64,000 bases of DNA, from assembly GCF_024585285.1 (NCBI RefSeq), contig NZ_CP040755.1:1364001-1428000 (forward strand), given 5' to 3'. This document shows, one piece after another, positions 1-64,000 of this stretch; position 1 is the stretch's first letter; each line of letters opens with the position of its first letter. This stretch comes from Colwellia sp. M166. GTDB lineage: Bacteria; Pseudomonadota; Gammaproteobacteria; Enterobacterales; Alteromonadaceae. A model generated the notes under the pieces. That model saw nothing but the letters and a program-made list of their open reading frames with translations, had not been told where the DNA came from and ran no database searches. The translations under genes and the position numbers were made by a program.

Positions 1-806
1 GTGCTACGCATTTCACGACGATCAACAATTAAGTCTATCGCGCCTTTTTCTTTCAAGAACTCACTGCGCTGAAAACCTTCAGGTAACTTTTCACGCACGG
101 TTTGTTCGATAACACGTGGGCCAGCAAAACCAATCAAAGCTTTAGGCTCAGCAACATTAATATCACCTAACATTGCTAAACTGGCCGAAACGCCACCCAT
201 AGTTGGATCAGTTAATACTGAGACGTATGGTAGGCCTTTTTCACTCATTTTTGCTAACGCGGCACTGGTTTTTGCCATTTGCATTAATGAAAATAGCGCT
301 TCTTGCATGCGTGCACCACCACTGGCTGAAAAGCATACAAACGGTATATTATGTTCTAAGCAATATTCAACGCCTTTAACAAAACGAGCACCAACAACCG
401 AAGCCATAGAGCCACCTAAAAAAGCAAACTCAAATGCTGCAACGACGATCGGTTGCCCATGAAGTTCACCTCTCATAACGACTAAAGCATCCTTCTCACC
501 GGTACTTTTTTGTGCTGCAGAAATACGATCTTTATAACGTTTAGAGTCTTTAAACTTAAGAATGTCTTGTGCTTCAAACTCTTCACCTAACTCGACACGC
601 TCGCCTTGATCAAGAAAACCATCAATACGTTTACGCGCAGAAATTCGCATATGATGATCACACTTTGGACAAACCGACATTTGTCGGTCTAACTCAATTT
701 TATATAGAACCGCGTTACAGCTAGTACACTTACTCCAAACACCTTCCGGAATATTTCTTTTTTGTGTCGACTTTGCTTTCGGGAGAATTTTTTCAATCCA
801 GCTCAT
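1..806 (-). CDS. accD: Acetyl-CoA carboxylase carboxyltransferase subunit beta (partial)
   Basis: AccD forms, with AccA, the cytosolic carboxyltransferase that moves CO2 from biotin to acetyl-CoA, giving malonyl-CoA for fatty acid synthesis. The reading frame begins at the ATG at 806 with the typical [10 protein letters not shown] start. A four-cysteine zinc finger is visible at C27-x2-C30 and C46-x2-C49. The remainder, a crotonase-fold carboxyltransferase domain, is open to the window edge, so about 268 codons are seen and the C-terminus is missing. It lies downstream of truA on the same strand, an order common in gammaproteobacteria. A FadR-like half site (AACTGGTCTG) lies about 130 bases upstream. 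The identification is secure; only the regulation is uncertain. Confidence 0.95.
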
Positions 807-963
807 AATATATTTTTTGCCTATGCACGAGAAATTCAATAATTGTTCAAAATACAACCATTAAATATAAAATTTTACTATTCACATATATAACTTTGAA
901 TTAGACCATAGAACACCTATACAATTATAGGAAAAACTGGTCTGTTTTCTTTGTTATCACTGA

Positions 964-1746
964 TTATAGTAGAAACAATGGTCCTGGGCTACGCTTTGGA
1001 ATAGCAAACTCTTCAGGGTAATCAACATCAACAAAGTACAATCCAGCTGACGGCGCTGTTATACCCGCAACACAACGATTTTTTGCCTCTAGTACTTCAT
1101 CAATCCAACTCACTGGTTTTAGTTCGTGACCAACCTTCATCAAACTACCGGCAATATTTCTTACCATATGATGTAAAAACGCATTACCTTTGACATCAAT
1201 AATAACAAACTCACCTTGGCGAGAAACATTACAATGATATAACGTACGTATCGGGGAATGCGATTGACAATGCACGGTTCTAAACGAGGTAAAGTCATGA
1301 CGGCCAACTAAATATTGTGCAGCTTGGTGCATTAAATTTTCATTAAGCGGGTAATGGCAAAAGCTGATACCTGAACTTAAAATAGCCGAGCGTAAACGAC
1401 TGTTATTAATAATATAACGATAACGCCTAGCGGTTGCGCTAAAGCGCGCATGAAAGTCTTCATTGACCTCTTTCACCCATGATACCGCAATGTCTTTCGG
1501 TAAATTAGTATTAACTCCTAACGTCCATGCCACATCTTTTCGCACTTTATCTGTTTCAAAATGAACAACCTGATTAGTCGCATTAACACCGGTATCTGTT
1601 CGACCTGCGCATACCACCTCAATTGGCTCATTGGCTATTTTAGATAACGCCTTTTCTAGTGACTCTTGCACACTGATAACGTTCTTTTGTCTTTGCCAAC
1701 CATAGTAATTACTACCGTCGTATTCTATGCCTAAAGCGTAACGCAT
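964..1746 (-). CDS. truA: tRNA pseudouridine(38-40) synthase TruA
   Basis: TruA converts uridines 38, 39 and 40 of the tRNA anticodon stem-loop to pseudouridine. The motif RTDTGV carries the catalytic aspartate, Asp51 here, and the N-terminus has the family sequence [13 protein letters not shown] chose the ATG at 1746 because a perfect GGAGGA ribosome binding site (1751-1756) precedes it; the longer frame starting at 1803 would place that site inside the gene. This gives 260 residues, the usual length for the family. It lies between fimV and accD on the same strand and is separated from fimV by a terminator. Confidence 0.96.
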
Positions 1747-1833
1747 TTTATCCTCCACTGCTAAGGTGATGGCATTATCCATTATTTTAAGCTTTTTTAC
1801 CAAGCGACTATTAAATAATAATAAAAATGCATT

Positions 1834-1860
1834 AAAAAGGCGGCAATTTGCCGCCTTTTT
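1834..1860 (-). terminator. Intrinsic terminator after fimV
   Basis: GGCGGCAA pairs with TTGCCGCC around a very short loop, flanked by A-tracts on one side and T-tracts on the other, so it can work in both directions. It sits just past the fimV stop codon and before the truA start, and should separate the two transcripts. Confidence 0.85.
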
Positions 1861-1879
1861 TAATAAAGCTTAAAGTGAA

Positions 1880-4800
1880 CTACTTTATATTATCTAATAA
1901 TTGTTGAGCATCAAATTGTTGCTGCGCATCGCCTTGTTTAACAACATCAAGGAGAATAACTTCGGCATTCTCGTTATCACCGATTTCAAGATAGACCTTC
2001 GCTAAATCCAGCTTAGCTGCAATACCATTGTCATCATCGTCAATATCATCTTCGCTAATATTACCTGAAAACTCTGGGAATTCACCAAGCCCAACGTCAA
2101 TATTCATTTTCTCATAAGGTTCAGTGGGCTTGCCATCTAATAAACTATCCGATAATAAAGAATCGACAGAAATAAAATCTCTTTCATCATTCTCGTTAGT
2201 TAAGTCACTGCCATCTAACTTAATATCATCGACAATATCGCTATCGAAATCATCACCTATCTCAAAGTTTTCGTTAAATTCAAATTCATCGTTACTAGAG
2301 GTACTGGTTTCTTCTTCAATATTCGCCAATAAATCATCAAAATCTAAGTTATCAAGCTCTTTGATACCATCTACTTCTTCTTTATTTCCTTTAGCTTGTT
2401 GAGCTACATAACTGTCTTCAGCTAATAAGTCAGCTAAGACATTACTGTCGGTAAAGTCTGGTGACAGCTCTACCGTAGAATCCACTTCTTTTTCGTCATT
2501 TAATAGCTGCGATAAAGTTGATTCATCAAAATCACCCGATAGGGCTTGTAACGTTTCATCATCAATATCAGCAGTTTTATTTTCTAATGATTCGCTTTCA
2601 TCATCTTCACTTAATAATTCATCATCTGTGATTTCGGTACTGAGTAAGTCATCGCCAATATCTAGCTCTGCTTCATCATCAACTTGGGGAGTATCATTAA
2701 CTTCATCAATTAATGCATCAATATCAAAATCGTCTGAAATCCCTTCATTTTCGTCCACTTCACCAATGCTATCTGCTGCAGCACTAGTTTCAGCCTCATC
2801 AACAAATTCATTTAAAAGTTCACTAAAGTCGGCATCAATAAACGACTTTACATATTCATCACTAAAATTATTAATAAGCTGGGTATTTTCATCCTCAGTG
2901 CTTTCATCATCGCGGCTTTCACTATCTGTCTCACTAATATCTTCCACTGCAGCACCTTTGGCTGACGTTGCTTCTGGCTCTGGTGCATCATCTTCAGCAT
3001 TTATTGAATCTAACAGCGCATCAATATCATCGGGGTCTGAGACATCAACATTAGCTTCGGCATCAGGGTCTTTAGCTGACGTTGTTTCTGGCTCTGGCGT
3101 ATCATTTTCAGCATTTATCGATGCTAACAGCGCATCAATATCATCCGGGTCTGAAACATCAACATTAGCTTCGGCATCAGGGTCTTTGGCTGACGTTGTT
3201 TCTGGCTCTGCTGCATCATCTGCACCATTTATTGAATCTAACAGCGCATCAATATCATCGGGGTCTGAGACATCAACATTAGCTTCGGCATCAGGGTCTT
3301 TAGCTGACGTTGTTTCTGGCTCTGGCGTATCATTTTCAGCATTTATCGATGCTAACAGCGCATCAATATCATCCGGGTCTGAAACATCAACATTAGCTTC
3401 GGCATCAGGGTCTTTGGCTGACGTTGTTTCTGGCTCTGCTGCATCATCTGCACCATTTATTGAATCTAACAGCGCATCAATATCATCGGGGTCTGAAACA
3501 TCAACATTAGCTTCGACATCAGGGTCTTTAGCTGACGTTGTTTCTGGCTCTGGCGTATCATTTTCAGCATTTATCGATGCTAACAGCGCATCAATATCAT
3601 CGGGGTCTGAAACATCAACATTAGCTTCGGCATCAGGGTCTTTGGCTGACGTTGCTTCTGGCTCTGGCGTATCATTTTCAGCATTTATCGATGCTAACAG
3701 CGCATCAATATCATCGGGGTCTGAAACATCAACATTAGCTTCGGGATCAGGGTCTTTGGCTGACGTTGTTTCTGGCTCTGGCGTATCATTTTCAGTATTT
3801 ATCGATGCTAATAGCGCATCAATATCATCGGGGTCTGAAACATTGTTATTTTCTTCAACTGCGGCATCTAACAGAGCATCAATATCATCAGGGTCTGAAA
3901 CATTGTTATTTTCTTCAGCTGCGGCATCTAACAGGGCATCAATATCATCAGGGTCTGAAACATCGTGATTTTCTTCAACTGCAGCATCTAACAGGGCATC
4001 GATGTCATCAGGGTCTGAAACATCGTTATTTTCTGCGACTACTGCATCTAGCAGTGCATCAATATCATCGGGATCTGAAACATCATTATTTGCTTCATCT
4101 GCGGCATTTAACAGGGCATCAATATCTTCAGGTTTGTTAAGTAGATCTGTATTTTCACTTGTTACTAATTCATTTTCAGACAACAGGCCGTCTAAATCGC
4201 CTTGTTCAACAAGATCACTGTCAAGTATATCAATCGTGTCATCGTTGGTACTGGTTTCATCCTCTAAACCGGCAAACAAAGAGTCTAAATCACTTTGATC
4301 TAATTGGCCGCCCTCTAAAGCATCACTCTCAACAATATCTTCATCTAACGAGAGTGTTTCCAAATCATCATCTAAAGAAATGTCCTCAAGATCATCCAAA
4401 TCAGCAAGCTCATCGTCAAGTTGAATTACGTCATCATCGAGTAACTCATCATCGAGTGAACCTAAGTCATCAGAAAATAAATCATCATGCTCATCATCTA
4501 CTTCAGATAAATCTATCGATAGCTCGTCATCAAGCGAGAGTTCACTATCTAAAGAGACCTCATCTTCTAACAATAATTCATTATCTACACTATCTTGCTC
4601 TGCTGTTGCCGCTACTTTAGCTTCAGGTTCAGATTCAGTAACCTTTTCTTTTTTAGCTGCCACAACACTTACATCATTGTCTTTGTTTGATCTGCGTCGT
4701 AATAAAATAGCAATTAAAGACAGTAGCAATAATGCAGGTAAGGTGGCCATTAACGCAACAAACCAAGTACTCGACATAAAACTGCTGTCTTCGAGTTCTG

Positions 4801-5560
4801 CTTTTTGTTTTTCTAGTAATAATGCCTGCTCTCTAGCTTCTGCTTTTGCTAATAATTCCTGTTGCAGCGCGATCATGCTGTCCATCTGGATTTTAATTTC
4901 TTTGCTCTTTGCGACTTCACTTTGCATAACATCAAGCTGTTCATTAAAACTGCCTAAGCGCTGGCGTAATGCTTCATTTTCTTTTAATAAACTTTGTAAG
5001 CCATCGATAGAATCTAAAACATCATTTTGAATCGTCGCTAGACGTTGTTGTTGGGTGTTATCAATGGCTTTTAATTGAACGTTGATTTCTGATTTTGCTG
5101 CATCTAAATCTTTTTTATTAACCGATGCTTCTTCTGGTGGTCTCACTTTTTTAGCGACAACTTTGACCACTTTCTTTTGCCATGCTTTATCATCGCTACG
5201 TGATTTTTGCTGCGCATTGGCAGTACTGATTGCTCGCATTACTTCTATTGACGGGATCTTTAAATACTGGCCGTTGATCATATGATTCAAGTTGCTGTCT
5301 TTAAAAGAGTCCGGGTTGTTTTCAAATAATGCTTGCATGACTTGATAAACTGATAAGCGAGGATCAGGGCGTACTTTTAACGCGATATTCCATAAGGTAT
5401 CATTGCCAGTAATGGGACCATAACGGTCATAAGGAAAGGCATCAGTTGATTTTGGACCACGGATACGTATACCGCCATCTTCAGCAGAAATAGGCATACT
5501 AAAACAGCTAATGCTAATAATAAGTACCTGCCATAGGCACAGGCGTAAAAATTGTTGCAT
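1880..5560 (-). CDS. fimV: FimV-family polar hub / pilus assembly protein with acidic repeats
   Basis: FimV/HubP proteins sit in the inner membrane at the cell pole, bind peptidoglycan through a periplasmic LysM-like region and organise type IV pili, flagella and chromosome partition partners. Visible parts: signal peptide (residues 1-26), LysM-like domain about 42-105 with the GNDTLWNIA motif, coiled coil about 150-258, one membrane segment about 264-287 followed by RRR, then a very acidic cytoplasmic region full of tandem repeats with a DPDDIDALL core, and a C-terminal helical TPR-like FimV domain containing LDLAKVYLEIGD. The start at 5560 has an AGGAAG site and opens the signal peptide; the frame is open upstream to 5611 but without a good site. 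The length of 1226 residues is within the very variable family range. Confidence 0.92.
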   Translation of the reverse strand: MQQFLRLCLWQVLIISISCFSMPISAEDGGIRIRGPKSTDAFPYDRYGPITGNDTLWNIALKVRPDPRLSVYQVMQALFENNPDSFKDSNLNHMINGQYLKIPSIEVMRAISTANAQQKSRSDDKAWQKKVVKVVAKKVRPPEEASVNKKDLDAAKSEINVQLKAIDNTQQQRLATIQNDVLDSIDGLQSLLKENEALRQRLGSFNEQLDVMQSEVAKSKEIKIQMDSMIALQQELLAKAEAREQALLLEKQKAELEDSSFMSSTWFVALMATLPALLLLSLIAILLRRRSNKDNDVSVVAAKKEKVTESEPEAKVAATAEQDSVDNELLLEDEVSLDSELSLDDELSIDLSEVDDEHDDLFSDDLGSLDDELLDDDVIQLDDELADLDDLEDISLDDDLETLSLDEDIVESDALEGGQLDQSDLDSLFAGLEDETSTNDDTIDILDSDLVEQGDLDGLLSENELVTSENTDLLNKPEDIDALLNAADEANNDVSDPDDIDALLDAVVAENNDVSDPDDIDALLDAAVEENHDVSDPDDIDALLDAAAEENNNVSDPDDIDALLDAAVEENNNVSDPDDIDALLASINTENDTPEPETTSAKDPDPEANVDVSDPDDIDALLASINAENDTPEPEATSAKDPDAEANVDVSDPDDIDALLASINAENDTPEPETTSAKDPDVEANVDVSDPDDIDALLDSINGADDAAEPETTSAKDPDAEANVDVSDPDDIDALLASINAENDTPEPETTSAKDPDAEANVDVSDPDDIDALLDSINGADDAAEPETTSAKDPDAEANVDVSDPDDIDALLASINAENDTPEPETTSAKDPDAEANVDVSDPDDIDALLDSINAEDDAPEPEATSAKGAAVEDISETDSESRDDESTEDENTQLINNFSDEYVKSFIDADFSELLNEFVDEAETSAAADSIGEVDENEGISDDFDIDALIDEVNDTPQVDDEAELDIGDDLLSTEITDDELLSEDDESESLENKTADIDDETLQALSGDFDESTLSQLLNDEKEVDSTVELSPDFTDSNVLADLLAEDSYVAQQAKGNKEEVDGIKELDNLDFDDLLANIEEETSTSSNDEFEFNENFEIGDDFDSDIVDDIKLDGSDLTNENDERDFISVDSLLSDSLLDGKPTEPYEKMNIDVGLGEFPEFSGNISEDDIDDDDNGIAAKLDLAKVYLEIGDNENAEVILLDVVKQGDAQQQFDAQQLLDNIK
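2934..3845 (-). repeat. 114-bp tandem repeats inside fimV (about 8 copies)
   Basis: Each unit encodes 38 residues beginning VSDPDDIDALL and containing PEPETTSAKDPD. Two unit subtypes alternate (AENDTPEPE and GADDAAEPE), so part of the array is a higher-order 228-bp repeat: 3053-3280 and 3281-3508 read as near-identical copies. The similarity at DNA level, including synonymous positions, points to recent duplication. Boundaries are approximate. Confidence 0.9.
3841..4140 (-). repeat. 60-bp tandem repeats inside fimV (about 5 copies)
   Basis: Units of 20 residues share the core VSDPDDIDALLDA followed by EEN. They are the shorter ancestral-looking form of the neighbouring 114-bp unit, which appears to be this core plus an 18-residue Pro/Glu/Thr/Lys insert. 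The last copy is more diverged (KPEDIDALLNAADEAN). Confidence 0.88.
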
Positions 5561-5773
5561 TAAAAACTTCCTATTTATAATAATGATTCGCCAATACATT
5601 GACGGGGCCAAGTCAGGAGATTGTAAAGCAAAGATTATTCCAATTATTAATAATTACTTTTATGAGCTTGGTTAAATACTTACTAGCTTTTCACTATGTT
5701 ATCAAATTACCGTGACGATATTTAGCATATGGTTAATTTAATATAAGCTAAATTAACCATAAAACAAAACAAA

Positions 5774-5804
5774 AAACCCGTCGCTTATTATAACGACGGG
5801 TTTT
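5774..5804 (-). terminator. Intrinsic terminator after asd
   Basis: AACCCGTCG pairs with CGACGGGTT across a loop of about ten bases, with A and T tracts on the two sides. It lies 36 bases beyond the asd stop codon and in front of fimV, so it ends the pdxB-asd transcript. Confidence 0.85.
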
Positions 5805-5839
5805 CATTTTTCTTTAATAAATCGGTGGTTTAACAGTGA

Positions 5840-6865
5840 TTAATACTCAGAAAGATGATCTTTGATTAATAACTCTGCAATTTGCACACTATTAGTTGCA
5901 GCACCCTTGCGAACATTATCTGCAACGATCCACATATTAATACCACTATTGTGGCTAATATCTTCGCGAATTCGACCAACAAAGGTTTCATCTTTACCAC
6001 TAGCATCGCTAATTTGTGTTGGGAAGTCTTCGTCATTATGGCAAACCACTAAGCCCGGTGAATTACTCAATAGTTCTTTAACTTCTTCAGCTGAAATAGG
6101 AGACTTAGTTTCAATATGTAATGATTCACCATGACCGAAAAATACCGGCACTCGTACCGCGGTTGGGTTGACAAGCACAGTATCATCACCGAGTATTTTC
6201 TGCGTTTCCCATACCATTTTCATTTCTTCTTTGGTGTAACCATTTTCAAGAAATACATCAATTTGTGGAATAACATTAAAAGCGATTTGACGAGAAAAGT
6301 TTTTTGACTCAACAGGCTTGCCACATAATAAATCAGCAGTTTGTTTTGCTAATTCATCCATTGCCGCTTTACCACCACCAGAAACCGATTGATAAGTGCT
6401 TACATTCACTCTTGAGATACCAACAGCATCATAAATCGGTTTTAATGCCACCATCATTTGAATGGTCGAACAATTCGGGTTAGCAATAATATTACGGTTA
6501 CGATACTCCGCAAGTGCTTGCGGATTAACTTCGGGGACCACTAATGGTATATCCGCGTCATAGCGAAATTCTGAGGTATTATCAATAACAATACAACCGG
6601 CATCACCGGCTATTGGTGCATACTTTGCTGACGTAGCACCACCTGCTGAAAAGAAACCAATTTGCGCTTGGCTCCAGTCAAAGTTATCAGCATCTAAAAC
6701 TTCAATGCTTTCACCATTAAACTCAATAAATTCACCAGCTGAACGAGCGCTTGCTAGCGGGTAGAGTTTATTTATCGGAAAATCACGTTGTTCTAATATT
6801 TCAATAATTGTTTTACCTACTAAACCTGTTGCACCTAGTACGCAAACATCAAATTTCTGTGCCAT
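5840..6865 (-). CDS. asd: Aspartate-semialdehyde dehydrogenase
   Basis: Catalyses the NADPH-dependent reduction of aspartyl phosphate to aspartate semialdehyde, the branch point to lysine/diaminopimelate, threonine and methionine. The nucleotide-binding GATGLVG motif is at residues 11-17, the catalytic cysteine is C132 in PNCSTIQ, and the FFGHGESLH segment is the substrate-binding histidine region. The ATG at 6865 follows a GAGAGGA site; an in-frame upstream extension to 6919 overlaps pdxB and has no homology to the family. The 341-residue length is typical. It starts 13 bases after the pdxB stop, so the two probably share a transcript. Confidence 0.96.
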   Translation of the reverse strand: MAQKFDVCVLGATGLVGKTIIEILEQRDFPINKLYPLASARSAGEFIEFNGESIEVLDADNFDWSQAQIGFFSAGGATSAKYAPIAGDAGCIVIDNTSEFRYDADIPLVVPEVNPQALAEYRNRNIIANPNCSTIQMMVALKPIYDAVGISRVNVSTYQSVSGGGKAAMDELAKQTADLLCGKPVESKNFSRQIAFNVIPQIDVFLENGYTKEEMKMVWETQKILGDDTVLVNPTAVRVPVFFGHGESLHIETKSPISAEEVKELLSNSPGLVVCHNDEDFPTQISDASGKDETFVGRIREDISHNSGINMWIVADNVRKGAATNSVQIAELLIKDHLSEY

Positions 6866-6878
6866 GATCCTCTCTCTT

Positions 6879-8006
6879 TTATCCAGTTTTTTTATTGAAG
6901 CCAAGCTGATGTGGCACATCTGAGCTCAACGCGTGATCCAAGTCGACGGTTATCGCAGAAAACTCCCGGCGAGTCGGGTAAGTTTTACGAATATGGTCAA
7001 ATCCTTGAATACTAATTTGTTGACGAAAAATTGCATCGTCTCGTCTGACATCGTATACCATTTTTACCAACTGGTTTAGCAGTATTTCATCAAATTTATG
7101 TTTAATTTCAACCTTGCTAATAGCTGGTACCGGTAAAAAGTCAGTAAGCTGTTTATTTGGCATAATATCGAGCTGTTGACATAATGCCCGATAGAGTATT
7201 TCAGTGCCACGAGCTTTTCCTTCTAAGCTATAACCAGCAATATGTGCCGTGCTGATTTCACAATAAGCTATCAAGTCAGTCAGAATATTAGGTTCATTCT
7301 CCCAAACATCAAGCACAAGCTTTAAAGCATGGCCCTTTTGTTTCAAGGCCAATAAAGCCGAATTGTCGATAACCTCACCACGGCAAGCATTAATCAATAT
7401 TTGTTTGTCGCGCAATAGCTTTAAACGTGCAGCATCTAACAAATGGTAGGTCGCATGTTTACCTTCACGTGTTAACGGCACATGTAACGACACCACATCG
7501 CAGTTTAAAGCCTGTTCAAGTGCAACAAAATCTCGCTTATCTGTTGATTTTTCTGCTAACAAAGGATCACACAAGACATGTTTAATATTTAAAGCACTTA
7601 ATTTTTCGCTTAATCGAGAGCCGGTATTACCCGCACCAACGATACCTACCGTTAATTCAGATAGTGTTAGTAGGTATCGTTCGGCTAACACCACCATGGC
7701 ACTGAGTACGTACTCGGCAACAGAAACAGCATTACAACCCGGAGCAGCATGAAAATTAATCGCTCGGGAAGTTAAGTAATCTTGATCTATATGATCAACA
7801 CCTATGGTAGCGGTGCCAACAAAGTTTAAGCTTTTATTTTTCTGTAACAATATTTCATTTACTTGGGTAATTGAACGCACCAGCAACACATCGGCAGCAC
7901 TTACATCTACTGCTGATAAGTTACGGCCAGAAAATGCCGTCAATACGCCTAAATCAGCAAAGAACTCTGCCGCAAACGGCATATTTTCGTCATAAAAAAT
8001 ATTCAT
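6879..8006 (-). CDS. pdxB: 4-phosphoerythronate dehydrogenase PdxB
   Basis: PdxB oxidises 4-phosphoerythronate in the DXP-dependent pathway to pyridoxal phosphate. It belongs to the D-isomer 2-hydroxyacid dehydrogenases: the NAD-binding GIVGAGNTG motif, the catalytic arginine in NACRGEVID and the catalytic histidine in STAHIAGYS are all present, and the extra C-terminal dimerisation domain (about the last 85 residues) distinguishes PdxB from relatives. The start MNIFYDENMPFA matches the family. In E. coli and many relatives pdxB also precedes an asd-like gene (usg), matching this order. Confidence 0.95.
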   Translation of the reverse strand: MNIFYDENMPFAAEFFADLGVLTAFSGRNLSAVDVSAADVLLVRSITQVNEILLQKNKSLNFVGTATIGVDHIDQDYLTSRAINFHAAPGCNAVSVAEYVLSAMVVLAERYLLTLSELTVGIVGAGNTGSRLSEKLSALNIKHVLCDPLLAEKSTDKRDFVALEQALNCDVVSLHVPLTREGKHATYHLLDAARLKLLRDKQILINACRGEVIDNSALLALKQKGHALKLVLDVWENEPNILTDLIAYCEISTAHIAGYSLEGKARGTEILYRALCQQLDIMPNKQLTDFLPVPAISKVEIKHKFDEILLNQLVKMVYDVRRDDAIFRQQISIQGFDHIRKTYPTRREFSAITVDLDHALSSDVPHQLGFNKKTG

Positions 8007-8040
8007 TTGAAGTTTCCCGAATTAGCTCTAAGAAAATCTA

Positions 8041-8391
8041 TTACGCACTCAAGGTGATTTTCTTAACATAACTTTCTTTTTCAATAGTCGTCACTTCAAC
8101 CGTAATAACTGCGTTCTCAATGCCTAAACGCTCAAGTTGATTGCTAACACTTGTAGTCAAACTTTTTCGTTGCGACAAATCACGTCCTGATAATATTTTT
8201 AAATTTACATGAACGAACACTTGTTCTGCTCCGGGTAAATAAAAGTCATCATAAGCGCATGCACGCACTTTAATATCGCTAGCGCTAAATAGTTCGCTTT
8301 GATTGGCACCTTTATAAACAGCGTGTGTTAATTGTTCAACCGGCAAGGTTTCGGTAATTTTTGCAGAATATTCAATAATACAATGAGGCAT
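8041..8391 (-). CDS. Tautomerase-family 5-carboxymethyl-2-hydroxymuconate isomerase-like protein
   Basis: A 116-residue protein of the CHMI/HpaF branch of the tautomerase superfamily, in which the N-terminal proline exposed after removal of methionine is the catalytic base. Here the sequence begins MPHCIIEYS, which fits that pattern; for that reason I take the ATG at 8391 rather than the in-frame ATG at 8400, although neither has a strong ribosome binding site. It lies just upstream of pdxB on the same strand (34-base gap). No homoprotocatechuate degradation genes are nearby, so its physiological substrate is unknown. Confidence 0.8.
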   Translation of the reverse strand: MPHCIIEYSAKITETLPVEQLTHAVYKGANQSELFSASDIKVRACAYDDFYLPGAEQVFVHVNLKILSGRDLSQRKSLTTSVSNQLERLGIENAVITVEVTTIEKESYVKKITLSA

Positions 8392-8781
8392 GATGAGCAT
8401 ACATAATCAATAACAGACAAGATGGGCATTGTAACTAAGTTCAGCGATAAAAAGAATATCGCTTACTGGGTTATTTAGCTCGTTTATCTAATACTTTAGC
8501 CATAGATGCCTATGAGTTTAAATAATGGCATATTTTCATCCACCATCTATGGATACATTAATGTCGTCATACTGTTTTTTCGAAATGAACAGCATTAAAG
8601 TAATATCAGCGACATTTGCCGAGAGCGCTAAAAAAGGCGACAGGCACGGATGCCTTGAAGCCATGAATGGCTAGGAAAGGCCTGAATATCGACGCTTTCT
8701 CACATCAACATACACGGAAGTATTAATGCCGTGAAGCTAAGGATGGCCATGTGAACACGTCATACTATTCGTCCTGAATAT
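8392..8781. other. Intergenic stretch with possible dispersed repeat
   Basis: No coding frame is evident. Between about 8590 and 8735 there are several short inverted sequences (GCCATGAATGGC, CACGG...CCGTG, TGGCCAT) in the style of the short palindromic intergenic repeats common in Colwellia-like genomes. This could be a non-autonomous repeat element or a structured RNA; only a comparison with the rest of the genome would tell. Confidence 0.35.
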
Positions 8782-8806
8782 AAAAAGCCGCTAGTTAGCG
8801 GCTTTT
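8782..8806 (-). terminator. Intrinsic terminator after fabB
   Basis: AAAGCCGCTA pairs with TAGCGGCTTT with almost no loop sequence, flanked by A and T runs. It lies about 60 bases past the fabB stop codon. Confidence 0.82.
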
Positions 8807-8867
8807 GAGTAGAACAAATTTAATCACTTAGTGACTTATTCATAGCAAAAATTAATCATGCAATGCA

Positions 8868-10082
8868 TTAAGCTTTATATTTTTGCATCACCAAAGTAGC
8901 ATTCGTACCGCCAAAACCAAAGCTGTTTGACATTACTAAGTTAAGCTCCATATCACGCTTTTCAGTGACAATATCTAAACCTTCAGCTTTTTCATCTAAG
9001 GTATTGATATTAATCGAAGGCGCAACAAAGTTATTTTCCATCATCAATAATGAGAAAATAGCTTCATGCACACCAGCCGCGCCTAAAGCATGGCCTGTCA
9101 TCGCTTTTGTGGCACTGATAGCAGGTGAGCTATCACCAAATACCGCTTGAATAGCTCCCAATTCTTTAACATCGCCAACTGGCGTTGAAGTACCATGGGT
9201 ATTTAAGTAATCTACTTTCGCGTCAACACCTTGCATAGCTTGTTGCATACAACGAATAGCGCCTTCACCACTTGGAGCCACCATATCGTAACCATCTGAC
9301 GTTGCACCGTAACCAACAATTTCAGCATAAATATGTGCGCCACGTGCTAATGCGTGTTCAAGCTCTTCAACAACCACCATGCCGCCGCCACCAGAAATAA
9401 CAAAACCATCTCGGTCTGCATCGTAAGTACGTGAGGCTTGCTCTGGTGTATCATTGTATTTAGACGACAACGCGCCCATGCCATCAAACATCATAGCAAG
9501 TGACCAATGAACTTCTTCACCACCGCCGGCAAATACCACGTCTTGTTTGCCTAACTGAATCAATTCAGCCGCATGACCAATACAATGGGCACTGGTCGCA
9601 CAAGCAGAACTAATAGAATAGTTAACGCCTAAAATTTTAAATGGTGTTGCTAAACATGCCGAAATCGTGCTCGACATGGTTTTAGGTACCGCATAGGGAC
9701 CGACACGTTTAACGCCTTTCTCACGCAGGGTATCTGCTGAATTAACTACGTTTTCTGAAGAAGCACCGCCAGAGCCAGCAACAATACCGGTACGGAAGTT
9801 CGACACTTGTTCAGGGGCAAGTTTTGAATCTTTAATTGCTTGATCCATGGCGATATAAGCATAAGCTGAGGCTTCACCCATAAAACGTAGGGCTTTACGG
9901 TCAATGTGGTCTTTGACTTCAATTTCAGGCTTACCCCAAACTTGACTACGTAAACCTTTCTCTGCAAAGCTCTCAGAGCGAGTGATACCTGAACGTCCTG
10001 TTTGTAATGACGCTAATACTTCTTCTGCATCATTACCAATACTTGATACAATGCCTAATCCGGTGATAACTACACGTTTCAT
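8868..10082 (-). CDS. fabB: 3-oxoacyl-ACP synthase I (FabB)
   Basis: FabB is the condensing enzyme that elongates acyl-ACP and is needed for the unsaturated branch of type II fatty acid synthesis. The thiolase-fold catalytic triad is complete: Cys161 in SSACATSAH, the histidine of [11 protein letters not shown] and the histidine of [11 protein letters not shown]. The length of 404 residues and the start [16 protein letters not shown] match FabB rather than FabF. It stands alone, with its own terminator, and its promoter region carries FadR-like and FabR-like operators, the same dual control known for E. coli fabB. Confidence 0.95.
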
Positions 10083-10140
10083 TTAAATAACCATATTCAA
10101 TTAAAAAATCTGGGCGTATCATACATAATTTTGCCCCCTA

Positions 10141-10157
10141 TACTGGTCTGTCCAGCG
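10141..10157 (-). promoter_or_regulatory. FadR-like operator upstream of fabB
   Basis: The 17-mer contains ACTGGTC followed by TG and TCCAG; by eye 11 of the 15 specified positions of the E. coli FadR consensus AACTGGTCNGACCNGTT match. FadR activates fabA and fabB in enterics. It lies about 60-75 bases upstream of the fabB start and abuts the next operator. Confidence 0.6.
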
Positions 10158-10171
10158 TACACTTGTACACT
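10154..10171. promoter_or_regulatory. FabR/DesT-type palindrome upstream of fabB
   Basis: AGCGTACA-CT-TGTACACT is a palindrome with one mismatch per arm and resembles the FabR operator of unsaturated fatty acid genes. It overlaps the edge of the FadR-like site, the arrangement known for fabA/fabB promoters. mnmC diverges from here on the other strand and starts 90 bases away. Confidence 0.65.
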
Positions 10172-10261
10172 GAATATTTTCATTTTTATGACAGAGCTCT
10201 GTAATATGCGGTAAAATAACCTTTTTTTGGCCTTAACAACAACTAAAAGACATTAAAGATT

Positions 10262-12277
10262 GTGACTAATCAAACAAATATTAGCTTTCAAAATGACGGT
10301 TCGCCTTATTCTCATCAATTTAATGATATTTATTTTGATACTAATCAGGGCACCAGCCAAAGTGAGTGCGTATTTATTGATGGCAATAATATTAGCGCAA
10401 GATTAGCAAAACATCCTGAAGATTTTGTTATTGCAGAAACTGGTTTTGGTACCGGTTTAAACTTTCTCCTAACACTTGCAGTTTTTCATCGGCTAAAGCA
10501 GTGCCAAAACCAGCACGATACAGGTAATTCGACAACCAGCAAATTACACTTTATTAGTGTCGAAAAGTATCCACTATCAAAAGTACAGCTAACACAGTCT
10601 TTAAAGGCTTTGCCACAGCTAACATTTTTTAGCCAACAACTGATCGAACAATACCCTGAAACGCCAGCTAATAATATTACCCTAAGCTTTCTTGATGGTT
10701 CAGTAACCTTACAGTTGATATTTGACGACGCTACGCAGGGCTTGGCATCACTGAACTCAAAAGAAAAACCGCATAACCAAGCACTGGTAGACGCTTGGTT
10801 TCTCGATGGCTTTTCACCGGAAAAAAACCCTGAAATGTGGCATGCCGGACTTTTTCAACAAGTCGCTCGCTTATCAAAAGAGCAAGCAACTTTAACCACG
10901 TTCACCGTTGCGGGTAAAGTAAGACGCCAGTTAATCGCGGTTGGATTTCGGGTCGAGAAACGCCAAGCCGTAGGCAAAAAAAATGAACTACTGAGCGCAG
11001 TATTTCAGCAAAACCCCAACTCGGGGAAAGGCTATCAACAACGAGCAATTATTGCTAAGCCTCAACATGTCAGTATTATTGGCGGTGGTATAGCATCAGC
11101 ATGTGCCGCTTATGCGTTAACAAAAAGCGGCGTCAAAGTAACGGTATATTGCCAGGACTTCAGCGTCGCTCAAGGTGCATCCAGTAATAATATTGGCGCA
11201 ATTTACCCTTTGATCCATCAACAGGCTGACGATATAAGTCTATTTTATCAACGCGCTTTCGAGCAAGCGGTAGACTATTATAAAGCTATTCAAGAGCAAG
11301 GTTTTAACTTTGACCACGATTGGTGCGGGCTATTAGAAATATCATATAAACCGGCCTTAGAGCTGCGTCAACAACACATAGCAAACTCAGCTGTGTGGCC
11401 AAAAAGCTTAGTTAAGAGTATTGATAAAGTTCAGGCCAGTCATCACGCAAGTATAAGGTTAAATAATGGTGGTTTATTTTTCCCTCAAGCCGGTTGGGTA
11501 GCGCCAGCGCAATTAGTGAAACAAATATTTAAGGCGGCAGAATCAAGTAATCGCTTGCGCATAGAAACTGGCTGTAAAGTCGATAAAATCAGTCAGCAAT
11601 CTGACGGTAAGTGGCTACTGCATAGTTCGAAAAAAGACTACCTCACCGATGTACTTATCTATTGTGGTGGCGCTCAAGGTATTCCGCTGAATATGATCAA
11701 GCAATTACCACTAACATCAGTGCGCGGTCAGGTCAGTAGTATGGCTAGTAACGAAAAAATTGCCAAGCTATCAACCGTTATTTGTCATAAAGGCTATTTA
11801 ACACCAGCCAATAATAACCTTCATTGTATTGGGGCGACATTCAAGAAAAATAGCTTTGATAGCGACAGCAAACCAGAAGAAGACCAGTTCAATCTTGATA
11901 TGATCGAAAAGTGCTTACCCGGCTTAACACAATGGCAAAACAGTGATGTTATTAGCAGTAAAGCACGTTTACGCTGCATGACACCCGATCACATGCCAAT
12001 GGTTGGTGCTATGCCAGATATTGAAGCTCACAAAGCGCAATATCAACACCTGAGTAAAGACAAACGCTGGCGTTATAATCAGCAAGCCCCGATGATTAAA
12101 AACCTTTATATGATGACAGGTTTAGGTGCACGAGGGCTTTGCACTGCACCATTATTGGCTGATGTTTTAACGGCTGATATTTGTGGTACACCTTATCCAC
12201 TCGATAATGAGCAGTTATTTAATCTTGCACCTAATCGCTTTGTTATCCGCGATATCATTCGTCGTAAATTTGCTTGA
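10262..12277 (+). CDS. mnmC: Bifunctional tRNA mnm5s2U biosynthesis protein MnmC
   Basis: MnmC finishes the 5-methylaminomethyl-2-thiouridine modification at the tRNA wobble position: the C-terminal FAD-dependent oxidoreductase removes the carboxymethyl group and the N-terminal methyltransferase adds a methyl from SAM. The N-terminal SAM-binding ETGFGTGLNF motif is at residues 59-68, with the DAWFLDGFSPEKN motif further on; the FAD-binding IIGGGIASACAA motif starts near residue 272. The start codon is GTG at 10262. The full-length 671-residue fusion is intact. Divergent from fabB and next to yfcL, as in enteric genomes. Confidence 0.94.
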   Translation: MTNQTNISFQNDGSPYSHQFNDIYFDTNQGTSQSECVFIDGNNISARLAKHPEDFVIAETGFGTGLNFLLTLAVFHRLKQCQNQHDTGNSTTSKLHFISVEKYPLSKVQLTQSLKALPQLTFFSQQLIEQYPETPANNITLSFLDGSVTLQLIFDDATQGLASLNSKEKPHNQALVDAWFLDGFSPEKNPEMWHAGLFQQVARLSKEQATLTTFTVAGKVRRQLIAVGFRVEKRQAVGKKNELLSAVFQQNPNSGKGYQQRAIIAKPQHVSIIGGGIASACAAYALTKSGVKVTVYCQDFSVAQGASSNNIGAIYPLIHQQADDISLFYQRAFEQAVDYYKAIQEQGFNFDHDWCGLLEISYKPALELRQQHIANSAVWPKSLVKSIDKVQASHHASIRLNNGGLFFPQAGWVAPAQLVKQIFKAAESSNRLRIETGCKVDKISQQSDGKWLLHSSKKDYLTDVLIYCGGAQGIPLNMIKQLPLTSVRGQVSSMASNEKIAKLSTVICHKGYLTPANNNLHCIGATFKKNSFDSDSKPEEDQFNLDMIEKCLPGLTQWQNSDVISSKARLRCMTPDHMPMVGAMPDIEAHKAQYQHLSKDKRWRYNQQAPMIKNLYMMTGLGARGLCTAPLLADVLTADICGTPYPLDNEQLFNLAPNRFVIRDIIRRKFA

Positions 12278-12344
12278 GCTTAAGACAAAACAGCAGGCAC
12301 TTAAAAATCGGCGGCTGCTGTCAGTAAAGTCAATTAAAAGGCTG

Positions 12345-12617
12345 TTAAGCCGAAAAAGCTTGTTGTAAATGCTGCCAATAATCTTGTACTATTTGGCGGT
12401 CATGCGGATTAAGCTCAGTGCGTGCTGCTTGTAGTTTTTCACTAATATTATCGGCTAATTGCTGACTTGGCGGTTGTGACTCGTCGCCATACTCACTACT
12501 GGCTAAACTAATAAAGCCTCTTAAATAGCTACCGGCAAAAAGTTCATCGGCACTAACATCTTGTACCACTTGCTCATCTAAATAGTGATATAGCGCGGTA
12601 AGGTTTTCAAATTGCAT
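12345..12617 (-). CDS. yfcL: YfcL family protein
   Basis: A small (90-residue), acidic, soluble protein of the YfcL family, whose function is not known. The start MQFENLTALYHYLDEQV and its position beside mnmC match the E. coli yfcL-mnmC arrangement. I take the ATG at 12617 because it has a GGAA site just upstream; the in-frame TTG at 12629 is less likely. It converges on mnmC with a 67-base gap that contains no clear terminator. Confidence 0.8.
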   Translation of the reverse strand: MQFENLTALYHYLDEQVVQDVSADELFAGSYLRGFISLASSEYGDESQPPSQQLADNISEKLQAARTELNPHDRQIVQDYWQHLQQAFSA

Positions 12618-12705
12618 ATTCAATTCCAAATTAATTTAGTCAAGTTTATCAACTCAACCTGATATAAATATTTGTAGTTTACTTCTTTATTATTGCGGTC
12701 TGACA

Positions 12706-13839
12706 TTATTGCGGACTGACAACCGGATATAATACTTGATCATTATAACCGGTAATAACCGGCAGATAACCTGATAATTCAATATCAAGAGCGCTGTCAC
12801 CGGTATCAACAATTAAAGGTCGTGCTTGCAAAGCATTCAGTTTTGCTTTCGTGGCAATGATCATAATATTGTCTTTACCTATCGCACGAATAACCCGTGA
12901 GCTTAACTGTTGATTACCACGACCAAAGATGTGGCCTTGCCCGCCTATGAGTGTAATAACTAACTTAACTTGCTCTGTAGAGTAATCTGCAATTAATTGC
13001 CATAATTGTGATTCAGTTAAGTCATTAGCAAGCAATGTCTGATGACAAACAGCATCAACGCCAAGCAACGTGTTTTCAAGTGCTAGCTCTTCCATCAGAA
13101 AAGCCGTGGTAGAGCCTGAACCAATAATAAAGAGTTCATCATCCATTTTAGCAATAACATCAGCAGCAATATCTTGTAAAACTAGCTCATCAGATTCTTT
13201 ACCACCTGACTTTACCGCTTGAATATAACGTAACTCTGATGGTACTCGCATTTCACCAAAGCGCTTTGCTTTTACAATACCTTTGCGAAATAAATTTTCG
13301 TCAATATCCATAACATCAGCATCGGTTAAGCTGACTAATTGATGAGTTATCATCAACTCAACCACTCGACCAGCCGCTTTAGGGGTAATAGCGTAAACAC
13401 CCGAATGTATTTTACAGCCGGCGGGAATACCTAACACTGGGAACTTATCAGCAACAATATGGCAAACATTCCGCGCGGTGCCATCACCACCGGCAAAAAG
13501 CAATAAATCAACACTTTCATCGATAAGTACCTTCACAGCCTGCTCAGTATCATTCTCAGTGGTAACTTTGTGCTGAGGTTGATATATCACTTTCGTATTA
13601 AAACCTAATGTTCTTGCTGCGCATTCTCCCATATCATCAGCAGCGGTATAAATAACGAGGTTATCTTGATAAGGTAAAAGTATTTCTAGCGCTAATGACG
13701 CTCTGGCATTAGCTTTCGCAGTAGCCCCAAGCGCGATAGCTTGTTCAGCAATACCCACACCATCACTACCCTTTAATGCCACACTACCACCAATTCCTGC
13801 GATAGGATTGATCACTAAACCTAATTTAAATTGTTTCAT
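12706..13839 (-). CDS. ATP-NAD kinase family protein (AcoX-like)
   Basis: The 377-residue protein has the NAD-kinase fold signature GGDGTARN (around residues 117-124) and an N-terminal NPIAGIGGSVALKGSDG phosphate-binding loop seen in the ATP-NAD/AcoX kinase family, which is distinct from the NadK at 23550. Members of this family are found widely but their substrate is poorly defined; a nucleotide or diacylglycerol-like substrate is possible. It lies 32 bases downstream of the epmC stop region on the same strand, so it may be co-transcribed with epmC, although no functional link is known. Confidence 0.82.
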   Translation of the reverse strand: MKQFKLGLVINPIAGIGGSVALKGSDGVGIAEQAIALGATAKANARASLALEILLPYQDNLVIYTAADDMGECAARTLGFNTKVIYQPQHKVTTENDTEQAVKVLIDESVDLLLFAGGDGTARNVCHIVADKFPVLGIPAGCKIHSGVYAITPKAAGRVVELMITHQLVSLTDADVMDIDENLFRKGIVKAKRFGEMRVPSELRYIQAVKSGGKESDELVLQDIAADVIAKMDDELFIIGSGSTTAFLMEELALENTLLGVDAVCHQTLLANDLTESQLWQLIADYSTEQVKLVITLIGGQGHIFGRGNQQLSSRVIRAIGKDNIMIIATKAKLNALQARPLIVDTGDSALDIELSGYLPVITGYNDQVLYPVVSPQ

Positions 13840-13871
13840 AAATTAATCTCGTTAATTGCACAGTAATTAGC

Positions 13872-14402
13872 TCACCGGTATTGAAAGTGTTCTGAGTTTA
13901 ACGGCCATGGATTTTGGTAATATTTTGTTAAAGCTTTAATAAATATTTCAGCATCATTTGGAAAGCCAGACTCAAGATAGGCAAGCACCTGCTGAAAAAC
14001 CTTCGCTTTAAAAGCAAAGCGATCAGTCTCGCCATCACCTAACAGATTATCTGAAGAAACATCGAAGCGCTTTCCTGCAGCAACACATAGCGCCCACTCT
14101 ATTGCTTGTGGCTTAATTTCGACTTGTTCAAAGGCTTGTTGCTGACTTTGATCTCGGCCATCAGGTACATACCAATAACCAAAATCTTCTAATAATCGTC
14201 GGCTTGCACCAGCTAAGCACCAATGAGAAATCTCATGTAAGGCACTAGCATAATAACCATGGGCAAAAACTATTTGGTTAAATTCACATTGTTCATTACT
14301 CGGCAGATAAATGGGTTCATCATTCCCCTTAACCAACCGTATATTGTACTTGTCATAAAAAGTCGTATCAAATAGCTGAATTAAATCTGTACATTTGTGC
14401 AT
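13872..14402 (-). CDS. epmC: Elongation factor P hydroxylase EpmC
   Basis: EpmC hydroxylates the beta-lysyl-lysine of elongation factor P, a modification that helps ribosomes through polyproline stretches. The metal-binding HEISH motif (His56, Glu57, His60 from the chosen start) and the family block FGYWYVPDGRDQSQQQAFE are clear. The ATG at 14402 follows a TTGGAA site and matches the family start; an upstream in-frame extension to 14492 would add a hydrophobic stretch that EpmC does not have. 176 residues, the expected size. The partner genes epmA, epmB and efp are not in the window. Confidence 0.92.
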   Translation of the reverse strand: MHKCTDLIQLFDTTFYDKYNIRLVKGNDEPIYLPSNEQCEFNQIVFAHGYYASALHEISHWCLAGASRRLLEDFGYWYVPDGRDQSQQQAFEQVEIKPQAIEWALCVAAGKRFDVSSDNLLGDGETDRFAFKAKVFQQVLAYLESGFPNDAEIFIKALTKYYQNPWPLNSEHFQYR

Positions 14403-14602
14403 ATTCCAACCAAAACCATAAGTATCCAAAGTTAATTTAGACACACATAAAATAAAAATAGCCGCTAGACAACAAAGGCAAGATTTTGACACACTAAGAA
14501 GCCAGACATCAACTGATTAGCATTGAATCCCAATAACTTTTTATATCAATAACGCCCTACACAGTCATTTATTAGTGCTCATTTGTCTGCAAAGTAACAA
14601 CG

Positions 14603-14998
14603 TTAAGCACTAAACTCCTGTAACGCAGATAATGCCTCACCCGCTTTACTGGTTTGTACGAATACATGATCATGATAATAAGCCGCGATGACATTAGCGC
14701 TTATTCCCTTAGAAGCAAGTTTTGTTGCAACGGCTGCCGTTAAACCAACAGCTTCTAAACTTGAATGTACTGTTAATGTTATTTGGCTAAATGAACCGTC
14801 AAACGCTAAACCTGCTTTTTCTGCTACTGACTTTTCAAGTACTAAAGTCAAACCTTCTGACTCAATAAATGTCGCAACAGGGTCAAGCTCAACATAGTCA
14901 TTTAACTTACCTTTTACAGTACAAAATACAAACTCAGAATCCAATAACTTAGGACTCATAGCACGCAATAATTCATCTAATTCAGTTATTCCTGACAT
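14603..14998 (-). CDS. ACT domain-containing protein (DUF2241-type)
   Basis: A 131-residue soluble protein that appears to hold two ACT-like beta-alpha-beta segments: residues about 15-60 with TVKGKLNDYVELDP and about 70-128 with LTVHSSLEAVGLTAAVATKLA and the ending YYHDHVFV. ACT domains bind small ligands such as amino acids, so a sensing or allosteric role is likely, but no enzyme domain is attached and the partner is unknown. An AGGAAA site precedes the ATG at 14998. It is a single-gene unit between epmC and the SPFH gene. Confidence 0.75.
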   Translation of the reverse strand: MSGITELDELLRAMSPKLLDSEFVFCTVKGKLNDYVELDPVATFIESEGLTLVLEKSVAEKAGLAFDGSFSQITLTVHSSLEAVGLTAAVATKLASKGISANVIAAYYHDHVFVQTSKAGEALSALQEFSA

Positions 14999-15346
14999 GT
15001 TTTAAATTTCCTCATGTATAACGATTACCTCAGTAACAGGCAATCATCTTAGGTTTATATATGATGATACAAAAGGAAATAGGCAGTTTGAAGCGTTTTC
15101 AATGAGTGCTTAGATATCATTTAATTAATTCGTAATATGGTAACCAATACTCAACGAACATCCTTAAGATTTTAAGCATCACTTATTAATATCTGAAACA
15201 AAGTGGCAAGCATATCTTAATCATTAAAAATTAATGCCAAGACGAATGCCACCCGAATTCATTTAGCCGTATCTTTATTTCCAATTAAACCATCAAAAGC
15301 ATTGAAAGGGTGTTACCGACAAACTTCGTATGAGTGATAAACAAAA
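14999..15346. other. Intergenic stretch with possible gene remnant
   Basis: No intact gene. On the minus strand around 15224-15316 there is a frame ending GGIRLGINF followed by a stop, preceded after an apparent frameshift by NAFDGLIGNKDTAK. A terminal phenylalanine after alternating residues is typical of an outer-membrane beta-barrel C-terminus, so this may be the last piece of a decayed porin gene. The rest is AT-rich with no structure I can name. Confidence 0.3.
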
Positions 15347-15370
15347 AACGGCGATGACTACATCGCCGTT
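15347..15370 (-). terminator. Intrinsic terminator after the SPFH gene
   Basis: AACGGCGATG pairs perfectly with CATCGCCGTT around a four-base loop, with A-rich and mixed T/A flanks. It lies 38 bases past the stop codon of the SPFH gene. Confidence 0.75.
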
Positions 15371-15407
15371 AAAAATACAATTAAAATTGATTATGTTCGA
15401 ATCAACG

Positions 15408-16277
15408 TTATTTGGTAGGGGTTCGCATATCTAAAATTGGCATATTGCTACTACCAAGCACTGTCGCTGGTAATTTACCATCCCAGTTTTGCGCTTCAGT
15501 TAACTTAACAATAAGCGGATTATTACCTAAAGCTTTAGCTTTCGCCGTAATGGCTTCTGCTTCAGCTAAACCTTTGATACGGATAGACTCAGCTTCGGCG
15601 ATAGCCACTAGTTTAATACCATCAGCCTTAGCTTTTGCGGTGTTAACATCACGTTGAGCTTCAAGATTTTGCCTTGCTAATTTATGTTTTTCTGCATCAG
15701 CTAGGTTTTTTTCTGTTTGCTTTGTTTCAATTGACGTTAAATACTTTGCCGGTAGATTAATATTTTCTATTTGAATATTATCAACGGTAACCGGAAAGCC
15801 TTTCATTTCTTCAATAAAATTAGCCTCAATCGCCTGAATGGCACTGGCTCTATCCTGAATCAACTTTTCTGCGTCGTACTGAGGGATAACGTCTTTAGTT
15901 GCCGATCTAAAACGCGGGTCTAATATTCTATTTTCAAACTGCGTTAAACCACCATACTGACGAAATAGCTCTAATGCCGCGGTTTTATCAACCGTCCAGT
16001 TTACCGAAACACTAATAGTTACTGGCATTTGCTCTTTCGTGCTAGAAGCCATTTTTTCTTCATTTTTACGCGTTCGTACTTCAATTTCTTCAACACTATC
16101 AATAAAAGGCACCTTAAAATGCAAACCTGGATTTACCTGCTCTTTTGCTTCACTAAAGCGTTTAACGATACCAATATGACCTTCATTAACCGTATAAACA
16201 GAATTAAAGCCTGCAATAATAGTTCCGGCGGCGATAATAATCGACTTTACTGGGATATTTAATTTTTCAACGTTCAT
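15408..16277 (-). CDS. SPFH/Band 7 (prohibitin-like) membrane protein
   Basis: An N-terminal membrane anchor (about residues 10-27) is followed by an SPFH domain that begins with the family hallmark VNEGHIGIVKRFSEAKEQVNPGLHFKVPF, then a long Ala/Glu/Lys-rich helical region (about 185-255) expected to form coiled coils. Such proteins build large ring or cage assemblies in the membrane and often work with proteases, but no protease partner (HflC/HflK, NfeD) is adjacent, so its client is unknown. 289 residues. It lies 49 bases downstream of nhaA on the same strand and may be transcribed with it. Confidence 0.85.
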   Translation of the reverse strand: MNVEKLNIPVKSIIIAAGTIIAGFNSVYTVNEGHIGIVKRFSEAKEQVNPGLHFKVPFIDSVEEIEVRTRKNEEKMASSTKEQMPVTISVSVNWTVDKTAALELFRQYGGLTQFENRILDPRFRSATKDVIPQYDAEKLIQDRASAIQAIEANFIEEMKGFPVTVDNIQIENINLPAKYLTSIETKQTEKNLADAEKHKLARQNLEAQRDVNTAKAKADGIKLVAIAEAESIRIKGLAEAEAITAKAKALGNNPLIVKLTEAQNWDGKLPATVLGSSNMPILDMRTPTK

Positions 16278-16326
16278 GACTAATTTTTACCTTATGTAAG
16301 TTTTATTATTTTTATTTGTAAATTTT

Positions 16327-17523
16327 TTATTTTTCTATCGTGTCATGATCTTCAACACTGTCTAAACCACCTTTAATCACAAAGTAGCCCAAAATACCCG
16401 ATATGATTGAACCGATAACAATACCTAATCTATCTTGATAAATAAGCGCTGCACCATTATCTTGTTCAAATGCTAGCGAACCGATAAATAAACTCATCGT
16501 AAAGCCAACGCCACATAATATCGCGACACCATAAAGCAGTCGCCAATTCACATTAGTCGGCAAGTTAGCCCAGCCTAATTTGATAGCGATAAAACAAAAA
16601 CCGAACACCCCAAGTTGTTTACCAACCACTAAACCGACAATGATTCCTAGTGGCACAGGCGCCATAACTTGCTCAATGCCGATACCAGCAAAGCTTATCC
16701 CTGCATTGGCAAACGCAAATACCGGCAAAACGATAAAAGCAACTAATGAGTGTAAATTGTGCTCTAAAGATTTGAGTGGCGATGACTCGCCTTCTTTACC
16801 TTTAATCGGGATAAAAAATGCCAATACCACACCGGCTAATGTTGCGTGTACACCCGATTTTAATACCGCTATCCAAAGCACAATACCTAGGAAAATATAA
16901 GGCGCGGTATTCGTTACGCCACGTTTATTCATAATAAATAAAATGGTGATAACACTGCTCGCAAAAATTAAAGACAACATCGATAGTTGATCGGTGTAAA
17001 ACAAAGCGATAACAATAATAGCGCCTAAATCATCAAATATAGCTAATGACGTTAAGAATACTTTCAGTTGTAACGGCACCTTGCTACCAATGATAGATAA
17101 AATACCTAAAGCAAAGGCAATATCAGTCGCAGTTGGGATTGCCCAACCATTAACGGCTTTAGGATCATTATAATTAAATGCCACATAACATAAGGCTGGT
17201 ACTAACATACCACCAAAAGCACCTATAGCAGGCAGTGTTACTTGCCCTGGCTGTGATAGATCACCTTCGAGAAATTCTCGCTTTAGCTCTAAGCCCACAA
17301 GGAAAAAAAACAGTGCCATCAAACCATCGTTAATCCATAACAAAAGTGGTTTAGCTATTTCAAACGTTCCTACTGACACTTGCACGGGAATATTCAACAA
17401 CATATCGTAATAAGTCATCAACGGTGAATTCGCAATAATCATCGCCGCTACTGCTGCAAACATCAGAATAATGCCACTTGCTGCTTCTAGTTTTAAGAAG
17501 TCATTAATACTTTTAATAATCAT
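16327..17523 (-). CDS. nhaA: Na+/H+ antiporter NhaA
   Basis: NhaA exports sodium (or lithium) in exchange for protons across the inner membrane and controls internal pH and salt, a useful function in a marine cell. About twelve membrane segments are evident over 398 residues. The family motifs WINDGLMALFFFLVGLELKRE, TATDIAFALGIL (Asp133 equivalent) and FDDLGAII (the ion-binding Asp163/Asp164 pair) are all present. GAGAA precedes the ATG at 17523. The gene diverges from the Lrp-type regulator across a 232-base AT-rich region; a regulatory link is possible but no operator is recognisable. Confidence 0.95.
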   Translation of the reverse strand: MIIKSINDFLKLEAASGIILMFAAVAAMIIANSPLMTYYDMLLNIPVQVSVGTFEIAKPLLLWINDGLMALFFFLVGLELKREFLEGDLSQPGQVTLPAIGAFGGMLVPALCYVAFNYNDPKAVNGWAIPTATDIAFALGILSIIGSKVPLQLKVFLTSLAIFDDLGAIIVIALFYTDQLSMLSLIFASSVITILFIMNKRGVTNTAPYIFLGIVLWIAVLKSGVHATLAGVVLAFFIPIKGKEGESSPLKSLEHNLHSLVAFIVLPVFAFANAGISFAGIGIEQVMAPVPLGIIVGLVVGKQLGVFGFCFIAIKLGWANLPTNVNWRLLYGVAILCGVGFTMSLFIGSLAFEQDNGAALIYQDRLGIVIGSIISGILGYFVIKGGLDSVEDHDTIEK

Positions 17524-17755
17524 TTTTTCTCATTTTTATTTTACCCATTACGACATAATATGTCACATTGAGTTATTATACAATTCAATAGGACATAAAT
17601 TTATAATTCTTCACTAAATGCTAATAATTCGGAAAGGTATATGAATATCGAAAAAAATTCATATTTATAACCTATATACTGGTAATATTGGATTTAATAA
17701 GTGTAATATCTAATGGATAAAAAACCAAGAGGGCTAACCTCAGGCTAAGGTATTA

Positions 17756-18226
17756 ATGAAAAAACTTGATGATATAGATTTACGTATTCTCACCTTGCTC
17801 TATAAAGATGCGGATATCACGAATAAAGATCTTGCAGCGCAGATTGGCATAGCTCCTTCTACTTGTTTAGAGCGTGTAAAACGCATGAAGCATAACGGCG
17901 TTATAAACAATGCTTTTATTGATATTAACTTTAAAAGTATTGGTGGAAATATTGAAGCGATTGCGGCAATTAAGTTACAGCCTTATTCAGAATTAATTGT
18001 CAATAAACTCAGAGACGACCTACTCAAGCTACCTGAAATTATCAGTTTGTATCATATGGGTGGAAGCTACGACTACTTTATTCACATGTCGGTAAAAGAC
18101 AGTGAGCACTTACGTCAATTCGTATTCAATGCGATTACTTCACGCGAAGAAGTCACCACAGTAGAAACTTCACTCATTTTTGAGCATAGTCGAAGTGGTG
18201 TACTGCCTAACTTTGATGATGAATAA
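17756..18226 (+). CDS. Lrp/AsnC family transcriptional regulator
   Basis: A 156-residue regulator with the two-part Lrp plan: an N-terminal helix-turn-helix (about residues 3-60: DDIDLRILTLLYKDADITNKDLAAQIG) and a C-terminal RAM/AsnC ligand-binding domain (about 65-150) with the sequence SLYHMGGSYDYFIHMSV. Lrp relatives sense amino acids and form octamers. It is a stand-alone gene, divergent from nhaA and convergent with the next gene. Which genes it controls cannot be told from the window. Confidence 0.9.
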   Translation: MKKLDDIDLRILTLLYKDADITNKDLAAQIGIAPSTCLERVKRMKHNGVINNAFIDINFKSIGGNIEAIAAIKLQPYSELIVNKLRDDLLKLPEIISLYHMGGSYDYFIHMSVKDSEHLRQFVFNAITSREEVTTVETSLIFEHSRSGVLPNFDDE

Positions 18227-18275
18227 AGTTGAAACCTAAAAAGATAATTTCAAGTGCCCTCAGTATCTCCAAAAC

Positions 18276-18944
18276 TTAGGGCTTGGCAAAATCTTCAGTT
18301 TCAAAATGTAAAGGCTTCATCGTACCGCAGTACAAAAATTTATATTGCAGTTCACTACGTTTAGGTACCGCTGAGGAAGTATTAAAGTGCTCTAAACAAC
18401 CCGCTTCTTGGTCAATACCTATAATGTGATCATAACTAGGAGCTTGTAATATTTTATGAATATACAGGTTATAGTTTTGTCTTAATGGTACAACTTCATA
18501 CGCTTGCTTATTACTTGATGGCTTAATATCACCAAAAGTACGTACATAAAGTAGTTGCTCAAACGTCAGCGGAATATTTTCATAAACTAACATGCCATCA
18601 CGCTCAAAATGTCCGGCATATAAATCAACATTAATCACCATTTTCTCTCCACGCATTAAACGCTGTAAGTTAAAAGGCTTGGGTTTAATCGTGATAAGAT
18701 CGCCATCTCTAATGGTTTGCAATACTGCTAAATCATTATTATCTAATTTATATAACAATTGCACGTCATGTGGCTTATGATAAAGCGGCATGTGTGAGGC
18801 ATAAACACTAGAACCTTGAGTAAATAGCACCATGCCATGTATACCCATATATGCTGGGTCTATCGGTGGTAATTCTTTAACTTCATCCTCAGCAAAACTT
18901 ATTTGGCTCAATAAAACCAAAATACCAATAAACAATTTTTTCAT
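18276..18944 (-). CDS. Exported protein of unknown function
   Basis: I do not recognise the family. The 222-residue product has a good signal peptide (MKKLFIGILVLLSQISFA, cut probably after SFA-ED) and no further membrane segment, so it should be periplasmic. Two cysteines near the C-terminus (EAGCLEHF and FLYCGTM) could form a disulfide. Repeated short beta-prone stretches suggest an all-beta fold. The start at 18944 is chosen because it opens the signal peptide and has GAGAA upstream; the frame is open to 19013 without support. It converges with the Lrp-type gene. Confidence 0.7.
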   Translation of the reverse strand: MKKLFIGILVLLSQISFAEDEVKELPPIDPAYMGIHGMVLFTQGSSVYASHMPLYHKPHDVQLLYKLDNNDLAVLQTIRDGDLITIKPKPFNLQRLMRGEKMVINVDLYAGHFERDGMLVYENIPLTFEQLLYVRTFGDIKPSSNKQAYEVVPLRQNYNLYIHKILQAPSYDHIIGIDQEAGCLEHFNTSSAVPKRSELQYKFLYCGTMKPLHFETEDFAKP

Positions 18945-19052
18945 AAAGACGTTCTCAATATATAAGCTGAGGGAAATTTTCAGCAAAGCATAAAAGCTAT
19001 AGAGTTGAAGCAATTTTGTTAGCTCACCTCATTTTATAGCTTGTTCAAATAT

Positions 19053-19080
19053 AAAAAATCCCGCCTAGTGCGGGATTTAT
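19053..19080 (-). terminator. Intrinsic terminator after dnaJ
   Basis: AAATCCCGC pairs with GCGGGATTT around a short loop (CTAGT), flanked by A and T. It lies 24 bases past the dnaJ stop. Confidence 0.85.
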
Positions 19081-19103
19081 TGTACTGTTACTGTCGAATT
19101 AGC

Positions 19104-20246
19104 TTAGCTTTTAAGATCATCGAAGAATTTTTTTACACCGTCAAAAAATCCGGTTTCTTTTGGACTATGCTTACTGGTGCTTTTACCCATTTTTTCTTCT
19201 AACTGACGCAATAAGTCTGCTTGATCGCCTGATAAACTTACCGGCGTTTCAATCACAACCTTACACATTAAATCACCGGTTGAATGGCTGCGTACTGATT
19301 TAACACCTTTGCCACGTAAACGGAACATTTTACCCGTTTGCGTTTCTTTTGGTATTTTCAGCTTAACCTTACCTTCAAGTGTCGGTACTTCAATTTCGCC
19401 GCCTAACGCAGCCGTTGTGAAGCTAATAGGCACTTCACAATATAAATGGTTTTCATCACGAACAAATATCTTATGTTCACGCACATTGGCTTGTACATAT
19501 AGGTCACCCGCTGGTGCACCATGCTCGCCCGCTTCACCTTCACCTGATAAGCGGATTCTATCGCCGGTATCAACACCTGGTGGGATCTTAACCGATAAAG
19601 TTTTATTCTTCTCAACTCGACCTTTACCACGACATGAAGTACAAGGGTCTGAAATAACTTTACCTTGACCAGAGCATGTTGGACAAGTTTGTTGTACAGC
19701 AAACAGCCCTTGACGCATTTGCACTTGACCATGGCCATGACAAGTTGAACAGGTTTTTGCACTGGTGCCTTTTTTAGCGCCACTGCCATCACAAGGCTCA
19801 CAGCTGACAAAGGTAGGCACTTTGATTTCTAAGGTTTTACCTTTAACCGCTTCTTCAAGACTAAGGTCAAGATTGTAGCGTAAATCGCTGCCACGACGTT
19901 GACGAGATTGACCGCCACGACCGCGACCACCGCCGCCAAAAATGTCACCAAAAATATCACCAAAGGCATCGCCAAAGTCCTGACCACCGCCAAAACCACC
20001 GCCGCCACCATGGCCACCTTGTTCAAACGCTGCATGACCGTATTGATCATACGCCGCGCGTTTTTGATCATCGTTTAATATTTCATAAGCTTCTTTAACT
20101 TCTTTAAACTGTTCTTCTTTTGATTTATCACCTTGTGTTCTATCTGGGTGATATTTCATTGCTAAACGTTTGTAAGCTTTTTTGATATCGCGCTCAGCTG
20201 CATCTTTTGACACACCTAGCACTTCATAATAATCGCGTTTTGACAT
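19104..20246 (-). CDS. dnaJ: Chaperone protein DnaJ
   Basis: DnaJ delivers unfolded clients to DnaK and stimulates its ATPase. The J domain (residues 1-70) has the HPD motif in KYHPDRT, followed by a Gly/Phe-rich linker (about 75-115), four CxxCxGxG-type zinc-binding repeats ([32 protein letters not shown]) and two C-terminal substrate-binding beta domains. 380 residues, complete. It follows dnaK on the same strand but is separated from it by a hairpin terminator and a repeat-like element, so it may be partly transcribed from its own promoter. Confidence 0.97.
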
Positions 20247-20391
20247 AGGTTTATTTCTTTACTTCAAATTGGTGGATACTAATTTGTTTAACTTCTTACT
20301 TAGACGCTTCAAAAAACTGCTTTAAAACATTAAAAATCCAAGCAAATTACCATCGTGTATTAACTAACATTTCATTACTATTTGACATAAT

Positions 20392-20419
20392 AAAGCGCCG
20401 ATGGCTATCGACGCTTTAA
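20392..20419 (-). terminator. Hairpin terminator after dnaK
   Basis: AAAGCGTCGAT on the minus strand pairs with ATCGGCGCTTT (one G-T pair) around AGCC, followed by ATT. It lies between dnaK and dnaJ and would reduce but perhaps not abolish read-through. Confidence 0.6.
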
Positions 20420-20460
20420 TTGTTTGAACTCAACAACAAAGTTTAACCTTTAAATTGTTA

Positions 20461-20542
20461 CTGTATCGTTCTAGAGCAAGACAGACACGCGGAGCATACA
20501 AAGGTATGTCAGCATGTCCAACGCTGCTATTGAGCGATACAG
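20461..20542. repeat. Imperfect palindromic intergenic element
   Basis: The ends CTGTATCG and CGATACAG are perfect inverted repeats 82 bases apart, and the centre has another inverted pair (GCATAC-AAAG-GTATGT). The shape suggests a small dispersed palindromic element or a structured RNA inserted between dnaK and dnaJ. The rest of the 314-base gap holds the terminator and AT-rich sequence. Confidence 0.5.
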
Positions 20543-20560
20543 AGACAATCAAACAATTAA

Positions 20561-22483
20561 CTACTTGTCGTCTTTAACCTCTTCAAACTCAGCATCAACA
20601 ACATCATCACCGCCTGCTGAATCAGCTTCAGGAGCTTCTCCTTCAGGTGCGCCATTTTGTGCTTGTGCTTTCGCTTGAGCAATTTCCATTAACTTAGCTG
20701 AAGCTTCTATAACGGCTTGAGATTTAGCATCAATTTCTTCTTTGCTATCACCTTTAAGGGCAACTTCAAGTTCAGATAATGCTGCTTCAATTTTCTCTTT
20801 GTCTTCGCTTGGTAAGTCGTCACCCGCTTCTTCAATTTGCTTACGTGTTGCGTGCACCATGCCATCAGCTTGGTTACGCGCTTGAACAAGCTCTTCAAAT
20901 TTTGCATCTTCGTCAGCATTTGCTTCTGCGTCGCGTACCATTTGTTCAACTTCATCATCTGATAAACCAGAAGAAGCTTTAATGGTAATTTTTTGCTCTT
21001 TACCAGTGTTCTTATCTTTTGCCGTTACGTGCAAGATACCATCAGCATCTAAATCGAAAGTTACTTCAATTTGTGGTGTGCCACGTGGTGCTGGGTCAAT
21101 ACCTTCAAGGTTAAACTGACCTAAAGATTTGTTTGCTGAAGCTTGCTTACGCTCACCTTGCACAACATGTACAGTCACAGCAGCTTGGTTATCGTCAGCC
21201 GTTGAGAATGTTTGAGACTGCTTAGTTGGGATAGTGGTGTTTTTGTCGATAACTTTCGTCATCACGCCGCCCATAGTCTCAATACCTAATGATAATGGCG
21301 TAACATCTAAAAGAAGTACGTCAGTTACATCACCAGAAAGTACACCCGCTTGAATCGCAGCGCCGGCAGCTACAGCTTCATCAGGGTTAACATCTTTACG
21401 TGGCTCTTTACCGAAAAATTCAGTAACAACTTTTTGTACCATTGGCATACGTGTTTGACCACCAACCAAGATAACATCGTTTACATCACTGATTGAAAGG
21501 TCTGCATCTTTAAGCGCTTGTTTAAGCGGCTCTAGGGTTGCTTTAACCATGTCTTCAACTAAAGACTCTAACTTAGCACGTGTTACTTTGATGTTCATGT
21601 GCTTAGGGCCTGAACCGTCAGCAGTGATGTACGGTAAGTTAACGTCTGTTTGTTGTGCAGAAGAAAGTTCACATTTCGCTTTCTCAGCTGCTTCTTTCAA
21701 ACGTTGCATTGCTAATGGATCTTGCGTTAAGTCCATGCCTTGATCTTTTTTGAATTCAGCGACTAGGTAATTGATTAAACGGTTATCAAAATCTTCACCA
21801 CCTAAGTGAGTGTCGCCGTTTGTCGCAAGTACTTCGAATGTGTGCTCGCCTTCAACTTCATCAATTTCGATGATAGAGATATCAAATGTACCACCGCCTA
21901 AATCGTATACCGCAACAACTTTGTCGCCTTCTTGCTTGTCCATGCCGTAAGCAAGAGCAGCAGCCGTTGGCTCGTTGATAATGCGCTTAACATCAAGACC
22001 GGCAATACGACCTGCATCTTTAGTTGCTTGACGTTGTGAATCGTTAAAGTAAGCCGGAACAGTAATTACTGCTTCAGTTACTTTTTCGCCTAAATAATCT
22101 TCGGCTGTTTTTTTCATTTTTGCTAATACTTCAGCAGAAACTTGTGGAGGTGCGATATTTTTATCACGTGCCGTAACCCAAGCATCACCGTTGTCAGCTT
22201 TAACAATGCCAAATGGCATAATTTTAATATCGCGTTGAACTTCTTCATCTTCAAAGCGACGACCAATTAAGCGCTTAATAGCGAATAAGGTGTTTTTAGG
22301 GTTAGTCACAGACTGGCGCTTAGCTGGTTGACCAACTAATGTTTCGCCTTCTTCGGTGTAAGCAATGATTGATGGCGTTGTACGATCGCCTTCAGCATTT
22401 TCAATTACACGTGCTTTACCACCATCTAGTACAGCAACACAAGAGTTTGTTGTCCCTAGGTCAATACCAATAATTTTGCCCAT
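20561..22483 (-). CDS. dnaK: Chaperone protein DnaK (Hsp70)
   Basis: The cytosolic Hsp70. The N-terminal ATPase domain carries [24 protein letters not shown] and the VGGQTRMP motif; the linker [16 protein letters not shown] leads to the peptide-binding domain, and the lid ends in a Gly/Ala/acidic tail closing with EEVKDDK, as in proteobacterial DnaK. 640 residues, the standard length. A heat-shock promoter is visible upstream. It works with DnaJ (downstream) and GrpE (upstream), all on the minus strand. Confidence 0.98.
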
Positions 22484-22544
22484 CTTTAGGATCTCCGAAT
22501 ACTTATAATGTTAAAAATAAAGATTAAATCTTTCGATGAACAGT

Positions 22545-22573
22545 TAGTGGGGGCAGGAAAAAGTCTTTTCAAC
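22545..22573 (-). promoter_or_regulatory. Sigma-32 promoter of dnaK
   Basis: On the minus strand GTTGAAA (22567-22573) is followed after 13 bases by CCCCCACTA (ending near 22545). This matches the heat-shock consensus CTTGAAA / CCCCAT-T with proper spacing, about 60 bases before the dnaK start. Confidence 0.7.
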
Positions 22574-22680
22574 TATTTTTATCGAAAAAAACTAAAAAAT
22601 GTTAAATTTTATTTCTGCCACTCTTTATTAAAACCAATTAAGCAGATTAATAATCTCGTTCTAGACAAAAAAAAGGCATA

Positions 22681-22710
22681 AAAAAACCAGACATTGGTCT
22701 GGTTTTTATT
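22681..22710 (-). terminator. Intrinsic terminator after grpE
   Basis: AAAAACCAGAC pairs with GTCTGGTTTTT around a short loop (ATTG). It lies 17 bases past the grpE stop, so grpE and dnaK are separate transcripts. Confidence 0.88.
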
Positions 22711-22726
22711 TTCTCTTCAACAAGTG

Positions 22727-23362
22727 TTAAGCCGTAGCATCGACACTTGGCTTAGCTTTTGACACCATCACCATTGCAGGGCGAATTAAGCGGCCGTTTA
22801 GCTCATAGCCTTTTTGCATTACCGCAATAACGGTATTAGCAGCAACACCTTCAACTTCTTGCATTGACATTGCTTGATGTAATTCAGGGTTGAATGGTTG
22901 ATCTTGTGGATCAATCGCTTTAATCGCGAATTTTTCTAAAGACGCTAATAAACCTTGGTAAGTTAATTCAATACCTTCAATAATGCCGGTATTACGCTCA
23001 TCATCACGGTCGATGCTTTGTAACGCACGCTCGAGATTATCAACGGTAGTTAACATTTCAGCAGCAAATTTCTCTAAAGCAAATTTACGTGCCTTTTCAA
23101 CATCTTGCGCAGCACGACGACGAACATTATCAACTTCAGCTTTTGCACGGATCACTGAATCTTTTTGATCCGCTACCGTAGACTTAGCTGCAGCTAATGC
23201 TAACTCAAGCTCATTAATTTTTTCTTGTTCTTCACTCAAAACTTCGTGAGCATGCTCATGTTGCACTTCCACTTGTTCTTCAGCTTGCTCAATAATTTCA
23301 GCGGCTAATTTATCTGCTGCTATCTCTTCAGCACTTTTATTTTCTGTTGACTCGTTGGCCAT
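22727..23362 (-). CDS. grpE: Nucleotide exchange factor GrpE
   Basis: GrpE releases ADP from DnaK. The 211-residue product has the long N-terminal dimerising helix (about residues 45-100: [18 protein letters not shown]), the four-helix region and the C-terminal beta-wing with [15 protein letters not shown] and [18 protein letters not shown]. The ATG at 23362 follows a GGAG site; the in-frame TTG at 23374 is not needed. A heat-shock promoter is visible upstream. Divergent from nadK, as in E. coli. Confidence 0.96.
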
Positions 23363-23418
23363 GAAAAACTCCAAAATAGATCTTAAATTTCAAAATAGGA
23401 AAAACACAATACTGCTAA

Positions 23419-23446
23419 TTATGGGGGTTTGTTTTTATGATTCAAG
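23419..23446 (-). promoter_or_regulatory. Sigma-32 promoter of grpE
   Basis: On the minus strand CTTGAAT (23440-23446) is followed after 12 bases by CCCCCATAA (23419-23427), very close to the sigma-32 consensus. It lies 57 bases before the grpE start and 104 bases from the divergent nadK start. Confidence 0.75.
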
Positions 23447-23549
23447 CACAAAAGTGAATCATTTGGGAAAAAGTCAACTTTACAAGCGAGTAAAATAGCG
23501 CGAAACTGCTGATAGTCCTCAATTACATTCCATATTATATAAGCACTGT

Positions 23550-24431
23550 ATGAGTAATTTATACCAAACCATTGGCTTAATCGGAAAACCTAATCATGAA
23601 GGTGCCACCGCTACTATAGAAGCTTTACAACAGTATTTATCTGAACAAGGCTATCGAGTGTTAGTAGAAAACTCCGTTGCCCAATCGATTGATATTGACG
23701 GTATCACTACAGCATCGCTTACCAGAATTGGTGAACAAGCCGATCTTGCTATCGTTATTGGCGGCGATGGTTATATGCTTGGCGCTGCACGTGTTCTGTC
23801 TTGCTATAACGTCGGTGTTATCGGCGTAAACCGTGGCAACTTAGGCTTTCTTACGGATTTGTCACCTGATGACTTAATAACCCCACTAGAAGCTATTTTA
23901 AAAGGTAAGTCACGTGCGGAGCAACGCTTTATTATCGAAGCCGAAGTGTATCGTCATGGCAAACTTAAAAGCTCAAACAGTGCGGTAAACGAAGCGGTAT
24001 TACATGCGGGTAAAGTCGCCAACATGATAGAGTTTGAAGTGTATATTGATGATTGCTTTATGTTCAGTCAACGCTCTGACGGTTTGATAGTTTCAACGCC
24101 TACCGGCTCAACCGCGTATTCAATGTCAGCCGGTGGTCCTATTTTAACACCAAATTTAAACGCGCTGTCATTAGTGCCAATGTTTCCTCATACCTTAACC
24201 AGTCGCCCTATTGTGGTTGACGGTAACAGCGAAATTAAATTAAAGCTGGCCAATGAAAACTATGAAAATTTACAAGTCAGCTGCGACGGCCATGTTATTT
24301 TAGCGGTAATGCCTGGTGATGAAGTTATCATTAAAAAAAGCGAGTTCACTTTACGCTTAATTCATCCTTTAGATCACGACTACTTTAATGTCTTACGAAA
24401 TAAACTCGGTTGGGGTAACAAACTCTACTAA
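23550..24431 (+). CDS. nadK: NAD kinase NadK
   Basis: NadK phosphorylates NAD to NADP in the cytosol. The fold is clear: [11 protein letters not shown] at the start, the GGDG catalytic loop, [21 protein letters not shown] and the [14 protein letters not shown] substrate loop. 293 residues, as in E. coli. One oddity: the position after GGDG is tyrosine (codon TAT, loop [11 protein letters not shown]), whereas asparagine is usual in gammaproteobacteria and threonine or serine elsewhere. The gene is otherwise intact. It diverges from grpE and precedes recN, the classical arrangement. Confidence 0.95.
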
Positions 24432-24887
24432 TTTTCTGTAACGTGCCATAATCTGACGACGGTTATTCACGATTAATTGATCTATGGTATTTTCTTCTCC
24501 AACCTTTGTGCGATAAATACCGTCTTTCCAACGCTTCCAATCAGGAGTAAGTGTTTGTGCGCCTGTTAATACGACTTTCAGCCCTTCCTCTGCTTTATAG
24601 GTTACTGGATAAAGCTCAGTGCCACTATCAGCGGGTGTGAAAGTGATCGGTTCTTTCAAACGATACACGCCCGCTGAAATAATTACTTCGCAAGACTCGA
24701 CACCAAGCTTACCTGACTGGCGCAGTAGATCACGCGCGGCTGTAATGCTGGCAACCGGATGCGCTTTAGTGCCCGCATTAGAGTCGACACCGTGCGGTTA
24801 GACATAAACGTCACGCGCCTGCAAAATCGGTGCTGCCAATAACATGGCTGTTGCAGCCATGAATAAGTATATATTGTGTTGGTTCAT
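24432..24887 (-). pseudogene. Broken N-terminal fragment of a secreted beta-helix (polysaccharide lyase-like) protein
   Basis: On the minus strand from 24887 the sequence reads a signal peptide (MNQHNIYLFMAATAMLLAA), then RDVYV, an in-frame TAA at 24798-24800, then PHGVDSNAGTKAHPVASITAARDLLRQ and on to NNRRQIMARY. The pattern YVSPDGxDSNAGTxxxPxASIxxARD is the normal beginning of right-handed beta-helix enzymes and polysaccharide lyase-like proteins; the stop probably replaced a serine codon (TCA to TAA). Similarity ends abruptly near 24439 where nadK ends, so perhaps 80% of the protein is missing. Both defects make it non-functional. It sits inside the usually tight nadK-recN pair. Confidence 0.75.
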
Positions 24888-25355
24888 ACTATTTTCATAC
24901 CTATTAAGTTATACCAGTAGTACATCATTTCAATGTATTCAGGGGTTAAAAAGCGACTAACCTACGCATATAATTTGAATAAATTTGATGGATGAATTCC
25001 ACCAACTGTGTCTATCAGATATATCAAGTAAATGGTAGTTGGGCATAAGTGCCATCATTGATATTGACTGCTATACCATTGACTCTCCATTCTAGGCATT
25101 GAACTTAAGCCATGCATAAATGTGCAATAAGAAAGAGCTCTAGGCTGATTCATAAGACGAGCAGTCGAGTTACCACCTCAAAGGTTATACTACATATAAA
25201 TAAACAGAAGATATATATTGCTGAAATTAAATTAAACTGAGGATTTAAACAACAATATATATGTATAATTTTCCTATGCTTATTTTTACTTTTTCAAACT
25301 ATAAGCCAAAATATATAAATTAAATTACAAACATAGCTTGAAAAAAAACCAGATA
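24888..25355. other. Intergenic stretch before recN
   Basis: No intact gene and no recognisable RNA. It is AT-rich and, like the adjoining pseudogene, is probably debris of an insertion between nadK and recN. The last bases lead into the recN control region. Confidence 0.5.
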
Positions 25356-25371
25356 CTGTATAAATTAACAG
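25356..25371 (+). promoter_or_regulatory. LexA box of recN
   Basis: CTGTATAAATTAACAG is a full CTGT-N8-ACAG SOS box, 66 bases before the recN start. It overlaps a possible -10 (TATAAA) for a TTGAAA -35 at 25338. The box lies at the centre of a longer perfect inverted repeat (AAAAAACCAGATACTGT and its complement) ending in a T-run, which could also act as a terminator for upstream read-through. Confidence 0.88.
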
Positions 25372-25436
25372 TATCTGGTTTTTTTGGTTATTACACGTTA
25401 ATCGCACATCAGTGCGATAAAAATAGTGAGACAACT

Positions 25437-27101
25437 ATGTTATTGCAACTCAACATTCAAAATTTTGCCATTGTGCGTTCACTCGACATTGATTGGCAAC
25501 AAGGCATGACCACCATTACTGGTGAAACCGGTGCCGGTAAATCGATTGCCATTGACGCCTTAGGCCTTTGCTTAGGCGATCGCGCCGTAACCAATGTTGT
25601 CAGACCTAACTGTAAAAAAGCTGAACTGGCCGCCACCTTCGATACTGCCGATAATAAGTTCGCAAAAAAGTGGTTAAAAAAACACGACATGTTGCTCGAC
25701 AATGAATGTATTCTTCGTCGGGTAATTTCTGCTGAAGGCCGATCAAAAGCTTATATTAATGGTAGCCAAGTACCATTAGCACAATTAAAAGAAATTGGGC
25801 AATTACTGATTAATATTCATGGTCAACATGACCATCAGCTAATTGTAAAAGCACACGAACAACGAAATATTCTTGATGCTTATGCCAGCCATCAACATTT
25901 ACTTGATGCGGTAAAGTATTATTATCATCAATGGCGTGAACTCAGCCAAGAAGCTAAACTATTGCAAGAAAGCAAGCTACAGCGTGAAGCCAAACAACAA
26001 TTACTTCAATATCAAGTCGATGAACTGAATGAGTTTTCATTGCAGCCTGATGAATTTGAAAGCTTAGAAGTTGATTATCAGCGCCAAAGCAATGGCCAAC
26101 ATATATTAAGCCAAACGTTAATCGCTGTGCAGCAATTATCAGAGGATGAACAGTTTAACGTGGTTGATGGTTTACGCCACAGTAGCGAACAAATCGCATC
26201 CTTAGGTAACTACGACCCTGCTTTAAAAGCTATAGCCGAGCAGCTAAACGAAGCCTTGATTCAAGTTGAAGACGCCAGCCAAGAAATCAAACATTATTAC
26301 GAATGTCTTGAACTAGACCCGCAAGCTTATTCGTTAATTGAAGAACGTTATTCTACAGCGGTGTTATTGGCGAAAAAGCACCAAGTGGCGCCTAATGCCT
26401 TGGCTGACTTCCATCAACAACTATTACAAGAGTTAGCATTATTTAGCTCTGATGAAACACGCTTAGTACAAATTAATGATGATATCGATGCGGCAAAACA
26501 AAAATATCAAGAAGCCGCACAGTCATTGTCAGAGTCAAGAAGTAAAGCCGCGGTAAAACTCAGTAAACTGATCAGTAAAAGTATGGCGGAGTTAAATATG
26601 CCACACGGCAAGTTTTTCATCGACATCTACCAAGATAAAAATCAAAGTTTATCGGTGAATGGTAACGACAGTGTTAGCTACCTTGCCAGTTTAAATCCAG
26701 GACAAGCTCTCGAAGCGATGAATAAAGTTGCTTCAGGTGGTGAGCTTTCTCGAATAAGTTTAGCCATGCAAGTAATTCTCGCCGATAAAATTATTACCCC
26801 AACCTTGATATTCGATGAAGTTGACGTGGGTATTAGTGGTCCTACCGCTGCAATGGTCGGTAAAAAATTACAACAACTGGCTAAAAACACTCAAGTGATT
26901 TGTGTTACTCATCTCCCGCAAGTTGCCAGCAAAGGCCATCAACAGCTTTTTGTGGCTAAATTAACTGACGGAGAACACACAGAAACCACAGTGACGGAAC
27001 TTTCTAGCGATGGCCGCGTCCAAGAAATTGCCCGTTTGCTCGCCGGTGATAAAATTACCGAAAATAGCTTGGCCAACGCGCAAGAATTACTTGCCGGATA
27101 A
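25437..27101 (+). CDS. recN: DNA repair protein RecN
   Basis: RecN is an SMC-like ATPase that binds DNA ends during double-strand break repair and is a major SOS gene. Walker A is GETGAGKS (residues 29-36); a coiled-coil region spans about 150-370; the ABC signature region ASGGELSRIS and Walker B LIFDEVDVGISG follow, with the VTHLPQVAS switch after them. The start at 25437 (MLLQLNIQNFAIV) is the family start; the frame open from 25338 runs through the LexA box and is not coding. 554 residues. bamE follows on the same strand. Confidence 0.96.
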   Translation: MLLQLNIQNFAIVRSLDIDWQQGMTTITGETGAGKSIAIDALGLCLGDRAVTNVVRPNCKKAELAATFDTADNKFAKKWLKKHDMLLDNECILRRVISAEGRSKAYINGSQVPLAQLKEIGQLLINIHGQHDHQLIVKAHEQRNILDAYASHQHLLDAVKYYYHQWRELSQEAKLLQESKLQREAKQQLLQYQVDELNEFSLQPDEFESLEVDYQRQSNGQHILSQTLIAVQQLSEDEQFNVVDGLRHSSEQIASLGNYDPALKAIAEQLNEALIQVEDASQEIKHYYECLELDPQAYSLIEERYSTAVLLAKKHQVAPNALADFHQQLLQELALFSSDETRLVQINDDIDAAKQKYQEAAQSLSESRSKAAVKLSKLISKSMAELNMPHGKFFIDIYQDKNQSLSVNGNDSVSYLASLNPGQALEAMNKVASGGELSRISLAMQVILADKIITPTLIFDEVDVGISGPTAAMVGKKLQQLAKNTQVICVTHLPQVASKGHQQLFVAKLTDGEHTETTVTELSSDGRVQEIARLLAGDKITENSLANAQELLAG

Positions 27102-27206
27102 AGCAAATTGCAGCAAGCGGGTGAAATAAACTAAAAATTATTTTGTATCTCTTAGCCCGCTTCGCTATTATCCCCGTTCAAACTAAAAAGGATAAATATA
27201 ATTACC

Positions 27207-27554
27207 ATGTTGTTTCGAGTATTAGCTATTGTTATCGCCCTATCTGTTTCAGCCTGTTCAAGCTGGGTTTATCGCATCGATATTCCACAAGGTAACTATC
27301 TAGAACAAAAAGACATTGATAAACTTCAAATTGGCATGACAAAAGAGCAAGTTAAATTTGTCTTAGGTAGCCCAGTAGTTGAAGACACCTTCAACAAAAA
27401 CATTTGGCACTATGTTTATCGTTTTAAGTCGGGTAAAAGTGAAGAATTTGACGCAAAAAAACAATTTACTATCACCTTTGATGATAATAAAGTTGTTAAT
27501 GCTGAAGGTGATTTTGAATTACCTGAAAGTTATTATGTACCTATGATTAACTAG
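27207..27554 (+). CDS. bamE: Outer membrane assembly factor BamE (lipoprotein)
   Basis: BamE is a small lipoprotein of the BAM complex that folds outer membrane proteins. The signal ends in the lipobox LSVSAC with Cys17 as lipidated residue. The SmpA/OmlA domain follows, with the conserved DIDKLQIGMTKEQVKFVLGSP and the aromatic NIWHYVYRF. 115 residues, the usual size. It comes 105 bases after recN, as in E. coli, and is followed by its own terminator. Confidence 0.95.
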   Translation: MLFRVLAIVIALSVSACSSWVYRIDIPQGNYLEQKDIDKLQIGMTKEQVKFVLGSPVVEDTFNKNIWHYVYRFKSGKSEEFDAKKQFTITFDDNKVVNAEGDFELPESYYVPMIN

Positions 27555-27642
27555 ATTGAATCATTAGTTAAACAAAAGTTCTCAGTGAACATTGTCACTC
27601 TTTAAAGTCAGTTTAAGTGTGAGATAAAGTTCAAATTGAATA

Positions 27643-27674
27643 TAAAGCATGTCTATTTATAGCCATGCTTTTTT
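27643..27674 (+). terminator. Intrinsic terminator after bamE
   Basis: AAAGCATG pairs with CATGCTTT across a loop, followed by a T-run on the plus strand. It also separates bamE from the convergent rnfH. Confidence 0.78.
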
Positions 27675-27705
27675 ATTAGCAGATTATCGTGAAGTAAAAG
27701 TTTCG

Positions 27706-28095
27706 TTATGAGGATTCGCCCGCCTTGCTTCTACGTGGATCAACTCGACCACCGGTAATTTTGTCTGCACGCCCTTCCTCTTTCGCCTTTTCCGCTCTGC
27801 GCTTACGTACTTCTTTAGGATCAGCAAGTAAGGGGCGGTAAACCTCAATACGATCTAAATCCTTGACCATATCGGTTAACTTCGCCGCACGATTCCAAAT
27901 GCCAACATTATTAACCGCTAGGTCTATCTCGGGAAACTCTTCAATAATGCCTGACGATAAAATCGCTTGTTCTATGGTTGTATTAGGCCCAACCTGACAA
28001 CTGATAATTTCCTGTCGTGTTGGTGTGCCATAAACCACTTCAATAGTTAGCTGTTCTAATACGTCATTATCTTCATTCATCACATCTTCACTCAT
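27706..28095 (-). CDS. rnfH: RnfH family protein
   Basis: A small ubiquitin-like (beta-grasp) protein of the RnfH family, 129 residues, whose exact function is unresolved; the name comes from association with Rnf electron-transport genes, and the gene is usually paired with ratA. The family core is visible: IEVVYGTPTRQEIISCQV, TIEQAILSSGI, VGIWNRAAKLTDMVKDLDRIEVYRPLLADPKEVRKRRAEKA. The tail is basic and likely disordered. It is 37 bases downstream of ratA on the same strand. Confidence 0.92.
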   Translation of the reverse strand: MSEDVMNEDNDVLEQLTIEVVYGTPTRQEIISCQVGPNTTIEQAILSSGIIEEFPEIDLAVNNVGIWNRAAKLTDMVKDLDRIEVYRPLLADPKEVRKRRAEKAKEEGRADKITGGRVDPRRSKAGESS

Positions 28096-28132
28096 ACTAA
28101 GTTAAAGCTTTATTGTACTTATTTAACAGGTG

Positions 28133-28564
28133 CTAACCGTATACTTCTTTAGCTCGCTGCGTAAAAGCTTGGACCATATTATTGGCTAAATGATTAAACA
28201 CACGGCCAAAGGCTAAATCAAACATTTTATTAGAAAACTCATAATCTAAATTCAATTCAATTTTACAAGCGTCATCAGACAACGCCTTTAATTGCCAACC
28301 ACCAACCAACTGTTTAAATGGTCCATCAACTAAATTCATTTTTACTTCTTGATTGTTGATCAAAATATTTTCCGTGGTAAACCACTTTTTTAAACCACCT
28401 TTAGATACCAACAACGCTGCAGTCATCGAGTGCTCATCTTGGGCAATAATTTTACTATCACTACAGTCTGGTAAAAATTTTGGGTAGGCAAGCACATCAT
28501 TAATTAAATAATACATATCTTCTACACTGTGCATCACTAATGCACTACGGCTTATTTTTGGCAT
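28133..28564 (-). CDS. ratA: RatA / Coq10-like START-domain protein
   Basis: A 143-residue member of the polyketide cyclase/START superfamily (Coq10 branch). E. coli RatA has been described as a toxin blocking 70S ribosome assembly, while relatives bind ubiquinone; which role applies is not settled. Family features: SALVMHSVEDMYYLINDVLAYPKFLPDC at the start and FDLAFGRVFNHLANNMVQAFTQRAKEVYG at the end. Divergent from smpB, with rnfH downstream, the standard gammaproteobacterial arrangement. Confidence 0.93.
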   Translation of the reverse strand: MPKISRSALVMHSVEDMYYLINDVLAYPKFLPDCSDSKIIAQDEHSMTAALLVSKGGLKKWFTTENILINNQEVKMNLVDGPFKQLVGGWQLKALSDDACKIELNLDYEFSNKMFDLAFGRVFNHLANNMVQAFTQRAKEVYG

Positions 28565-28715
28565 TCACCCTCCAATTCTCAAGGGCGCTATCATAGCAAA
28601 TATCTTTAAAAAACACATTATTGGCAAAAATGATAAATAAGCCATTTAAATAACAACAATACTCCGTATAATGTTGGCGATTGCTATTTTTGGTAGTAAA
28701 CAGAATGGAAATATA

Positions 28716-29201
28716 ATGGCAAAGAAAAAAAAATCAACAAGCAGTAATACTATCGCTCTGAATAAGAAAGCGCGTCATAACTATAACTTAACCGACAAGT
28801 TTGAAGCAGGTATGAGCTTACAAGGTTGGGAAATTAAAAGCATACGCAGTGGAAAGGTCAATATATCTGACTGTTATGTTTTTGTAAAAGACCGTGAAGC
28901 TTATTTAGTGGGCGCAGAAATTATGCCGCTGAACGCCGCGTCAAGTCATGTTGTATGTGATCCTAACCGTTCGCGCAAGCTGCTGCTAAATCGTCGAGAG
29001 CTGGATGTGCTTGCTGGTGCCGTTGACCGCGATGGCTATTCACTCATTGCTACAGCAATGTACTGGAAAGCCTGCTGGGTAAAACTTGAGTTTTATCTAG
29101 GTAAAGGTAAAAAAGATCATGACAAACGCGCTGACATTAAAGATCGTGAATGGGCTGTTGATAAAGGCCGTATCATGAAAAATAAAAACTTAGAGCGATA
29201 A
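28716..29201 (+). CDS. smpB: SsrA-binding protein SmpB
   Basis: SmpB binds tmRNA and carries it into stalled ribosomes for trans-translation. The OB-fold sequence is clear: [40 protein letters not shown], and the basic C-terminal tail ([27 protein letters not shown]) needed inside the ribosome is intact. I choose the ATG at 28716, preceded by TGGAA and giving the usual MAKKKK start, over the frame opening at 28671. 161 residues. The tmRNA gene follows directly. Confidence 0.96.
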
Positions 29202-29220
29202 CTGGTTAAAAAATACCACG

Positions 29221-29249
29221 TTGTCTATTTAATCTAAGCGCTGTACAAT
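29221..29249 (+). promoter_or_regulatory. Promoter of ssrA
   Basis: TTGTCT and TACAAT are separated by 17 bases, a good sigma-70 match. Transcription would start near 29256, giving a 5' leader of about 40 bases to be removed by RNase P. Confidence 0.6.
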
Positions 29250-29295
29250 ACGTTTTATAGGCTAACATTAGCTTATAGAAAAAGAGTTAAACTTT

Positions 29296-29645
29296 GGGGC
29301 GGATCTAGGATTCGACAAGATTCACGAAACCCAAGGTGCATGCCGAGGGGCGGTTGGCCTCGTAAAAAGCCGCAAAACTATAATTGCAAACGACGAAACG
29401 TTCGCACTAGCCGCTTAGGCTAGCCATCGCCTCAAAAATTCTCCTATTGTTTAGAGGATCGATGGTCACCCCAAATAGGATAGCGAGGGAAGCACGCTTA
29501 AGGCTGAACCGCGAAATAGTATTAAGCTCACCATGACGAAGCCTGTCGGTTGGCGTCTAATTGGTTAAACAAATAATCGACTAAGCATGTAGTACCGAGG
29601 ATGTAGGTTTTTTGGACGGGGGTTCGATTCCCCCCCGCTCCACCA
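29296..29645 (+). ncRNA. ssrA: tmRNA (SsrA)
   Basis: Trans-translation RNA of about 350 bases. The tRNA-like ends pair: GGGGCGGA at the 5' end with CCGCTCC before ACCA at the 3' end, and the T-loop GGTTCGATTCC is present. The tag frame at 29386-29418 reads ANDETFALAA then TAG (with the resume alanine supplied by tmRNA), ending in the LAA degron recognised by ClpXP. Its place after smpB is usual. The 3' end is also the prophage attachment site, so the last bases are probably phage-supplied but restore a complete gene. Confidence 0.95.
29620..29645. other. Predicted attL core at the tmRNA 3' end
   Basis: Prophage-type genes begin directly after ssrA and a tyrosine integrase lies at the other end of the element, so recombination very probably took place in the T-arm/acceptor part of ssrA. 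The exact core cannot be set because attR lies beyond the window. Confidence 0.6.
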
Positions 29646-29648
29646 CAT

Positions 29649-29685
29649 AAAGCCCTTTGCAATCAATATCTTGCAAAGGGCTTTT
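29649..29685 (+). terminator. Intrinsic terminator after ssrA
   Basis: AAAGCCCTTTGCAA pairs with TTGCAAAGGGCTTT, followed by a T-run. It is just inside the element and so is phage-side sequence that serves the host tmRNA gene. Confidence 0.9.
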
Positions 29686-30256
29686 CTTTTTAGTGGCGAC
29701 AAAGTGGCGGCGGCTGTTTTTTATTTACCTGCTTTTTTCTTTGTCTTTTTATTTGATCGTTTACACTTTTTTTATTTCATTTTATTTTTTGCTACACTGC
29801 TGTTTTATATAGCTTTTATTTTACCTTTGTTTTTCATGCTTTCTTTTCGATCCTCACATAAACTACAAAAACCCTTTTAAATCAAAGATGTTTATTTTTA
29901 TAGCGCACTTAATTCGATCCTATTATTTCATTTTAGTGTAATTTGTTTCGATCCTTTCATTTTTTCGATCATCACAAAGGCTTAGTAACTACGCGGCCTA
30001 GCGTTTAGAACTGTAGTAATCAAAAACTGTAAAAAATTAATGACAAATAGCGCGCAGGAGGGAGTGGAAGAGTGCGGATTTCGTCAAATAGTTTCTGTGT
30101 GGTGTTGTTTTACGTCATTAAAGCGCTTGGGCGTTGCTCTGTGGTGTTTATTTGCTTTATTCGTGGCTGTGGTTGTTTTTATTTAATGTTTGCCTATGGT
30201 GTTTATATTGCGTTGTATGGGGTGTGTTTTTGTGTGGGTTGGTGGGTTTTAGGCGT
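29686..30256. other. attL-proximal non-coding stretch with TTCGATC direct repeats
   Basis: No convincing gene. The stretch is T-rich on the plus strand. Four copies of TTCGATC(C/A)T in the same orientation begin at 29846, 29913, 29947 and 29964, spaced 67, 34 and 17 bases. Direct repeats beside an att core are typical of integrase arm-binding sites, but this is inference. A hydrophobic frame at 30072-30335 has an AGGAGGG ahead of a GTG but overlaps the late-operon terminator; I do not call it. Confidence 0.45.
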
Positions 30257-30287
30257 AAAAAAGCCCGGCGAATTTGCTGGGCTTTTT
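30257..30287 (-). terminator. Terminator of the prophage late operon
   Basis: AAAAAGCCCGGC pairs with GCTGGGCTTTTT (one G-T pair) around GAATTT. A and T tracts flank both sides. It lies 45 bases past the last late gene. Confidence 0.85.
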
Positions 30288-30331
30288 GTTTGTTGCTTGG
30301 CTTGGTTAAACGTAGTGTTTAACCTGGCACG

Positions 30332-30667
30332 TTAGACGTCGGGCAATGATATTTTTGCGCTGGTTACTTTTGCTTTGCCTGCGTTGGCGTATGTTTCTGG
30401 ATTACTGTCGAACTGGTGGTAGGCGCGTAATGTTTCACCTTGCCAAACTGTGTAATGACTGACTGTTGCCCCTAGCGGTACGTCAATTTCTAGGGTTGCG
30501 CTTAGGTCGCGTTCGCCACTGGCGGCAGCTGCGTATGTGCATGCAGCTGTTGCTCCTGAAATTTCGTTAGCTGTTCCGGCGGCTGTTGGGTCGCCTGAGT
30601 GTAATTTAATTGAATCGGGCGTTATTGCGTCAAGCATTATGTTTTTTGTTGCGGTAGTTAAAGGCAT
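30332..30667 (-). CDS. Phage tail-fibre-associated small protein
   Basis: A 111-residue protein beginning MPLTTATKNIMLDAITPDSIKLHSGDP, a pattern I associate with small putative tail proteins of unknown detail in tailed phages (LHTGDPGAAGTANE motif followed by beta-rich sequence). The LHSGDPTAAGTANEISG segment is at about residues 22-38. It is the last gene of the late operon, and its ATG overlaps the stop codon of the gene before (TAATG), so translation is coupled. A structural role at the tail tip or fibre is likely from context. Confidence 0.6.
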   Translation of the reverse strand: MPLTTATKNIMLDAITPDSIKLHSGDPTAAGTANEISGATAACTYAAAASGERDLSATLEIDVPLGATVSHYTVWQGETLRAYHQFDSNPETYANAGKAKVTSAKISLPDV

Positions 30668-30975
30668 TATCTGACTTCCTTAATTTTGACAGAGCCGCTA
30701 AATATTGGCGGTAACTCTTGGTTTAGTTGATTACTTAGGGTGAACTGGTGGTAAAACGTGCCTGCTTTTGGCAGTTCGCTTTTGTTGATTGTTGTTTTAA
30801 ATTCGTCACCAATGACTACTATGCCGTTGCCTAGTGTTTTGGTTAGAAACGGTGTTTGGGCGAACTGTTCGAATAGTTCGTATTTTGCTGCACTGAAGTC
30901 GGCCGCTGATTCACCTGTTGTTAGTGCCGTTAAAAATTCTTGATCACTTTCTTGGTATAGTTGCTCGCATGACAT
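30667..30975 (-). CDS. Hypothetical phage tail protein
   Basis: Family not recognised. 102 residues, acidic, with a helical N-terminal half (SCEQLYQESDQEFLTALTTG) and a beta-rich C-terminal half (GNGIVVIGDEFKTTINK, TFYHQFTLSNQL). No signal or membrane segment. It lies between a beta-helix tail protein and the last late gene, overlapping both by one base, so it is tightly coupled to tail-tip genes; a fibre attachment or chaperone role is possible but not shown. Confidence 0.5.
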   Translation of the reverse strand: MSCEQLYQESDQEFLTALTTGESAADFSAAKYELFEQFAQTPFLTKTLGNGIVVIGDEFKTTINKSELPKAGTFYHQFTLSNQLNQELPPIFSGSVKIKEVR

Positions 30976-32444
30976 TAGGTTAATGCTCCGTTAAATCGTT
31001 GTTTTGCTATTGCGCCGTTAAATCGTTGAAACGCTATTTGGCCGTCAATACGAAATAGGCGTAAATGTATCGGGGCGGCAGTATTGATAAATAATGCGTT
31101 AAGTTGAACGGTTTGATTTATCAGGCCGCTAATATTTGTTTGTTTTGTGCTTTGGCCGCTTAACGTTACCTGGTAAAAACAATTGCTTTGTAGTGTTGCG
31201 GTTTTAGTTGCGGTGGCGGCTAGTGCTTGCGTCTGTTTTACGTCGCCACCAAGTGTGTTTTGCTTGGTTAGCGCTGCGCTAATGTTTGGGTTTATGGTTA
31301 TGTTGGCGCTAAATTGATGCGTTTCAATTGTTGAGTTATTGAAATAACCCATTAATAAAACCGTTTGTGTGATCGCGCCTGTGGCATTATTTTGTTTGTT
31401 GGCCGTGGCGGTTTTTTGATAATGTTGAGCTATAACGCTGTTTAGGTTCGCGCTTTTTATTGTATTGCTGTTTAGGCTTACAACTTGTTTTTGGTTAATT
31501 GCGTAATTTATGGTTTTTGTTGTTAACGAGTTAGCTTGGTAATTTTGTGCTATTAGCGCGTTAGCATTGCCGGTTTTATTCGTTGTGCCGCTAAATTTTA
31601 TTTGTTGATTTATGATTGCTGAAAAATTATAGCTTTCGTTTGGTGTGCTACTTTTTTCTAAAAATGCACCAATAAACCCACCATTACCATTACCATCATC
31701 AGCTAAAGGTGAATCTTTTTTGGTCCTGAAGTCTTCATTTTCAGGATCAACTAGCTCTCCGCCATTGTATCCGGTCCAACCTACGGAGCCTGTATTATCT
31801 TCTGATGCAGCATTTGTTTTTTCCGTTGTTGCATCATAATTTGATGTTGTTGAGTTATAAGATAATCCGTTGATATAGTTCTGAATGCCTGCGGAGCCTG
31901 CACAGTTAACGCCACCACCAAAGATGACGTAATTGCTTACGTTAAAAGGCCGATTGTAACCTGTTCTTATTAATGTGCTTTGACCGATATTGCGAGCGTC
32001 AATAACACAATTTCTTACAACCCTGTTAACTGATGCGCTGTACAAATACATTGCATACATGTGGGATGACGGGCTAGCCGATGGTTTCAAATAGAAATTT
32101 TTAATTAGTACATTGTCTGCGCCAGACTCTAAAAAAGCATTTTGATAACCAACAGGATCAGTAAGTAAAAAGTTACTGATTACGCCATTTGGTGATAATG
32201 TTTTTAGGCCACTAAAGACGGGTAAGTTATTGTGATTCTTCCCGTCATAAATGCTGTCTATCGAGTCAATCTCATAACCATTAGGCGTATTACCTGACAA
32301 GTTGACGAAACCGATATTACCCTTACATAGCGCCTTTATGGGTGCGCCATAGTCAGTTTGAGACTCGGCAGCCCACCACAAATCACTATCTAAATAATCA
32401 TGATCTCCGTCATGTTCATCACCAACAAGCGCTAATCTAGGCAT
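30975..32444 (-). CDS. Tail protein with beta-helix domain and C-terminal repeats
   Basis: 489 residues. The first half (about 1-270) looks like a right-handed beta-helix: stacked short segments such as SGADNVLIKNFYLKPSASP, SASVNRVVRNCVIDARN, NVSNYVIFGGG and the closing SPLADDGNGNGGFIGAFLE. The second half is Asn/Gln/Thr/Ala-rich with loosely periodic strand-forming units (ALIAQNY, SVIAQHY, GLINQTVQLN) and ends in a doubled QRFNGA motif. Beta-helix proteins at this place usually bind or cleave surface sugars, so it is a candidate receptor-binding protein beside the long fibre at 34845. No catalytic residues can be assigned. The ATG overlaps the preceding gene by 8 bases. Confidence 0.6.
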   Translation of the reverse strand: MPRLALVGDEHDGDHDYLDSDLWWAAESQTDYGAPIKALCKGNIGFVNLSGNTPNGYEIDSIDSIYDGKNHNNLPVFSGLKTLSPNGVISNFLLTDPVGYQNAFLESGADNVLIKNFYLKPSASPSSHMYAMYLYSASVNRVVRNCVIDARNIGQSTLIRTGYNRPFNVSNYVIFGGGVNCAGSAGIQNYINGLSYNSTTSNYDATTEKTNAASEDNTGSVGWTGYNGGELVDPENEDFRTKKDSPLADDGNGNGGFIGAFLEKSSTPNESYNFSAIINQQIKFSGTTNKTGNANALIAQNYQANSLTTKTINYAINQKQVVSLNSNTIKSANLNSVIAQHYQKTATANKQNNATGAITQTVLLMGYFNNSTIETHQFSANITINPNISAALTKQNTLGGDVKQTQALAATATKTATLQSNCFYQVTLSGQSTKQTNISGLINQTVQLNALFINTAAPIHLRLFRIDGQIAFQRFNGAIAKQRFNGALT

Positions 32445-32802
32445 TATCTCGCTCCACTATCAGCTCGCTAATGACAGACATGTTAACTTCTAATCTGTCA
32501 TCTGTGATTGATAAATTAGATAAATCTACATTGAATTTTCTATCAAACTCAGGATGACTTATGTATGGTGATGAATCTTCGTCACTGGCGTCAAATGTAG
32601 GGTTTATGATTACCCAAGGCGATGTTAGCGATATTATATCAGCATCATCTTTATCGCGGTCCAATATTACCAACACAAGATAATGACCGCCAACAGGTTC
32701 AACTGCCGCACCAAGCGAATCAGTAACGTTGTATGCCTTGAGACAATCGAACTTTCGTTTTTTTCCTAAGTTGTCTTTTAATACCGCTATCTTGCACGCC
32801 AT
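32437..32802 (-). CDS. Hypothetical phage tail-region protein
   Basis: Family not recognised. 121 residues, mostly beta-type: KIAVLKDNLGKKRKFDCLKAYNV, HYLVLVILDRDKDDADIISL, PWVIINPTFDA, RLEVNMSVISELIVE. No signal peptide or membrane segment. Its ATG overlaps the stop codon of the spike gene and its end overlaps the beta-helix gene, so it belongs to the tail-tip group. It could be a linker between spike or baseplate and the beta-helix protein. Confidence 0.5.
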   Translation of the reverse strand: MACKIAVLKDNLGKKRKFDCLKAYNVTDSLGAAVEPVGGHYLVLVILDRDKDDADIISLTSPWVIINPTFDASDEDSSPYISHPEFDRKFNVDLSNLSITDDRLEVNMSVISELIVERDNA

Positions 32803-33572
32803 TATTCACCAGCCTTAGTTATTGGATCGAGTCTTTCTTTTTGTGCGGTTGCTTCACTACTTTGGTCGTTAAAATCTCCGGCTTTATCTGGTACGCCGCT
32901 TTTGCCTGTGCCTGTTGCTACACCTAAATGCTTATGCTGTGCGCATGTGGTTGCCAGTTCGGTTACTGTGGCCATTAATTCTGACAAAAGTTTTAATACA
33001 TTTTCGCCATCTGATCCCAACCATGTTTTTGGGCTTTTATGACTTTGCTCAATGCTTGCGGTAACGGTACGCGTTTTACATTCTAACGTTGCTAATTTTC
33101 CGATAATCTCTGCCATTGACTCGTCGGTTTTACTTTCAATATTGCCGGTTTCATCAATGTGCTGGTAAACACCGTCGCGCGTTTGTACGCGTGTTTCTTT
33201 TTCTTTTATGGCCGGTAGGTCAAAGCCGAACGGTAGCACTGTTCGAATAAAAGGTTTGTCGGGCCTGCCATAAGCAAAGGCTATTTCTACAATGGCGCCA
33301 ATGGTTGGCGGCTCTAGTCGGCCTGCTTTGTTGCCTGCACCTGGCAATGGTAATGGCACGGCCTGTAAAACTTTGGCTTTGGTGGCGGTGCCGTTTTCGT
33401 CGAGTAATTGCACGTCTACCGCGTAGCGTGGGTAAAACGCATCGCTTGCACGTTCTCCGTTTTGCTCTGGCAGCTCTGGCAGGGCCACCACTTTGGCTAA
33501 CCGTGGCAAGTGTAAACTTGCGGTTAGCTCTGGCAATAGGCGTTTTATTATTCTGTTGATCACTTTTTCCAT
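32802..33572 (-). CDS. Baseplate spike protein (gpV-like)
   Basis: 256 residues resembling the P2 gpV type of central spike. The middle has the OB-fold style stretch VEIAFAYGRPDKPFIRTVLPFG (about residues 90-115), followed by a repetitive beta-prone section (TRDGVYQHIDETGNIESKT), and near the C-terminus the His-x-His tip motif in CAQHKHLG, which in phage spikes binds a metal ion. The spike caps the tail tube and pierces the cell surface. It follows the hub-like gene directly. The fold assignment is by pattern only. Confidence 0.65.
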   Translation of the reverse strand: MEKVINRIIKRLLPELTASLHLPRLAKVVALPELPEQNGERASDAFYPRYAVDVQLLDENGTATKAKVLQAVPLPLPGAGNKAGRLEPPTIGAIVEIAFAYGRPDKPFIRTVLPFGFDLPAIKEKETRVQTRDGVYQHIDETGNIESKTDESMAEIIGKLATLECKTRTVTASIEQSHKSPKTWLGSDGENVLKLLSELMATVTELATTCAQHKHLGVATGTGKSGVPDKAGDFNDQSSEATAQKERLDPITKAGE

Positions 33573-33579
33573 ATTGGCG

Positions 33580-34281
33580 TTACCAAGTTATTTCCATTGT
33601 GGTGGCTTTAAATTCTATTTTTTCAATGCGCTGATTATTAGCAAGCACGTTAGGTCGGATCATTGGCGCGGCTGCCATAGTTGCGGTGTTGCCTGCTTGG
33701 TGTCCGGTCATTAAATTTAGCGGTATTTGTATCGGTTTATCTGCCCAGAACGAGTCGGCATAACTGCCAATAAATATTTTACCGTTACCCTGTTGTTGCC
33801 AGATAAAGTCTTTAATTTGATAAGCGCGGCCAATATTGTCTAATAGGCCATAACCTGAGCCGTCATAATAAAAACACGGTATTGACGTTTGCGCATATGC
33901 CTTTTCTGGCACCACAAATTCAAGGCCACTTTGTTTGCCCAGTTCGTCTAATACTTGTTTCAGTGTTGGGTGTCTTAACATGACGTTAAAATTAAAACTT
34001 AACGCGGCGGCCAGTTCTCGGCAGAACAAGGTAACAAAACCATTTTCGCTTGGCATTACTCGCTCAATGTAACCAAAAAACACACGGTCAATCATATTAC
34101 CCCAACCTAAATCAAGGGCCACTTGGCCAAATTGGTTAAAGGTTTGATCAGCACTTTTTTGCACGGTTAGTTGGCAAGTACCAGGGGTTTTCGCTTGCAG
34201 CACAACCCAATGGTTTTTTATGTTTACGGGTTTAGCGTTTACATAAGCTTTGGCAATAAAACGTGCGTTGGTTTGGCTCAT
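33580..34281 (-). CDS. Tail hub protein (gpD/gp27-like)
   Basis: 233 residues with the general pattern of tail hub proteins: an N-terminal beta-barrel-like section with HWVVLQAKTPGTCQLTVQ, the region WGNMIDRVFFGYIERVMPSENGFVTLFCRELAAALS typical of gpD-like hub barrels, and LRHPTLKQVLDELGKQSGLEF, a helix-rich segment found in this family. The hub sits between tail tube and spike, in line with the spike gene immediately after. The length is shorter than P2 gpD. Confidence 0.6.
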   Translation of the reverse strand: MSQTNARFIAKAYVNAKPVNIKNHWVVLQAKTPGTCQLTVQKSADQTFNQFGQVALDLGWGNMIDRVFFGYIERVMPSENGFVTLFCRELAAALSFNFNVMLRHPTLKQVLDELGKQSGLEFVVPEKAYAQTSIPCFYYDGSGYGLLDNIGRAYQIKDFIWQQQGNGKIFIGSYADSFWADKPIQIPLNLMTGHQAGNTATMAAAPMIRPNVLANNQRIEKIEFKATTMEITW

Positions 34282-34778
34282 TATGCTGTGCCTGTGCGTA
34301 GTTTATTAAAGTTTTCTTCTAGCCCTTGTTGAATATTGGCGAAAGAAAAATTAGCGTCGCCGCCTTGTACGTTGGCGGTGGTTTCGGGTTGGCGTTCTTC
34401 TACCTTTTCGGGCACTGAACGGTGTTCGGTTAAGGCAAAACTTATGCGCCACTGGCGCGTTGTTTCTTGTTCAACCGCTTCAATTTTGCTGCTAAAGCGC
34501 ACTTGTTTAATACCTAGTGCACTGGCCGTGTGGTTACTTACCCGATAAATAACGCGCGAGCCGTTTTCTAATGCTTCGGCCAAGTCGAATAATTGCGACA
34601 AGTTTTCGGCATTGTTAAACGGTATGTAACCGCTAACGCTGAGCGTTTTTGCTTTCGTGCCCGTCTCGGCTACGTCGGTGCTTGAGCTTTGGCCGCTTGC
34701 GTCTTCACTCGCAAGTTCTTGGCTTGCGGTGATGCGAAGTGATTTTAGGCTAATGTTAATTGTATTTAGGGTTAGCAT
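34281..34778 (-). CDS. Baseplate complex protein
   Basis: 165 residues, similar in outline to small baseplate proteins that sit before the hub gene in Vibrio/Shewanella P2-like phages. Visible are beta-rich segments (LKSLRITASQELA, KTLSVSGYIPFNN, GSRVIYRVSN, RQWRISFALTEH) with a disordered polar tail (about 120-145) and a short terminal helix ending KLRTGTA. Its stop overlaps the start of the hub gene. The assignment rests mainly on position. Confidence 0.5.
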   Translation of the reverse strand: MLTLNTINISLKSLRITASQELASEDASGQSSSTDVAETGTKAKTLSVSGYIPFNNAENLSQLFDLAEALENGSRVIYRVSNHTASALGIKQVRFSSKIEAVEQETTRQWRISFALTEHRSVPEKVEERQPETTANVQGGDANFSFANIQQGLEENFNKLRTGTA

Positions 34779-34844
34779 ATGGTCTTTTTAAATTGTTAAG
34801 TTAGCCGCAGCGTTTTAGTAAAATTGAACACTTCGAATTGTATA

Positions 34845-37800
34845 TTAATTGCTATAAATTGCTTCATTAGTTGTAATCTGAGATTCTAACAAAAACTTAT
34901 TAGCTATTAACCTGAACCCATAATCAGATGGGTGTGATGCAACTCCGCCTGTGGTTATCACATAGTAATTACCAGTATATGTTAATGTACTTCCAGAAAG
35001 GGAGTAGCTGGACACTGGCATGGTTATGGTTCTACCTGCCATATCAAATACTATCTCTGTAGGTGAGTTCTCAGTCACAGAGGTCACGTTTTCTAGCACC
35101 CTAGTTTCACTGCCTCTATTGATTAAATCTCCGATACTGGCCATAGATCCACTTATATTGCGTAAAGCTCCGATATTAACAAATGTACTGCCCGTAGCTT
35201 CGCACGCCGCTATTATGGCATCGTACTTAACTGATCCTCCGTACCACATACCCATCCAGAAGACCCTCGCGTTCGGGCACTTTCCTCTGATAGCTTGTAG
35301 TATCGATAAACACATGAAAGGCCAGTTATCAATAGCGCCTGCACTAACGTTATCACCAAGCTGGACTACAACTAGTGTTTCATCGCCGTCAAGCTTATCT
35401 GTTACGTATAACTGTACATTAGCTGCGACATGCTCTGGACTTGCTATGTTTTCTATCACGGATGCGCTCTGACCTGTAGCTGTAAACTGGGGGTTTAGTG
35501 TGAGTATGTAGTTGTTAATTAGCTGGTAGTAACCATTAGTTATCGCAGACGAGGCCATCGCGAACTTGTCACCAAAGCCAGATATCAGAGAGTTACCGAA
35601 GTACGCAGCTTTTGTCGGCACCATTGGTAGCAGCTTTATTTCACCTGTTGTAGTAGCACCTATTTCGTATTTCTTTCCATCTGCAGCAGTTACAGTCGGA
35701 GTTCTACCCACTTTCTGATCTATATTTCCAATCGCAGAGTCTGTCGCTTCAAATAGCTGCTTTGCATTATCTCCATCTATATACGTACCTGAAACCGCAC
35801 CGTTGGCTTCATATATTCTGAAGTTAGATATTGTTGCTCTAACTGTCTCTGTAGACGTTTGACCTGTTTGGTTATTTATCCACACATAAAAACTTGTTAG
35901 CCCATGGTAGACAGTGTAGTAAGCGGGATCGAACGTCACTGTAACTGAACCATCTTCAGTTATAGGGGTTCCAATCATATTGTAATAATCAGTAGCTCTC
36001 GTACCTCCAGCTACTACTAATTGCAGCCCTTTATAAGAGTCTATATTGCTAAACACTACATCAAACTTAATCGTCACAATATTGCTGCCAGATGGAGTAA
36101 ATTTATTTGTAACAATCCACGAGTTACCCACCCCCGTTTTAGTATACACAAAACTATTATTAGCTATATCCAGCTCAGTCATAGGACCATTTTCAGTTAA
36201 TGTTTCTATGTCACTAAGTGTTGTTATATCACCATTACTTACTCGTGAGAGATTTACACCATTACTAAAGTTTCGATCTACAGATTCAAATAGCTCTTTA
36301 CTTGTATTGCCGTCAAGGTTATCAAATGGAGCTTTTGTCACATCTTGCGTGACTCTGTAGTTCATTATCTTCGCTTGTACATAATCGCCTGCTTGCATCG
36401 GGGAGTTGTTAAAAATTATTCTAAACTGTGTTGTCCCGTATTGGTTATAATACTCGGCAGGATCGAATGATAAACTAACTTTTCCAGACTCTACGAGTAC
36501 CATCAATTCAACTTGAAAATTCCCTGAAAATGAATTTTCGTCGGTTAGTATAACTTTAACCCCGTTGACAGTAGGAAAAGCTAGGTCATTATCAACTTCA
36601 GCATAAAAGTTAATATTAACAACTTTAGTTACATCGGGTGTAAATGCATCCATTGTAAGCCAGCTGTAATTAGCGTTTTCCTTTCTATATGTAAAACTGT
36701 CATTTAATATATCAATATCAGCTCTAGACCCTGCACCGCTATTCTCTACCGTGGACAACAGATTAACACTGTCGGTCTGTATATCAGCTAAGCTTAACCT
36801 GCGAACTTGCTTACCAGAAAAACCTAAAACGGCGCTACCACTCACAGGGTCACTTGTATTCGACAAGTCGAGCTCATTTTTAATTATGGATGCATCTTTA
36901 GCATAAGTGTTATCGCTTACCCAGTAATAATAGCCATTTAATGATCTGTTAGGGTCATTCACTACCTTATATGACGCTTTCTGCTCTGTAGCATCTACAG
37001 GTGTGTAGGCATCGAGCAGGGCATAATTTTGAAACACAAGTACACCAGACTGCTGATTTGTTTTTAACCCAGCAATGTCATTACCGTGTGTTATTACTGT
37101 TGATTTAACCGAACCTAAGTTAAGGCCAATCTCACTTATACTATTCTCATTCGCTCTTATTTTTTCCTTTTCCGCTTCAATGTTGTTTTTGTTTGTGGTG
37201 ACTTTTAATTTTTCTATTTCTAAATCATTTTGTAGTGTAGTTATATCTGTACGTATTAATGCAAAGTCATTAAATAAATTTCGTAAATCTTTAATTTCAT
37301 CGGTGGACGTTACTTCTGCAATTTTCACTAAGTAGTGTTGCTTACCTGTTTCGTCTATGTAGTTTGTTAATTCGTCGCTGACTATCCTTAATCCGTGCTT
37401 TGGCTTCCAAGCACTTGAGTCATCCCCATCAAAGTAGGCGTCTACATAAATATTTTGTGGGTAAGTTGATGCTGTTAATATTACCATTTCTTCAAGTTCT
37501 ACACGTAACCCATTTACATAGCCAACCCCCGCCAATACGCTAAAGCTGTTTTCGGTTTTGCGCGATTCAACTTTAAAACCATTATCAATGAATGAATCAG
37601 TGCCATTTAAATCTTTTGCTAAGTTTCGGGTTAGTTCGTCCATGCCGCTTAAACGTGCAGTAAAGTCTAACTGCCATGTTTCGGGTGATACGCTAATGCC
37701 TGCTAGGTCGGCTATGCCAGAGTACTCAATACCAAAGTTACGGTTTAGTGTGTTACCGGCACTGCCTGGCGCGGTAATTGTTTTGGCAACAGTTGGTACA

Positions 37801-38108
37801 TGGCTAATGGCTACTAATGTTTGGTTTACAGATGAATACAAACCCACCCAGTTAAATTCGAACGGGCCCGTTACGCTGTCGAGCACGGTTGAGTAAACAA
37901 CTACGTTGTCGTTAATTCGGCCTGTTTGTTGCACATTTTGTTGATGCACAATAGCGTTAGTTGGAATGCCTTCGTTACGATCAATTGCGGCGGCTGGGTC
38001 TTGCCCTGCTACGTTGGCAAAAATAAAGGTATCAATATCTAGCTGCTGGTTTGCTTGTGCTTTAGTTGCAAATAACTTTTCGCCTGCAAGGGTTATAACT
38101 TGTGCCAT
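34845..38108 (-). CDS. Tail fibre with collar domain, duplicated beta modules and SGNH-hydrolase-like C-terminus
   Basis: 1087 residues. Residues 1-150 match the tail-collar fibre N-terminus (ITLAGEKLFATKAQANQQLDIDTFIFANVAG) that attaches to the baseplate. A coiled coil spans about 285-345. Two related beta-sandwich modules follow, about 440-590 and 625-765, each with a SW(L/I) ... FTP, then VTVTFDPAYY / VSLSFDPAEYY and an NYRV / NFRI end. From about 835 an SGNH/GDSL-type esterase is recognisable: FGNS with Ser840 as nucleophile, QLGDN at 916-920 and HPSDYG with His1059. The aspartate normally three residues before that histidine is absent (GGVASH). A fibre that removes acetyl or acyl groups from surface sugars is the likely function. 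Confidence 0.75.
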   Translation of the reverse strand: MAQVITLAGEKLFATKAQANQQLDIDTFIFANVAGQDPAAAIDRNEGIPTNAIVHQQNVQQTGRINDNVVVYSTVLDSVTGPFEFNWVGLYSSVNQTLVAISHVPTVAKTITAPGSAGNTLNRNFGIEYSGIADLAGISVSPETWQLDFTARLSGMDELTRNLAKDLNGTDSFIDNGFKVESRKTENSFSVLAGVGYVNGLRVELEEMVILTASTYPQNIYVDAYFDGDDSSAWKPKHGLRIVSDELTNYIDETGKQHYLVKIAEVTSTDEIKDLRNLFNDFALIRTDITTLQNDLEIEKLKVTTNKNNIEAEKEKIRANENSISEIGLNLGSVKSTVITHGNDIAGLKTNQQSGVLVFQNYALLDAYTPVDATEQKASYKVVNDPNRSLNGYYYWVSDNTYAKDASIIKNELDLSNTSDPVSGSAVLGFSGKQVRRLSLADIQTDSVNLLSTVENSGAGSRADIDILNDSFTYRKENANYSWLTMDAFTPDVTKVVNINFYAEVDNDLAFPTVNGVKVILTDENSFSGNFQVELMVLVESGKVSLSFDPAEYYNQYGTTQFRIIFNNSPMQAGDYVQAKIMNYRVTQDVTKAPFDNLDGNTSKELFESVDRNFSNGVNLSRVSNGDITTLSDIETLTENGPMTELDIANNSFVYTKTGVGNSWIVTNKFTPSGSNIVTIKFDVVFSNIDSYKGLQLVVAGGTRATDYYNMIGTPITEDGSVTVTFDPAYYTVYHGLTSFYVWINNQTGQTSTETVRATISNFRIYEANGAVSGTYIDGDNAKQLFEATDSAIGNIDQKVGRTPTVTAADGKKYEIGATTTGEIKLLPMVPTKAAYFGNSLISGFGDKFAMASSAITNGYYQLINNYILTLNPQFTATGQSASVIENIASPEHVAANVQLYVTDKLDGDETLVVVQLGDNVSAGAIDNWPFMCLSILQAIRGKCPNARVFWMGMWYGGSVKYDAIIAACEATGSTFVNIGALRNISGSMASIGDLINRGSETRVLENVTSVTENSPTEIVFDMAGRTITMPVSSYSLSGSTLTYTGNYYVITTGGVASHPSDYGFRLIANKFLLESQITTNEAIYSN

Positions 38109-38111
38109 GGT

Positions 38112-38738
38112 TTAGTACTCCTGTTTAACATTTGCGACGGTAAATTCAGCATGGCTGTCCATCGTCATAAATCGGGTTGCTGGTAATAAATTGGTGTTAA
38201 TTGTGGCAACGGTGTAATCGCTGTCGCCATCAAAGTTTTTTGGTGGTGCTGCTAATGGTTGTTTTGCAATAGTTACGTATTCATAGCGTCTAGTTGTGCG
38301 CCCGTATTGGCGGCACAGCGCATTTATTAAATTTTGCCTTGCGCCTAGGTCCGTATCTAATAACTGCAGGCTCACTACATCCCAATCAACGGTGCTTATT
38401 CGCTCGTCAATTGTTATCCACGGCATGCCAAGCTTTTCAAACATATCAAGCCAGCCGTTTTTGCTGCCTGCACCTTTAGCAAATGGCAGGGCGTATTTAA
38501 CGCGGGTGCGGTACATTAGCTCAGTTTCGTTGGGTATTTGGCTAATGTCGCGTTCCCATGCGAGTAGGTGCACTAGTGCTAGTTCGGCGGTCATGGGGTC
38601 AAGCTGTTTAGCTGGCCATGCCAGCATGTCGGCGAAACGCTGCCAAAAAAGCACGCTGCCTTGGCGTAATTTGTCTAGTTCACTGGCAGGCTTTGCCAAC
38701 CAGTAGGGCATTTTTGTAATATTTTGCCAGTCGATCAT
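38112..38738 (-). CDS. Phage tail protein I (gpI-like)
   Basis: 208 residues matching the P2 gpI family, a baseplate component that joins the fibre to the baseplate. The signature is the aligned start (LAKPASELDKLRQGSVLFWQRFADMLAWPAKQLDPMTAE) and LALVHLLAWERDISQIPNETE, which corresponds to the conserved 'LAxxWRVDxWD' block of gpI. It overlaps the baseplate J gene by one base and is followed three bases later by the fibre, the P2 order J-I-fibre. Confidence 0.75.
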   Translation of the reverse strand: MIDWQNITKMPYWLAKPASELDKLRQGSVLFWQRFADMLAWPAKQLDPMTAELALVHLLAWERDISQIPNETELMYRTRVKYALPFAKGAGSKNGWLDMFEKLGMPWITIDERISTVDWDVVSLQLLDTDLGARQNLINALCRQYGRTTRRYEYVTIAKQPLAAPPKNFDGDSDYTVATINTNLLPATRFMTMDSHAEFTVANVKQEY

Positions 38739-39931
38739 TAGGCGTTACCGTCCGTAATGGTTAAGGTATTAATGCGCGGTACGCTGTTGGCGCTTGTAAT
38801 ATCGCCTTGTGCCCAGTTTATTGAGTCGATACCGCTAAATTCGCGGTGTAGTTCTTGGCTTAATCGGCTGAAACTAAAACGGCTGTTTGGCGTGGTTTTG
38901 GTGGCGGTGTAGTTGTTGTTTTTACGAAACGCGCAGCGGATAAAGTCGTCAATATTGGCGAGTAGCGCGGTGACTTCTTCCGCTAATAAGTAGTTATGCG
39001 GGTAAATGGTTACGCCAAGGGTTTCGCTTGTGCTTGGCATGGCTAATACTTGTAAGTCGTCGCCGTGGCCGTGGTAGCCTTTCGCCATAACATAGTCGTT
39101 TAAGTCGCTGAGTAATTGCGCGGCGGGTTCGCCAATGTCTAACAATATAAACGCATTTGCTGTGCCGGGGCCGCGTGGCGCGTCGTGTTCAAAATAAACA
39201 TTGTCGGTATTTAAGCCGCTTTGCTCGGTTAATATGGCGCGGTAAACCGCGTCAATGTGCCAAGGCGCTGCAGCGGTAAAAGCGTTGCGCGTTCTTAGCT
39301 TTAGTTCGTCGTTGGTTTCGGCATTAGCGCCTAGCGTTGTTAACCAGTCAGCGTCGTTATTTACGCTACCAATGCCCGTAACTGCTGATGGTAAGATATG
39401 GTAATATCCTGCGCCTAAATTATAATCTTCTCCGTCAAATTCTGCGGTTACGGGTACGTTAATGCTTAACTGGTTTTCGGGCAGTATTACGTCGTTATTT
39501 GTGATCACTCGGTACACTTGGCCGTTTATTTCGTCGGTTTGTATTACGGTGCCAGCGGCAATTAATAAGCTTGGTCCTGTACTTGCCGCGCGATAAAAAA
39601 CAACATGGCCTTGGGCGGCTTGTTCGCTTTTTCGGGTAATGTCATGCTCCCACGCCTTTGCTTCAATAAAGGCGCTGTCGGTCGCGGTTTGTAAAAACAG
39701 GTTTGGCAACATAGTGTCGATTAAGACTTTGTTTACTATCCAGTTTGCAGGCTTGGCAACAATGGCAGTAATTAATCGCCAAAACGGTGAAAATGGCGAG
39801 TCGTTAGCAATAATGCTGCCCGCGGTTTCAACGTCGTTTTTAAATAGGTCTTTCCACCCTTGTTCTGTTGTGGGTATGCCTGCGTTTTCAACAATGCTTT
39901 TAAAGTCAATGTTTGGGTTTTCTAATGCCAT
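38738..39931 (-). CDS. Baseplate J-like protein
   Basis: 397 residues of the gpJ/gp47 family, which builds the wedge of the contractile tail baseplate. The central family block is present: AAGTVIQTDEINGQVYRV followed by VPVTAEFDGEDYNLGAGYYHI and GIGSVNNDADWLTTLGANAETNDELKLRTRNAF. The sequence ANPVxGGxDxEsDEeLRxR of the family is recognisable in the last part. It lies between the DUF2590 gene (one-base gap) and gpI. Confidence 0.85.
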   Translation of the reverse strand: MALENPNIDFKSIVENAGIPTTEQGWKDLFKNDVETAGSIIANDSPFSPFWRLITAIVAKPANWIVNKVLIDTMLPNLFLQTATDSAFIEAKAWEHDITRKSEQAAQGHVVFYRAASTGPSLLIAAGTVIQTDEINGQVYRVITNNDVILPENQLSINVPVTAEFDGEDYNLGAGYYHILPSAVTGIGSVNNDADWLTTLGANAETNDELKLRTRNAFTAAAPWHIDAVYRAILTEQSGLNTDNVYFEHDAPRGPGTANAFILLDIGEPAAQLLSDLNDYVMAKGYHGHGDDLQVLAMPSTSETLGVTIYPHNYLLAEEVTALLANIDDFIRCAFRKNNNYTATKTTPNSRFSFSRLSQELHREFSGIDSINWAQGDITSANSVPRINTLTITDGNA

Positions 39932-39932
39932 G

Positions 39933-40262
39933 TTATGCGCCTACTAATGTGTTAATTGTGCCAAATTCAATGGTTTGTGCGCTTACCCACCATTCGCCCT
40001 TTTTAATGTCGTTTTGTTGCACGGTTACTGTGCCTGGCATAATGCGCAAATCGTCTTCAACCAATAATTTAATACGGGTTTGGGTGTCGGCGCCTACGCC
40101 TGTGCCACGGTCGCTAACTAATAGTTTCGCTAAGCCTGATTCTATAATCGCGTGCACTATGTCTTGCGCTATGGCGTTGCGGTCGGTTAAGTAGGTTGGG
40201 TTTTTTCCTGCGTCTAGCATGACATCGCCGTTTTCAATATGTAAATCCATATAAATTGCCAT
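39933..40262 (-). CDS. DUF2590 family baseplate protein (gpW/gp25 position)
   Basis: 109 residues. The sequence DLHIENGDVMLDAGKNPTYLTDRNAIAQDIVHAIIESG resembles the DUF2590 family found in HP1/K139-like phages, which takes the place of the gp25-like wedge protein gpW. The repeated DRNAIAQDIVHAI helix and the GTGVGADTQTRIK segment support this. It lies directly before baseplate J and its ATG overlaps the end of the tape-measure gene. Confidence 0.72.
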   Translation of the reverse strand: MAIYMDLHIENGDVMLDAGKNPTYLTDRNAIAQDIVHAIIESGLAKLLVSDRGTGVGADTQTRIKLLVEDDLRIMPGTVTVQQNDIKKGEWWVSAQTIEFGTINTLVGA

Positions 40263-42010
40263 TAGCCGTGCATCTCCACAAAGTTCATAAAGTTGGTTTC
40301 ACCTTTGGCTGGGTAAACATTAACGTTGCCAATTGATGTTGATTTTTGTTGATTCGCGTTTGATATTTGCTGAGTTATGCCGCCGTTTTCTACACGTGAT
40401 TTAATTGGGGCAACCGCATCAACACTTGGAGCAATGGTACCTGATGAATTGAGATTGATATCTAAACCAGTAAACCCTGCAACCTGATCAATTACCCACA
40501 TAACCCCATTTAAAAAACCTTTTAATAACGTTAACGCCGCTTTTAATGGAAACAGTAGAAAATCTATCCAACCAACATCACCCATTGACGCTTTTAGGTC
40601 GTCCCAGTAATAAATTAAGCCAGCAACGGCAGCTACCGCCAAGGCGATACCCGCGACAATTAGGCCAATTGGGTTGGCAAACATGGCTATATTTACGGCA
40701 AGTAATACTGACCGTAAACCTGACAGTCCAAGTGTTAATGCGGCGGTAATGCCTGACCATGACATGGCGGCAACGCCCCACGCTACCATTGCCATTTTGC
40801 TTGCGCCCATCACTAAGGTGAATAACCCCCCTGCTGCAATCATGGCGATAATAGCAACGGTGGTATAACCAATGAATTTAGTAAGATTTGGAAATGTTTT
40901 TGTAAACCACACCACGTCACTTCCAACACTAGACAGCCAACTAGCAAAGCTATTGAACATGGGTAGAATAGCCATTCCGAAAGTACGTTTTATTGCTGTC
41001 CAGCTTTGGCTTAATCGCTCGCTTTGGTCAGTCATGGCGGCGGCCATTTTTTCGGCTTGTTCCATGCCTTTTACTTTGCCTAAATCTTTTATTGAACCGT
41101 TTAAACCGTCGATGTCGTTCATTAATAACTTAACGGTGGAAACGGCCTCTTTGGATCCGAACGCTTTAGTTAGCTCGTCACTTTCGGCCACTTCTAAGGT
41201 GTCGCCGTATTTGCCTTTTATTTTTTCTAATATGTTTACCATGGGCAGCATTCGTCCTGCGCTGTCGGTAAAGGTTAAGCCGAGGGCGTTTTGTGCTTTA
41301 CCCACTCCGGCTAAAAAGGCTCTGTATTTTGTGCCTGCTTCACTGCCTGAATATGTGGATTGCAATGTGCCTAATATTGCCATTTGTTCGTTCATGCCAA
41401 TGCCAGCGCTTGTGGCCTCTGCGCCAATAGCAGTAAATGCACCTGACATACCCGCACCGGTAGTTCTGAACATTTCTACGGCGGTTGATGTCATACCCGT
41501 TACTTGTTCAACCCAGTTGGTTTTGCCCATACCAATGGCTTGGTTTTTAAAGATGCCATACATAACCCCCATATAGCTTGTAATCGTGTCGGCGTCGGCT
41601 TTGGTGGCGGCGGCTAATACGTTGCTTGATAACGTAAAGGCGGATAAATCAGCGTCGGATAAACCGCTAATGGCTGATTGTATGTCATAACTTGATCTAA
41701 CAAACTCGGTGGCCGATTTTCCATATTCAATTGAAAATAATGATGCGGTTTCAGCCAATTGTTTCAGGGCGCTTTCGCGCACACCTAAACTTTTTACTTC
41801 GCCTAGTGCGCGGTCCATTTCAATTGCAGGCATAAGCGCATTTTTTAAGGCGTAACCACTGGCCGCAATACCTGCAATACCCGACGCCATTTGCATGGTG
41901 CCTTGTTGGTAGTTAGACGTTAACCCGTTTAAGCCTTTGGTTATTTTGGCAATAGGCTTAGTTATTTGGTCAATCAGTCCAACGGTAAACATTAATTGCT
42001 TTGGTAGCAT
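40262..42010 (-). CDS. Tail tape measure protein
   Basis: 582 residues. The N-terminal half contains the TP901-type core: LIDQITKPIAKITKGLNGL, GIAASGYALKNALMPAIEMDRALGEVKSLG and NEQMAILGTLQSTYSGSEAGTKYRAFL. Several hydrophobic segments (about 355-475) are expected, as tape measures insert into the membrane during DNA ejection. It is short for the family, which fits a short contractile tail. It lies directly after the tail assembly chaperone pair, as always in such phages. Confidence 0.88.
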   Translation of the reverse strand: MLPKQLMFTVGLIDQITKPIAKITKGLNGLTSNYQQGTMQMASGIAGIAASGYALKNALMPAIEMDRALGEVKSLGVRESALKQLAETASLFSIEYGKSATEFVRSSYDIQSAISGLSDADLSAFTLSSNVLAAATKADADTITSYMGVMYGIFKNQAIGMGKTNWVEQVTGMTSTAVEMFRTTGAGMSGAFTAIGAEATSAGIGMNEQMAILGTLQSTYSGSEAGTKYRAFLAGVGKAQNALGLTFTDSAGRMLPMVNILEKIKGKYGDTLEVAESDELTKAFGSKEAVSTVKLLMNDIDGLNGSIKDLGKVKGMEQAEKMAAAMTDQSERLSQSWTAIKRTFGMAILPMFNSFASWLSSVGSDVVWFTKTFPNLTKFIGYTTVAIIAMIAAGGLFTLVMGASKMAMVAWGVAAMSWSGITAALTLGLSGLRSVLLAVNIAMFANPIGLIVAGIALAVAAVAGLIYYWDDLKASMGDVGWIDFLLFPLKAALTLLKGFLNGVMWVIDQVAGFTGLDINLNSSGTIAPSVDAVAPIKSRVENGGITQQISNANQQKSTSIGNVNVYPAKGETNFMNFVEMHG

Positions 42011-42049
42011 TCGTGGTTATCCTATTTCTATCGGTTTACTAGTTAAAAA

Positions 42050-42237
42050 CTAGCCCGAAAATGCCTTACTTACGGCGTTTACTACTATGTTTTCTAGGTC
42101 TTCTCGCTGTCTTTTCATTAACCATGCGGCTCTGGCTAGGCTGTGTTCGTCGTCGGCTTCGTGTGGTAGCAAGTGGCGGCGAATGGTTAGCAGTTGTTCA
42201 AAGCCGTTTTGTTCAATTGATTCGATCAGCGCTTCTA
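42050..42237 (-). CDS. Tail assembly chaperone, frameshift extension (gpE'/gpT-like)
   Basis: This frame has no start of its own. It begins where the preceding gene ends, one base back, and reads IEALIESIEQNGFEQLLTIRRHLL on to VVNAVSKAFSG and a TAG at 42050-42052. It is expected to be made only as a fusion to the gene at 42235-42501 by a -1 shift on the slippery run at 42238-42244. In P2 (E+E') and lambda (G-T) the fused form binds tape measure and tail tube protein during assembly. About 63 added residues, including a helical, acidic middle. Confidence 0.8.
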
Positions 42238-42501
42238 TTTTTTTACGGTAATTTCCAAAATGGGCGAAAATTCAGCTTTTAACGTGCCTGCTATCTGCAG
42301 TTCTGTGCCTGGCGAATCTTCCAGTAATTTTTTAAAGTCGTCTTTTTGGTTTGCGTCAATAGTGCGCATGCAAAAGTTATGGGCTGCGGCGGTCATTGAC
42401 TCACCACGCGCGGCGCTGTCAACAAAGGCGCTGTGGTCTTGTACGGCAATGCTAAAATTAAAGTCGGTGCCTGCAATGGTTAATGTAATTTTGTTTTTCA
42501 T
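42235..42501 (-). CDS. Tail assembly chaperone, short form (gpE/gpG-like)
   Basis: 88 residues: KNKITLTIAGTDFNFSIAVQDHSAFVDSAARGESMTAAAHNFCMRTID is the pattern of the putative phage tail assembly chaperone family (gpE of P2-like phages). It ends in VKK followed by TAG, and the run of seven A on the mRNA (T at 42238-42244) at its end is a classical -1 frameshift site, A AAA AAA. GAGGG precedes the ATG. It lies right before the tape measure gene. Confidence 0.85.
   Translation of the reverse strand: MKNKITLTIAGTDFNFSIAVQDHSAFVDSAARGESMTAAAHNFCMRTIDANQKDDFKKLLEDSPGTELQIAGTLKAEFSPILEITVKK
42238..42244 (-). promoter_or_regulatory. Slippery heptamer A AAA AAA for -1 frameshifting
   Basis: Frame 0 reads GTA AAA AAA TAG. 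A -1 slip on the heptamer changes the continuation to ATA GAA GCG, which stays open for about 60 codons to 42050. Position just before the stop codon and before a tape-measure gene is exactly as in known tail chaperone frameshifts. Confidence 0.82.
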
Positions 42502-42541
42502 GTGTTTACCCTCGATAGTGTTACGTGTTGTTAAATTTTTT

Positions 42542-42784
42542 TTATTTGCTTTCTAATAATCGGTCTAACTTGGCGTTTATTTTGTCAAACTGCTTCATGC
42601 TGCGGGTTTGATCTTCTTCGCGTATTTTTTGTAAATGCAATATTTCAACACTGTTTAAATCAACGCGTTTATCAATGCCCGAAATAAACCAAAACCCGCT
42701 AATAGTGACAATGGCCGTTGATATAATGTGCGTAAGGTTTACTTCTTTTTTTAAGTGCCATTCGCTTGGATTTTTATCGCTCAT
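42542..42784 (-). CDS. Small single-span membrane protein of the lysis region
   Basis: 80 residues: a hydrophilic N-terminus (MSDKNPSEWHLKKEV), one membrane segment (about 20-38, ISTAIVTISGFWFISGI), and a charged helical C-terminus with heptad-like spacing (VEILHLQKIREEDQTRSMKQFDKINAKLDRLLESK). Its ATG overlaps the stop of the holin gene (TAATG), so I start it at 42784 rather than at the upstream in-frame codon at 42922. The layout could suit a spanin-like or holin-partner protein, but I see no lipobox or other defining motif, so the function is open. Confidence 0.65.
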   Translation of the reverse strand: MSDKNPSEWHLKKEVNLTHIISTAIVTISGFWFISGIDKRVDLNSVEILHLQKIREEDQTRSMKQFDKINAKLDRLLESK

Positions 42785-43200
42785 TATTTGGCTACGCCTT
42801 TTATTTTTTCCACGGTGCGCAAACTGGCTAAGCCAAGCAACATGCCGACAAGTTCCATAATATTGTCGCCGGTAAACGGAAACGCTAAAATAACGTCTTG
42901 CGCCAAACACGCTTGCGCCCAAATAAATGCACCAATGGCAAATTTAACCGGAAAAAACACAAACAAGCCTAGCGCGGCAACCCAAAGCAATGCAGGCCGA
43001 CCACCAGCAACAAAACTGCTGCGGTGATTCGCGGCGGCAACATTGGCAAGGGCTTGCATTAATAACGGCTTTTGCTTTATTTCGGCTAAGTCGTTTTGTA
43101 ATTGGCCGCGTTCTTCGTCTGACGTAAACAGCGCGTCGCCTGCTTTGCCGATGGCTTCAATTGGGTTACCAGTGCCTATTATTTTGCTAAACCAGCCCAT
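42784..43200 (-). CDS. Phage holin, 3TM family
   Basis: 138 residues of the Holin_3TMs type. The N-terminal GWFSKIIGTGNPIEAIGKAGDALFTSDEERGQ stretch, common to the family, is amphipathic; LWVAALGLFVFFPVKFAIGAFIW and NIMELVGMLLGLASLRTVEKI are the membrane segments. The conserved NHRSSFVAGGRPALLW motif lies before the first. It permeabilises the inner membrane so that the endolysin, encoded 10 bases upstream in the operon, can reach the wall. Confidence 0.85.
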   Translation of the reverse strand: MGWFSKIIGTGNPIEAIGKAGDALFTSDEERGQLQNDLAEIKQKPLLMQALANVAAANHRSSFVAGGRPALLWVAALGLFVFFPVKFAIGAFIWAQACLAQDVILAFPFTGDNIMELVGMLLGLASLRTVEKIKGVAK

Positions 43201-43210
43201 GTTATTGCCC

Positions 43211-43759
43211 TTATAAATTTACGATGCGTTTTAACCAACCGTATTGGTAGCGCTCTTGCGTTTGGTCTTTTAGTGCAATGTCTATACAAAAACTAATGCG
43301 CTTGCTTTTAATGGCTTGAAATAACACCACTAACCCTTGTTTTTGGCGGTGCTGATAAAACAGCTTTAACGCTTCAAGGGTTTTACTGCCAACAATACCG
43401 TCGGCGGTTAAATCGCTATAAAGCGTTTGTTGCTGATTAAGCACGTTAAGCACTTGTTGCAGGGTTTTGCCTGCTTTGGTGATCCCCGAATGTACGCCAA
43501 AGTCGAACAGCTGCACGGCCAAGTCGTCGTGGTAACTAGCGATATGGTCAAGCTTTAGCGGTTGCCAATAGCGTTTTTCGTAAAGTGCAAAGGCCACGTT
43601 AAACGACAAGTCTGCCATGGGGCCGGTGTAACCATTTTCTCGCGCTACCGCTTTGGTAATGCCGTACATGGTTTCGCCGCCACGGTCGCTTGGGTCGTTA
43701 CTGTAACCACCCTCGGCGCGGATAACTTGTGCGATTAACGTTTGCTTTAAACTTTGCAT
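43211..43759 (-). CDS. Endolysin, glycoside hydrolase family 108
   Basis: 182 residues. The GH108 motif EGGYSNDPSDRGGETMYGITK at about residues 16-36 contains the catalytic glutamate (Glu16). A peptidoglycan-binding-like C-terminal part has the NxADGIVGSKTLEAL pattern (LTADGIVGSKTLEALK). No signal peptide is present, so export needs the holin next door. It degrades the host wall at the end of the lytic cycle. It is placed between tail tube and holin genes. Confidence 0.9.
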   Translation of the reverse strand: MQSLKQTLIAQVIRAEGGYSNDPSDRGGETMYGITKAVARENGYTGPMADLSFNVAFALYEKRYWQPLKLDHIASYHDDLAVQLFDFGVHSGITKAGKTLQQVLNVLNQQQTLYSDLTADGIVGSKTLEALKLFYQHRQKQGLVVLFQAIKSKRISFCIDIALKDQTQERYQYGWLKRIVNL

Positions 43760-43786
43760 TTTTACTTTTTCCTAGCTTTTGCTTTT

Positions 43787-44236
43787 TTACTGTTGGATGT
43801 TTTTGATTTCTTCTGGGCGCAAATATGGCACGCCGTTGATGTTGACAAAATCAGGGTCGGTTACGTCAAACGGTATTTTGAACATTGAGGCGCTGCCGCC
43901 TTTTTTGTCGATGTCTAAAATGTCGCTAAGCTTGATGCGGCAACCAAAGGCTTCAACTTTCATTTCGTCTTTTGCTGTTTTTGCATAAAATAAAATGTCA
44001 AAGGTTTTCATGCCGCGCCACGAACCGGCTTTTTTTGCCGCGTTTGAGATCAGTTTAAAGTTGCTGGCATTGACGGCAATTTCTCCACTTGCTGATACGT
44101 CGCCATCAACGTAACCGTCTGGCACTCCACTGGTTTGGCTGACGGCGCTGTTGTCGGTAATGTTTAGTGTTGCTGTGTCAACGTGGACCATGATGTCGCC
44201 CAAGTTAACGTTAAAATTCATTCCTGATAAACGCAT
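43787..44236 (-). CDS. Tail tube protein (DUF2597 family)
   Basis: 149 residues resembling the DUF2597 family of HP1/K139-like phages, which replaces the P2 FII tube protein. Family-like stretches: SGMNFNVNLGDIMVHVDTATLNITDNSAV, GVPDGYVDGDVSASGEIAVNASNFKLI and WRGMKTFDILFYAKTAKDEMKVEAFGCRIKLSDILDIDKKGG. AGGAG precedes the ATG. It comes directly after the sheath gene, the normal sheath-tube order of contractile tails. Confidence 0.75.
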   Translation of the reverse strand: MRLSGMNFNVNLGDIMVHVDTATLNITDNSAVSQTSGVPDGYVDGDVSASGEIAVNASNFKLISNAAKKAGSWRGMKTFDILFYAKTAKDEMKVEAFGCRIKLSDILDIDKKGGSASMFKIPFDVTDPDFVNINGVPYLRPEEIKNIQQ

Positions 44237-44239
44237 GGT

Positions 44240-45355
44240 TTATGCTCCTAACTCGTTAGATAAATCTAATAAAATGTTGACGGTAATTTCTTTCGGGCTG
44301 TTGTATGGGCGAACTACCATGTAGATCACTACGCTTTTGTTGCTGGTCCATTCAATTAAAATGTCACCCTCGACTGGTGGTTGTATTTCACCGGGGAACG
44401 GCGTGCCTAAAATGGTGGTGCTTTTGCTCATTTCGCGCAGTGGCTTCATAAAGTAGCTTTTGTTTAACTCGATGCTGTTCGGCGTTGAGTTAAGCGCACG
44501 ATTACCGACGCGGCGAATAGCTAACACGCGCACTTTGCGACTGGCTTTGTGTACGCTGCGTAAATGTTCAAAGTATTGATAATCGCCGCCGTTCGCGTCT
44601 AACGTGGTGGCGTCGCCCCAGTAAATACCCTCAAAATCGGCATACCATTGCGGCACACTTAAACGGTTGTTGGCTAAGGTTTCTAGTGTGGCAAGTGTTA
44701 GCGGTGCGGCTGCGCTATCGGTAGGCGCTGCGCCTAACCCTAAAACCGCGCCTGTTGCTACGCGCATTGGGCTGTCGGCAATGCTAACGCTGCTGTCGCA
44801 TAATCGGCCTGCTAATACGCCAATGTTGTTAGTGTGCAATTGCGGTACGGGTACAACCAATTCGGCGACAATGCCGTTTTGCAACGCAATGCTGGCCGTT
44901 TCATACTGTGACCATGTTTGTGTTGCGTCGTCGATACCTGGCAAGGCAATTAAGCCGGAAACAAAGCGGCCTAAACTGGCTTGTAATGCTTTTAGGTAGT
45001 CGTGCGTGGCGGTAAGCTCTGGCGCGGTGGTTTGCGGGTCACAAAATACTATGGTTTCAAAGCTTTGTACTTCGTTGGCGCGGTCGCATGCTTCAAATAG
45101 GTCTTCAACTGCGGCTAACGGGTAAACCGCTGCTGTCCAGTTTTGCCCTGCGTTAAGCTGCGCGGCAATTAATTGCGTGCGTAGGTCGCTATTGGCGAAT
45201 ACGTCGGTTAAGTCAGTTTGTGCACCTACGCTAAACAGTTGGCTTTCTTCATCAACATGGCCTGCTAAACCAATGAAAAGAAAATGACGTTCAACGGCGG
45301 CAATATCGCCCTGACCTAGATTTAAATTGTTTACTTGCACTTTGCCTAATGACAT
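44240..45355 (-). CDS. Tail sheath protein (DUF2586 family)
   Basis: 371 residues of the DUF2586 type, the sheath of HP1/K139-like phages. Typical are the start SLGKVQVNNLNLGQGDIAAVERHFLFIGLAG, the RVGNRALNSTPNSIELNKSYFMKPLREMSKS region and the end RPYNSPKEITVNILLDLSNE. The sheath contracts to drive the tube through the envelope. A GAGGAAAA site precedes the ATG. The gene is followed by the tube gene after 3 bases. Confidence 0.82.
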   Translation of the reverse strand: MSLGKVQVNNLNLGQGDIAAVERHFLFIGLAGHVDEESQLFSVGAQTDLTDVFANSDLRTQLIAAQLNAGQNWTAAVYPLAAVEDLFEACDRANEVQSFETIVFCDPQTTAPELTATHDYLKALQASLGRFVSGLIALPGIDDATQTWSQYETASIALQNGIVAELVVPVPQLHTNNIGVLAGRLCDSSVSIADSPMRVATGAVLGLGAAPTDSAAAPLTLATLETLANNRLSVPQWYADFEGIYWGDATTLDANGGDYQYFEHLRSVHKASRKVRVLAIRRVGNRALNSTPNSIELNKSYFMKPLREMSKSTTILGTPFPGEIQPPVEGDILIEWTSNKSVVIYMVVRPYNSPKEITVNILLDLSNELGA

Positions 45356-45407
45356 CGTTTTTTCCTCTTGGTTTGCTGTTTGGTTTTACTGTTCGTTAAT
45401 ACGTTTA

Positions 45408-46058
45408 TTAACGGTTAAGTTGTTGTAATATTTTTGCTAGGTCGCGCTGCACCGCTTGCGCGTTATCTCCTAAAAATGGCCTTGCTTGTACGGGTATTTG
45501 CCAATTTGTTTTTACCGTTTTGTTACGCAATTTTTGCAATATAAACCCGGCTTTGCCGTGGCTCAGTGTTGCCATAATTTCTTTAATACTGGCGCGGCGG
45601 TATCGGTTGCCCTTGCCGCGTTTTACTTTGTAACCCTCGGCCCGTAATGCTTTGGCTTGGCTGCGACTGCATGGCGCTTTGTAATCTGGCTTGCCGTGTA
45701 TGCGTGCCATACGGCTAGCGGTCATTTTTTCGCTACCGCCGCCCTGCTGTAATGCGGCAATACGGCCTGTTAATACATTTTTGTGCTTTAGTTCTAAGCG
45801 TTTGGCATTTTTTACGTAAGGCTCTAATGTGCGACCTAGCTTTTTTAGCATTTTGCCTTTTTTGCCGCTTGCCCTTGGGGTGAATGTTTCACCCGTTACG
45901 GTTTTTTGTGCCTGTATTCTTTTACGTGCCTTGGCGCGTTGTTGCCTGCCCAGTGTTTTTAATAACCTAATGCGCTTGTTGGCTGGTAGTGCTAACAATT
46001 GCATTTGTTGTTTTAGGTTTAGTGCCTGCTTAGCGTTTGGCTTAATGCTTAATTGCAT
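45408..46058 (-). CDS. Phage virion morphogenesis / tail completion protein (gpS-like)
   Basis: 216 residues, highly basic. The pattern (LLKTLGRQQRAKARKRIQAQKTVTGETFTPR near the start; VLTGRIAALQQGGGSEKMTASRMARIHG; ending QARPFLG) fits the virion morphogenesis family that includes P2 gpS, with PxRPFLG as the typical C-terminal motif. Together with the preceding gpR-like protein it should join the finished tail to the head. Confidence 0.75.
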   Translation of the reverse strand: MQLSIKPNAKQALNLKQQMQLLALPANKRIRLLKTLGRQQRAKARKRIQAQKTVTGETFTPRASGKKGKMLKKLGRTLEPYVKNAKRLELKHKNVLTGRIAALQQGGGSEKMTASRMARIHGKPDYKAPCSRSQAKALRAEGYKVKRGKGNRYRRASIKEIMATLSHGKAGFILQKLRNKTVKTNWQIPVQARPFLGDNAQAVQRDLAKILQQLNR

Positions 46059-46072
46059 ACGGTTAAACCTGT

Positions 46073-46561
46073 TTAATTTTGTTGCTGTACGGTTACGTCT
46101 ACGTTTTCAGCGATGTTGATCGGTGCGCTGTTGACTTTGTAACGGGCGTTATTAAAAAACACGGGGCCGTTAACGTCGGGTATTAGCTCGATGTTGTCGA
46201 TCAGTTCAACGTCAATAATTACCGTGGCGTTGTCGCTGCTGATTTCGTCTATGTCAATTTCAGGATCATTTAATTGGTAAATGTCGCGTTCGTTATCGTG
46301 GTCAATTAAAAAAGCCGCCACCATAGCTAATAGGGAGTAAGCTGCTATGCGGCGGTGTGGAAAATTTTCAATAACGATTACGCCGGTATGTTTCCATTTT
46401 GCAACCTGGTAACCGTTTTCGCCTCGGTCTTCGCCGTTTATGATCAGCGTGCCGCTTTCTTGCCACGCGTCAATATTGTTGGTTTTTATAACCGGCTGTA
46501 GGCTTTTTAATAGGTGTTCGCCCAGTTGTTGTAATTGGGTTTTTTGGCTGCATTGGCTCAT
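46073..46561 (-). CDS. Tail completion protein (gpR-like)
   Basis: 162 residues. The sequence LGEHLLKSLQPVIKTNNIDAW at the start, WKHTGVIVIENFPHRRIAAYSLLAMVAAFLIDHDNERD and the following acidic section resemble the P2 gpR family (phage tail completion protein), which acts with gpS in head-tail joining. The ATG overlaps the stop of the gpL-like gene (ATGA). Position between L-like and S-like genes supports the call. Confidence 0.72.
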   Translation of the reverse strand: MSQCSQKTQLQQLGEHLLKSLQPVIKTNNIDAWQESGTLIINGEDRGENGYQVAKWKHTGVIVIENFPHRRIAAYSLLAMVAAFLIDHDNERDIYQLNDPEIDIDEISSDNATVIIDVELIDNIELIPDVNGPVFFNNARYKVNSAPINIAENVDVTVQQQN

Positions 46562-47019
46562 AGCGTGTGCACCCCTGCTCGACCAAGGCCAAGCAATAAA
46601 CGCACGCTGCGGTTACTTTGGGCTAATATCGCGTTTTGTTGGTCTGCGTCTTGGGCTTTGTTGTTGCCTGTGTCTTTTTGGTCAACCGCTGAAAAGTACC
46701 CCATTAAGTCGGCATGCGAACGGGCGTATACTGCGCCGCGATAAATACTGATTTGCATTTCTGAAAATTCGGGCACGCCAAGCGATAATGTAAACGGTAA
46801 GGTTGGAGCAACGTCCTTGTAATCTCCGGTGGCTATGGACAGCACTTGTTGTTGAATTTCGCTAACGCTGCGGTTAAGCGAGTCGGCCAGTACCGTTTCT
46901 TCATAAAATTCAGGTATGCGGCGGTGTTGTCTAAATTCTGCAGTAGATAAAACAGGCCAACCACTATCGGTGTCGATAATGATGTTTGCTTGTTGTTCTG
47001 CTTCAAATCCAAATGTCAT
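46558..47019 (-). CDS. Head completion/stabilization protein (gpL-like)
   Basis: 153 residues resembling P2 gpL, which closes the DNA-filled head. The region WPVLSTAEFRQHRRIPEFYEETVLADSLNRSVSEIQQQV is characteristic. I start it at the ATG at 47019, which has GGAA in front; the in-frame TTG at 47031 is less likely. The 133 bases before it, back to the terminase subunit gene, hold no gene I can identify. Confidence 0.78.
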   Translation of the reverse strand: MTFGFEAEQQANIIIDTDSGWPVLSTAEFRQHRRIPEFYEETVLADSLNRSVSEIQQQVLSIATGDYKDVAPTLPFTLSLGVPEFSEMQISIYRGAVYARSHADLMGYFSAVDQKDTGNNKAQDADQQNAILAQSNRSVRLLLGLGRAGVHTL

Positions 47020-47164
47020 GCCGTATTCCAATTTTTAAAAACGTTACTGTAAAAGGGTTCAGAGCGGTTAGCGTCGACGCAATTATTAAAAGTCGCCTTT
47101 TAAATGCTCGGCTAGCGCTCTGGAGGGTTGGGAGCTGGTTCTGCCGTTACTGTTCAGCTAGCTA

Positions 47165-47791
47165 TTAACTGGCCGTAAGTTCGGTAATGGCTCTAATACG
47201 CATGGCGATTTTATTTCGCACGGTTTTAACTTGCGCATGTTTGTGTAGTTCTGCGGCCTTTGCCAGTAGTTCGTCGGCCTTTCGTAGCCGTTTAAGGTCG
47301 CCAACGTGGCTTGGTGTAACGTCGCCGTTGCTTTTTCTAAGTAAGGCGAGTCCGGCAAATTTATAAAATTTTGCGGTAACTTGCTCTGGTAGCGCCCACT
47401 CGTTAACAACTTTGGTGAATACGTCGCTAAAATATGGCTCGATACTTTGGCCGTTTTCTGCTTGAGTTTCTGCCCACTCGAAAACAGTGTCGGCGATAAA
47501 GCCGGGCCACTTTCGCTTGATAATGTTGGGCATAGGCTGATTTTGTTCAATGGCGATGATGCCGTACTCAATGGCGCGGCTGTAGCTGCCTGTGTCAAAC
47601 AGCCAAATAATGCAAAAACTAAAGATGGGATTATCAATTTGCTTTTCTTCATTTGGTAGAACCTTTAAATATTGTTCGGTTATCGGTAACCACTTCGGCA
47701 ATAAAACATCGCGTTTGTGGGCTATTTTGTCGGCGCGTCTAACAAAGCTTTTAAGCTTTTTAACGTCGCTTTCAAGTTCAATTATCTGCAA
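47165..47791 (-). CDS. Terminase endonuclease (small) subunit (gpM-like)
   Basis: 208 residues as called, with the gpM-type sequence LLPKWLPITEQYLKVLPNEEKQIDNPIFSFCIIWLFDTGSYSRAIEYG and the following helical region. gpM cuts cos sites together with the gpP ATPase. The start is uncertain: the only standard alternatives are a TTG at 47791 or a CTG at 47797, neither with a clear ribosome binding site. The frame stays open upstream into the previous gene (…GDGTYAPSLHLQ), so translation may be coupled to the preceding stop at 47830. Confidence 0.75.
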   Translation of the reverse strand: MQIIELESDVKKLKSFVRRADKIAHKRDVLLPKWLPITEQYLKVLPNEEKQIDNPIFSFCIIWLFDTGSYSRAIEYGIIAIEQNQPMPNIIKRKWPGFIADTVFEWAETQAENGQSIEPYFSDVFTKVVNEWALPEQVTAKFYKFAGLALLRKSNGDVTPSHVGDLKRLRKADELLAKAAELHKHAQVKTVRNKIAMRIRAITELTAS

Positions 47792-47829
47792 ATGCAGACT
47801 TGGGGCGTAAGTTCCGTCGCCCGTTAGTG

Positions 47830-48351
47830 TTACTTTTTCGAGCTGCTTTTCGGCTTTTTGGCTTTCTTTGAACTGGAGGATTTTCGCGCCGCCGATGGCT
47901 TTTTTAGCTCGGTGGTTGCCTCTTTCAATGTTTCAGTCGCGTTGTTAATGTCGTCGGCTGTGTAGGCCAAATCGCTAGCGGCTAGGCTGACATTATCGGC
48001 GGCTTGGTCAACGTTGGCGGCTGATTCGTTTACGTTGTCGGCGCTGTTTTCAATGTCGTCTTTAACGGCGTTAAGTTCGTCAACGTCTGAAATTTTGGTG
48101 ATTTCGCCTTGGTCGTTCGTTTCCACTTTTGCGGTCATGGTTACGTCTTCACCTTTTGCGATATCTGCGGCAAAAAAACTGATGTTTTCATCAATGTATT
48201 TTTGGGCGGTTACTATGGCGTTTTCTTCGGGCACATTTAACAGTTGTGCCAGTAATGCCAGTGCAGGGTTAACCGGCGCTTGGTTGGCTTTTTTGGCGTT
48301 TTCTGCAGCAATTTTTAATTGGCGTTGTCTAAATTCGGCAATTTTACTCAT
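47830..48351 (-). CDS. Unknown protein between capsid and terminase genes
   Basis: Family not recognised. 173 residues: an N-terminal part (1-80) with AEFRQRQLKIAAENAKKANQAP and VPEENAIVTAQKYIDEN, a middle helical array (about 88-150) of repeated units such as DNVNESAANVDQAADNVS, which resembles apolipoprotein-like 11-residue or heptad repeats, and a Lys/Ser-rich basic tail (SSSKKAKKPKSSSKK). In P2 the capsid gene is followed directly by gpM, so this is an extra gene. An acidic coiled coil with a basic tail could be a decoration, DNA-binding or packaging protein; this is inference. Confidence 0.6.
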   Translation of the reverse strand: MSKIAEFRQRQLKIAAENAKKANQAPVNPALALLAQLLNVPEENAIVTAQKYIDENISFFAADIAKGEDVTMTAKVETNDQGEITKISDVDELNAVKDDIENSADNVNESAANVDQAADNVSLAASDLAYTADDINNATETLKEATTELKKPSAARKSSSSKKAKKPKSSSKK

Positions 48352-48437
48352 GGGTAAATCACTCTTTTATGTTTGGGTTTTGCACAAATAGCGCGGTGCG
48401 GCTGCGCTATTTGTGCATTACAAGGTTAAGCTTGGGC

Positions 48438-49445
48438 TTAAACCGTTGGGCCAATGGTTAGGGCTGATTCGTCAACGGCTGCATATGCTTCGTACTCTTC
48501 AACCGCGTAACCTTCGTTGCGCCAATATTTGTCTTCGTACTGCTTACGGTCTTCCACGTTTTCAGACTTGCGCTGTTTTGTGCCGCGCTGCGTGTAAATG
48601 TGTAAGTTTTTAAGCATGGTTACTACGATACGTTTGCCAGGGAAAAACGGTGGCGTGTACGCTGTTAGGCCGCCAATGGATTTGTCCATTTGCTGCGCTG
48701 CCACTTTTTCGCTTGGCGTGTCGGCTTTGTTCATCATGGCTGTTTGTGCTGCCGCGATTAAATCAGAGCCAACCAATACCACTAAACGTGGGTCGTTGCG
48801 TAGCGCTGGGTGAATTAGCGTGTTGCGTAATTCGGTAACAATAGCGTCAAGTGTTGCATAGTCGCCGCCGCCTGCTGGGTCAAAGAAAATTGGCGCGGTC
48901 ATGATTTGGCCTGCGGCTTTGTCGGTCACTAATTTGTGCCAGCCAATGTTTACGTCTTCGCCAAGTGGGTTTGCCACTGGGTCAGTGTTGGCGGCTGCCG
49001 ATACACCGTTAAAACCAACGCGTAGCATGTCAAGCGCAAAACGTTGTGTTGCGTTTTGGTTGATTAAACGCATAAATTCGTTTTGGCTGCCTGCGTTGCC
49101 CCAAACTGACAATAACGCCCATGTTAATGCTGAACATGAGTCTGTTTCGGTTAACTCGTAAGTGTGGCCGTCTACGTCTTGTTCTGTAACAAAACGTGCG
49201 CCGCCTTTGCGGCCTGTAGCAATGGCAAAATTACCAACTTTAACCACTTGACCTTTGATTTGGTCAACTTCCATGGTTGTGATCATCGACAAGAATTCAA
49301 CCGATTCTAAAAGCGCGGCTTTTAGTTTGGTTTCTTGTGGGCCAGTAATGGCAAACTGGCGGTTTACGGCTTCAACGCCGTATGTTTTTGCTAATTGTTC
49401 AGCGAAATTTTGTAAAAATTCCGACGCTTGTTTATTTAATTGCAT
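48438..49445 (-). CDS. Major capsid protein, P2 family (gpN-like)
   Basis: 335 residues with the P2-type HK97-fold capsid pattern: LNKQASEFLQNFAEQLAKTYGVEAVNRQFAI at the start, MTTMEVDQIKGQVVKVG, RLINQNATQRFALDMLRVGFNGVSAA in the middle, and PRLVVLVGSDLIAAAQ later. Probably processed at the N-terminus by the scaffold protease encoded just upstream. It is the major building block of the head. The length matches the family. Confidence 0.92.
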   Translation of the reverse strand: MQLNKQASEFLQNFAEQLAKTYGVEAVNRQFAITGPQETKLKAALLESVEFLSMITTMEVDQIKGQVVKVGNFAIATGRKGGARFVTEQDVDGHTYELTETDSCSALTWALLSVWGNAGSQNEFMRLINQNATQRFALDMLRVGFNGVSAAANTDPVANPLGEDVNIGWHKLVTDKAAGQIMTAPIFFDPAGGGDYATLDAIVTELRNTLIHPALRNDPRLVVLVGSDLIAAAQTAMMNKADTPSEKVAAQQMDKSIGGLTAYTPPFFPGKRIVVTMLKNLHIYTQRGTKQRKSENVEDRKQYEDKYWRNEGYAVEEYEAYAAVDESALTIGPTV

Positions 49446-49504
49446 GTGGTTGCTCGCTTAAATATGGGTTTAATAACAGTTACGGTTTTTGTTTAAGCGT
49501 TTAC

Positions 49505-50449
49505 TTAAACGAGTGAAACGCTATCGCCGTTGCCTGCTGGGTCGGGTTCTTGGCCGCCTGTTTCTTGGCTAAGTGCGTTAAACTTTGTTTCAATGGCGCC
49601 GAACTTTTCAGCTAAACCGCCTAATGTGTTATTTAGTTCGTCGAATTGTTCAGCGGTAACGCTTGGCGCGGCTGTTTCTTCTGCCGGTGCTTGTTCTTCT
49701 GCAGGAGCTGCCACGTTGAATTTTTCAACTTTAGCTTCAAGGTCACTAAACTTTGTTTCAATGCCGTCAATTTTTGTCGTAATATCGCCGAATTGAGCCA
49801 TTAGGGCGTCGTGTTGTTCTTTAGTCATGGTGTTTTCCTCGGCGATATTGGGTTCAACCTCAGCCGTTTGTGATGTTGAAAAGAGATTAATAAGTTGGTT
49901 GAATAAGCTTTTGGCTTGTTCTTGTGTTGCGGCTGCGGTGTTGGCGGTGCTTTGTGGGGCGGCGATAATGAAGTCACTGTGTTGCAGCGATTCTAATTCG
50001 CTGTAGTCGTGTTGTATTTCATTATCACCAATAGAGAATTTAAGCATGGTTGTGCCGGTACTGGCGGGGCTGTCGGTAACCGCTAAACCTTGTAGGTAAC
50101 ATTTGCCACTACCTGCAAAATCTAGGTTAGGTTCGATTGACATAAACAACTTTTGTCCGTCTTTGTTGGCGTCGAGTAAATAGCTATTTGCGGTAAGTTT
50201 AACGAATAAGCAAAGTTTGCCGCCTTTTTTCGCGGCTTTTACGGCGTCAACTGTGCCCCAGTTTTTGCCTTCGAATGGTCCCCAGCTTGAGCGGAAATGT
50301 TCCGGCCAAATAACAGCGGTGTATTCTTCGATTGAATAGGTTTCGGCCATGTCTTCGATCCATTGTTTGGTAATCGTTCGACCGTCAACGGTTGCGCCCT
50401 CTTTGGCGGCAACTACCCAACCCGTTTTCGCTGTTTTATCTGATGCCAT
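49505..50449 (-). CDS. Capsid scaffolding protein / protease (gpO-like)
   Basis: 314 residues. The N-terminal half is the herpesvirus-type serine protease domain of gpO with the conserved EYTAVIWPEHFRSSWGPFEGKNWGTVDAVKA (histidine) and GLAVTDSPASTGTTML (nucleophilic serine region); the C-terminal half is a helical, Gln/Ala/Glu-rich scaffold (about 210-300). It shapes the procapsid and then cleaves itself and the capsid proteins. The ATG at 50449 follows GCAGG; the in-frame ATG at 50494 lacks a site. First gene of the late minus-strand operon. Confidence 0.88.
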   Translation of the reverse strand: MASDKTAKTGWVVAAKEGATVDGRTITKQWIEDMAETYSIEEYTAVIWPEHFRSSWGPFEGKNWGTVDAVKAAKKGGKLCLFVKLTANSYLLDANKDGQKLFMSIEPNLDFAGSGKCYLQGLAVTDSPASTGTTMLKFSIGDNEIQHDYSELESLQHSDFIIAAPQSTANTAAATQEQAKSLFNQLINLFSTSQTAEVEPNIAEENTMTKEQHDALMAQFGDITTKIDGIETKFSDLEAKVEKFNVAAPAEEQAPAEETAAPSVTAEQFDELNNTLGGLAEKFGAIETKFNALSQETGGQEPDPAGNGDSVSLV

Positions 50450-50582
50450 GTTATAGCCTGCAATTATTTGTTTAATTGCTTGCAGCATAGCCATAAAAAC
50501 ACGCTGATTAAATCGGTATTGTTTTGGTGAATTCCTAGATTTGACTTTTAGGAAAAGCTAGGTTTTTTAATGCGTTATATGC

Positions 50583-50601
50583 GTGTTGCAAATGAATACA
50601 C
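50583..50601. promoter_or_regulatory. Possible late-activator (Ogr-type) binding site
   Basis: GTGTTGCAAATGAATACAC has TGT and ACA ends 11 bases apart in the divergent region between scaffold and terminase genes. P2 late promoters carry TGT-N12-ACA about 55 bases upstream of the start point. Spacing is one base short of that, and only one copy is seen, so this is a weak call. Confidence 0.3.
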
Positions 50602-50643
50602 TGTGACGAGTTATTAAACTTAGTGGGTATTTTATTAAACGCA

Positions 50644-52449
50644 ATGGCATATAGTGTAGAAATTAGGGAGGCGGCAAAACGGCTTTATTTACGCCACCAT
50701 ACCCCAGATGAAATTCGCAATGAATTGGGCTTGCCAAATAACCGCGTTATTTACTATTGGGCAGACAAGCACAATTGGCGCGATATGCTACGCGAGGAAG
50801 ACGTTGACGAGGCGATTGCACGCCGCATTGTAATGCTGACGGATATTAGCGACAAAAGCGGCAACCAAATTAAAGAATTAGACATGCTGATTGAAAAGCA
50901 TGTAAAGCTGAAAAAGCAACGGGCGAATGCTGAACAACAAGCACAAAGGCAACAAGGCGGTGCAGCTGCCGCGACAAGTTCCCCAAATGGTAAGCGCGGC
51001 AAAGGTGGTGATTCCCAAAATGGGAAAAACGATCATAAAAAAAGTGGTCGTAAGAAAAAGAACGATGTTAGCCATTTGGTGGCTGAAGACTTTGGCACTT
51101 GGTATGACTCGTTGTTTGAATACCAAAAAACCATGCACGAGAATTTGCACCAGCGTATTCGTAATATTTTAAAAAGTCGGCAAATTGGCGCAACGTATTA
51201 TTTTGCCGGTGAAGCATTTGAACAAGCGGTATTAACCGGCGACCCACAAATATTCTTGTCGGCTTCGCGCGCACAAGCTGAAGTTTTTCGCACGTATATT
51301 ATTGCTATTGCCCATGAGTTTTTCGAAATTGAATTAACCGGCAACCCTATTGTATTAAATACCGCACACGGCGAGGCCGAACTGCGGTTTTTAAGTACCA
51401 ACAGTAAAACCGCGCAAAGTTATCATGGCCATGTGTATATAGATGAATACTTTTGGATAGGTAAGTTTGACGAGTTGAACAAACTGGCCAGTGCCATGGC
51501 TACGCATAAAAATTGGCGTAAAACTTACTTTAGTACGCCGTCGACCAAAGCGCACCCCGCGTACAACTTTTGGACGGGTGATCACTGGCGACGGGGTAAA
51601 GCTGATCGCGAAAATATCGAGTTTCCCTCGTTTATTGAAATGCGCGACAAAGGGCGTCTTTGCCCTGATAAGCAATGGCGCTTTATTGTCACTATTGAAG
51701 ATGCCTTAGCCGGTGGTTGTGAGTTATTCGACATTGAAGAACTGCGCGACGAATACAACGCCGATGATTTTAACAACCTGTTTATGTGCATTTTTGTTGA
51801 TGATGCCGACGGTGTATTTAAGTTTAGCGACTTAGAAAAATGTATGGTTGATGCGGCACGTTGGCAAGACCATAAACCTGCCGAGCCAAGGCCATTTGGT
51901 AACCGCGAGGTTTGGCTTGGTTATGACCCGTCACGAACGCGCGACAATGCCACGTTGGTGGTTGTTGCACCAGGGGAGAAAAAAGGCGAAAAATTCAGAG
52001 TATTAGAAAAACACTATTGGCGCGGTTTGAACTTTTCGCACCATGTTAGCGAGATTCAAAAAATATACGCTAAGTACAGAGTTACTTATATTGGGGTTGA
52101 TACTACCGGCATTGGCGCAGGGGTATTTGATTCAATTAGCACGTTGTTTCCGCGTGAAGCGACGGCTATTCATTACAGCGTAGGCAGTAAAACGCGCTTG
52201 GTGTTGAAAATGATTGATATTATTGAGGGTGGCCGCTTGGAATTTGACGCGAGCCATAAAGATATAGCAATGAGTTGTTTAGCGATTAGGCGAACAACTA
52301 CCGATAGCGGCAGCAGTATTACGTTTAAAGCTAGCCGCGATAATGTAACGGGCCACGCTGATGTGTTTTTTGCCATTAGCCACGCTGTTATTAACGAACC
52401 ACTTAACCACGCACATAAAAGGTCTTCATCATGGGCAATGCAGAATTAA
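50644..52449 (+). CDS. Terminase ATPase (large) subunit (gpP-like)
   Basis: 601 residues. The N-terminal helix-turn-helix ([28 protein letters not shown]) is typical of gpP, then comes a Lys/Gly-rich linker (about 90-140), the ATPase with [16 protein letters not shown] as Walker A-like loop and HVYIDEYFW as Walker B, and a nuclease-type C-terminal domain with [18 protein letters not shown] and [14 protein letters not shown]. It drives DNA packaging. I start it at the ATG at 50644, where homologous proteins begin; an in-frame GTG is at 50623. It overlaps the portal gene by 19 bases. Confidence 0.9.
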
Positions 52450-53468
52450 CAACAAATACACCAGGCGACACGCCAAGCGATAAATCTCCGCAAAAACAAC
52501 AAAACGCGCCTGTGGTGTTTAGTATGCCCGAAACGGTTATGCCAAATATGTGGCTAACCGATTACGATTCGTTATTTTATAACGACGGCGACGGTTATTG
52601 GGAGCCGCCCGTTGACCGTTTATTGTTGGCTAATTTAGTAAGACGAAACGCGCAGCATGGCGGCATTATTTATGCGCGCGCTAAAATGGCCGCGGCGCGT
52701 TTTGAAAGCGGCGGCATGACCAACGAACAGGTTGAAGCGGGGCTGATTAATTTGGTGCAATTTGGTGATTTGGCATTGTTAAAAATACGGAACGGTTTTG
52801 GCGTGCCTGTGCGGTTGTTTCCGTTGCCCAGCTACCGAACGCGCGTTACGGGTGACGGTGGCGCTGCGGTGCTTGAGCGCGAAAATAACATTAAGCGTTA
52901 TAAAGCGCGCGATATTGTGTGGGTAAAACAGTACGACGTTGTGCAACAAGTTTATGGTTGCCCTGATTATTTAGGCGGTTTACAAGCGGCCTTGTTAAAT
53001 GAAGATGCGACGTTATTTCGCCGTAAATATTTTATTAATGGCGCGCACATGGGGTTTATTTTGTATTCGACCGATCCGAATATGGACCCTGATGTTGAAG
53101 ACGAAATTAAAGCAAAAATTCAAGACAGTAAAGGTGTGGGCAATTTTAAAAGTTTGTTTGTCAATATTCCTAACGGTAAAGAAAAAGGCTTACAAATTAT
53201 TCCCGTGGGTAATTTTGAAAGCAAAGACGAGTTTATGAACGTTAAAAATGTGTCGGCGCAAGACGTGTTAAACGCGCACCGTTTTCCACCGGGCTTGGCG
53301 GGTATTATTCCGGCAAATACGGCTGGCTTTGGCGACCCTGAAAAAACCGATAAAGTGTATTTTAAAAATGAGACTAAACCCTTAATTAAAAAGTTGATTG
53401 ATGCGGTGGCGAACGACGCTGAAATTGGCGGTCGTTTAAAGTTGGTGTTTGATCTAGAGGTTGAATAA
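52431..53468 (+). CDS. Portal protein (gpQ-like, PBSX family)
   Basis: 345 residues, the length of P2 gpQ. The family signature is clear: [47 protein letters not shown] and [27 protein letters not shown]. The portal forms the ring through which DNA enters and leaves the head. It is translated in overlap with the terminase ATPase and converges with a small PapB-like gene; no terminator is obvious between them. Confidence 0.92.
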
Positions 53469-53489
53469 TTAACAACTTGACGATAGGGC

Positions 53490-53735
53490 TTAACGGCCTA
53501 CCCAATCGTGTTCTTTTATTTGTTCGATAATTTGCGCGTGTTGTTCTAGCTTTTTTAATGCGCGGGTTAAGTTGCTACTGGGCACGCTGTTCAACGCTGC
53601 CGCTGCGGTTTTATTTATGCCACGCACTAGGTGATCACTTAGTGCGTTTTTTATGTTTTCGCTTTTTATGCTGCTAAATTTTACTAGTAAATTTAGTCTT
53701 TTTTGGCTTTGTGAACCTTTGTATAAACACTTCAT
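53490..53735 (-). CDS. PapB-like small transcription regulator
   Basis: 81 residues. The sequence LLVKFSSIKSENIKNALSDHLVRGINKTAAAALNSVPSSNLTRALKKLEQHAQII follows the pattern of the PapB/FocB adhesin-regulator family, including the helix-turn-helix with repeated hydrophobic spacing. Such proteins bind AT-rich DNA. It is divergent from the Ogr-like gene over a 149-base region and converges with the portal gene. A role in timing of prophage late transcription is possible from context but not shown. Confidence 0.6.
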   Translation of the reverse strand: MKCLYKGSQSQKRLNLLVKFSSIKSENIKNALSDHLVRGINKTAAAALNSVPSSNLTRALKKLEQHAQIIEQIKEHDWVGR

Positions 53736-53842
53736 TTTTTTATGCCTGCCCTATTAGCACTTTTTTGGTTTTATTGGTGCTGTTAAAACTTATCACTTAA
53801 CTGATAAATTATTTTACTTTGTTGTTGTTGACCTCACAACAA

Positions 53843-53858
53843 CTGTATAAAATAACAG
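53843..53858 (+). promoter_or_regulatory. LexA (SOS) box before the Ogr-like late activator
   Basis: CTGTATAAAATAACAG is a full CTGT-N8-ACAG box, differing from the recN box of this window only in the central bases. It overlaps a likely -10 (TATAAA at 53846-53851) with TTGTTG 18 bases ahead and lies 26 bases before the start codon. LexA bound here should block transcription of the late activator until DNA damage. Confidence 0.75.
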
Positions 53859-53884
53859 TATAAATTATGTTCATGGGGTGAAAT

Positions 53885-54133
53885 ATGGCACGGGTTAATT
53901 GTCCTAATTGTTTGGCGAAAGCAACGGTAACGTCACGCGAAAAACAATCAGACCATGTTGTACATTTGTATTGCTCGTGTAATAACACGAAAGCGTGCGG
54001 CGCTACGTTTAGAATTTGCCAAAGCTTTGACCATTTTTTAAACCCACCGGTGACCAATACCACTGAAATGGCCGCGGCACTGTTGAAGCAGTTACCACGG
54101 CAAGCGCAATTGGATTTGTTGAATAGTTGTTAG
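53885..54133 (+). CDS. ogr: Ogr/Delta-like late gene activator
   Basis: 82 residues with the zinc-binding pattern of the Ogr/Delta family: CPNC near the start, then YCSCNNTKACG with the final cysteine before ATFRICQSFDHFLNPP. These proteins bind upstream of P2-type late promoters and recruit RNA polymerase through its alpha subunit, switching on head, tail and lysis genes. GGGGTG precedes the ATG. A LexA box lies over its predicted promoter. Confidence 0.88.
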   Translation: MARVNCPNCLAKATVTSREKQSDHVVHLYCSCNNTKACGATFRICQSFDHFLNPPVTNTTEMAAALLKQLPRQAQLDLLNSC

Positions 54134-54134
54134 T

Positions 54135-55631
54135 TTATGCTGCAAATTGATTTTCTTTCTCTTCCCCTATATTTGCACTAACTAAAGCTTGCGCTACTGG
54201 TGGACAAACAGCGTTACCACATCTAGCCACTTGCTTTGCCTTTGATAATTTTTTCCCGTTGCTGTCATGACTAATTAAATAATCACTTGGGAAACCTTGA
54301 GCGGCGAACAACTCATGCGGTTCAAGCATACGCATGCCAATATCTACAATTTGATAATCTTCACCTTTAATTGTGATCAGGCCAAATCTGTCTTTAGTGG
54401 TTACAGTGTGCAAAGGCTTATCTAATCGGTGAGCATTACCAGTGCCATAATATTCAACTAGAAATGCTCTTACTTCCCCAATATGAAAACCACCGGCTGA
54501 AATGGTATGAACTGGTTCGTCTGTTCCGTGGCCGATATTATCGCCGCGCATTTTAACCATGTGACTTGTTACTAACGCGTTATGGTCTTTGGCTGTAACT
54601 GTATGCAATGGCGTTTGAATATCTGAGCCATTAACGCCTGTGTAATGCTTTGCAATATGCGCTGAAACTAAAGCAAAATGCCCTCCTTTTACTTGGGCGC
54701 ATATAGTTCTTAACGGTTCATCTAATGCCATATTACGTTGACTTGAACCATTTGCATGTTCAGTAATAAAAGGTGTTGAACATTCTTGAGGAACGACGAA
54801 TGGTTTGTTCGAGTTAATTACAAATTTTTCTAAACCTTTTGCAATACGTGCCATTGTTTTTTCAGCTAATGGTTTTTTACGATTAAAAATAGACCTAACT
54901 GGCACATTCCAATCAATAATGTCTGCTGCGGTTTTAAATGGCAGTAATCCATCGCCATGTGTAGCGCTAGGCCATTTAATGGGTTTATTGTCATTACGCG
55001 CAACTAGAAACAAACGTTTTCTAATGGTTGGTGTGCCGTAGTGATGCGCTTTTAATATTTTCCATTCAACGGTGTAGCCCAAACCTTTTTCAATAGCTGA
55101 TAAGTCAAAATCATCACCTAATGCTGACTTTACTTCATCTATGGCTGGGTGATTCAATGATAACCCTGTTGATAAGGCTGCAACAAATGCTTTGAATGTT
55201 TCGCCTTTACGTTCTTTGCAGGCTTTACCGTCTTCTACTGGCCCCCATGTTAAAAACTCTTCAACATTTTCAAGCATTATCATTCTAACTGGCACAAGAG
55301 CCGCCCAACGAACAGCAACCCAAGCAAGGCCACGAATGTTTTTATTAACTGGAATATTGCCTTTTGCTTTTGAGAAGTGTTTGCAATCGGGACTAAACCA
55401 AGCCAACCCCACCGACTTACCATTACACGCTTCAACGGGGTCAACGTCCCACACTGATTCACAATAATGTTTTGTTTCTGGGTGGTTCATTCTGTGCATG
55501 TCGATAGCATCTTGATCATGGTTTATTGCAATATCAACATAACGATTTAATCCTAACTCCATTTCCATGCCAGTGCTCGCACCGCCACCCCCTGCAAAAT
55601 TATCAACGACTAACTCATCTGGTAAAATCAT
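54135..55631 (-). CDS. C5-cytosine DNA methyltransferase
   Basis: 498 residues with the ordered motifs of cytosine-5 methyltransferases: I (DNFAGGGGAS, 10-19), IV (SPDCKHFSKAKG with catalytic Cys83; PDC in place of PCQ), VI (ENVEEF, 121-126), VIII (IRKRLFLVARND) and X (GNAVCPPVAQAL near 472-483). Between VIII and X are four related units (about 305-322, 340-354, 373-388, 405-419) of the type EPLHTVTAKD-x-FALV at about 33-residue spacing. No restriction endonuclease is adjacent, so it is probably an orphan enzyme protecting phage DNA. It converges with ogr. Confidence 0.88.
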   Translation of the reverse strand: MILPDELVVDNFAGGGGASTGMEMELGLNRYVDIAINHDQDAIDMHRMNHPETKHYCESVWDVDPVEACNGKSVGLAWFSPDCKHFSKAKGNIPVNKNIRGLAWVAVRWAALVPVRMIMLENVEEFLTWGPVEDGKACKERKGETFKAFVAALSTGLSLNHPAIDEVKSALGDDFDLSAIEKGLGYTVEWKILKAHHYGTPTIRKRLFLVARNDNKPIKWPSATHGDGLLPFKTAADIIDWNVPVRSIFNRKKPLAEKTMARIAKGLEKFVINSNKPFVVPQECSTPFITEHANGSSQRNMALDEPLRTICAQVKGGHFALVSAHIAKHYTGVNGSDIQTPLHTVTAKDHNALVTSHMVKMRGDNIGHGTDEPVHTISAGGFHIGEVRAFLVEYYGTGNAHRLDKPLHTVTTKDRFGLITIKGEDYQIVDIGMRMLEPHELFAAQGFPSDYLISHDSNGKKLSKAKQVARCGNAVCPPVAQALVSANIGEEKENQFAA

Positions 55632-55661
55632 TCTTTTAATACTCCCGTTTATTTTATTAAT

Positions 55662-55702
55662 GTCCGGAGCTGCTTGGCTAACTCCGGACTTTGCTTTTTT
55701 TT
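55662..55702 (+). terminator. Strong hairpin with T-run facing right
   Basis: GTCCGGAG pairs with CTCCGGAC around a loop of about 12 bases and is followed by TTTGCTTTTTTTT on the plus strand. It lies between the methyltransferase start and the end of the early operon, whose genes are on the minus strand, so the T-run is on the unexpected strand. It may still stop minus-strand transcripts weakly. Confidence 0.6.
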
Positions 55703-56081
55703 AGCCTCGATAGCTGCCTTGGCCTTGGCCGTTCTGGTTGCTTTCGCTGTCCCAAAAGGTTTTTTGTTCAAAATAGGTGTTTTGGCAATTCACGGGTTTA
55801 AGGTAAATTTTTTCTCTTATGCTAATGTTGCCGTCGGGGTGTTGCCATTTGGTTGCTTCGCCTATGGCCATCCATTTGTTTTTTAATTTTGGTGTTTGTG
55901 TACCTGGTATAAATACCGGTTGGCCGTTAATGGTTTCGGGGAATTTGTCAACGGCGGCAACAACGCGGCCTTTGTCGATCACTTGACTACGGGCTTGGTT
56001 TTGCGGTGCATAGCTTTGGTTTGTGCCATGGGCTTGCGGGTGGTTCTTTGGTGCATATTGGCTTTGGTTCTGATTGTTCAT
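55701..56081 (-). CDS. Hypothetical early phage protein, Gln/Asn-rich N-terminus
   Basis: Family not recognised. 126 residues. The first 33 are Asn/Gln/Pro/Ser/Tyr-rich (NNQNQSQYAPKNHPQ) and probably disordered. The rest looks like one compact beta-rich domain (GRVVAAVDKFPETINGQPVFIPG, KNKWMAIGEATKWQHPDGNISIREKIYLKP) and ends in a Gly/Gln tail. A small OB-like or nucleic-acid-binding fold is possible. It is the last gene of the early operon. Confidence 0.5.
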   Translation of the reverse strand: MNNQNQSQYAPKNHPQAHGTNQSYAPQNQARSQVIDKGRVVAAVDKFPETINGQPVFIPGTQTPKLKNKWMAIGEATKWQHPDGNISIREKIYLKPVNCQNTYFEQKTFWDSESNQNGQGQGSYRG

Positions 56082-56109
56082 GGTTTTTTCCTTTGGTTAG
56101 TTAATTTTT

Positions 56110-56352
56110 TTAGCTTTCAATTTTCAGTTGTTGATCAAGCGGTTTAATTGCGCTTTCGTCGTCGTAAAAGTCGGTATCGATAAATTCCGACGGGGTTCGG
56201 GTAACTTTTAGCTGTATTTGTATTTCTTCTTTTCCGTCAAGTAATACGCCAAGGGCTATTTCGTTGTTGGCGTAGTCACCGGCGAACATTTCTTGCAATA
56301 GTTGCTCAATGTTGTTGCTGGCCGTTTCGGCTATTTCAATTGCAGCGCTCAT
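56110..56352 (-). CDS. Hypothetical early phage protein
   Basis: Family not recognised. 80 residues, strongly acidic, with a helical start (AAIEIAETASNNIEQLLQEMFAG) and a beta middle (EIQIQLKVTRTPSEF). No signal or membrane segment. It lies in a row of closely spaced small genes after the replication gene. A host-takeover or regulatory role is usual for such genes but cannot be shown here. Confidence 0.5.
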   Translation of the reverse strand: MSAAIEIAETASNNIEQLLQEMFAGDYANNEIALGVLLDGKEEIQIQLKVTRTPSEFIDTDFYDDESAIKPLDQQLKIES

Positions 56353-56362
56353 GGTTAAGTCC

Positions 56363-56629
56363 TTAATGATGTTTTTTCTTATTCCATATCTTTTGCATTA
56401 CCTGCTGTTGCTCGGTAATGTTTTTATTGATTTCTTCGTATAACGCTTGAACCTGAGTAACGGCTATATCTTCGTTTTCACTTGCGCTTAACTCAGAAAA
56501 TAAAATAAATGCGGTAAGTGCTCCCGAATAGAAACTAGATTGCATGCTGTTAGTTTGAATTTCTGACCATTCTTTTGAACCCAAGGCTGCGCAAAATTTT
56601 TCACATTCTTTTTTTATGTTTTTTTTCAT
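56363..56629 (-). CDS. Hypothetical early phage protein
   Basis: Family not recognised. 88 residues, predicted mostly helical (NIKKECEKFCAALGSKEW, GALTAFILFSELSASENEDIAVTQVQALYEEINKNITEQQQVMQKIW). Two cysteines near the start. The middle is mildly hydrophobic but not long enough to be called a membrane segment with certainty. Its start codon overlaps the end of the preceding gene by one base. Confidence 0.5.
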   Translation of the reverse strand: MKKNIKKECEKFCAALGSKEWSEIQTNSMQSSFYSGALTAFILFSELSASENEDIAVTQVQALYEEINKNITEQQQVMQKIWNKKKHH

Positions 56630-56931
56630 TATTTAATACCTACTATTTTTTTTAGCCATAATTCACATTGGTATAGGTTTTCGTCGTTCCAATTTGAGTG
56701 CGTGCGCATGTTTAAAATTTGGATAAATAGTTCACGGTTGTCATGGTCAAGATTGCTGAACTGGCGTAAATCAATCGGGCTTTTTTTGCCGCGATAACAG
56801 CTGATAAATGCTTTGGCTAAATACTTGCCAACCCAATGGCTTTGTAGCTCTGTTACTACGGTTAATAATTCGTTTATGTCTAGTGTATTTGTGTTGTCTG
56901 CTAGTTCTAGTGCTTTGGTTAATTCGTTCAT
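56629..56931 (-). CDS. Hypothetical early phage protein
   Basis: Family not recognised. 100 residues from the ATG at 56931, helical at the start (NELTKALELADNTNTLDINELLTVVTELQ), with a basic middle (FISCYRGKKSPIDLRQF) and a Trp-rich end. The start is preceded by the leader GGGATGGGAGTCCACAAC, the same as before the next gene (57145), giving a GGGAG ribosome binding site at good distance. The frame is open upstream to 57006 but that part overlaps the neighbouring gene. Confidence 0.5.
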   Translation of the reverse strand: MNELTKALELADNTNTLDINELLTVVTELQSHWVGKYLAKAFISCYRGKKSPIDLRQFSNLDHDNRELFIQILNMRTHSNWNDENLYQCELWLKKIVGIK

Positions 56932-56956
56932 GTTGTGGACTCCCATCCCTAAAAAA

Positions 56957-57145
56957 TTATGCTGTGCAGTAGGTAAACCATTTTTCTTTCGTGAAGCTGT
57001 AAACACGACAATAGTTATGGCCTGATTTTTTTAGCCATTGGTCGATGTAGCGTTTGGCTATTTTTTCGGTTTTATATATTTTTATTTTTTTTGTTTGTTC
57101 GGTATCAAATACGTTGATACAAAAGTTAACCTGTGTTTTTGACAT
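56957..57145 (-). CDS. Small basic early phage protein
   Basis: Family not recognised. 62 residues from the ATG at 57145: KTQVNFCINVFDTEQTKKIKIYKTEKIAKRYIDQWLKKSGHNYCRVYSF. The ENIAKRYIDxWLKKS-like helix between two beta strands suggests a compact alpha/beta fold. The start codon follows the shared leader GGGATGGGAGTCCACAGC. The frame is open to 57307 but the upstream part overlaps the sigma-like gene and is not needed. Confidence 0.5.
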   Translation of the reverse strand: MSKTQVNFCINVFDTEQTKKIKIYKTEKIAKRYIDQWLKKSGHNYCRVYSFTKEKWFTYCTA

Positions 57146-57194
57146 GCTGTGGACTCCCATCCCGTTTAATAAAATTTTTATCTGTTGTTTTTGG

Positions 57195-57404
57195 CTATAG
57201 TTGCCAGTGTTCACGTAATTTGTGGCCGCGTGGTCCGCGTAGCTTTTTAAGCGCGTTGCGAATAATGTTTGAAATATGTTGTTGACTGCAGCCGCATATG
57301 TCGGCAATTTCGCCGGTGTTTAATGTGTCGCCGCGTTGGGCTATTGTGCAAAGCACGCTTAACCCTAAATCAATGTCGATATTGCCTTGTTTTGTTTTTG
57401 CCAT
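57195..57404 (-). CDS. Sigma-70 region 4-like helix-turn-helix protein
   Basis: 69 residues. The sequence LGLSVLCTIAQRGDTLNTGEIADICGCSQQHISNIIRNALKKLRG is a region-4-type helix-turn-helix (TxxEIAxxxGCSxxxIxxIxxxALxKLR), as in sigma factors, with a short basic end. It has no region 2, so it is not a full sigma factor; a small DNA-binding regulator is more likely. It comes 54 bases after the replication gene on the same strand and starts the row of small genes. Confidence 0.62.
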   Translation of the reverse strand: MAKTKQGNIDIDLGLSVLCTIAQRGDTLNTGEIADICGCSQQHISNIIRNALKKLRGPRGHKLREHWQL

Positions 57405-57458
57405 GCATTTCCCCTTTTAAAATTAAGTAAGATCAAAACGTTTAAATAAATTTTATGA

Positions 57459-59837
57459 TCAGTCCCACCAATCAATTTCGGCTTCGCCGTTGGCCACGGC
57501 GTTGGCGTGTTGCCAGTCGTGTTGGTTTGGTGTTCTTCGCCCGTTATTTTTTGCCTGGTTAAAGGCAATATTTACTAAATCGGTTGAATGCTGAAAACTT
57601 TGGCGCGGCGGCTGCGTGTATTCGTGCAAGCTGTATTCGCCATTGGGCAAGCGAACGCGCGTTATTAAGTTGTTTTGTATGCCGTGCACGTTGGCAAAAT
57701 GGGCGATTTCAGCGCGTTTTTGTTGTTCGAGTTGTTGATCACTGTTAATTATTTTTATTTGATCACCGCAAAGCTGAAAAATTTGGTCTTTTATCCGCAC
57801 CCGCTTGCCGCTTTTTAGGGTATGTAGCTGGGTGTCTGATAATCCTAGCGAGTCGAGCTTGTTGTTTTGGCTCGACGTGGTGGCAACCCCTGATTTGCTT
57901 GGAGTACAGTTATTCCCACTAGTCCAAGACTGGTCGGCGGGGCCGACAAAACCAACTTCCTGCGCCGCTAATTTTTCCGCTGTTCCCTTTAACTGTTTGG
58001 TCCATTGGGTTACACGGGTAAGCAGTGTTGCGTCTTCAATTACCGATACTTCACCGCGCATTTCTCGCAGGGCTTGGGCAACTGCTGTGGTGCCGGTGGC
58101 TACGCCTTTTATTTTTTTAACGGTTTCAGCGTATTGGTTGCCCATGGTTATTTCTTCATAAGCGGTTTTAAAGTTGGCATTGCGACCAATGCGCATGCCG
58201 CCCATAAGTTTTACAAATTCTTTCCATTGGCCTTGGTCGGCAGCTTGGCGAATGCGTTCAAGATCGAATTGTTCTATAGGCTCACGCACGCGACGTAATT
58301 CGCGGTAAACGGTTACGCTTGGGCTACCTTGAAATTGAAATTGGCGTATGTTCCACGTACTTGCCCATGCCAAAACGGGGCTAACACCGTGCTTTTCGTT
58401 GGCTATGCTTTCGCCTGTTTCTGCATCTTCGTGATCATGTATTTTGTATCCGTCAATATTTTTTGATATGTATTTGGCAATGTAACCGGCTGCGCTGCCC
58501 TTTTTGGGGTCGATTACTACGGCGGTAAAACGTGGCGCAAAGGTGCGGTAAAACTTTTCGGGCGCTTTGGCTTTTATGCCTTGGCTTTTTTTATGGCCCC
58601 AAAGTTGGCGCTTTTGCTTGTAGGCTTTGAATAGTATTTGGCGCTGTTCTTTGCTGCCGCGCTTGCGCAGTTCTTCAACGTTTTCAGCAATAAAGTATTT
58701 ACGTAATATGGCGGTTACCCATTGCACGCGGTGTTGTGGAATAAATAACATCATGTGCCAGTGTGGGCAGGCGTCGGCGTGTGGTTCGGCTACTCGAATG
58801 CCGTAATAGTCAAGCCCTAGTCGGTCAAGCTTTGCGCGTGCGCGTGCCCAGGTGTTAACTAAATAATTTTGTGCGTCTTTTGGGGTGGCGCCATTCCAGT
58901 GGTCAGAATTTGCGTGATATTTTGACGGGCATGTCATGGTGTAAAAAACGCCGATGTAGTTCATTTCGTTGGCGAGTTCTTCAGTTTCGCGCATGCGTAA
59001 CATAAGTTCGTTACGGCGGTTTACGGGGTTTGCCATGCCTGCGTCAACGGCTTGCAGTAGGTTTATGACTTCGCCTTGCTCGTTTTGTAGTTCTAATTTG
59101 TCGAGATATTCACGGCCTGACTTTTGCGCTGTTATGTATTCGGCCTGTGCTTGTTTTGATGAATACGGGCTGATGCCACGGCGCACGGTTTGTTTAGTTT
59201 TTTTGACGTGGTATAAATCTTTTCCCACTTGGCCGGTGGCAATTTCTATTAGTTCTAAGTAACGGGCACGAACGCCTTTTAATTTGTTTGCCCACCATTT
59301 ATCACACTGCAGTTTTAGCATGGCGCTTTCGATTTGTTCGACGGTTTTTTTATCGCGCTTGTGCCAGTGGTCGGGCGTTACTTGCATGGTTTGTGCGTAG
59401 TCGCCAATGTATTCAAAAGCGGCGCGTAGGTTTTGTTCGTAGCTTTCGGTTGTTATGCCGTCGGCGCTTTCGATTAATAGGCGGGTGCATTCCTTTGCAG
59501 TTGTGTTGCTGTAATTTTTTGTTTTATCTTTATTACTGAGAATATGCCATGGTAATGGCATATTCTGAGTAATACTGAATAGTATGTTAAAGCGGGGCTT
59601 TAGTTTTTGTATGGTGCGGTCGAACCAGCGGTTGGCTTTGTATTTTATTTTTGGGTTGTTGGTTTCGTAACGCTCGATGTATTTACGGGCGATGCGAGAT
59701 TGCAAAGGAAAAGGCAGGCGGCCTAATCCTTTGGCGATAAAGTTATGATCCCGTACATCGTCAATTGAGCTGATAATGCCGCACGCGATACCCGATAAAT
59801 TAAGGGTATCGAGATTTGTTTTTATATCGCGGTTCAT
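57459..59837 (-). CDS. Replication initiation endonuclease (gpA-like, HUH)
   Basis: 792 residues, the P2 gpA type that nicks the origin and starts rolling-circle replication. Motifs: FYTMTCPSKYH (298-308), the metal-binding HUH motif PHWH (His359, His361) in EPHADACPHWHMMLF, and two catalytic tyrosines Tyr452 and Tyr456 in AAGYIAKYISKN. The long C-terminal part (about 500-790) is helical and Gln-rich. In P2 the origin lies inside the A gene, so it is probably here too, but I cannot place the nick site. Its start overlaps the previous small gene by four bases. Confidence 0.9.
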   Translation of the reverse strand: MNRDIKTNLDTLNLSGIACGIISSIDDVRDHNFIAKGLGRLPFPLQSRIARKYIERYETNNPKIKYKANRWFDRTIQKLKPRFNILFSITQNMPLPWHILSNKDKTKNYSNTTAKECTRLLIESADGITTESYEQNLRAAFEYIGDYAQTMQVTPDHWHKRDKKTVEQIESAMLKLQCDKWWANKLKGVRARYLELIEIATGQVGKDLYHVKKTKQTVRRGISPYSSKQAQAEYITAQKSGREYLDKLELQNEQGEVINLLQAVDAGMANPVNRRNELMLRMRETEELANEMNYIGVFYTMTCPSKYHANSDHWNGATPKDAQNYLVNTWARARAKLDRLGLDYYGIRVAEPHADACPHWHMMLFIPQHRVQWVTAILRKYFIAENVEELRKRGSKEQRQILFKAYKQKRQLWGHKKSQGIKAKAPEKFYRTFAPRFTAVVIDPKKGSAAGYIAKYISKNIDGYKIHDHEDAETGESIANEKHGVSPVLAWASTWNIRQFQFQGSPSVTVYRELRRVREPIEQFDLERIRQAADQGQWKEFVKLMGGMRIGRNANFKTAYEEITMGNQYAETVKKIKGVATGTTAVAQALREMRGEVSVIEDATLLTRVTQWTKQLKGTAEKLAAQEVGFVGPADQSWTSGNNCTPSKSGVATTSSQNNKLDSLGLSDTQLHTLKSGKRVRIKDQIFQLCGDQIKIINSDQQLEQQKRAEIAHFANVHGIQNNLITRVRLPNGEYSLHEYTQPPRQSFQHSTDLVNIAFNQAKNNGRRTPNQHDWQHANAVANGEAEIDWWD

Positions 59838-60094
59838 GCTAACCCTAGCGCGCGGTCAATTTGCTTGTTAAGCGCGCGCATTTTTCTGGCCAGTGTTTTC
59901 GCTTGTCGGAATAAACGGGCGTTGCGGTTGTCGGCTAGTTTTTGTTGATATTGGGCAATGTTGTTTTGCTCGGTAAAACCGTGCTTTCTTAAAAATTGCA
60001 GACGGTTTAGGTGATTAACTTTTTTAGCTAACGCGACAATATGCGCTGGGGCTGCTTGGCCTGTTGTGTTGTGTTGGTTGTTTAGTACTTGCAT
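59834..60094 (-). CDS. Small basic early protein before the replication gene
   Basis: Family not recognised. 86 residues, very basic and helical: AHIVALAKKVNHLNRLQFLRKHGFTEQNNIAQYQQKL and ARLFRQAKTLARKMRALNKQIDRALGLA. Its stop overlaps the replication gene's start (4 bases), so the two are translationally coupled. A DNA-binding helper of replication (P2 gpB position) is possible from context only. Confidence 0.55.
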   Translation of the reverse strand: MQVLNNQHNTTGQAAPAHIVALAKKVNHLNRLQFLRKHGFTEQNNIAQYQQKLADNRNARLFRQAKTLARKMRALNKQIDRALGLA

Positions 60095-60097
60095 GAT

Positions 60098-60412
60098 TTA
60101 ACCTCCCATTTTTGAAAAGTGTGGAAAATTGGTCAACATGTCTAGTCTGTCGATTTCGGTTACTACGCCGCCGCTTTGTATTGCTTGTAAGCGTTCTTTT
60201 AATGCCCAAACGAGTTTGTTTGCTAATCTGCATTTTGTGGTGATTTGGGCAAATGGCACTAAGTCGAAAAGTGTGTCTTCTACATAAACGAGGCTTTGGC
60301 GCGTGGGGCGTGCAAAGTAAAAATTTATGGCGTAGTTGGCGGTGTCGATCACTTGTTCGGTGATGTCGGCGTAAATTTCTTCGTTTTTTGCTTGTATTAT
60401 TTGTTCAATCAT
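60098..60412 (-). CDS. Hypothetical early phage protein
   Basis: Family not recognised. 104 residues, mostly helical: EQIIQAKNEEIYADITEQVIDTANYAINFYF, then RQSLVYVEDTLFDLVPFAQITTKCRLANKLVWALKERLQAIQ. No membrane segment or signal. Three bases separate it from the next gene in the early operon. Confidence 0.5.
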   Translation of the reverse strand: MIEQIIQAKNEEIYADITEQVIDTANYAINFYFARPTRQSLVYVEDTLFDLVPFAQITTKCRLANKLVWALKERLQAIQSGGVVTEIDRLDMLTNFPHFSKMGG

Positions 60413-60427
60413 TATTTATCCTTGGGC

Positions 60428-60685
60428 TTAGTAGTTGTTGAGCACTTTACTTATGGCTTTTTTGGTTTTGTATACAGCTAGTAATGCGTCGTCTGTGTTG
60501 GGCAATTCTTGGTAGGCCACTACGTTTAGCTCTCGGTTGTTGCTAACGTCCATCCAACCGTTATAACCAAGCGGGTTAAAAAAGGCGGTGTAAAAACACT
60601 GGTTTTCATCTATGACTAAATATTCAACGTCTGACTCTGGTTTGACTTTTTTAGGGTCTAAAAATTGTGCTGTGTTGTTGCTCAT
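60428..60685 (-). CDS. Hypothetical early phage protein
   Basis: Family not recognised. 85 residues from the ATG at 60685, mixed alpha/beta: DVEYLVIDENQCFYTAFFNPLGYNGWMDVSNNRELNVVAYQELPN. The start has a GGGTGGGAG site in the leader related to the one before 56931 and 57145. The upstream open part to 60736 overlaps the previous gene. Confidence 0.5.
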   Translation of the reverse strand: MSNNTAQFLDPKKVKPESDVEYLVIDENQCFYTAFFNPLGYNGWMDVSNNRELNVVAYQELPNTDDALLAVYKTKKAISKVLNNY

Positions 60686-60855
60686 GTCCAAGGCTCCCAC
60701 CCGTTGTTTGTTCTTTGCTTGTTCCACTTTTTGCAAAGTGCTTTAGCGGTTTGTTGTAACTTTTCACATTGCATAAATCTGGCAATGTCGTTTTCGTTTT
60801 TGGCTTTGTAACTTACTAGCTGTTCAAGCGTCGCTTGCTCGAATGCGTTCAGCAT
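60682..60855 (-). CDS. Very small helical early protein
   Basis: 57 residues from the ATG at 60855: LNAFEQATLEQLVSYKAKNENDIARFMQCEKLQQTAKALCKKWNKQR. Helical and basic at the end. Its ATG overlaps the TAA of the gene before (TAATG) and its stop overlaps the next start, so its place in a coupled chain supports it being real. No family recognised. Confidence 0.5.
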   Translation of the reverse strand: MLNAFEQATLEQLVSYKAKNENDIARFMQCEKLQQTAKALCKKWNKQRTNNGWEPWT

Positions 60856-61229
60856 TATTTGCACTTAACGTATTGCTTGGCGTCGAGTGCTTGCGCTTGG
60901 TTAAAGGTGTCGAACAAGTGGCCGCACAATAAAATGGCTTTTTGTATGGCTAGGCGTGAATCGTCACTCAGTTGTTCAAACGGTGTTTGTAAATCGGTGC
61001 GTGTTAGGCCAGCGCTAAAGCAAAGTGTTTTTCGCTGCCTAGTGTTTAGTATTTTGTTGTAGATATAAGCTGGGTTTCTGGTTTTGCTGCTTAACTTCGC
61101 GCGTATTTCGGCTATGCACTTTTGCCCTGCTGTGCTGTTAACTTGGTTTGAAATTAACTTGAGCGTTGGCGCTGTGCTTGGTTCGGCATTTGGTTCAATG
61201 CTTGCGGTTTGTTGTGTTGCTAAACTCAT
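60855..61229 (-). CDS. Hypothetical early phage protein
   Basis: Family not recognised. 124 residues. The N-terminal 35 are Thr/Ser/Ala-rich, probably disordered; the rest is helical: GQKCIAEIRAKLSSKTRNPAYIYNKILNTRQRKTLCFSAGL and DDSRLAIQKAILLCGHLFDTFNQAQALDAKQYVK. A GGTGAACAC leader precedes the start. It is the first non-regulatory gene of the early operon, after the Cox-like gene. Confidence 0.5.
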   Translation of the reverse strand: MSLATQQTASIEPNAEPSTAPTLKLISNQVNSTAGQKCIAEIRAKLSSKTRNPAYIYNKILNTRQRKTLCFSAGLTRTDLQTPFEQLSDDSRLAIQKAILLCGHLFDTFNQAQALDAKQYVKCK

Positions 61230-61267
61230 GTGTTCACCTGTTGCTTATTTACAATTAAATTAAACGG

Positions 61268-61498
61268 CTAGTTCCACGACGCGCGGTTGTGCGTTGGCTT
61301 TTTCTCTTCAGCTTGTAGCGTTAGCATTAATAGTGCGGTCATGTTTATATAACGTTTGCCGCGTGGTTTTGGCTGTACGTATGGCAACATGCCGTCGTCA
61401 ATTTGGTTGCTGATTGCTTTTTCAGATTCGTTGACTAACTGCGCGTAAGCTTTTATTGATAGCAATGGCTTTTCGACTTGAATGGTAATTTTTGACAT
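61268..61498 (-). CDS. Cox-like excisionase/regulator
   Basis: 76 residues with the plan of Cox proteins: a winged-helix start (LLSIKAYAQLVNESEKAISNQIDDGMLPYVQPKPRGKRYINMTALL), where the last residues give the wing and the recognition helix is the SEKAISNQI part. In P2-like phages Cox represses the C promoter and directs excision by the integrase. It lies directly after the Cro-like gene on the early strand, divergent from the C repressor. Confidence 0.65.
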   Translation of the reverse strand: MSKITIQVEKPLLSIKAYAQLVNESEKAISNQIDDGMLPYVQPKPRGKRYINMTALLMLTLQAEEKKPTHNRASWN

Positions 61499-61506
61499 GG
61501 TGCGAA

Positions 61507-61719
61507 CTACCCTTTTGTTTGTGTTTTTTCGTGATCAGCGAGTAACTGTTCAACGGTGACTTCGTTGTTGGTTAGTTCTGATAACTTTCTTATGTATTTG
61601 GCGGGGGCTTGGCCGTTTACATTTATCCACTTCCACACATGACCTTGGCTTAACCCAAAATTTTCAGCCGTTTTTGTTTGACTTCCGATTATTTCAACTA
61701 CTTTTTTAATGTTACTCAT
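61507..61719 (-). CDS. Cro/YdaS-type helix-turn-helix regulator
   Basis: 70 residues: VVEIIGSQTKTAENFGLSQGHVWKWINVNGQAPAKYIRKLSELTNNEVTVEQLLAD is a standard lambda-repressor-like helix-turn-helix with the W-K-W recognition region and the APAKYIRKLSELT pattern seen in YdaS/Cro-type proteins. First gene of the early operon, facing the C repressor across a 143-base operator region. Probably the lytic-side repressor. Confidence 0.72.
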   Translation of the reverse strand: MSNIKKVVEIIGSQTKTAENFGLSQGHVWKWINVNGQAPAKYIRKLSELTNNEVTVEQLLADHEKTQTKG

Positions 61720-61782
61720 ATCCCTTTAAATCCTTATATTACCTTTTAGCGTATTAGATATTACTTTTTATCCTTTGTAAAT

Positions 61783-61856
61783 ACCCTAAAAAGTTTTAAC
61801 AATAACTAAAAGTTGTTATTGTGTTTTATTAACTTAATAACCAATTGATTTAGGGT
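61783..61856. promoter_or_regulatory. Lysis/lysogeny operator region
   Basis: Two sets of perfect inverted repeats lie between the divergent regulators: ACAATAAC (61799-61806) with GTTATTGT (61815-61822), eight-base arms around eight bases; and ACCCTAAA (61783-61790) with TTTAGGGT (61849-61856), 58 bases apart. They are likely binding sites for C and the Cro-like or Cox-like protein. Confidence 0.55.
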
Positions 61857-61862
61857 GTTTTT

Positions 61863-62477
61863 ATGGATATCGCAGAAAGAATAAAAAAAAGACGTTTACA
61901 GCTGGGCTTAACGCAAGCTGAACTTGCTGAAGCAGCATTGACCAGCCAAACAGCATTACAGAAAATTGAGGCAGGATTAACAAAAAGCCCTAGAAATATT
62001 AAGCAGTTAGCAGCTGCTTTAAACACTTCTCCTGAATTTTTACAGTTTGGCGTTGGTGATATAGATAACGGCGTGGTAGTAGCTGCCGCTAATAATTATT
62101 TACCTTTAGTGAGCATGGTTCAGGCGGGTGCGTGGTCTGAAATTCAAGAGCCGCCTGTTTCAGATACTAAGCTTTATCCTTGCCCAGTTAATTGCAGCAA
62201 ATACTCATTTGTTGTACGGGTTGAGGGAGATAGCATGATGAATGCTTTTGTACCTGGCGATTTATTGTATGTTGACCCTGAATCTCAGCCAATTAACGGA
62301 TCTTTTGTTATCGCTCGATTAGACGATGAGAACCAAGCGACTTTTAAGCAATTAATTATTGACGGCAATAAAAAATACTTAAAAGCACTTAACCCTGATT
62401 GGCCTAATAAATTTATAGAAATAAACGGCAATTGTACGGTTGTGGGTAAGGTGGTTTTTGCGGGAAAAGAACTTTAG
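61863..62477 (+). CDS. C repressor: XRE helix-turn-helix with S24 self-cleaving peptidase
   Basis: 204 residues. N-terminal helix-turn-helix (1-60: AERIKKRRLQLGLTQAELAEAALTSQTALQKIEAG) and C-terminal LexA/UmuD-type peptidase with Ser124 in EGDSMMNAFVPGD and Lys162 in ATFKQL. The expected cleavage site Ala88-Gly89 (VQAGAW) is present. It should hold the lytic promoters shut and be inactivated with RecA during SOS. This differs from classical P2, whose small C repressor is not cleaved. Confidence 0.9.
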   Translation: MDIAERIKKRRLQLGLTQAELAEAALTSQTALQKIEAGLTKSPRNIKQLAAALNTSPEFLQFGVGDIDNGVVVAAANNYLPLVSMVQAGAWSEIQEPPVSDTKLYPCPVNCSKYSFVVRVEGDSMMNAFVPGDLLYVDPESQPINGSFVIARLDDENQATFKQLIIDGNKKYLKALNPDWPNKFIEINGNCTVVGKVVFAGKEL

Positions 62478-62488
62478 GTTTGAAAGTT

Positions 62489-62514
62489 AAGCCGCGTTCG
62501 GGTGAATGCGGCTT
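62489..62514. terminator. Weak hairpin between C repressor and cargo gene
   Basis: AAGCCGC pairs with GCGGCTT around 12 bases, between two convergent genes. There is no good T-run on either side, so termination would be partial. Confidence 0.45.
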
Positions 62515-62520
62515 TGGTGA

Positions 62521-63096
62521 TTAATGTAGCTCTATGTTTTGTATTTGCCAGTCATTTTCCGTTTCACCTCGTTTTATTCTAACGTAAAAACTGGTCCTAA
62601 TTGTTGCGCCAAAACTGTTTTGTGAATCAACATAAGAACGCACTTGGTAAACACAATCGCCTATATGTTGTATTTGGCTATCATCATAAAAAGGAAATTC
62701 CGCCGTTGCAGGAGACTTTAAGTTTTGCTTTACAGCTTTTTGAACATAAAACATGGGCGTTATGGTGTCTTCGCATTCTTCTTTACGTTCAGCAATTATT
62801 TCGGATTCTGTTTTTGGTTTGTTGCTATCTATACTAAAACCAAATGCAACAAGCGAAATAACAAATAAAAATAAACCGATAGTTAGACCAGCACTTTGTT
62901 TTAATGGTTTTTCTTCAATGCCTTTTTCTTTTGCAGCGGCCATGGTTTTTTTATGTATGAGTTTATAGGTAACTGGCAAGGTTTGGCATATGGCTACTAC
63001 ACCAATGAGGCCAGCGATTATTGCACCATCGCCAAAAAAACCGATAGTGAAAAGTATGAAAATTGTTCCTAGTATCCAACTGATGATGTTTATCAC
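62521..63096 (-). CDS. Membrane protein, lysogeny-module cargo gene
   Basis: Function unknown. 191 residues from a GTG at 63096, chosen because AAGGA lies 8-10 bases before it; the in-frame TTG at 63177 would overlap the integrase. There are three membrane segments (about 5-22, 24-42 and 68-88), then a periplasmic- or cytoplasm-facing domain with SPATAEFPFYDDSQIQHIGDCVYQVRSYVDSQNSFGA, a pattern I have seen in many small prophage and bacterial accessory proteins without known function. Two cysteines (EECEDT and GDCVYQ) could pair. Its place between repressor and integrase, opposite to both, is typical of genes expressed in the lysogen, such as superinfection exclusion factors. Confidence 0.6.
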   Translation of the reverse strand: MINIISWILGTIFILFTIGFFGDGAIIAGLIGVVAICQTLPVTYKLIHKKTMAAAKEKGIEEKPLKQSAGLTIGLFLFVISLVAFGFSIDSNKPKTESEIIAERKEECEDTITPMFYVQKAVKQNLKSPATAEFPFYDDSQIQHIGDCVYQVRSYVDSQNSFGATIRTSFYVRIKRGETENDWQIQNIELH

Positions 63097-63159
63097 TTGA
63101 GCGTCCTTTTTTTTATTTATAAATAGGTTAGTGTCTTTTAAAGATGGTGTTAAGTATAT

Positions 63160-64000
63160 ATGGCTATTCGAAAACAAAAAAGCGGTAAGTATTTAGTTGA
63201 GTTGTACCCGAACGGGCGCGACGGTAAGCGCGTTCGTAAAACTTTTGCGACACAAACAGAGGCAAAACGCTTTGAACAATTTCAATTAAATGAAGCTGAG
63301 CAAAAGCCATGGCTGCCTGATAAAGCCGACAACCGCCGATTGGCTGATTTGGTTGAAACGTGGTTTACCCTGCACGGCCAAGCGTTAGCTGATGGGGTTA
63401 AACGTAAAAGTAAAATGTTGGCGATGGCTGATTTGATGAATAACCCGATAGCGCGGGTTATTTCAAAGGCTGACTTTTCAAAGTATCGTGAATTACGATT
63501 ACAGACCGTTAGCATTAAAACGGTGAATAATGATCAAACTTATTTTAATGCCTTGTTTAATGAGTTACGACGGTTGGGCCAGTGGCAATATGGCAACCCG
63601 ATTGACGATTTACGCGCGTTAAAATATCGCACGCCACCTATGGGTTTTTTAACTGCTGAACAAATACCGCTAGTTTTTGACGAGTTAACAAAGGGCCGCA
63701 ATAAAGATGCTTATTTTGTTGCTAAAATTTGTATTTCTACTGGTTGCCGTTGGGGTGAGGCTGAGAATTTGACAGGTTCGCAGTTGAGCAATAACAAAGT
63801 TACTTTTTTAAATACTAAATCGAATAAAAATCGCAGCATTCCGATCAGTAAAGAATTGTTCGACGAACTACCGAAAGCCAAGGGCAATGCACGGCTGTTT
63901 AGCAATTGTATTAAATCTTTTAAAATGGCAACAATTCGGGCGGGGGTTCAACTCCCTAAAGGGCAATCAACTCACGTTTTACGACACACTTTTGCTAGCT
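63160..64000 (+). CDS. int: Tyrosine-family phage integrase (partial)
   Basis: The first 280 residues are seen; the C-terminus with the catalytic tyrosine is outside the window. The N-terminal arm-binding region (AIRKQKSGKYLVELYPNGRDGKRVRKTFATQTEAKRFE) and core SAM-like domain are followed by the catalytic domain with the first arginine in TGCRWGEAENL and the HxxR motif in THVLRHTFA. The layout is that of P2/HP1-type integrases. It recombines attP with the host site, presumably the ssrA 3' end. Start ATG at 63160; attR should follow the stop codon. Confidence 0.9.
   Translation, partial: MAIRKQKSGKYLVELYPNGRDGKRVRKTFATQTEAKRFEQFQLNEAEQKPWLPDKADNRRLADLVETWFTLHGQALADGVKRKSKMLAMADLMNNPIARVISKADFSKYRELRLQTVSIKTVNNDQTYFNALFNELRRLGQWQYGNPIDDLRALKYRTPPMGFLTAEQIPLVFDELTKGRNKDAYFVAKICISTGCRWGEAENLTGSQLSNNKVTFLNTKSNKNRSIPISKELFDELPKAKGNARLFSNCIKSFKMATIRAGVQLPKGQSTHVLRHTFAS

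What the first reader, a model, noticed from the sequence alone, without database searches (positions are those of the whole stretch)
53843..53858. LexA box over the promoter of the prophage late activator
CTGTATAAAATAACAG is a perfect CTGT-N8-ACAG box overlapping a likely -10 of the Ogr/Delta-like gene, and matches the host recN box at 25356 except in the centre. In classical P2 late genes depend on Ogr and the phage is not SOS-inducible; coliphage 186 uses a LexA-controlled antirepressor (Tum). Direct LexA control of the late activator would put host SOS directly on head, tail and lysis genes, in addition to the cleavable C repressor. The same 149-base region also serves the divergent PapB-like gene, so both could be SOS genes.
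Basis: partly seen in the sequence, partly recalled or inferred. Interest (0 to 1): 0.75.

Follow-up and report, generated by a model that had tools for sequence, protein, structure and literature searches.

The report
Host SOS box on phage late-switch gene
A dormant virus in a bacterial chromosome, and many of its relatives, carry what looks like the binding site of the host's DNA-damage repressor on the promoter of the gene that switches on virus assembly, which suggests that DNA damage releases this gene directly.

Summary
The box is real: CTGTATAAAATAACAG at 53843-53858, one base different from the host recN box. Against a matrix from ten host SOS boxes it is the window's second-best site (23.1 bits; recN, part of the matrix, 26.7; next 11.7). 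An exact CTGT-N8-ACAG lies upstream of ogr in 66 of 135 relative clusters (0.25 expected; reversed control 0), and in 18 of 19 clusters of the nearest clade, the 19th having one mismatch. It lies over the -10 (window, Pseudoalteromonas phages) or over the -35 (Vibrio, Aeromonas, Shewanella, Moritella prophages). Rivals are weaker: late promoter regions carry a different palindrome, phages with unlike immunity repressors share the box, and the PapB-like gene has its own palindrome. Best reading: host LexA represses the late activator, so SOS opens late-gene control directly. LexA binding and induction are untested. The examined relatives in Enterobacterales and Pseudomonas lack a promoter-proximal box. 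Precedents: Bacillus phage GIL01 (LexA on late control) and coliphage 186 (cI on its late activator). New variant of a known kind.

The parts
53843..53858 (+). LexA-type box CTGTATAAAATAACAG (20-mer AACTGTATAAAATAACAGTA)
   Evidence: conserved upstream of ogr in relatives
53848..53853 (+). -10 hexamer TAAAAT of the ogr promoter, inside the box
   Evidence: TATAAT at the same offset in the 17 other exact clusters of this clade
53825..53830 (+). -35 hexamer TTGTTG, 17 nt before the -10
   Evidence: TTGnnn 16-17 nt before the -10 in all 18 clusters, best of spacings 16-18
53885..54133 (+). ogr: Ogr/Delta-type zinc-finger late activator, 82 aa
   Evidence: PF04606 E 3e-10; phrog_603; C6, C9, C30, C32 and C38 invariant in alignment A1 of 15
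53490..53735 (-). PapB-like regulator gene, divergent from ogr; not judged to be under the box
   Evidence: PF03333; moves independently of ogr
53790..53807 (.). palindrome TTATCACTTAACTGATAA, likely operator of the PapB-like regulator
   Evidence: found (up to 2 mismatches) in 23 of 27 loci with a PapB-like gene and in 1 of 16 without
50532..50554 (.). 23-bp palindrome TTCCTA-N11-TAGGAA between the terminase gene and the opposite-strand gene at 49505-50494: candidate Ogr-binding site
   Evidence: in 24 of 24 such regions of this clade, the window included; once per record in 18 of 19 records
50623..52449 (+). terminase large subunit gene, by position and by annotation of relatives; not tested with a family model
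   Evidence: ORF; relatives
52431..53468 (+). portal gene, same strand as ogr
   Evidence: PF04860
53622..53647 (+). terminator-like stem between portal and ogr
   Evidence: 2 found in the stretch against 0.6 expected in shuffles
61863..62477 (+). C repressor with HTH and S24 peptidase domain; no LexA-like box beside it
25356..25371 (+). host recN LexA box, the yardstick

Best explanation
Host LexA binds the box and blocks RNA polymerase at the ogr promoter, so the late activator stays off in the lysogen. DNA damage activates RecA, LexA cleaves itself, ogr is transcribed, and Ogr activates the divergent late promoters at about 50.5 kb through a 23-bp palindrome. Damage probably also cleaves the S24-type C repressor, which opens the early operon (excision, replication). 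Late genes therefore sit behind two SOS locks, one phage-made and one host-made. Shown here: the box, its fit to host SOS boxes, its conservation, and its overlap with core promoter elements placed by alignment. Inferred: LexA binding, repression, SOS induction, and the Ogr site.
For: Matrix score 23.1 bits, inside the leave-one-out range of ten host SOS boxes (12.7-26.6). Exact box upstream of ogr in 66 of 135 clusters against 0.25 expected (maximum 3 in 300 resamples), and in 58 of 9088 other stretches of the same loci. In 36 phage records, most of them chosen because they have the ogr box, 70 exact boxes (about 31 of them at ogr) against 4 of the reversed control. Two registers, over the -10 (18 clusters) or over the -35 (48 clusters, best -10 at offset 26 in 32): a site on the -10 cannot well serve an activator, and both positions block polymerase. 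The same box sits with three kinds of immunity repressor. Named phages with an exact box: PY3, ACA1, C5a, K139, phiO18P, ValB1MD-2, L9-1, 10N.286.54.F9_PE001, F108, Pmp6, ZF14_PE001. The host has one lexA match, with two such boxes of its own.
Against: No binding or expression data. Of 135 clusters, 52 have no box within one mismatch; nearly all examined Enterobacterales and both named Pseudomonas loci are among these, the few with one mismatch having it beyond -100, and 23 of 29 rows of one Vibrio-rich clade have none. HP1 and HP2 have two mismatches. Scored with the window host's matrix, the boxes of the nearest clade are weaker (11.5-25.1, median 16.5 bits) and the median best site of the other 116 clusters is 8.6 bits. 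The relatives were the best 80 hits per search; in the evenly drawn order survey 18 of 70 clusters are exact, two of them too far upstream to count. V. cholerae LexA failed to shift several predicted boxes (PMC5963079, passage). E. coli ogrK, listed as LexA-repressed, hardly changed with ciprofloxacin in one study (PMC11002266, passages) and rose 2.1-fold on arrays in another without full qPCR support (PMC5811628, passages); it has no box within one mismatch. How ogr is expressed in infection without SOS is unexplained.
Confidence: 0.82

Rival explanations
1. The box is the binding site of Ogr itself (autoregulation, as reported for P2).
For: A published passage says that P2 late control works through autoregulation by Ogr of its own promoter (PMC8537503). 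P2-type Ogr sites, as I recall, have TGT and ACA half-sites.
Against: The terminase/scaffold intergenic regions carry another palindrome, TTCCTA-N11-TAGGAA in 24 of 24 of this clade and TTCSGA-N11-TCSGAA in 35 (with N12 in 2 more) of 47 others; neither occurs in any of 247 ogr upstream regions, and none of the 71 late regions has an exact LexA-type box. That this palindrome is the Ogr site is itself an inference.
Confidence: 0.05
2. The box is an operator of the phage's own immunity repressor, as cI acts on late control in coliphage 186.
For: In 186 this role falls to cI (PMC8537503 passage). The C repressor is LexA-like in its C-terminal half.
Against: Window and PY3 have an HTH-S24 repressor, ACA1 and C5a a short HTH repressor without S24, K139 a Phage_CI_repr/Phage_CI_C repressor, yet all have the box. 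No site within two mismatches lies in the window's C-YdaS region.
Confidence: 0.05
3. Chance or plain promoter sequence: the TATA centre is a -10 and the arms mean nothing.
For: 42 exact sites genome-wide against 24 reversed controls; in this clade the centre is a -10 and is as invariant as the arms.
Against: In 19 clusters of this clade seven of the eight arm columns reach 2.0 bits and the eighth 1.7, against flank means of 0.71 and 1.28; in the other class the box is over the -35, with the -10 outside it.
Confidence: 0.04
4. The box serves the divergent PapB-like gene, or PapB binds it.
For: Shared 149-nt region.
Against: In the 40 loci of this clade the box stays 41-46 nt from ogr although the PapB-like gene lies hundreds of bases away or is missing in many; PapB-like genes mostly carry their own palindrome (23 of 27).
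Confidence: 0.03

Closest known systems
Bacteriophage GIL01 (Tectiviridae), LexA control of P1 and of late promoter P3
   Same: Host LexA represses the promoter that yields the late activator and also the late promoter; DNA damage opens both (PMC6182141: abstract and Discussion read).
   Different: Unrelated phage and host; LexA acts with the phage protein gp7; there is no dedicated phage repressor; the activator gp6 is a LexA homologue, not a zinc finger.
Coliphage 186: LexA-regulated p95-tum; cI in late control
   Same: Relative of P2 tied to SOS through a LexA-regulated promoter (PMC7708051 passages); late control is held by a repressor (PMC8537503 passage).
   Different: In 186 LexA controls an antirepressor and cI holds late control; here the box is on the late activator itself.
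P2 ogr and E. coli ogrK
   Same: Same family of activator; ogrK stands in a published list of SOS genes, apparently from UV expression data (PMC11002266 passages).
   Different: P2 ogr is described as autoregulated (PMC8537503 passage); ogrK has no box within one mismatch in 300 nt.
Vibrio phage K139 / Haemophilus phage HP1 group
   Same: ogr beside the portal gene; exact box in K139 overlapping its annotated putative promoter P13, box with two mismatches in HP1 and HP2.
   Different: Box over the -35 rather than the -10; K139 Ogr is about 35% identical to the window's.

Membership tests
LexA-regulated SOS gene | CTGT-N8-ACAG box close to the species' own consensus | tested here: met
LexA-regulated SOS gene | Box overlaps core promoter elements | tested here: met
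   by alignment of relatives; no mapped start site, and the generic scan did not report the promoter
LexA-regulated SOS gene | Box conserved at orthologous promoters | tested here: met
   for the nearest clade; absent or degenerate in several other clades
LexA-regulated SOS gene | LexA binds in vitro | not testable with these tools
   no binding assay available
LexA-regulated SOS gene | Induced by DNA damage, not in a non-cleavable lexA strain | not testable with these tools
   no expression data for this prophage seen in the ten paper searches
Ogr/Delta late activator | PF04606 zinc finger with its cysteines | tested here: met
Ogr/Delta late activator | Binds a site upstream of late promoters | tested here: inconclusive
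   candidate palindrome found, binding inferred
RecA-cleavable S24 phage repressor | Ala-Gly site and Ser/Lys pair | tested here: met
   alignment with host LexA; cleavage itself not tested

The most novel reading that the evidence does not exclude
In several lineages related to P2 (HP1/K139 group and Pseudoalteromonas C5a group) host LexA has independently, in two different promoter registers, taken over the job that cI does in 186: keeping late control silent. The late-gene switch then belongs to the host SOS regulon. In phages whose own repressor protein lacks an S24 domain (K139; also C5a and ACA1, which carry an S24-type peptidase as a separate protein), SOS would ignite late genes without waiting for immunity to fall, and single-stranded DNA made by the phage's own rolling-circle replication could be the signal that couples replication to late expression during infection.
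Probability: 0.4. Interest if true: 0.75.

Novelty: new variant of a known kind. Interest (0 to 1): 0.62.

Why it matters
How ogr is controlled in phages of the K139/HP1 type appears open: a paper on phage Smhb1 says only that the place of the gene may mean a different timing of late genes (PMC8537503, passage). A LexA box gives a direct, testable answer that would apply across many marine prophages and some Pasteurella phages, and it would link DNA-damaging agents to virion production by a route that does not go through the phage repressor.

Tried and rejected
Ogr autoregulation, phage-repressor operator, PapB control and chance were each examined and found weaker. The idea that the C repressor might share the LexA site failed: no similar site lies beside its own gene. 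The generic promoter scan was uninformative. Read-through from the terminase-portal operon into ogr, giving positive feedback, was considered: in 19 of the 44 class V clusters measured the last long same-strand frame ends within 80 nt of ogr, but in the window a terminator-like stem at 53622-53647 may block it. That remains open. A blastn of the region against the plasmid collection gave no match. The order survey gave two exact boxes too far upstream to count (L346, L347). The 16 other genomes held for the window's genus have no Ogr relative.

Paper searches for a published LexA box on an Ogr-type gene: (all 10 allowed, open-licence library only). None of the listings or passages that I saw describes one; the nearest is the ogrK listing. 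The K139 genome paper is not held.

Full report
Observation. The sequence at 53843-53858 is CTGTATAAAATAACAG as stated. It is one of two exact CTGT-N8-ACAG sites in the window; the other is the recN box at 25356, from which it differs at one of 16 positions. The window lies in a single 4.84-Mb contig with 42 exact sites against 24 for the reversed pattern. Exact matches alone are therefore not rare, although the chance of one in this 149-nt region is about 0.0009. I built a 20-position matrix from ten boxes of the same genome: lexA twice, recN, recA, umuD-like, dinG/polB, topB-like, a tyrosine recombinase, and two more whose genes (sulA-like, rmuC-like) I named by eye and which Pfam did not confirm. 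The ogr box scores 23.1 bits; the ten score 12.7 to 26.6 when each is left out. It is the second-best site of the window after recN, which is in the matrix; the third has 11.7 bits.

Gene. The ORF 53885-54133 is an Ogr/Delta zinc-finger protein (PF04606; phrog_603). It stands alone on the plus strand, downstream of the portal gene (PF04860) and convergent with a DNA methylase. The early operon (YdaS-like, Cox-like, replication protein GPA) is on the minus strand beyond it, next to a C repressor with HTH and S24 domains. Aligned with host LexA, that repressor keeps Ala-Gly, the Ser of GDSM and the Lys, so RecA-dependent cleavage is plausible.

Conservation. Phage records: of the 14 related phages fetched first, 8 have an exact box upstream of ogr (PY3, ACA1, C5a, K139, phiO18P, ValB1MD-2, 10N.286.54.F9_PE001, L9-1), one has one mismatch (PV94), and five show none within one mismatch: 10N.286.55.A5_PE003, BIBS67, ESSI2_ev239, UFJF_PfPro, and 1.202.O, whose longer, tandem Ogr was read from its second half, so its true upstream region was not tested. 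Of seven further phages, F108, Pmp6 and ZF14_PE001 are exact, SMHB1 has one mismatch, HP1 and HP2 two, and KS14 has none within one mismatch. IMG/VR: 39 of the 40 loci of the nearest clade (L034-L073, the first a copy identical to the window) are exact, and L054 has one mismatch. Named genomes (best 80 of 187 relatives): the box occurs in Vibrio, Aliivibrio, Psychromonas, Photobacterium, Moritella, Shewanella and Aeromonas prophages, though not in all; in Enterobacterales (Xenorhabdus, Photorhabdus, Kluyvera, Buttiauxella, Citrobacter, Pectobacterium, Yersinia and others) it is absent, or with one mismatch only beyond -100, and it is absent in both Pseudomonas loci. Together, 247 loci fall into 135 clusters at 85% identity. 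Of these 66 have an exact box and 83 have one within one mismatch in 150 nt; the reversed control gives 0, and 300 Markov resamples give a mean of 0.25 and a maximum of 3. Other stretches of the same length in the same loci give 58 of 9088. These loci were the best 80 per search, so I also took an order-wide survey: 76 of 394 genomes have an Ogr relative. I looked at 89 loci, which are 87 of the roughly 120 places listed; they form 70 clusters, 18 exact and 29 within one mismatch. Two of the exact ones lie at -138 and -142 and are not counted as promoter boxes, which leaves 16 of 70.

Two registers. In the clade of the window (18 clusters with an exact box) the -10 lies inside the box at offset 5, TATAAT in 17 of 18 and TAAAAT in the window, with TTGnnn 16-17 nt upstream. 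In the other 48 clusters the best -10 lies 26 nt from the box start in 32 cases, which puts the -35 inside the box. In both, a bound repressor would exclude polymerase. A protein tree of 139 Ogr rows needs 19 changes of the exact-box label (shuffled mean 44; well-supported branches force at least 11), and box-less clades, the Pseudomonas one among them, lie between the two registers on branches without strong support. This fits repeated gain or loss. The tree rests on 83 columns and many forks are unresolved.

Results that weaken the case. With the window host's matrix the boxes of the nearest clade score 11.5 to 25.1 bits (median 16.5), mostly below the window's own, and the median best site of the 116 other clusters is 8.6 bits. 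One Vibrio-rich clade has no box in 23 of 29 rows, some of them with only a left half. In the window's clade the -10 columns are as invariant as the arms.

Rivals. Terminase/scaffold intergenic regions carry a palindrome, TTCCTA-N11-TAGGAA in 24 of 24 of the window's clade and TTCSGA-N11-TCSGAA in 35 (N12 in two more) of 47 others. It is absent from all 247 ogr upstream regions, and none of the 71 late regions has an exact LexA-type box. The first form occurs once in 18 of 19 records, the second once in 10 of 15 (K139 and phiO18P are among the five without it). I infer that this palindrome is the Ogr site. Immunity repressors differ (window and PY3 HTH-S24; ACA1 and C5a short HTH without S24, with a separate S24-type peptidase protein; K139 Phage_CI_repr with Phage_CI_C) while the box is kept, and the window's C-YdaS region has no site within two mismatches. 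The palindrome TTATCACTTAASTGATAA occurs in 23 of 27 loci with a PapB-like gene and in 1 of 16 without, at changing distances from ogr, while the box stays put.

Mechanism. I propose that LexA holds ogr off in the lysogen, that SOS releases it, and that Ogr then activates the late promoters. The S24 repressor gives a second, phage-made SOS input to the early genes. The box, its overlap with promoter elements placed by alignment, and the conservation are shown; LexA binding, repression and induction are inferred.

Literature. A paper on phage Smhb1 states that P2 late control works through autoregulation by Ogr, that cI has this role in 186, and that the place of ogr in K139 and Smhb1 may mean a different timing (PMC8537503, passages). 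The ACA1 paper discusses SOS through gp1 and gp4; its passages on LexA and Ogr mention no box at ogr (PMC10612066, passages). GIL01 is the closest precedent in logic (PMC6182141, abstract and Discussion). E. coli ogrK stands in a list of SOS genes, apparently from UV expression data; it changed by -0.29 to 0.34 log2 units with ciprofloxacin in that paper (PMC11002266, passages), rose 2.1-fold on arrays in another with partial or no qPCR agreement (PMC5811628, passages), and has no box within one mismatch. The K139 genome paper is not held.

Verdict. I rate this a new variant of a known kind: direct host LexA control of a late gene activator in relatives of P2, conserved within clades and probably gained or lost several times.

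Noticed in passing
50532-50554: 23-bp palindrome TTCCTA-N11-TAGGAA in the divergent late region; Vibrio-type phages mostly have TTCSGA-N11-TCSGAA of the same length. Candidate Ogr sites, unlike the TGT-N12-ACA that I recall for P2.
   Followed up: partly
53790-53807: Palindrome TTATCACTTAACTGATAA that moves with the PapB-like gene; likely its operator.
   Followed up: partly
L023:3526-3541, L025:3511-3526: Second exact LexA-type box before the gene convergent with ogr in K139-like phages (phrog_5581, unknown function).
   Followed up: partly
L274:2590-2605: Exact box upstream of gp5 to gp7 in phage ACA1.
   Followed up: no
L372, L373, L375: The ogr gene is not annotated as a CDS in the HP1, HP2 and Pmp6 records.
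   Followed up: no
L119, L122, L123, L125: Some Vibrio prophages keep the left half of the box but have lost the right arm (CTGTATAAATCCTCAC).
   Followed up: no
L310, L311, L376, L378: Some Vibrio and Salinivibrio phages have a longer, tandem Ogr (about 145-190 residues); several keep an exact or one-mismatch box.
   Followed up: no
L015, L016: Host LexA-type boxes upstream of a tyrosine recombinase gene and of a HicA-like toxin gene.
   Followed up: no
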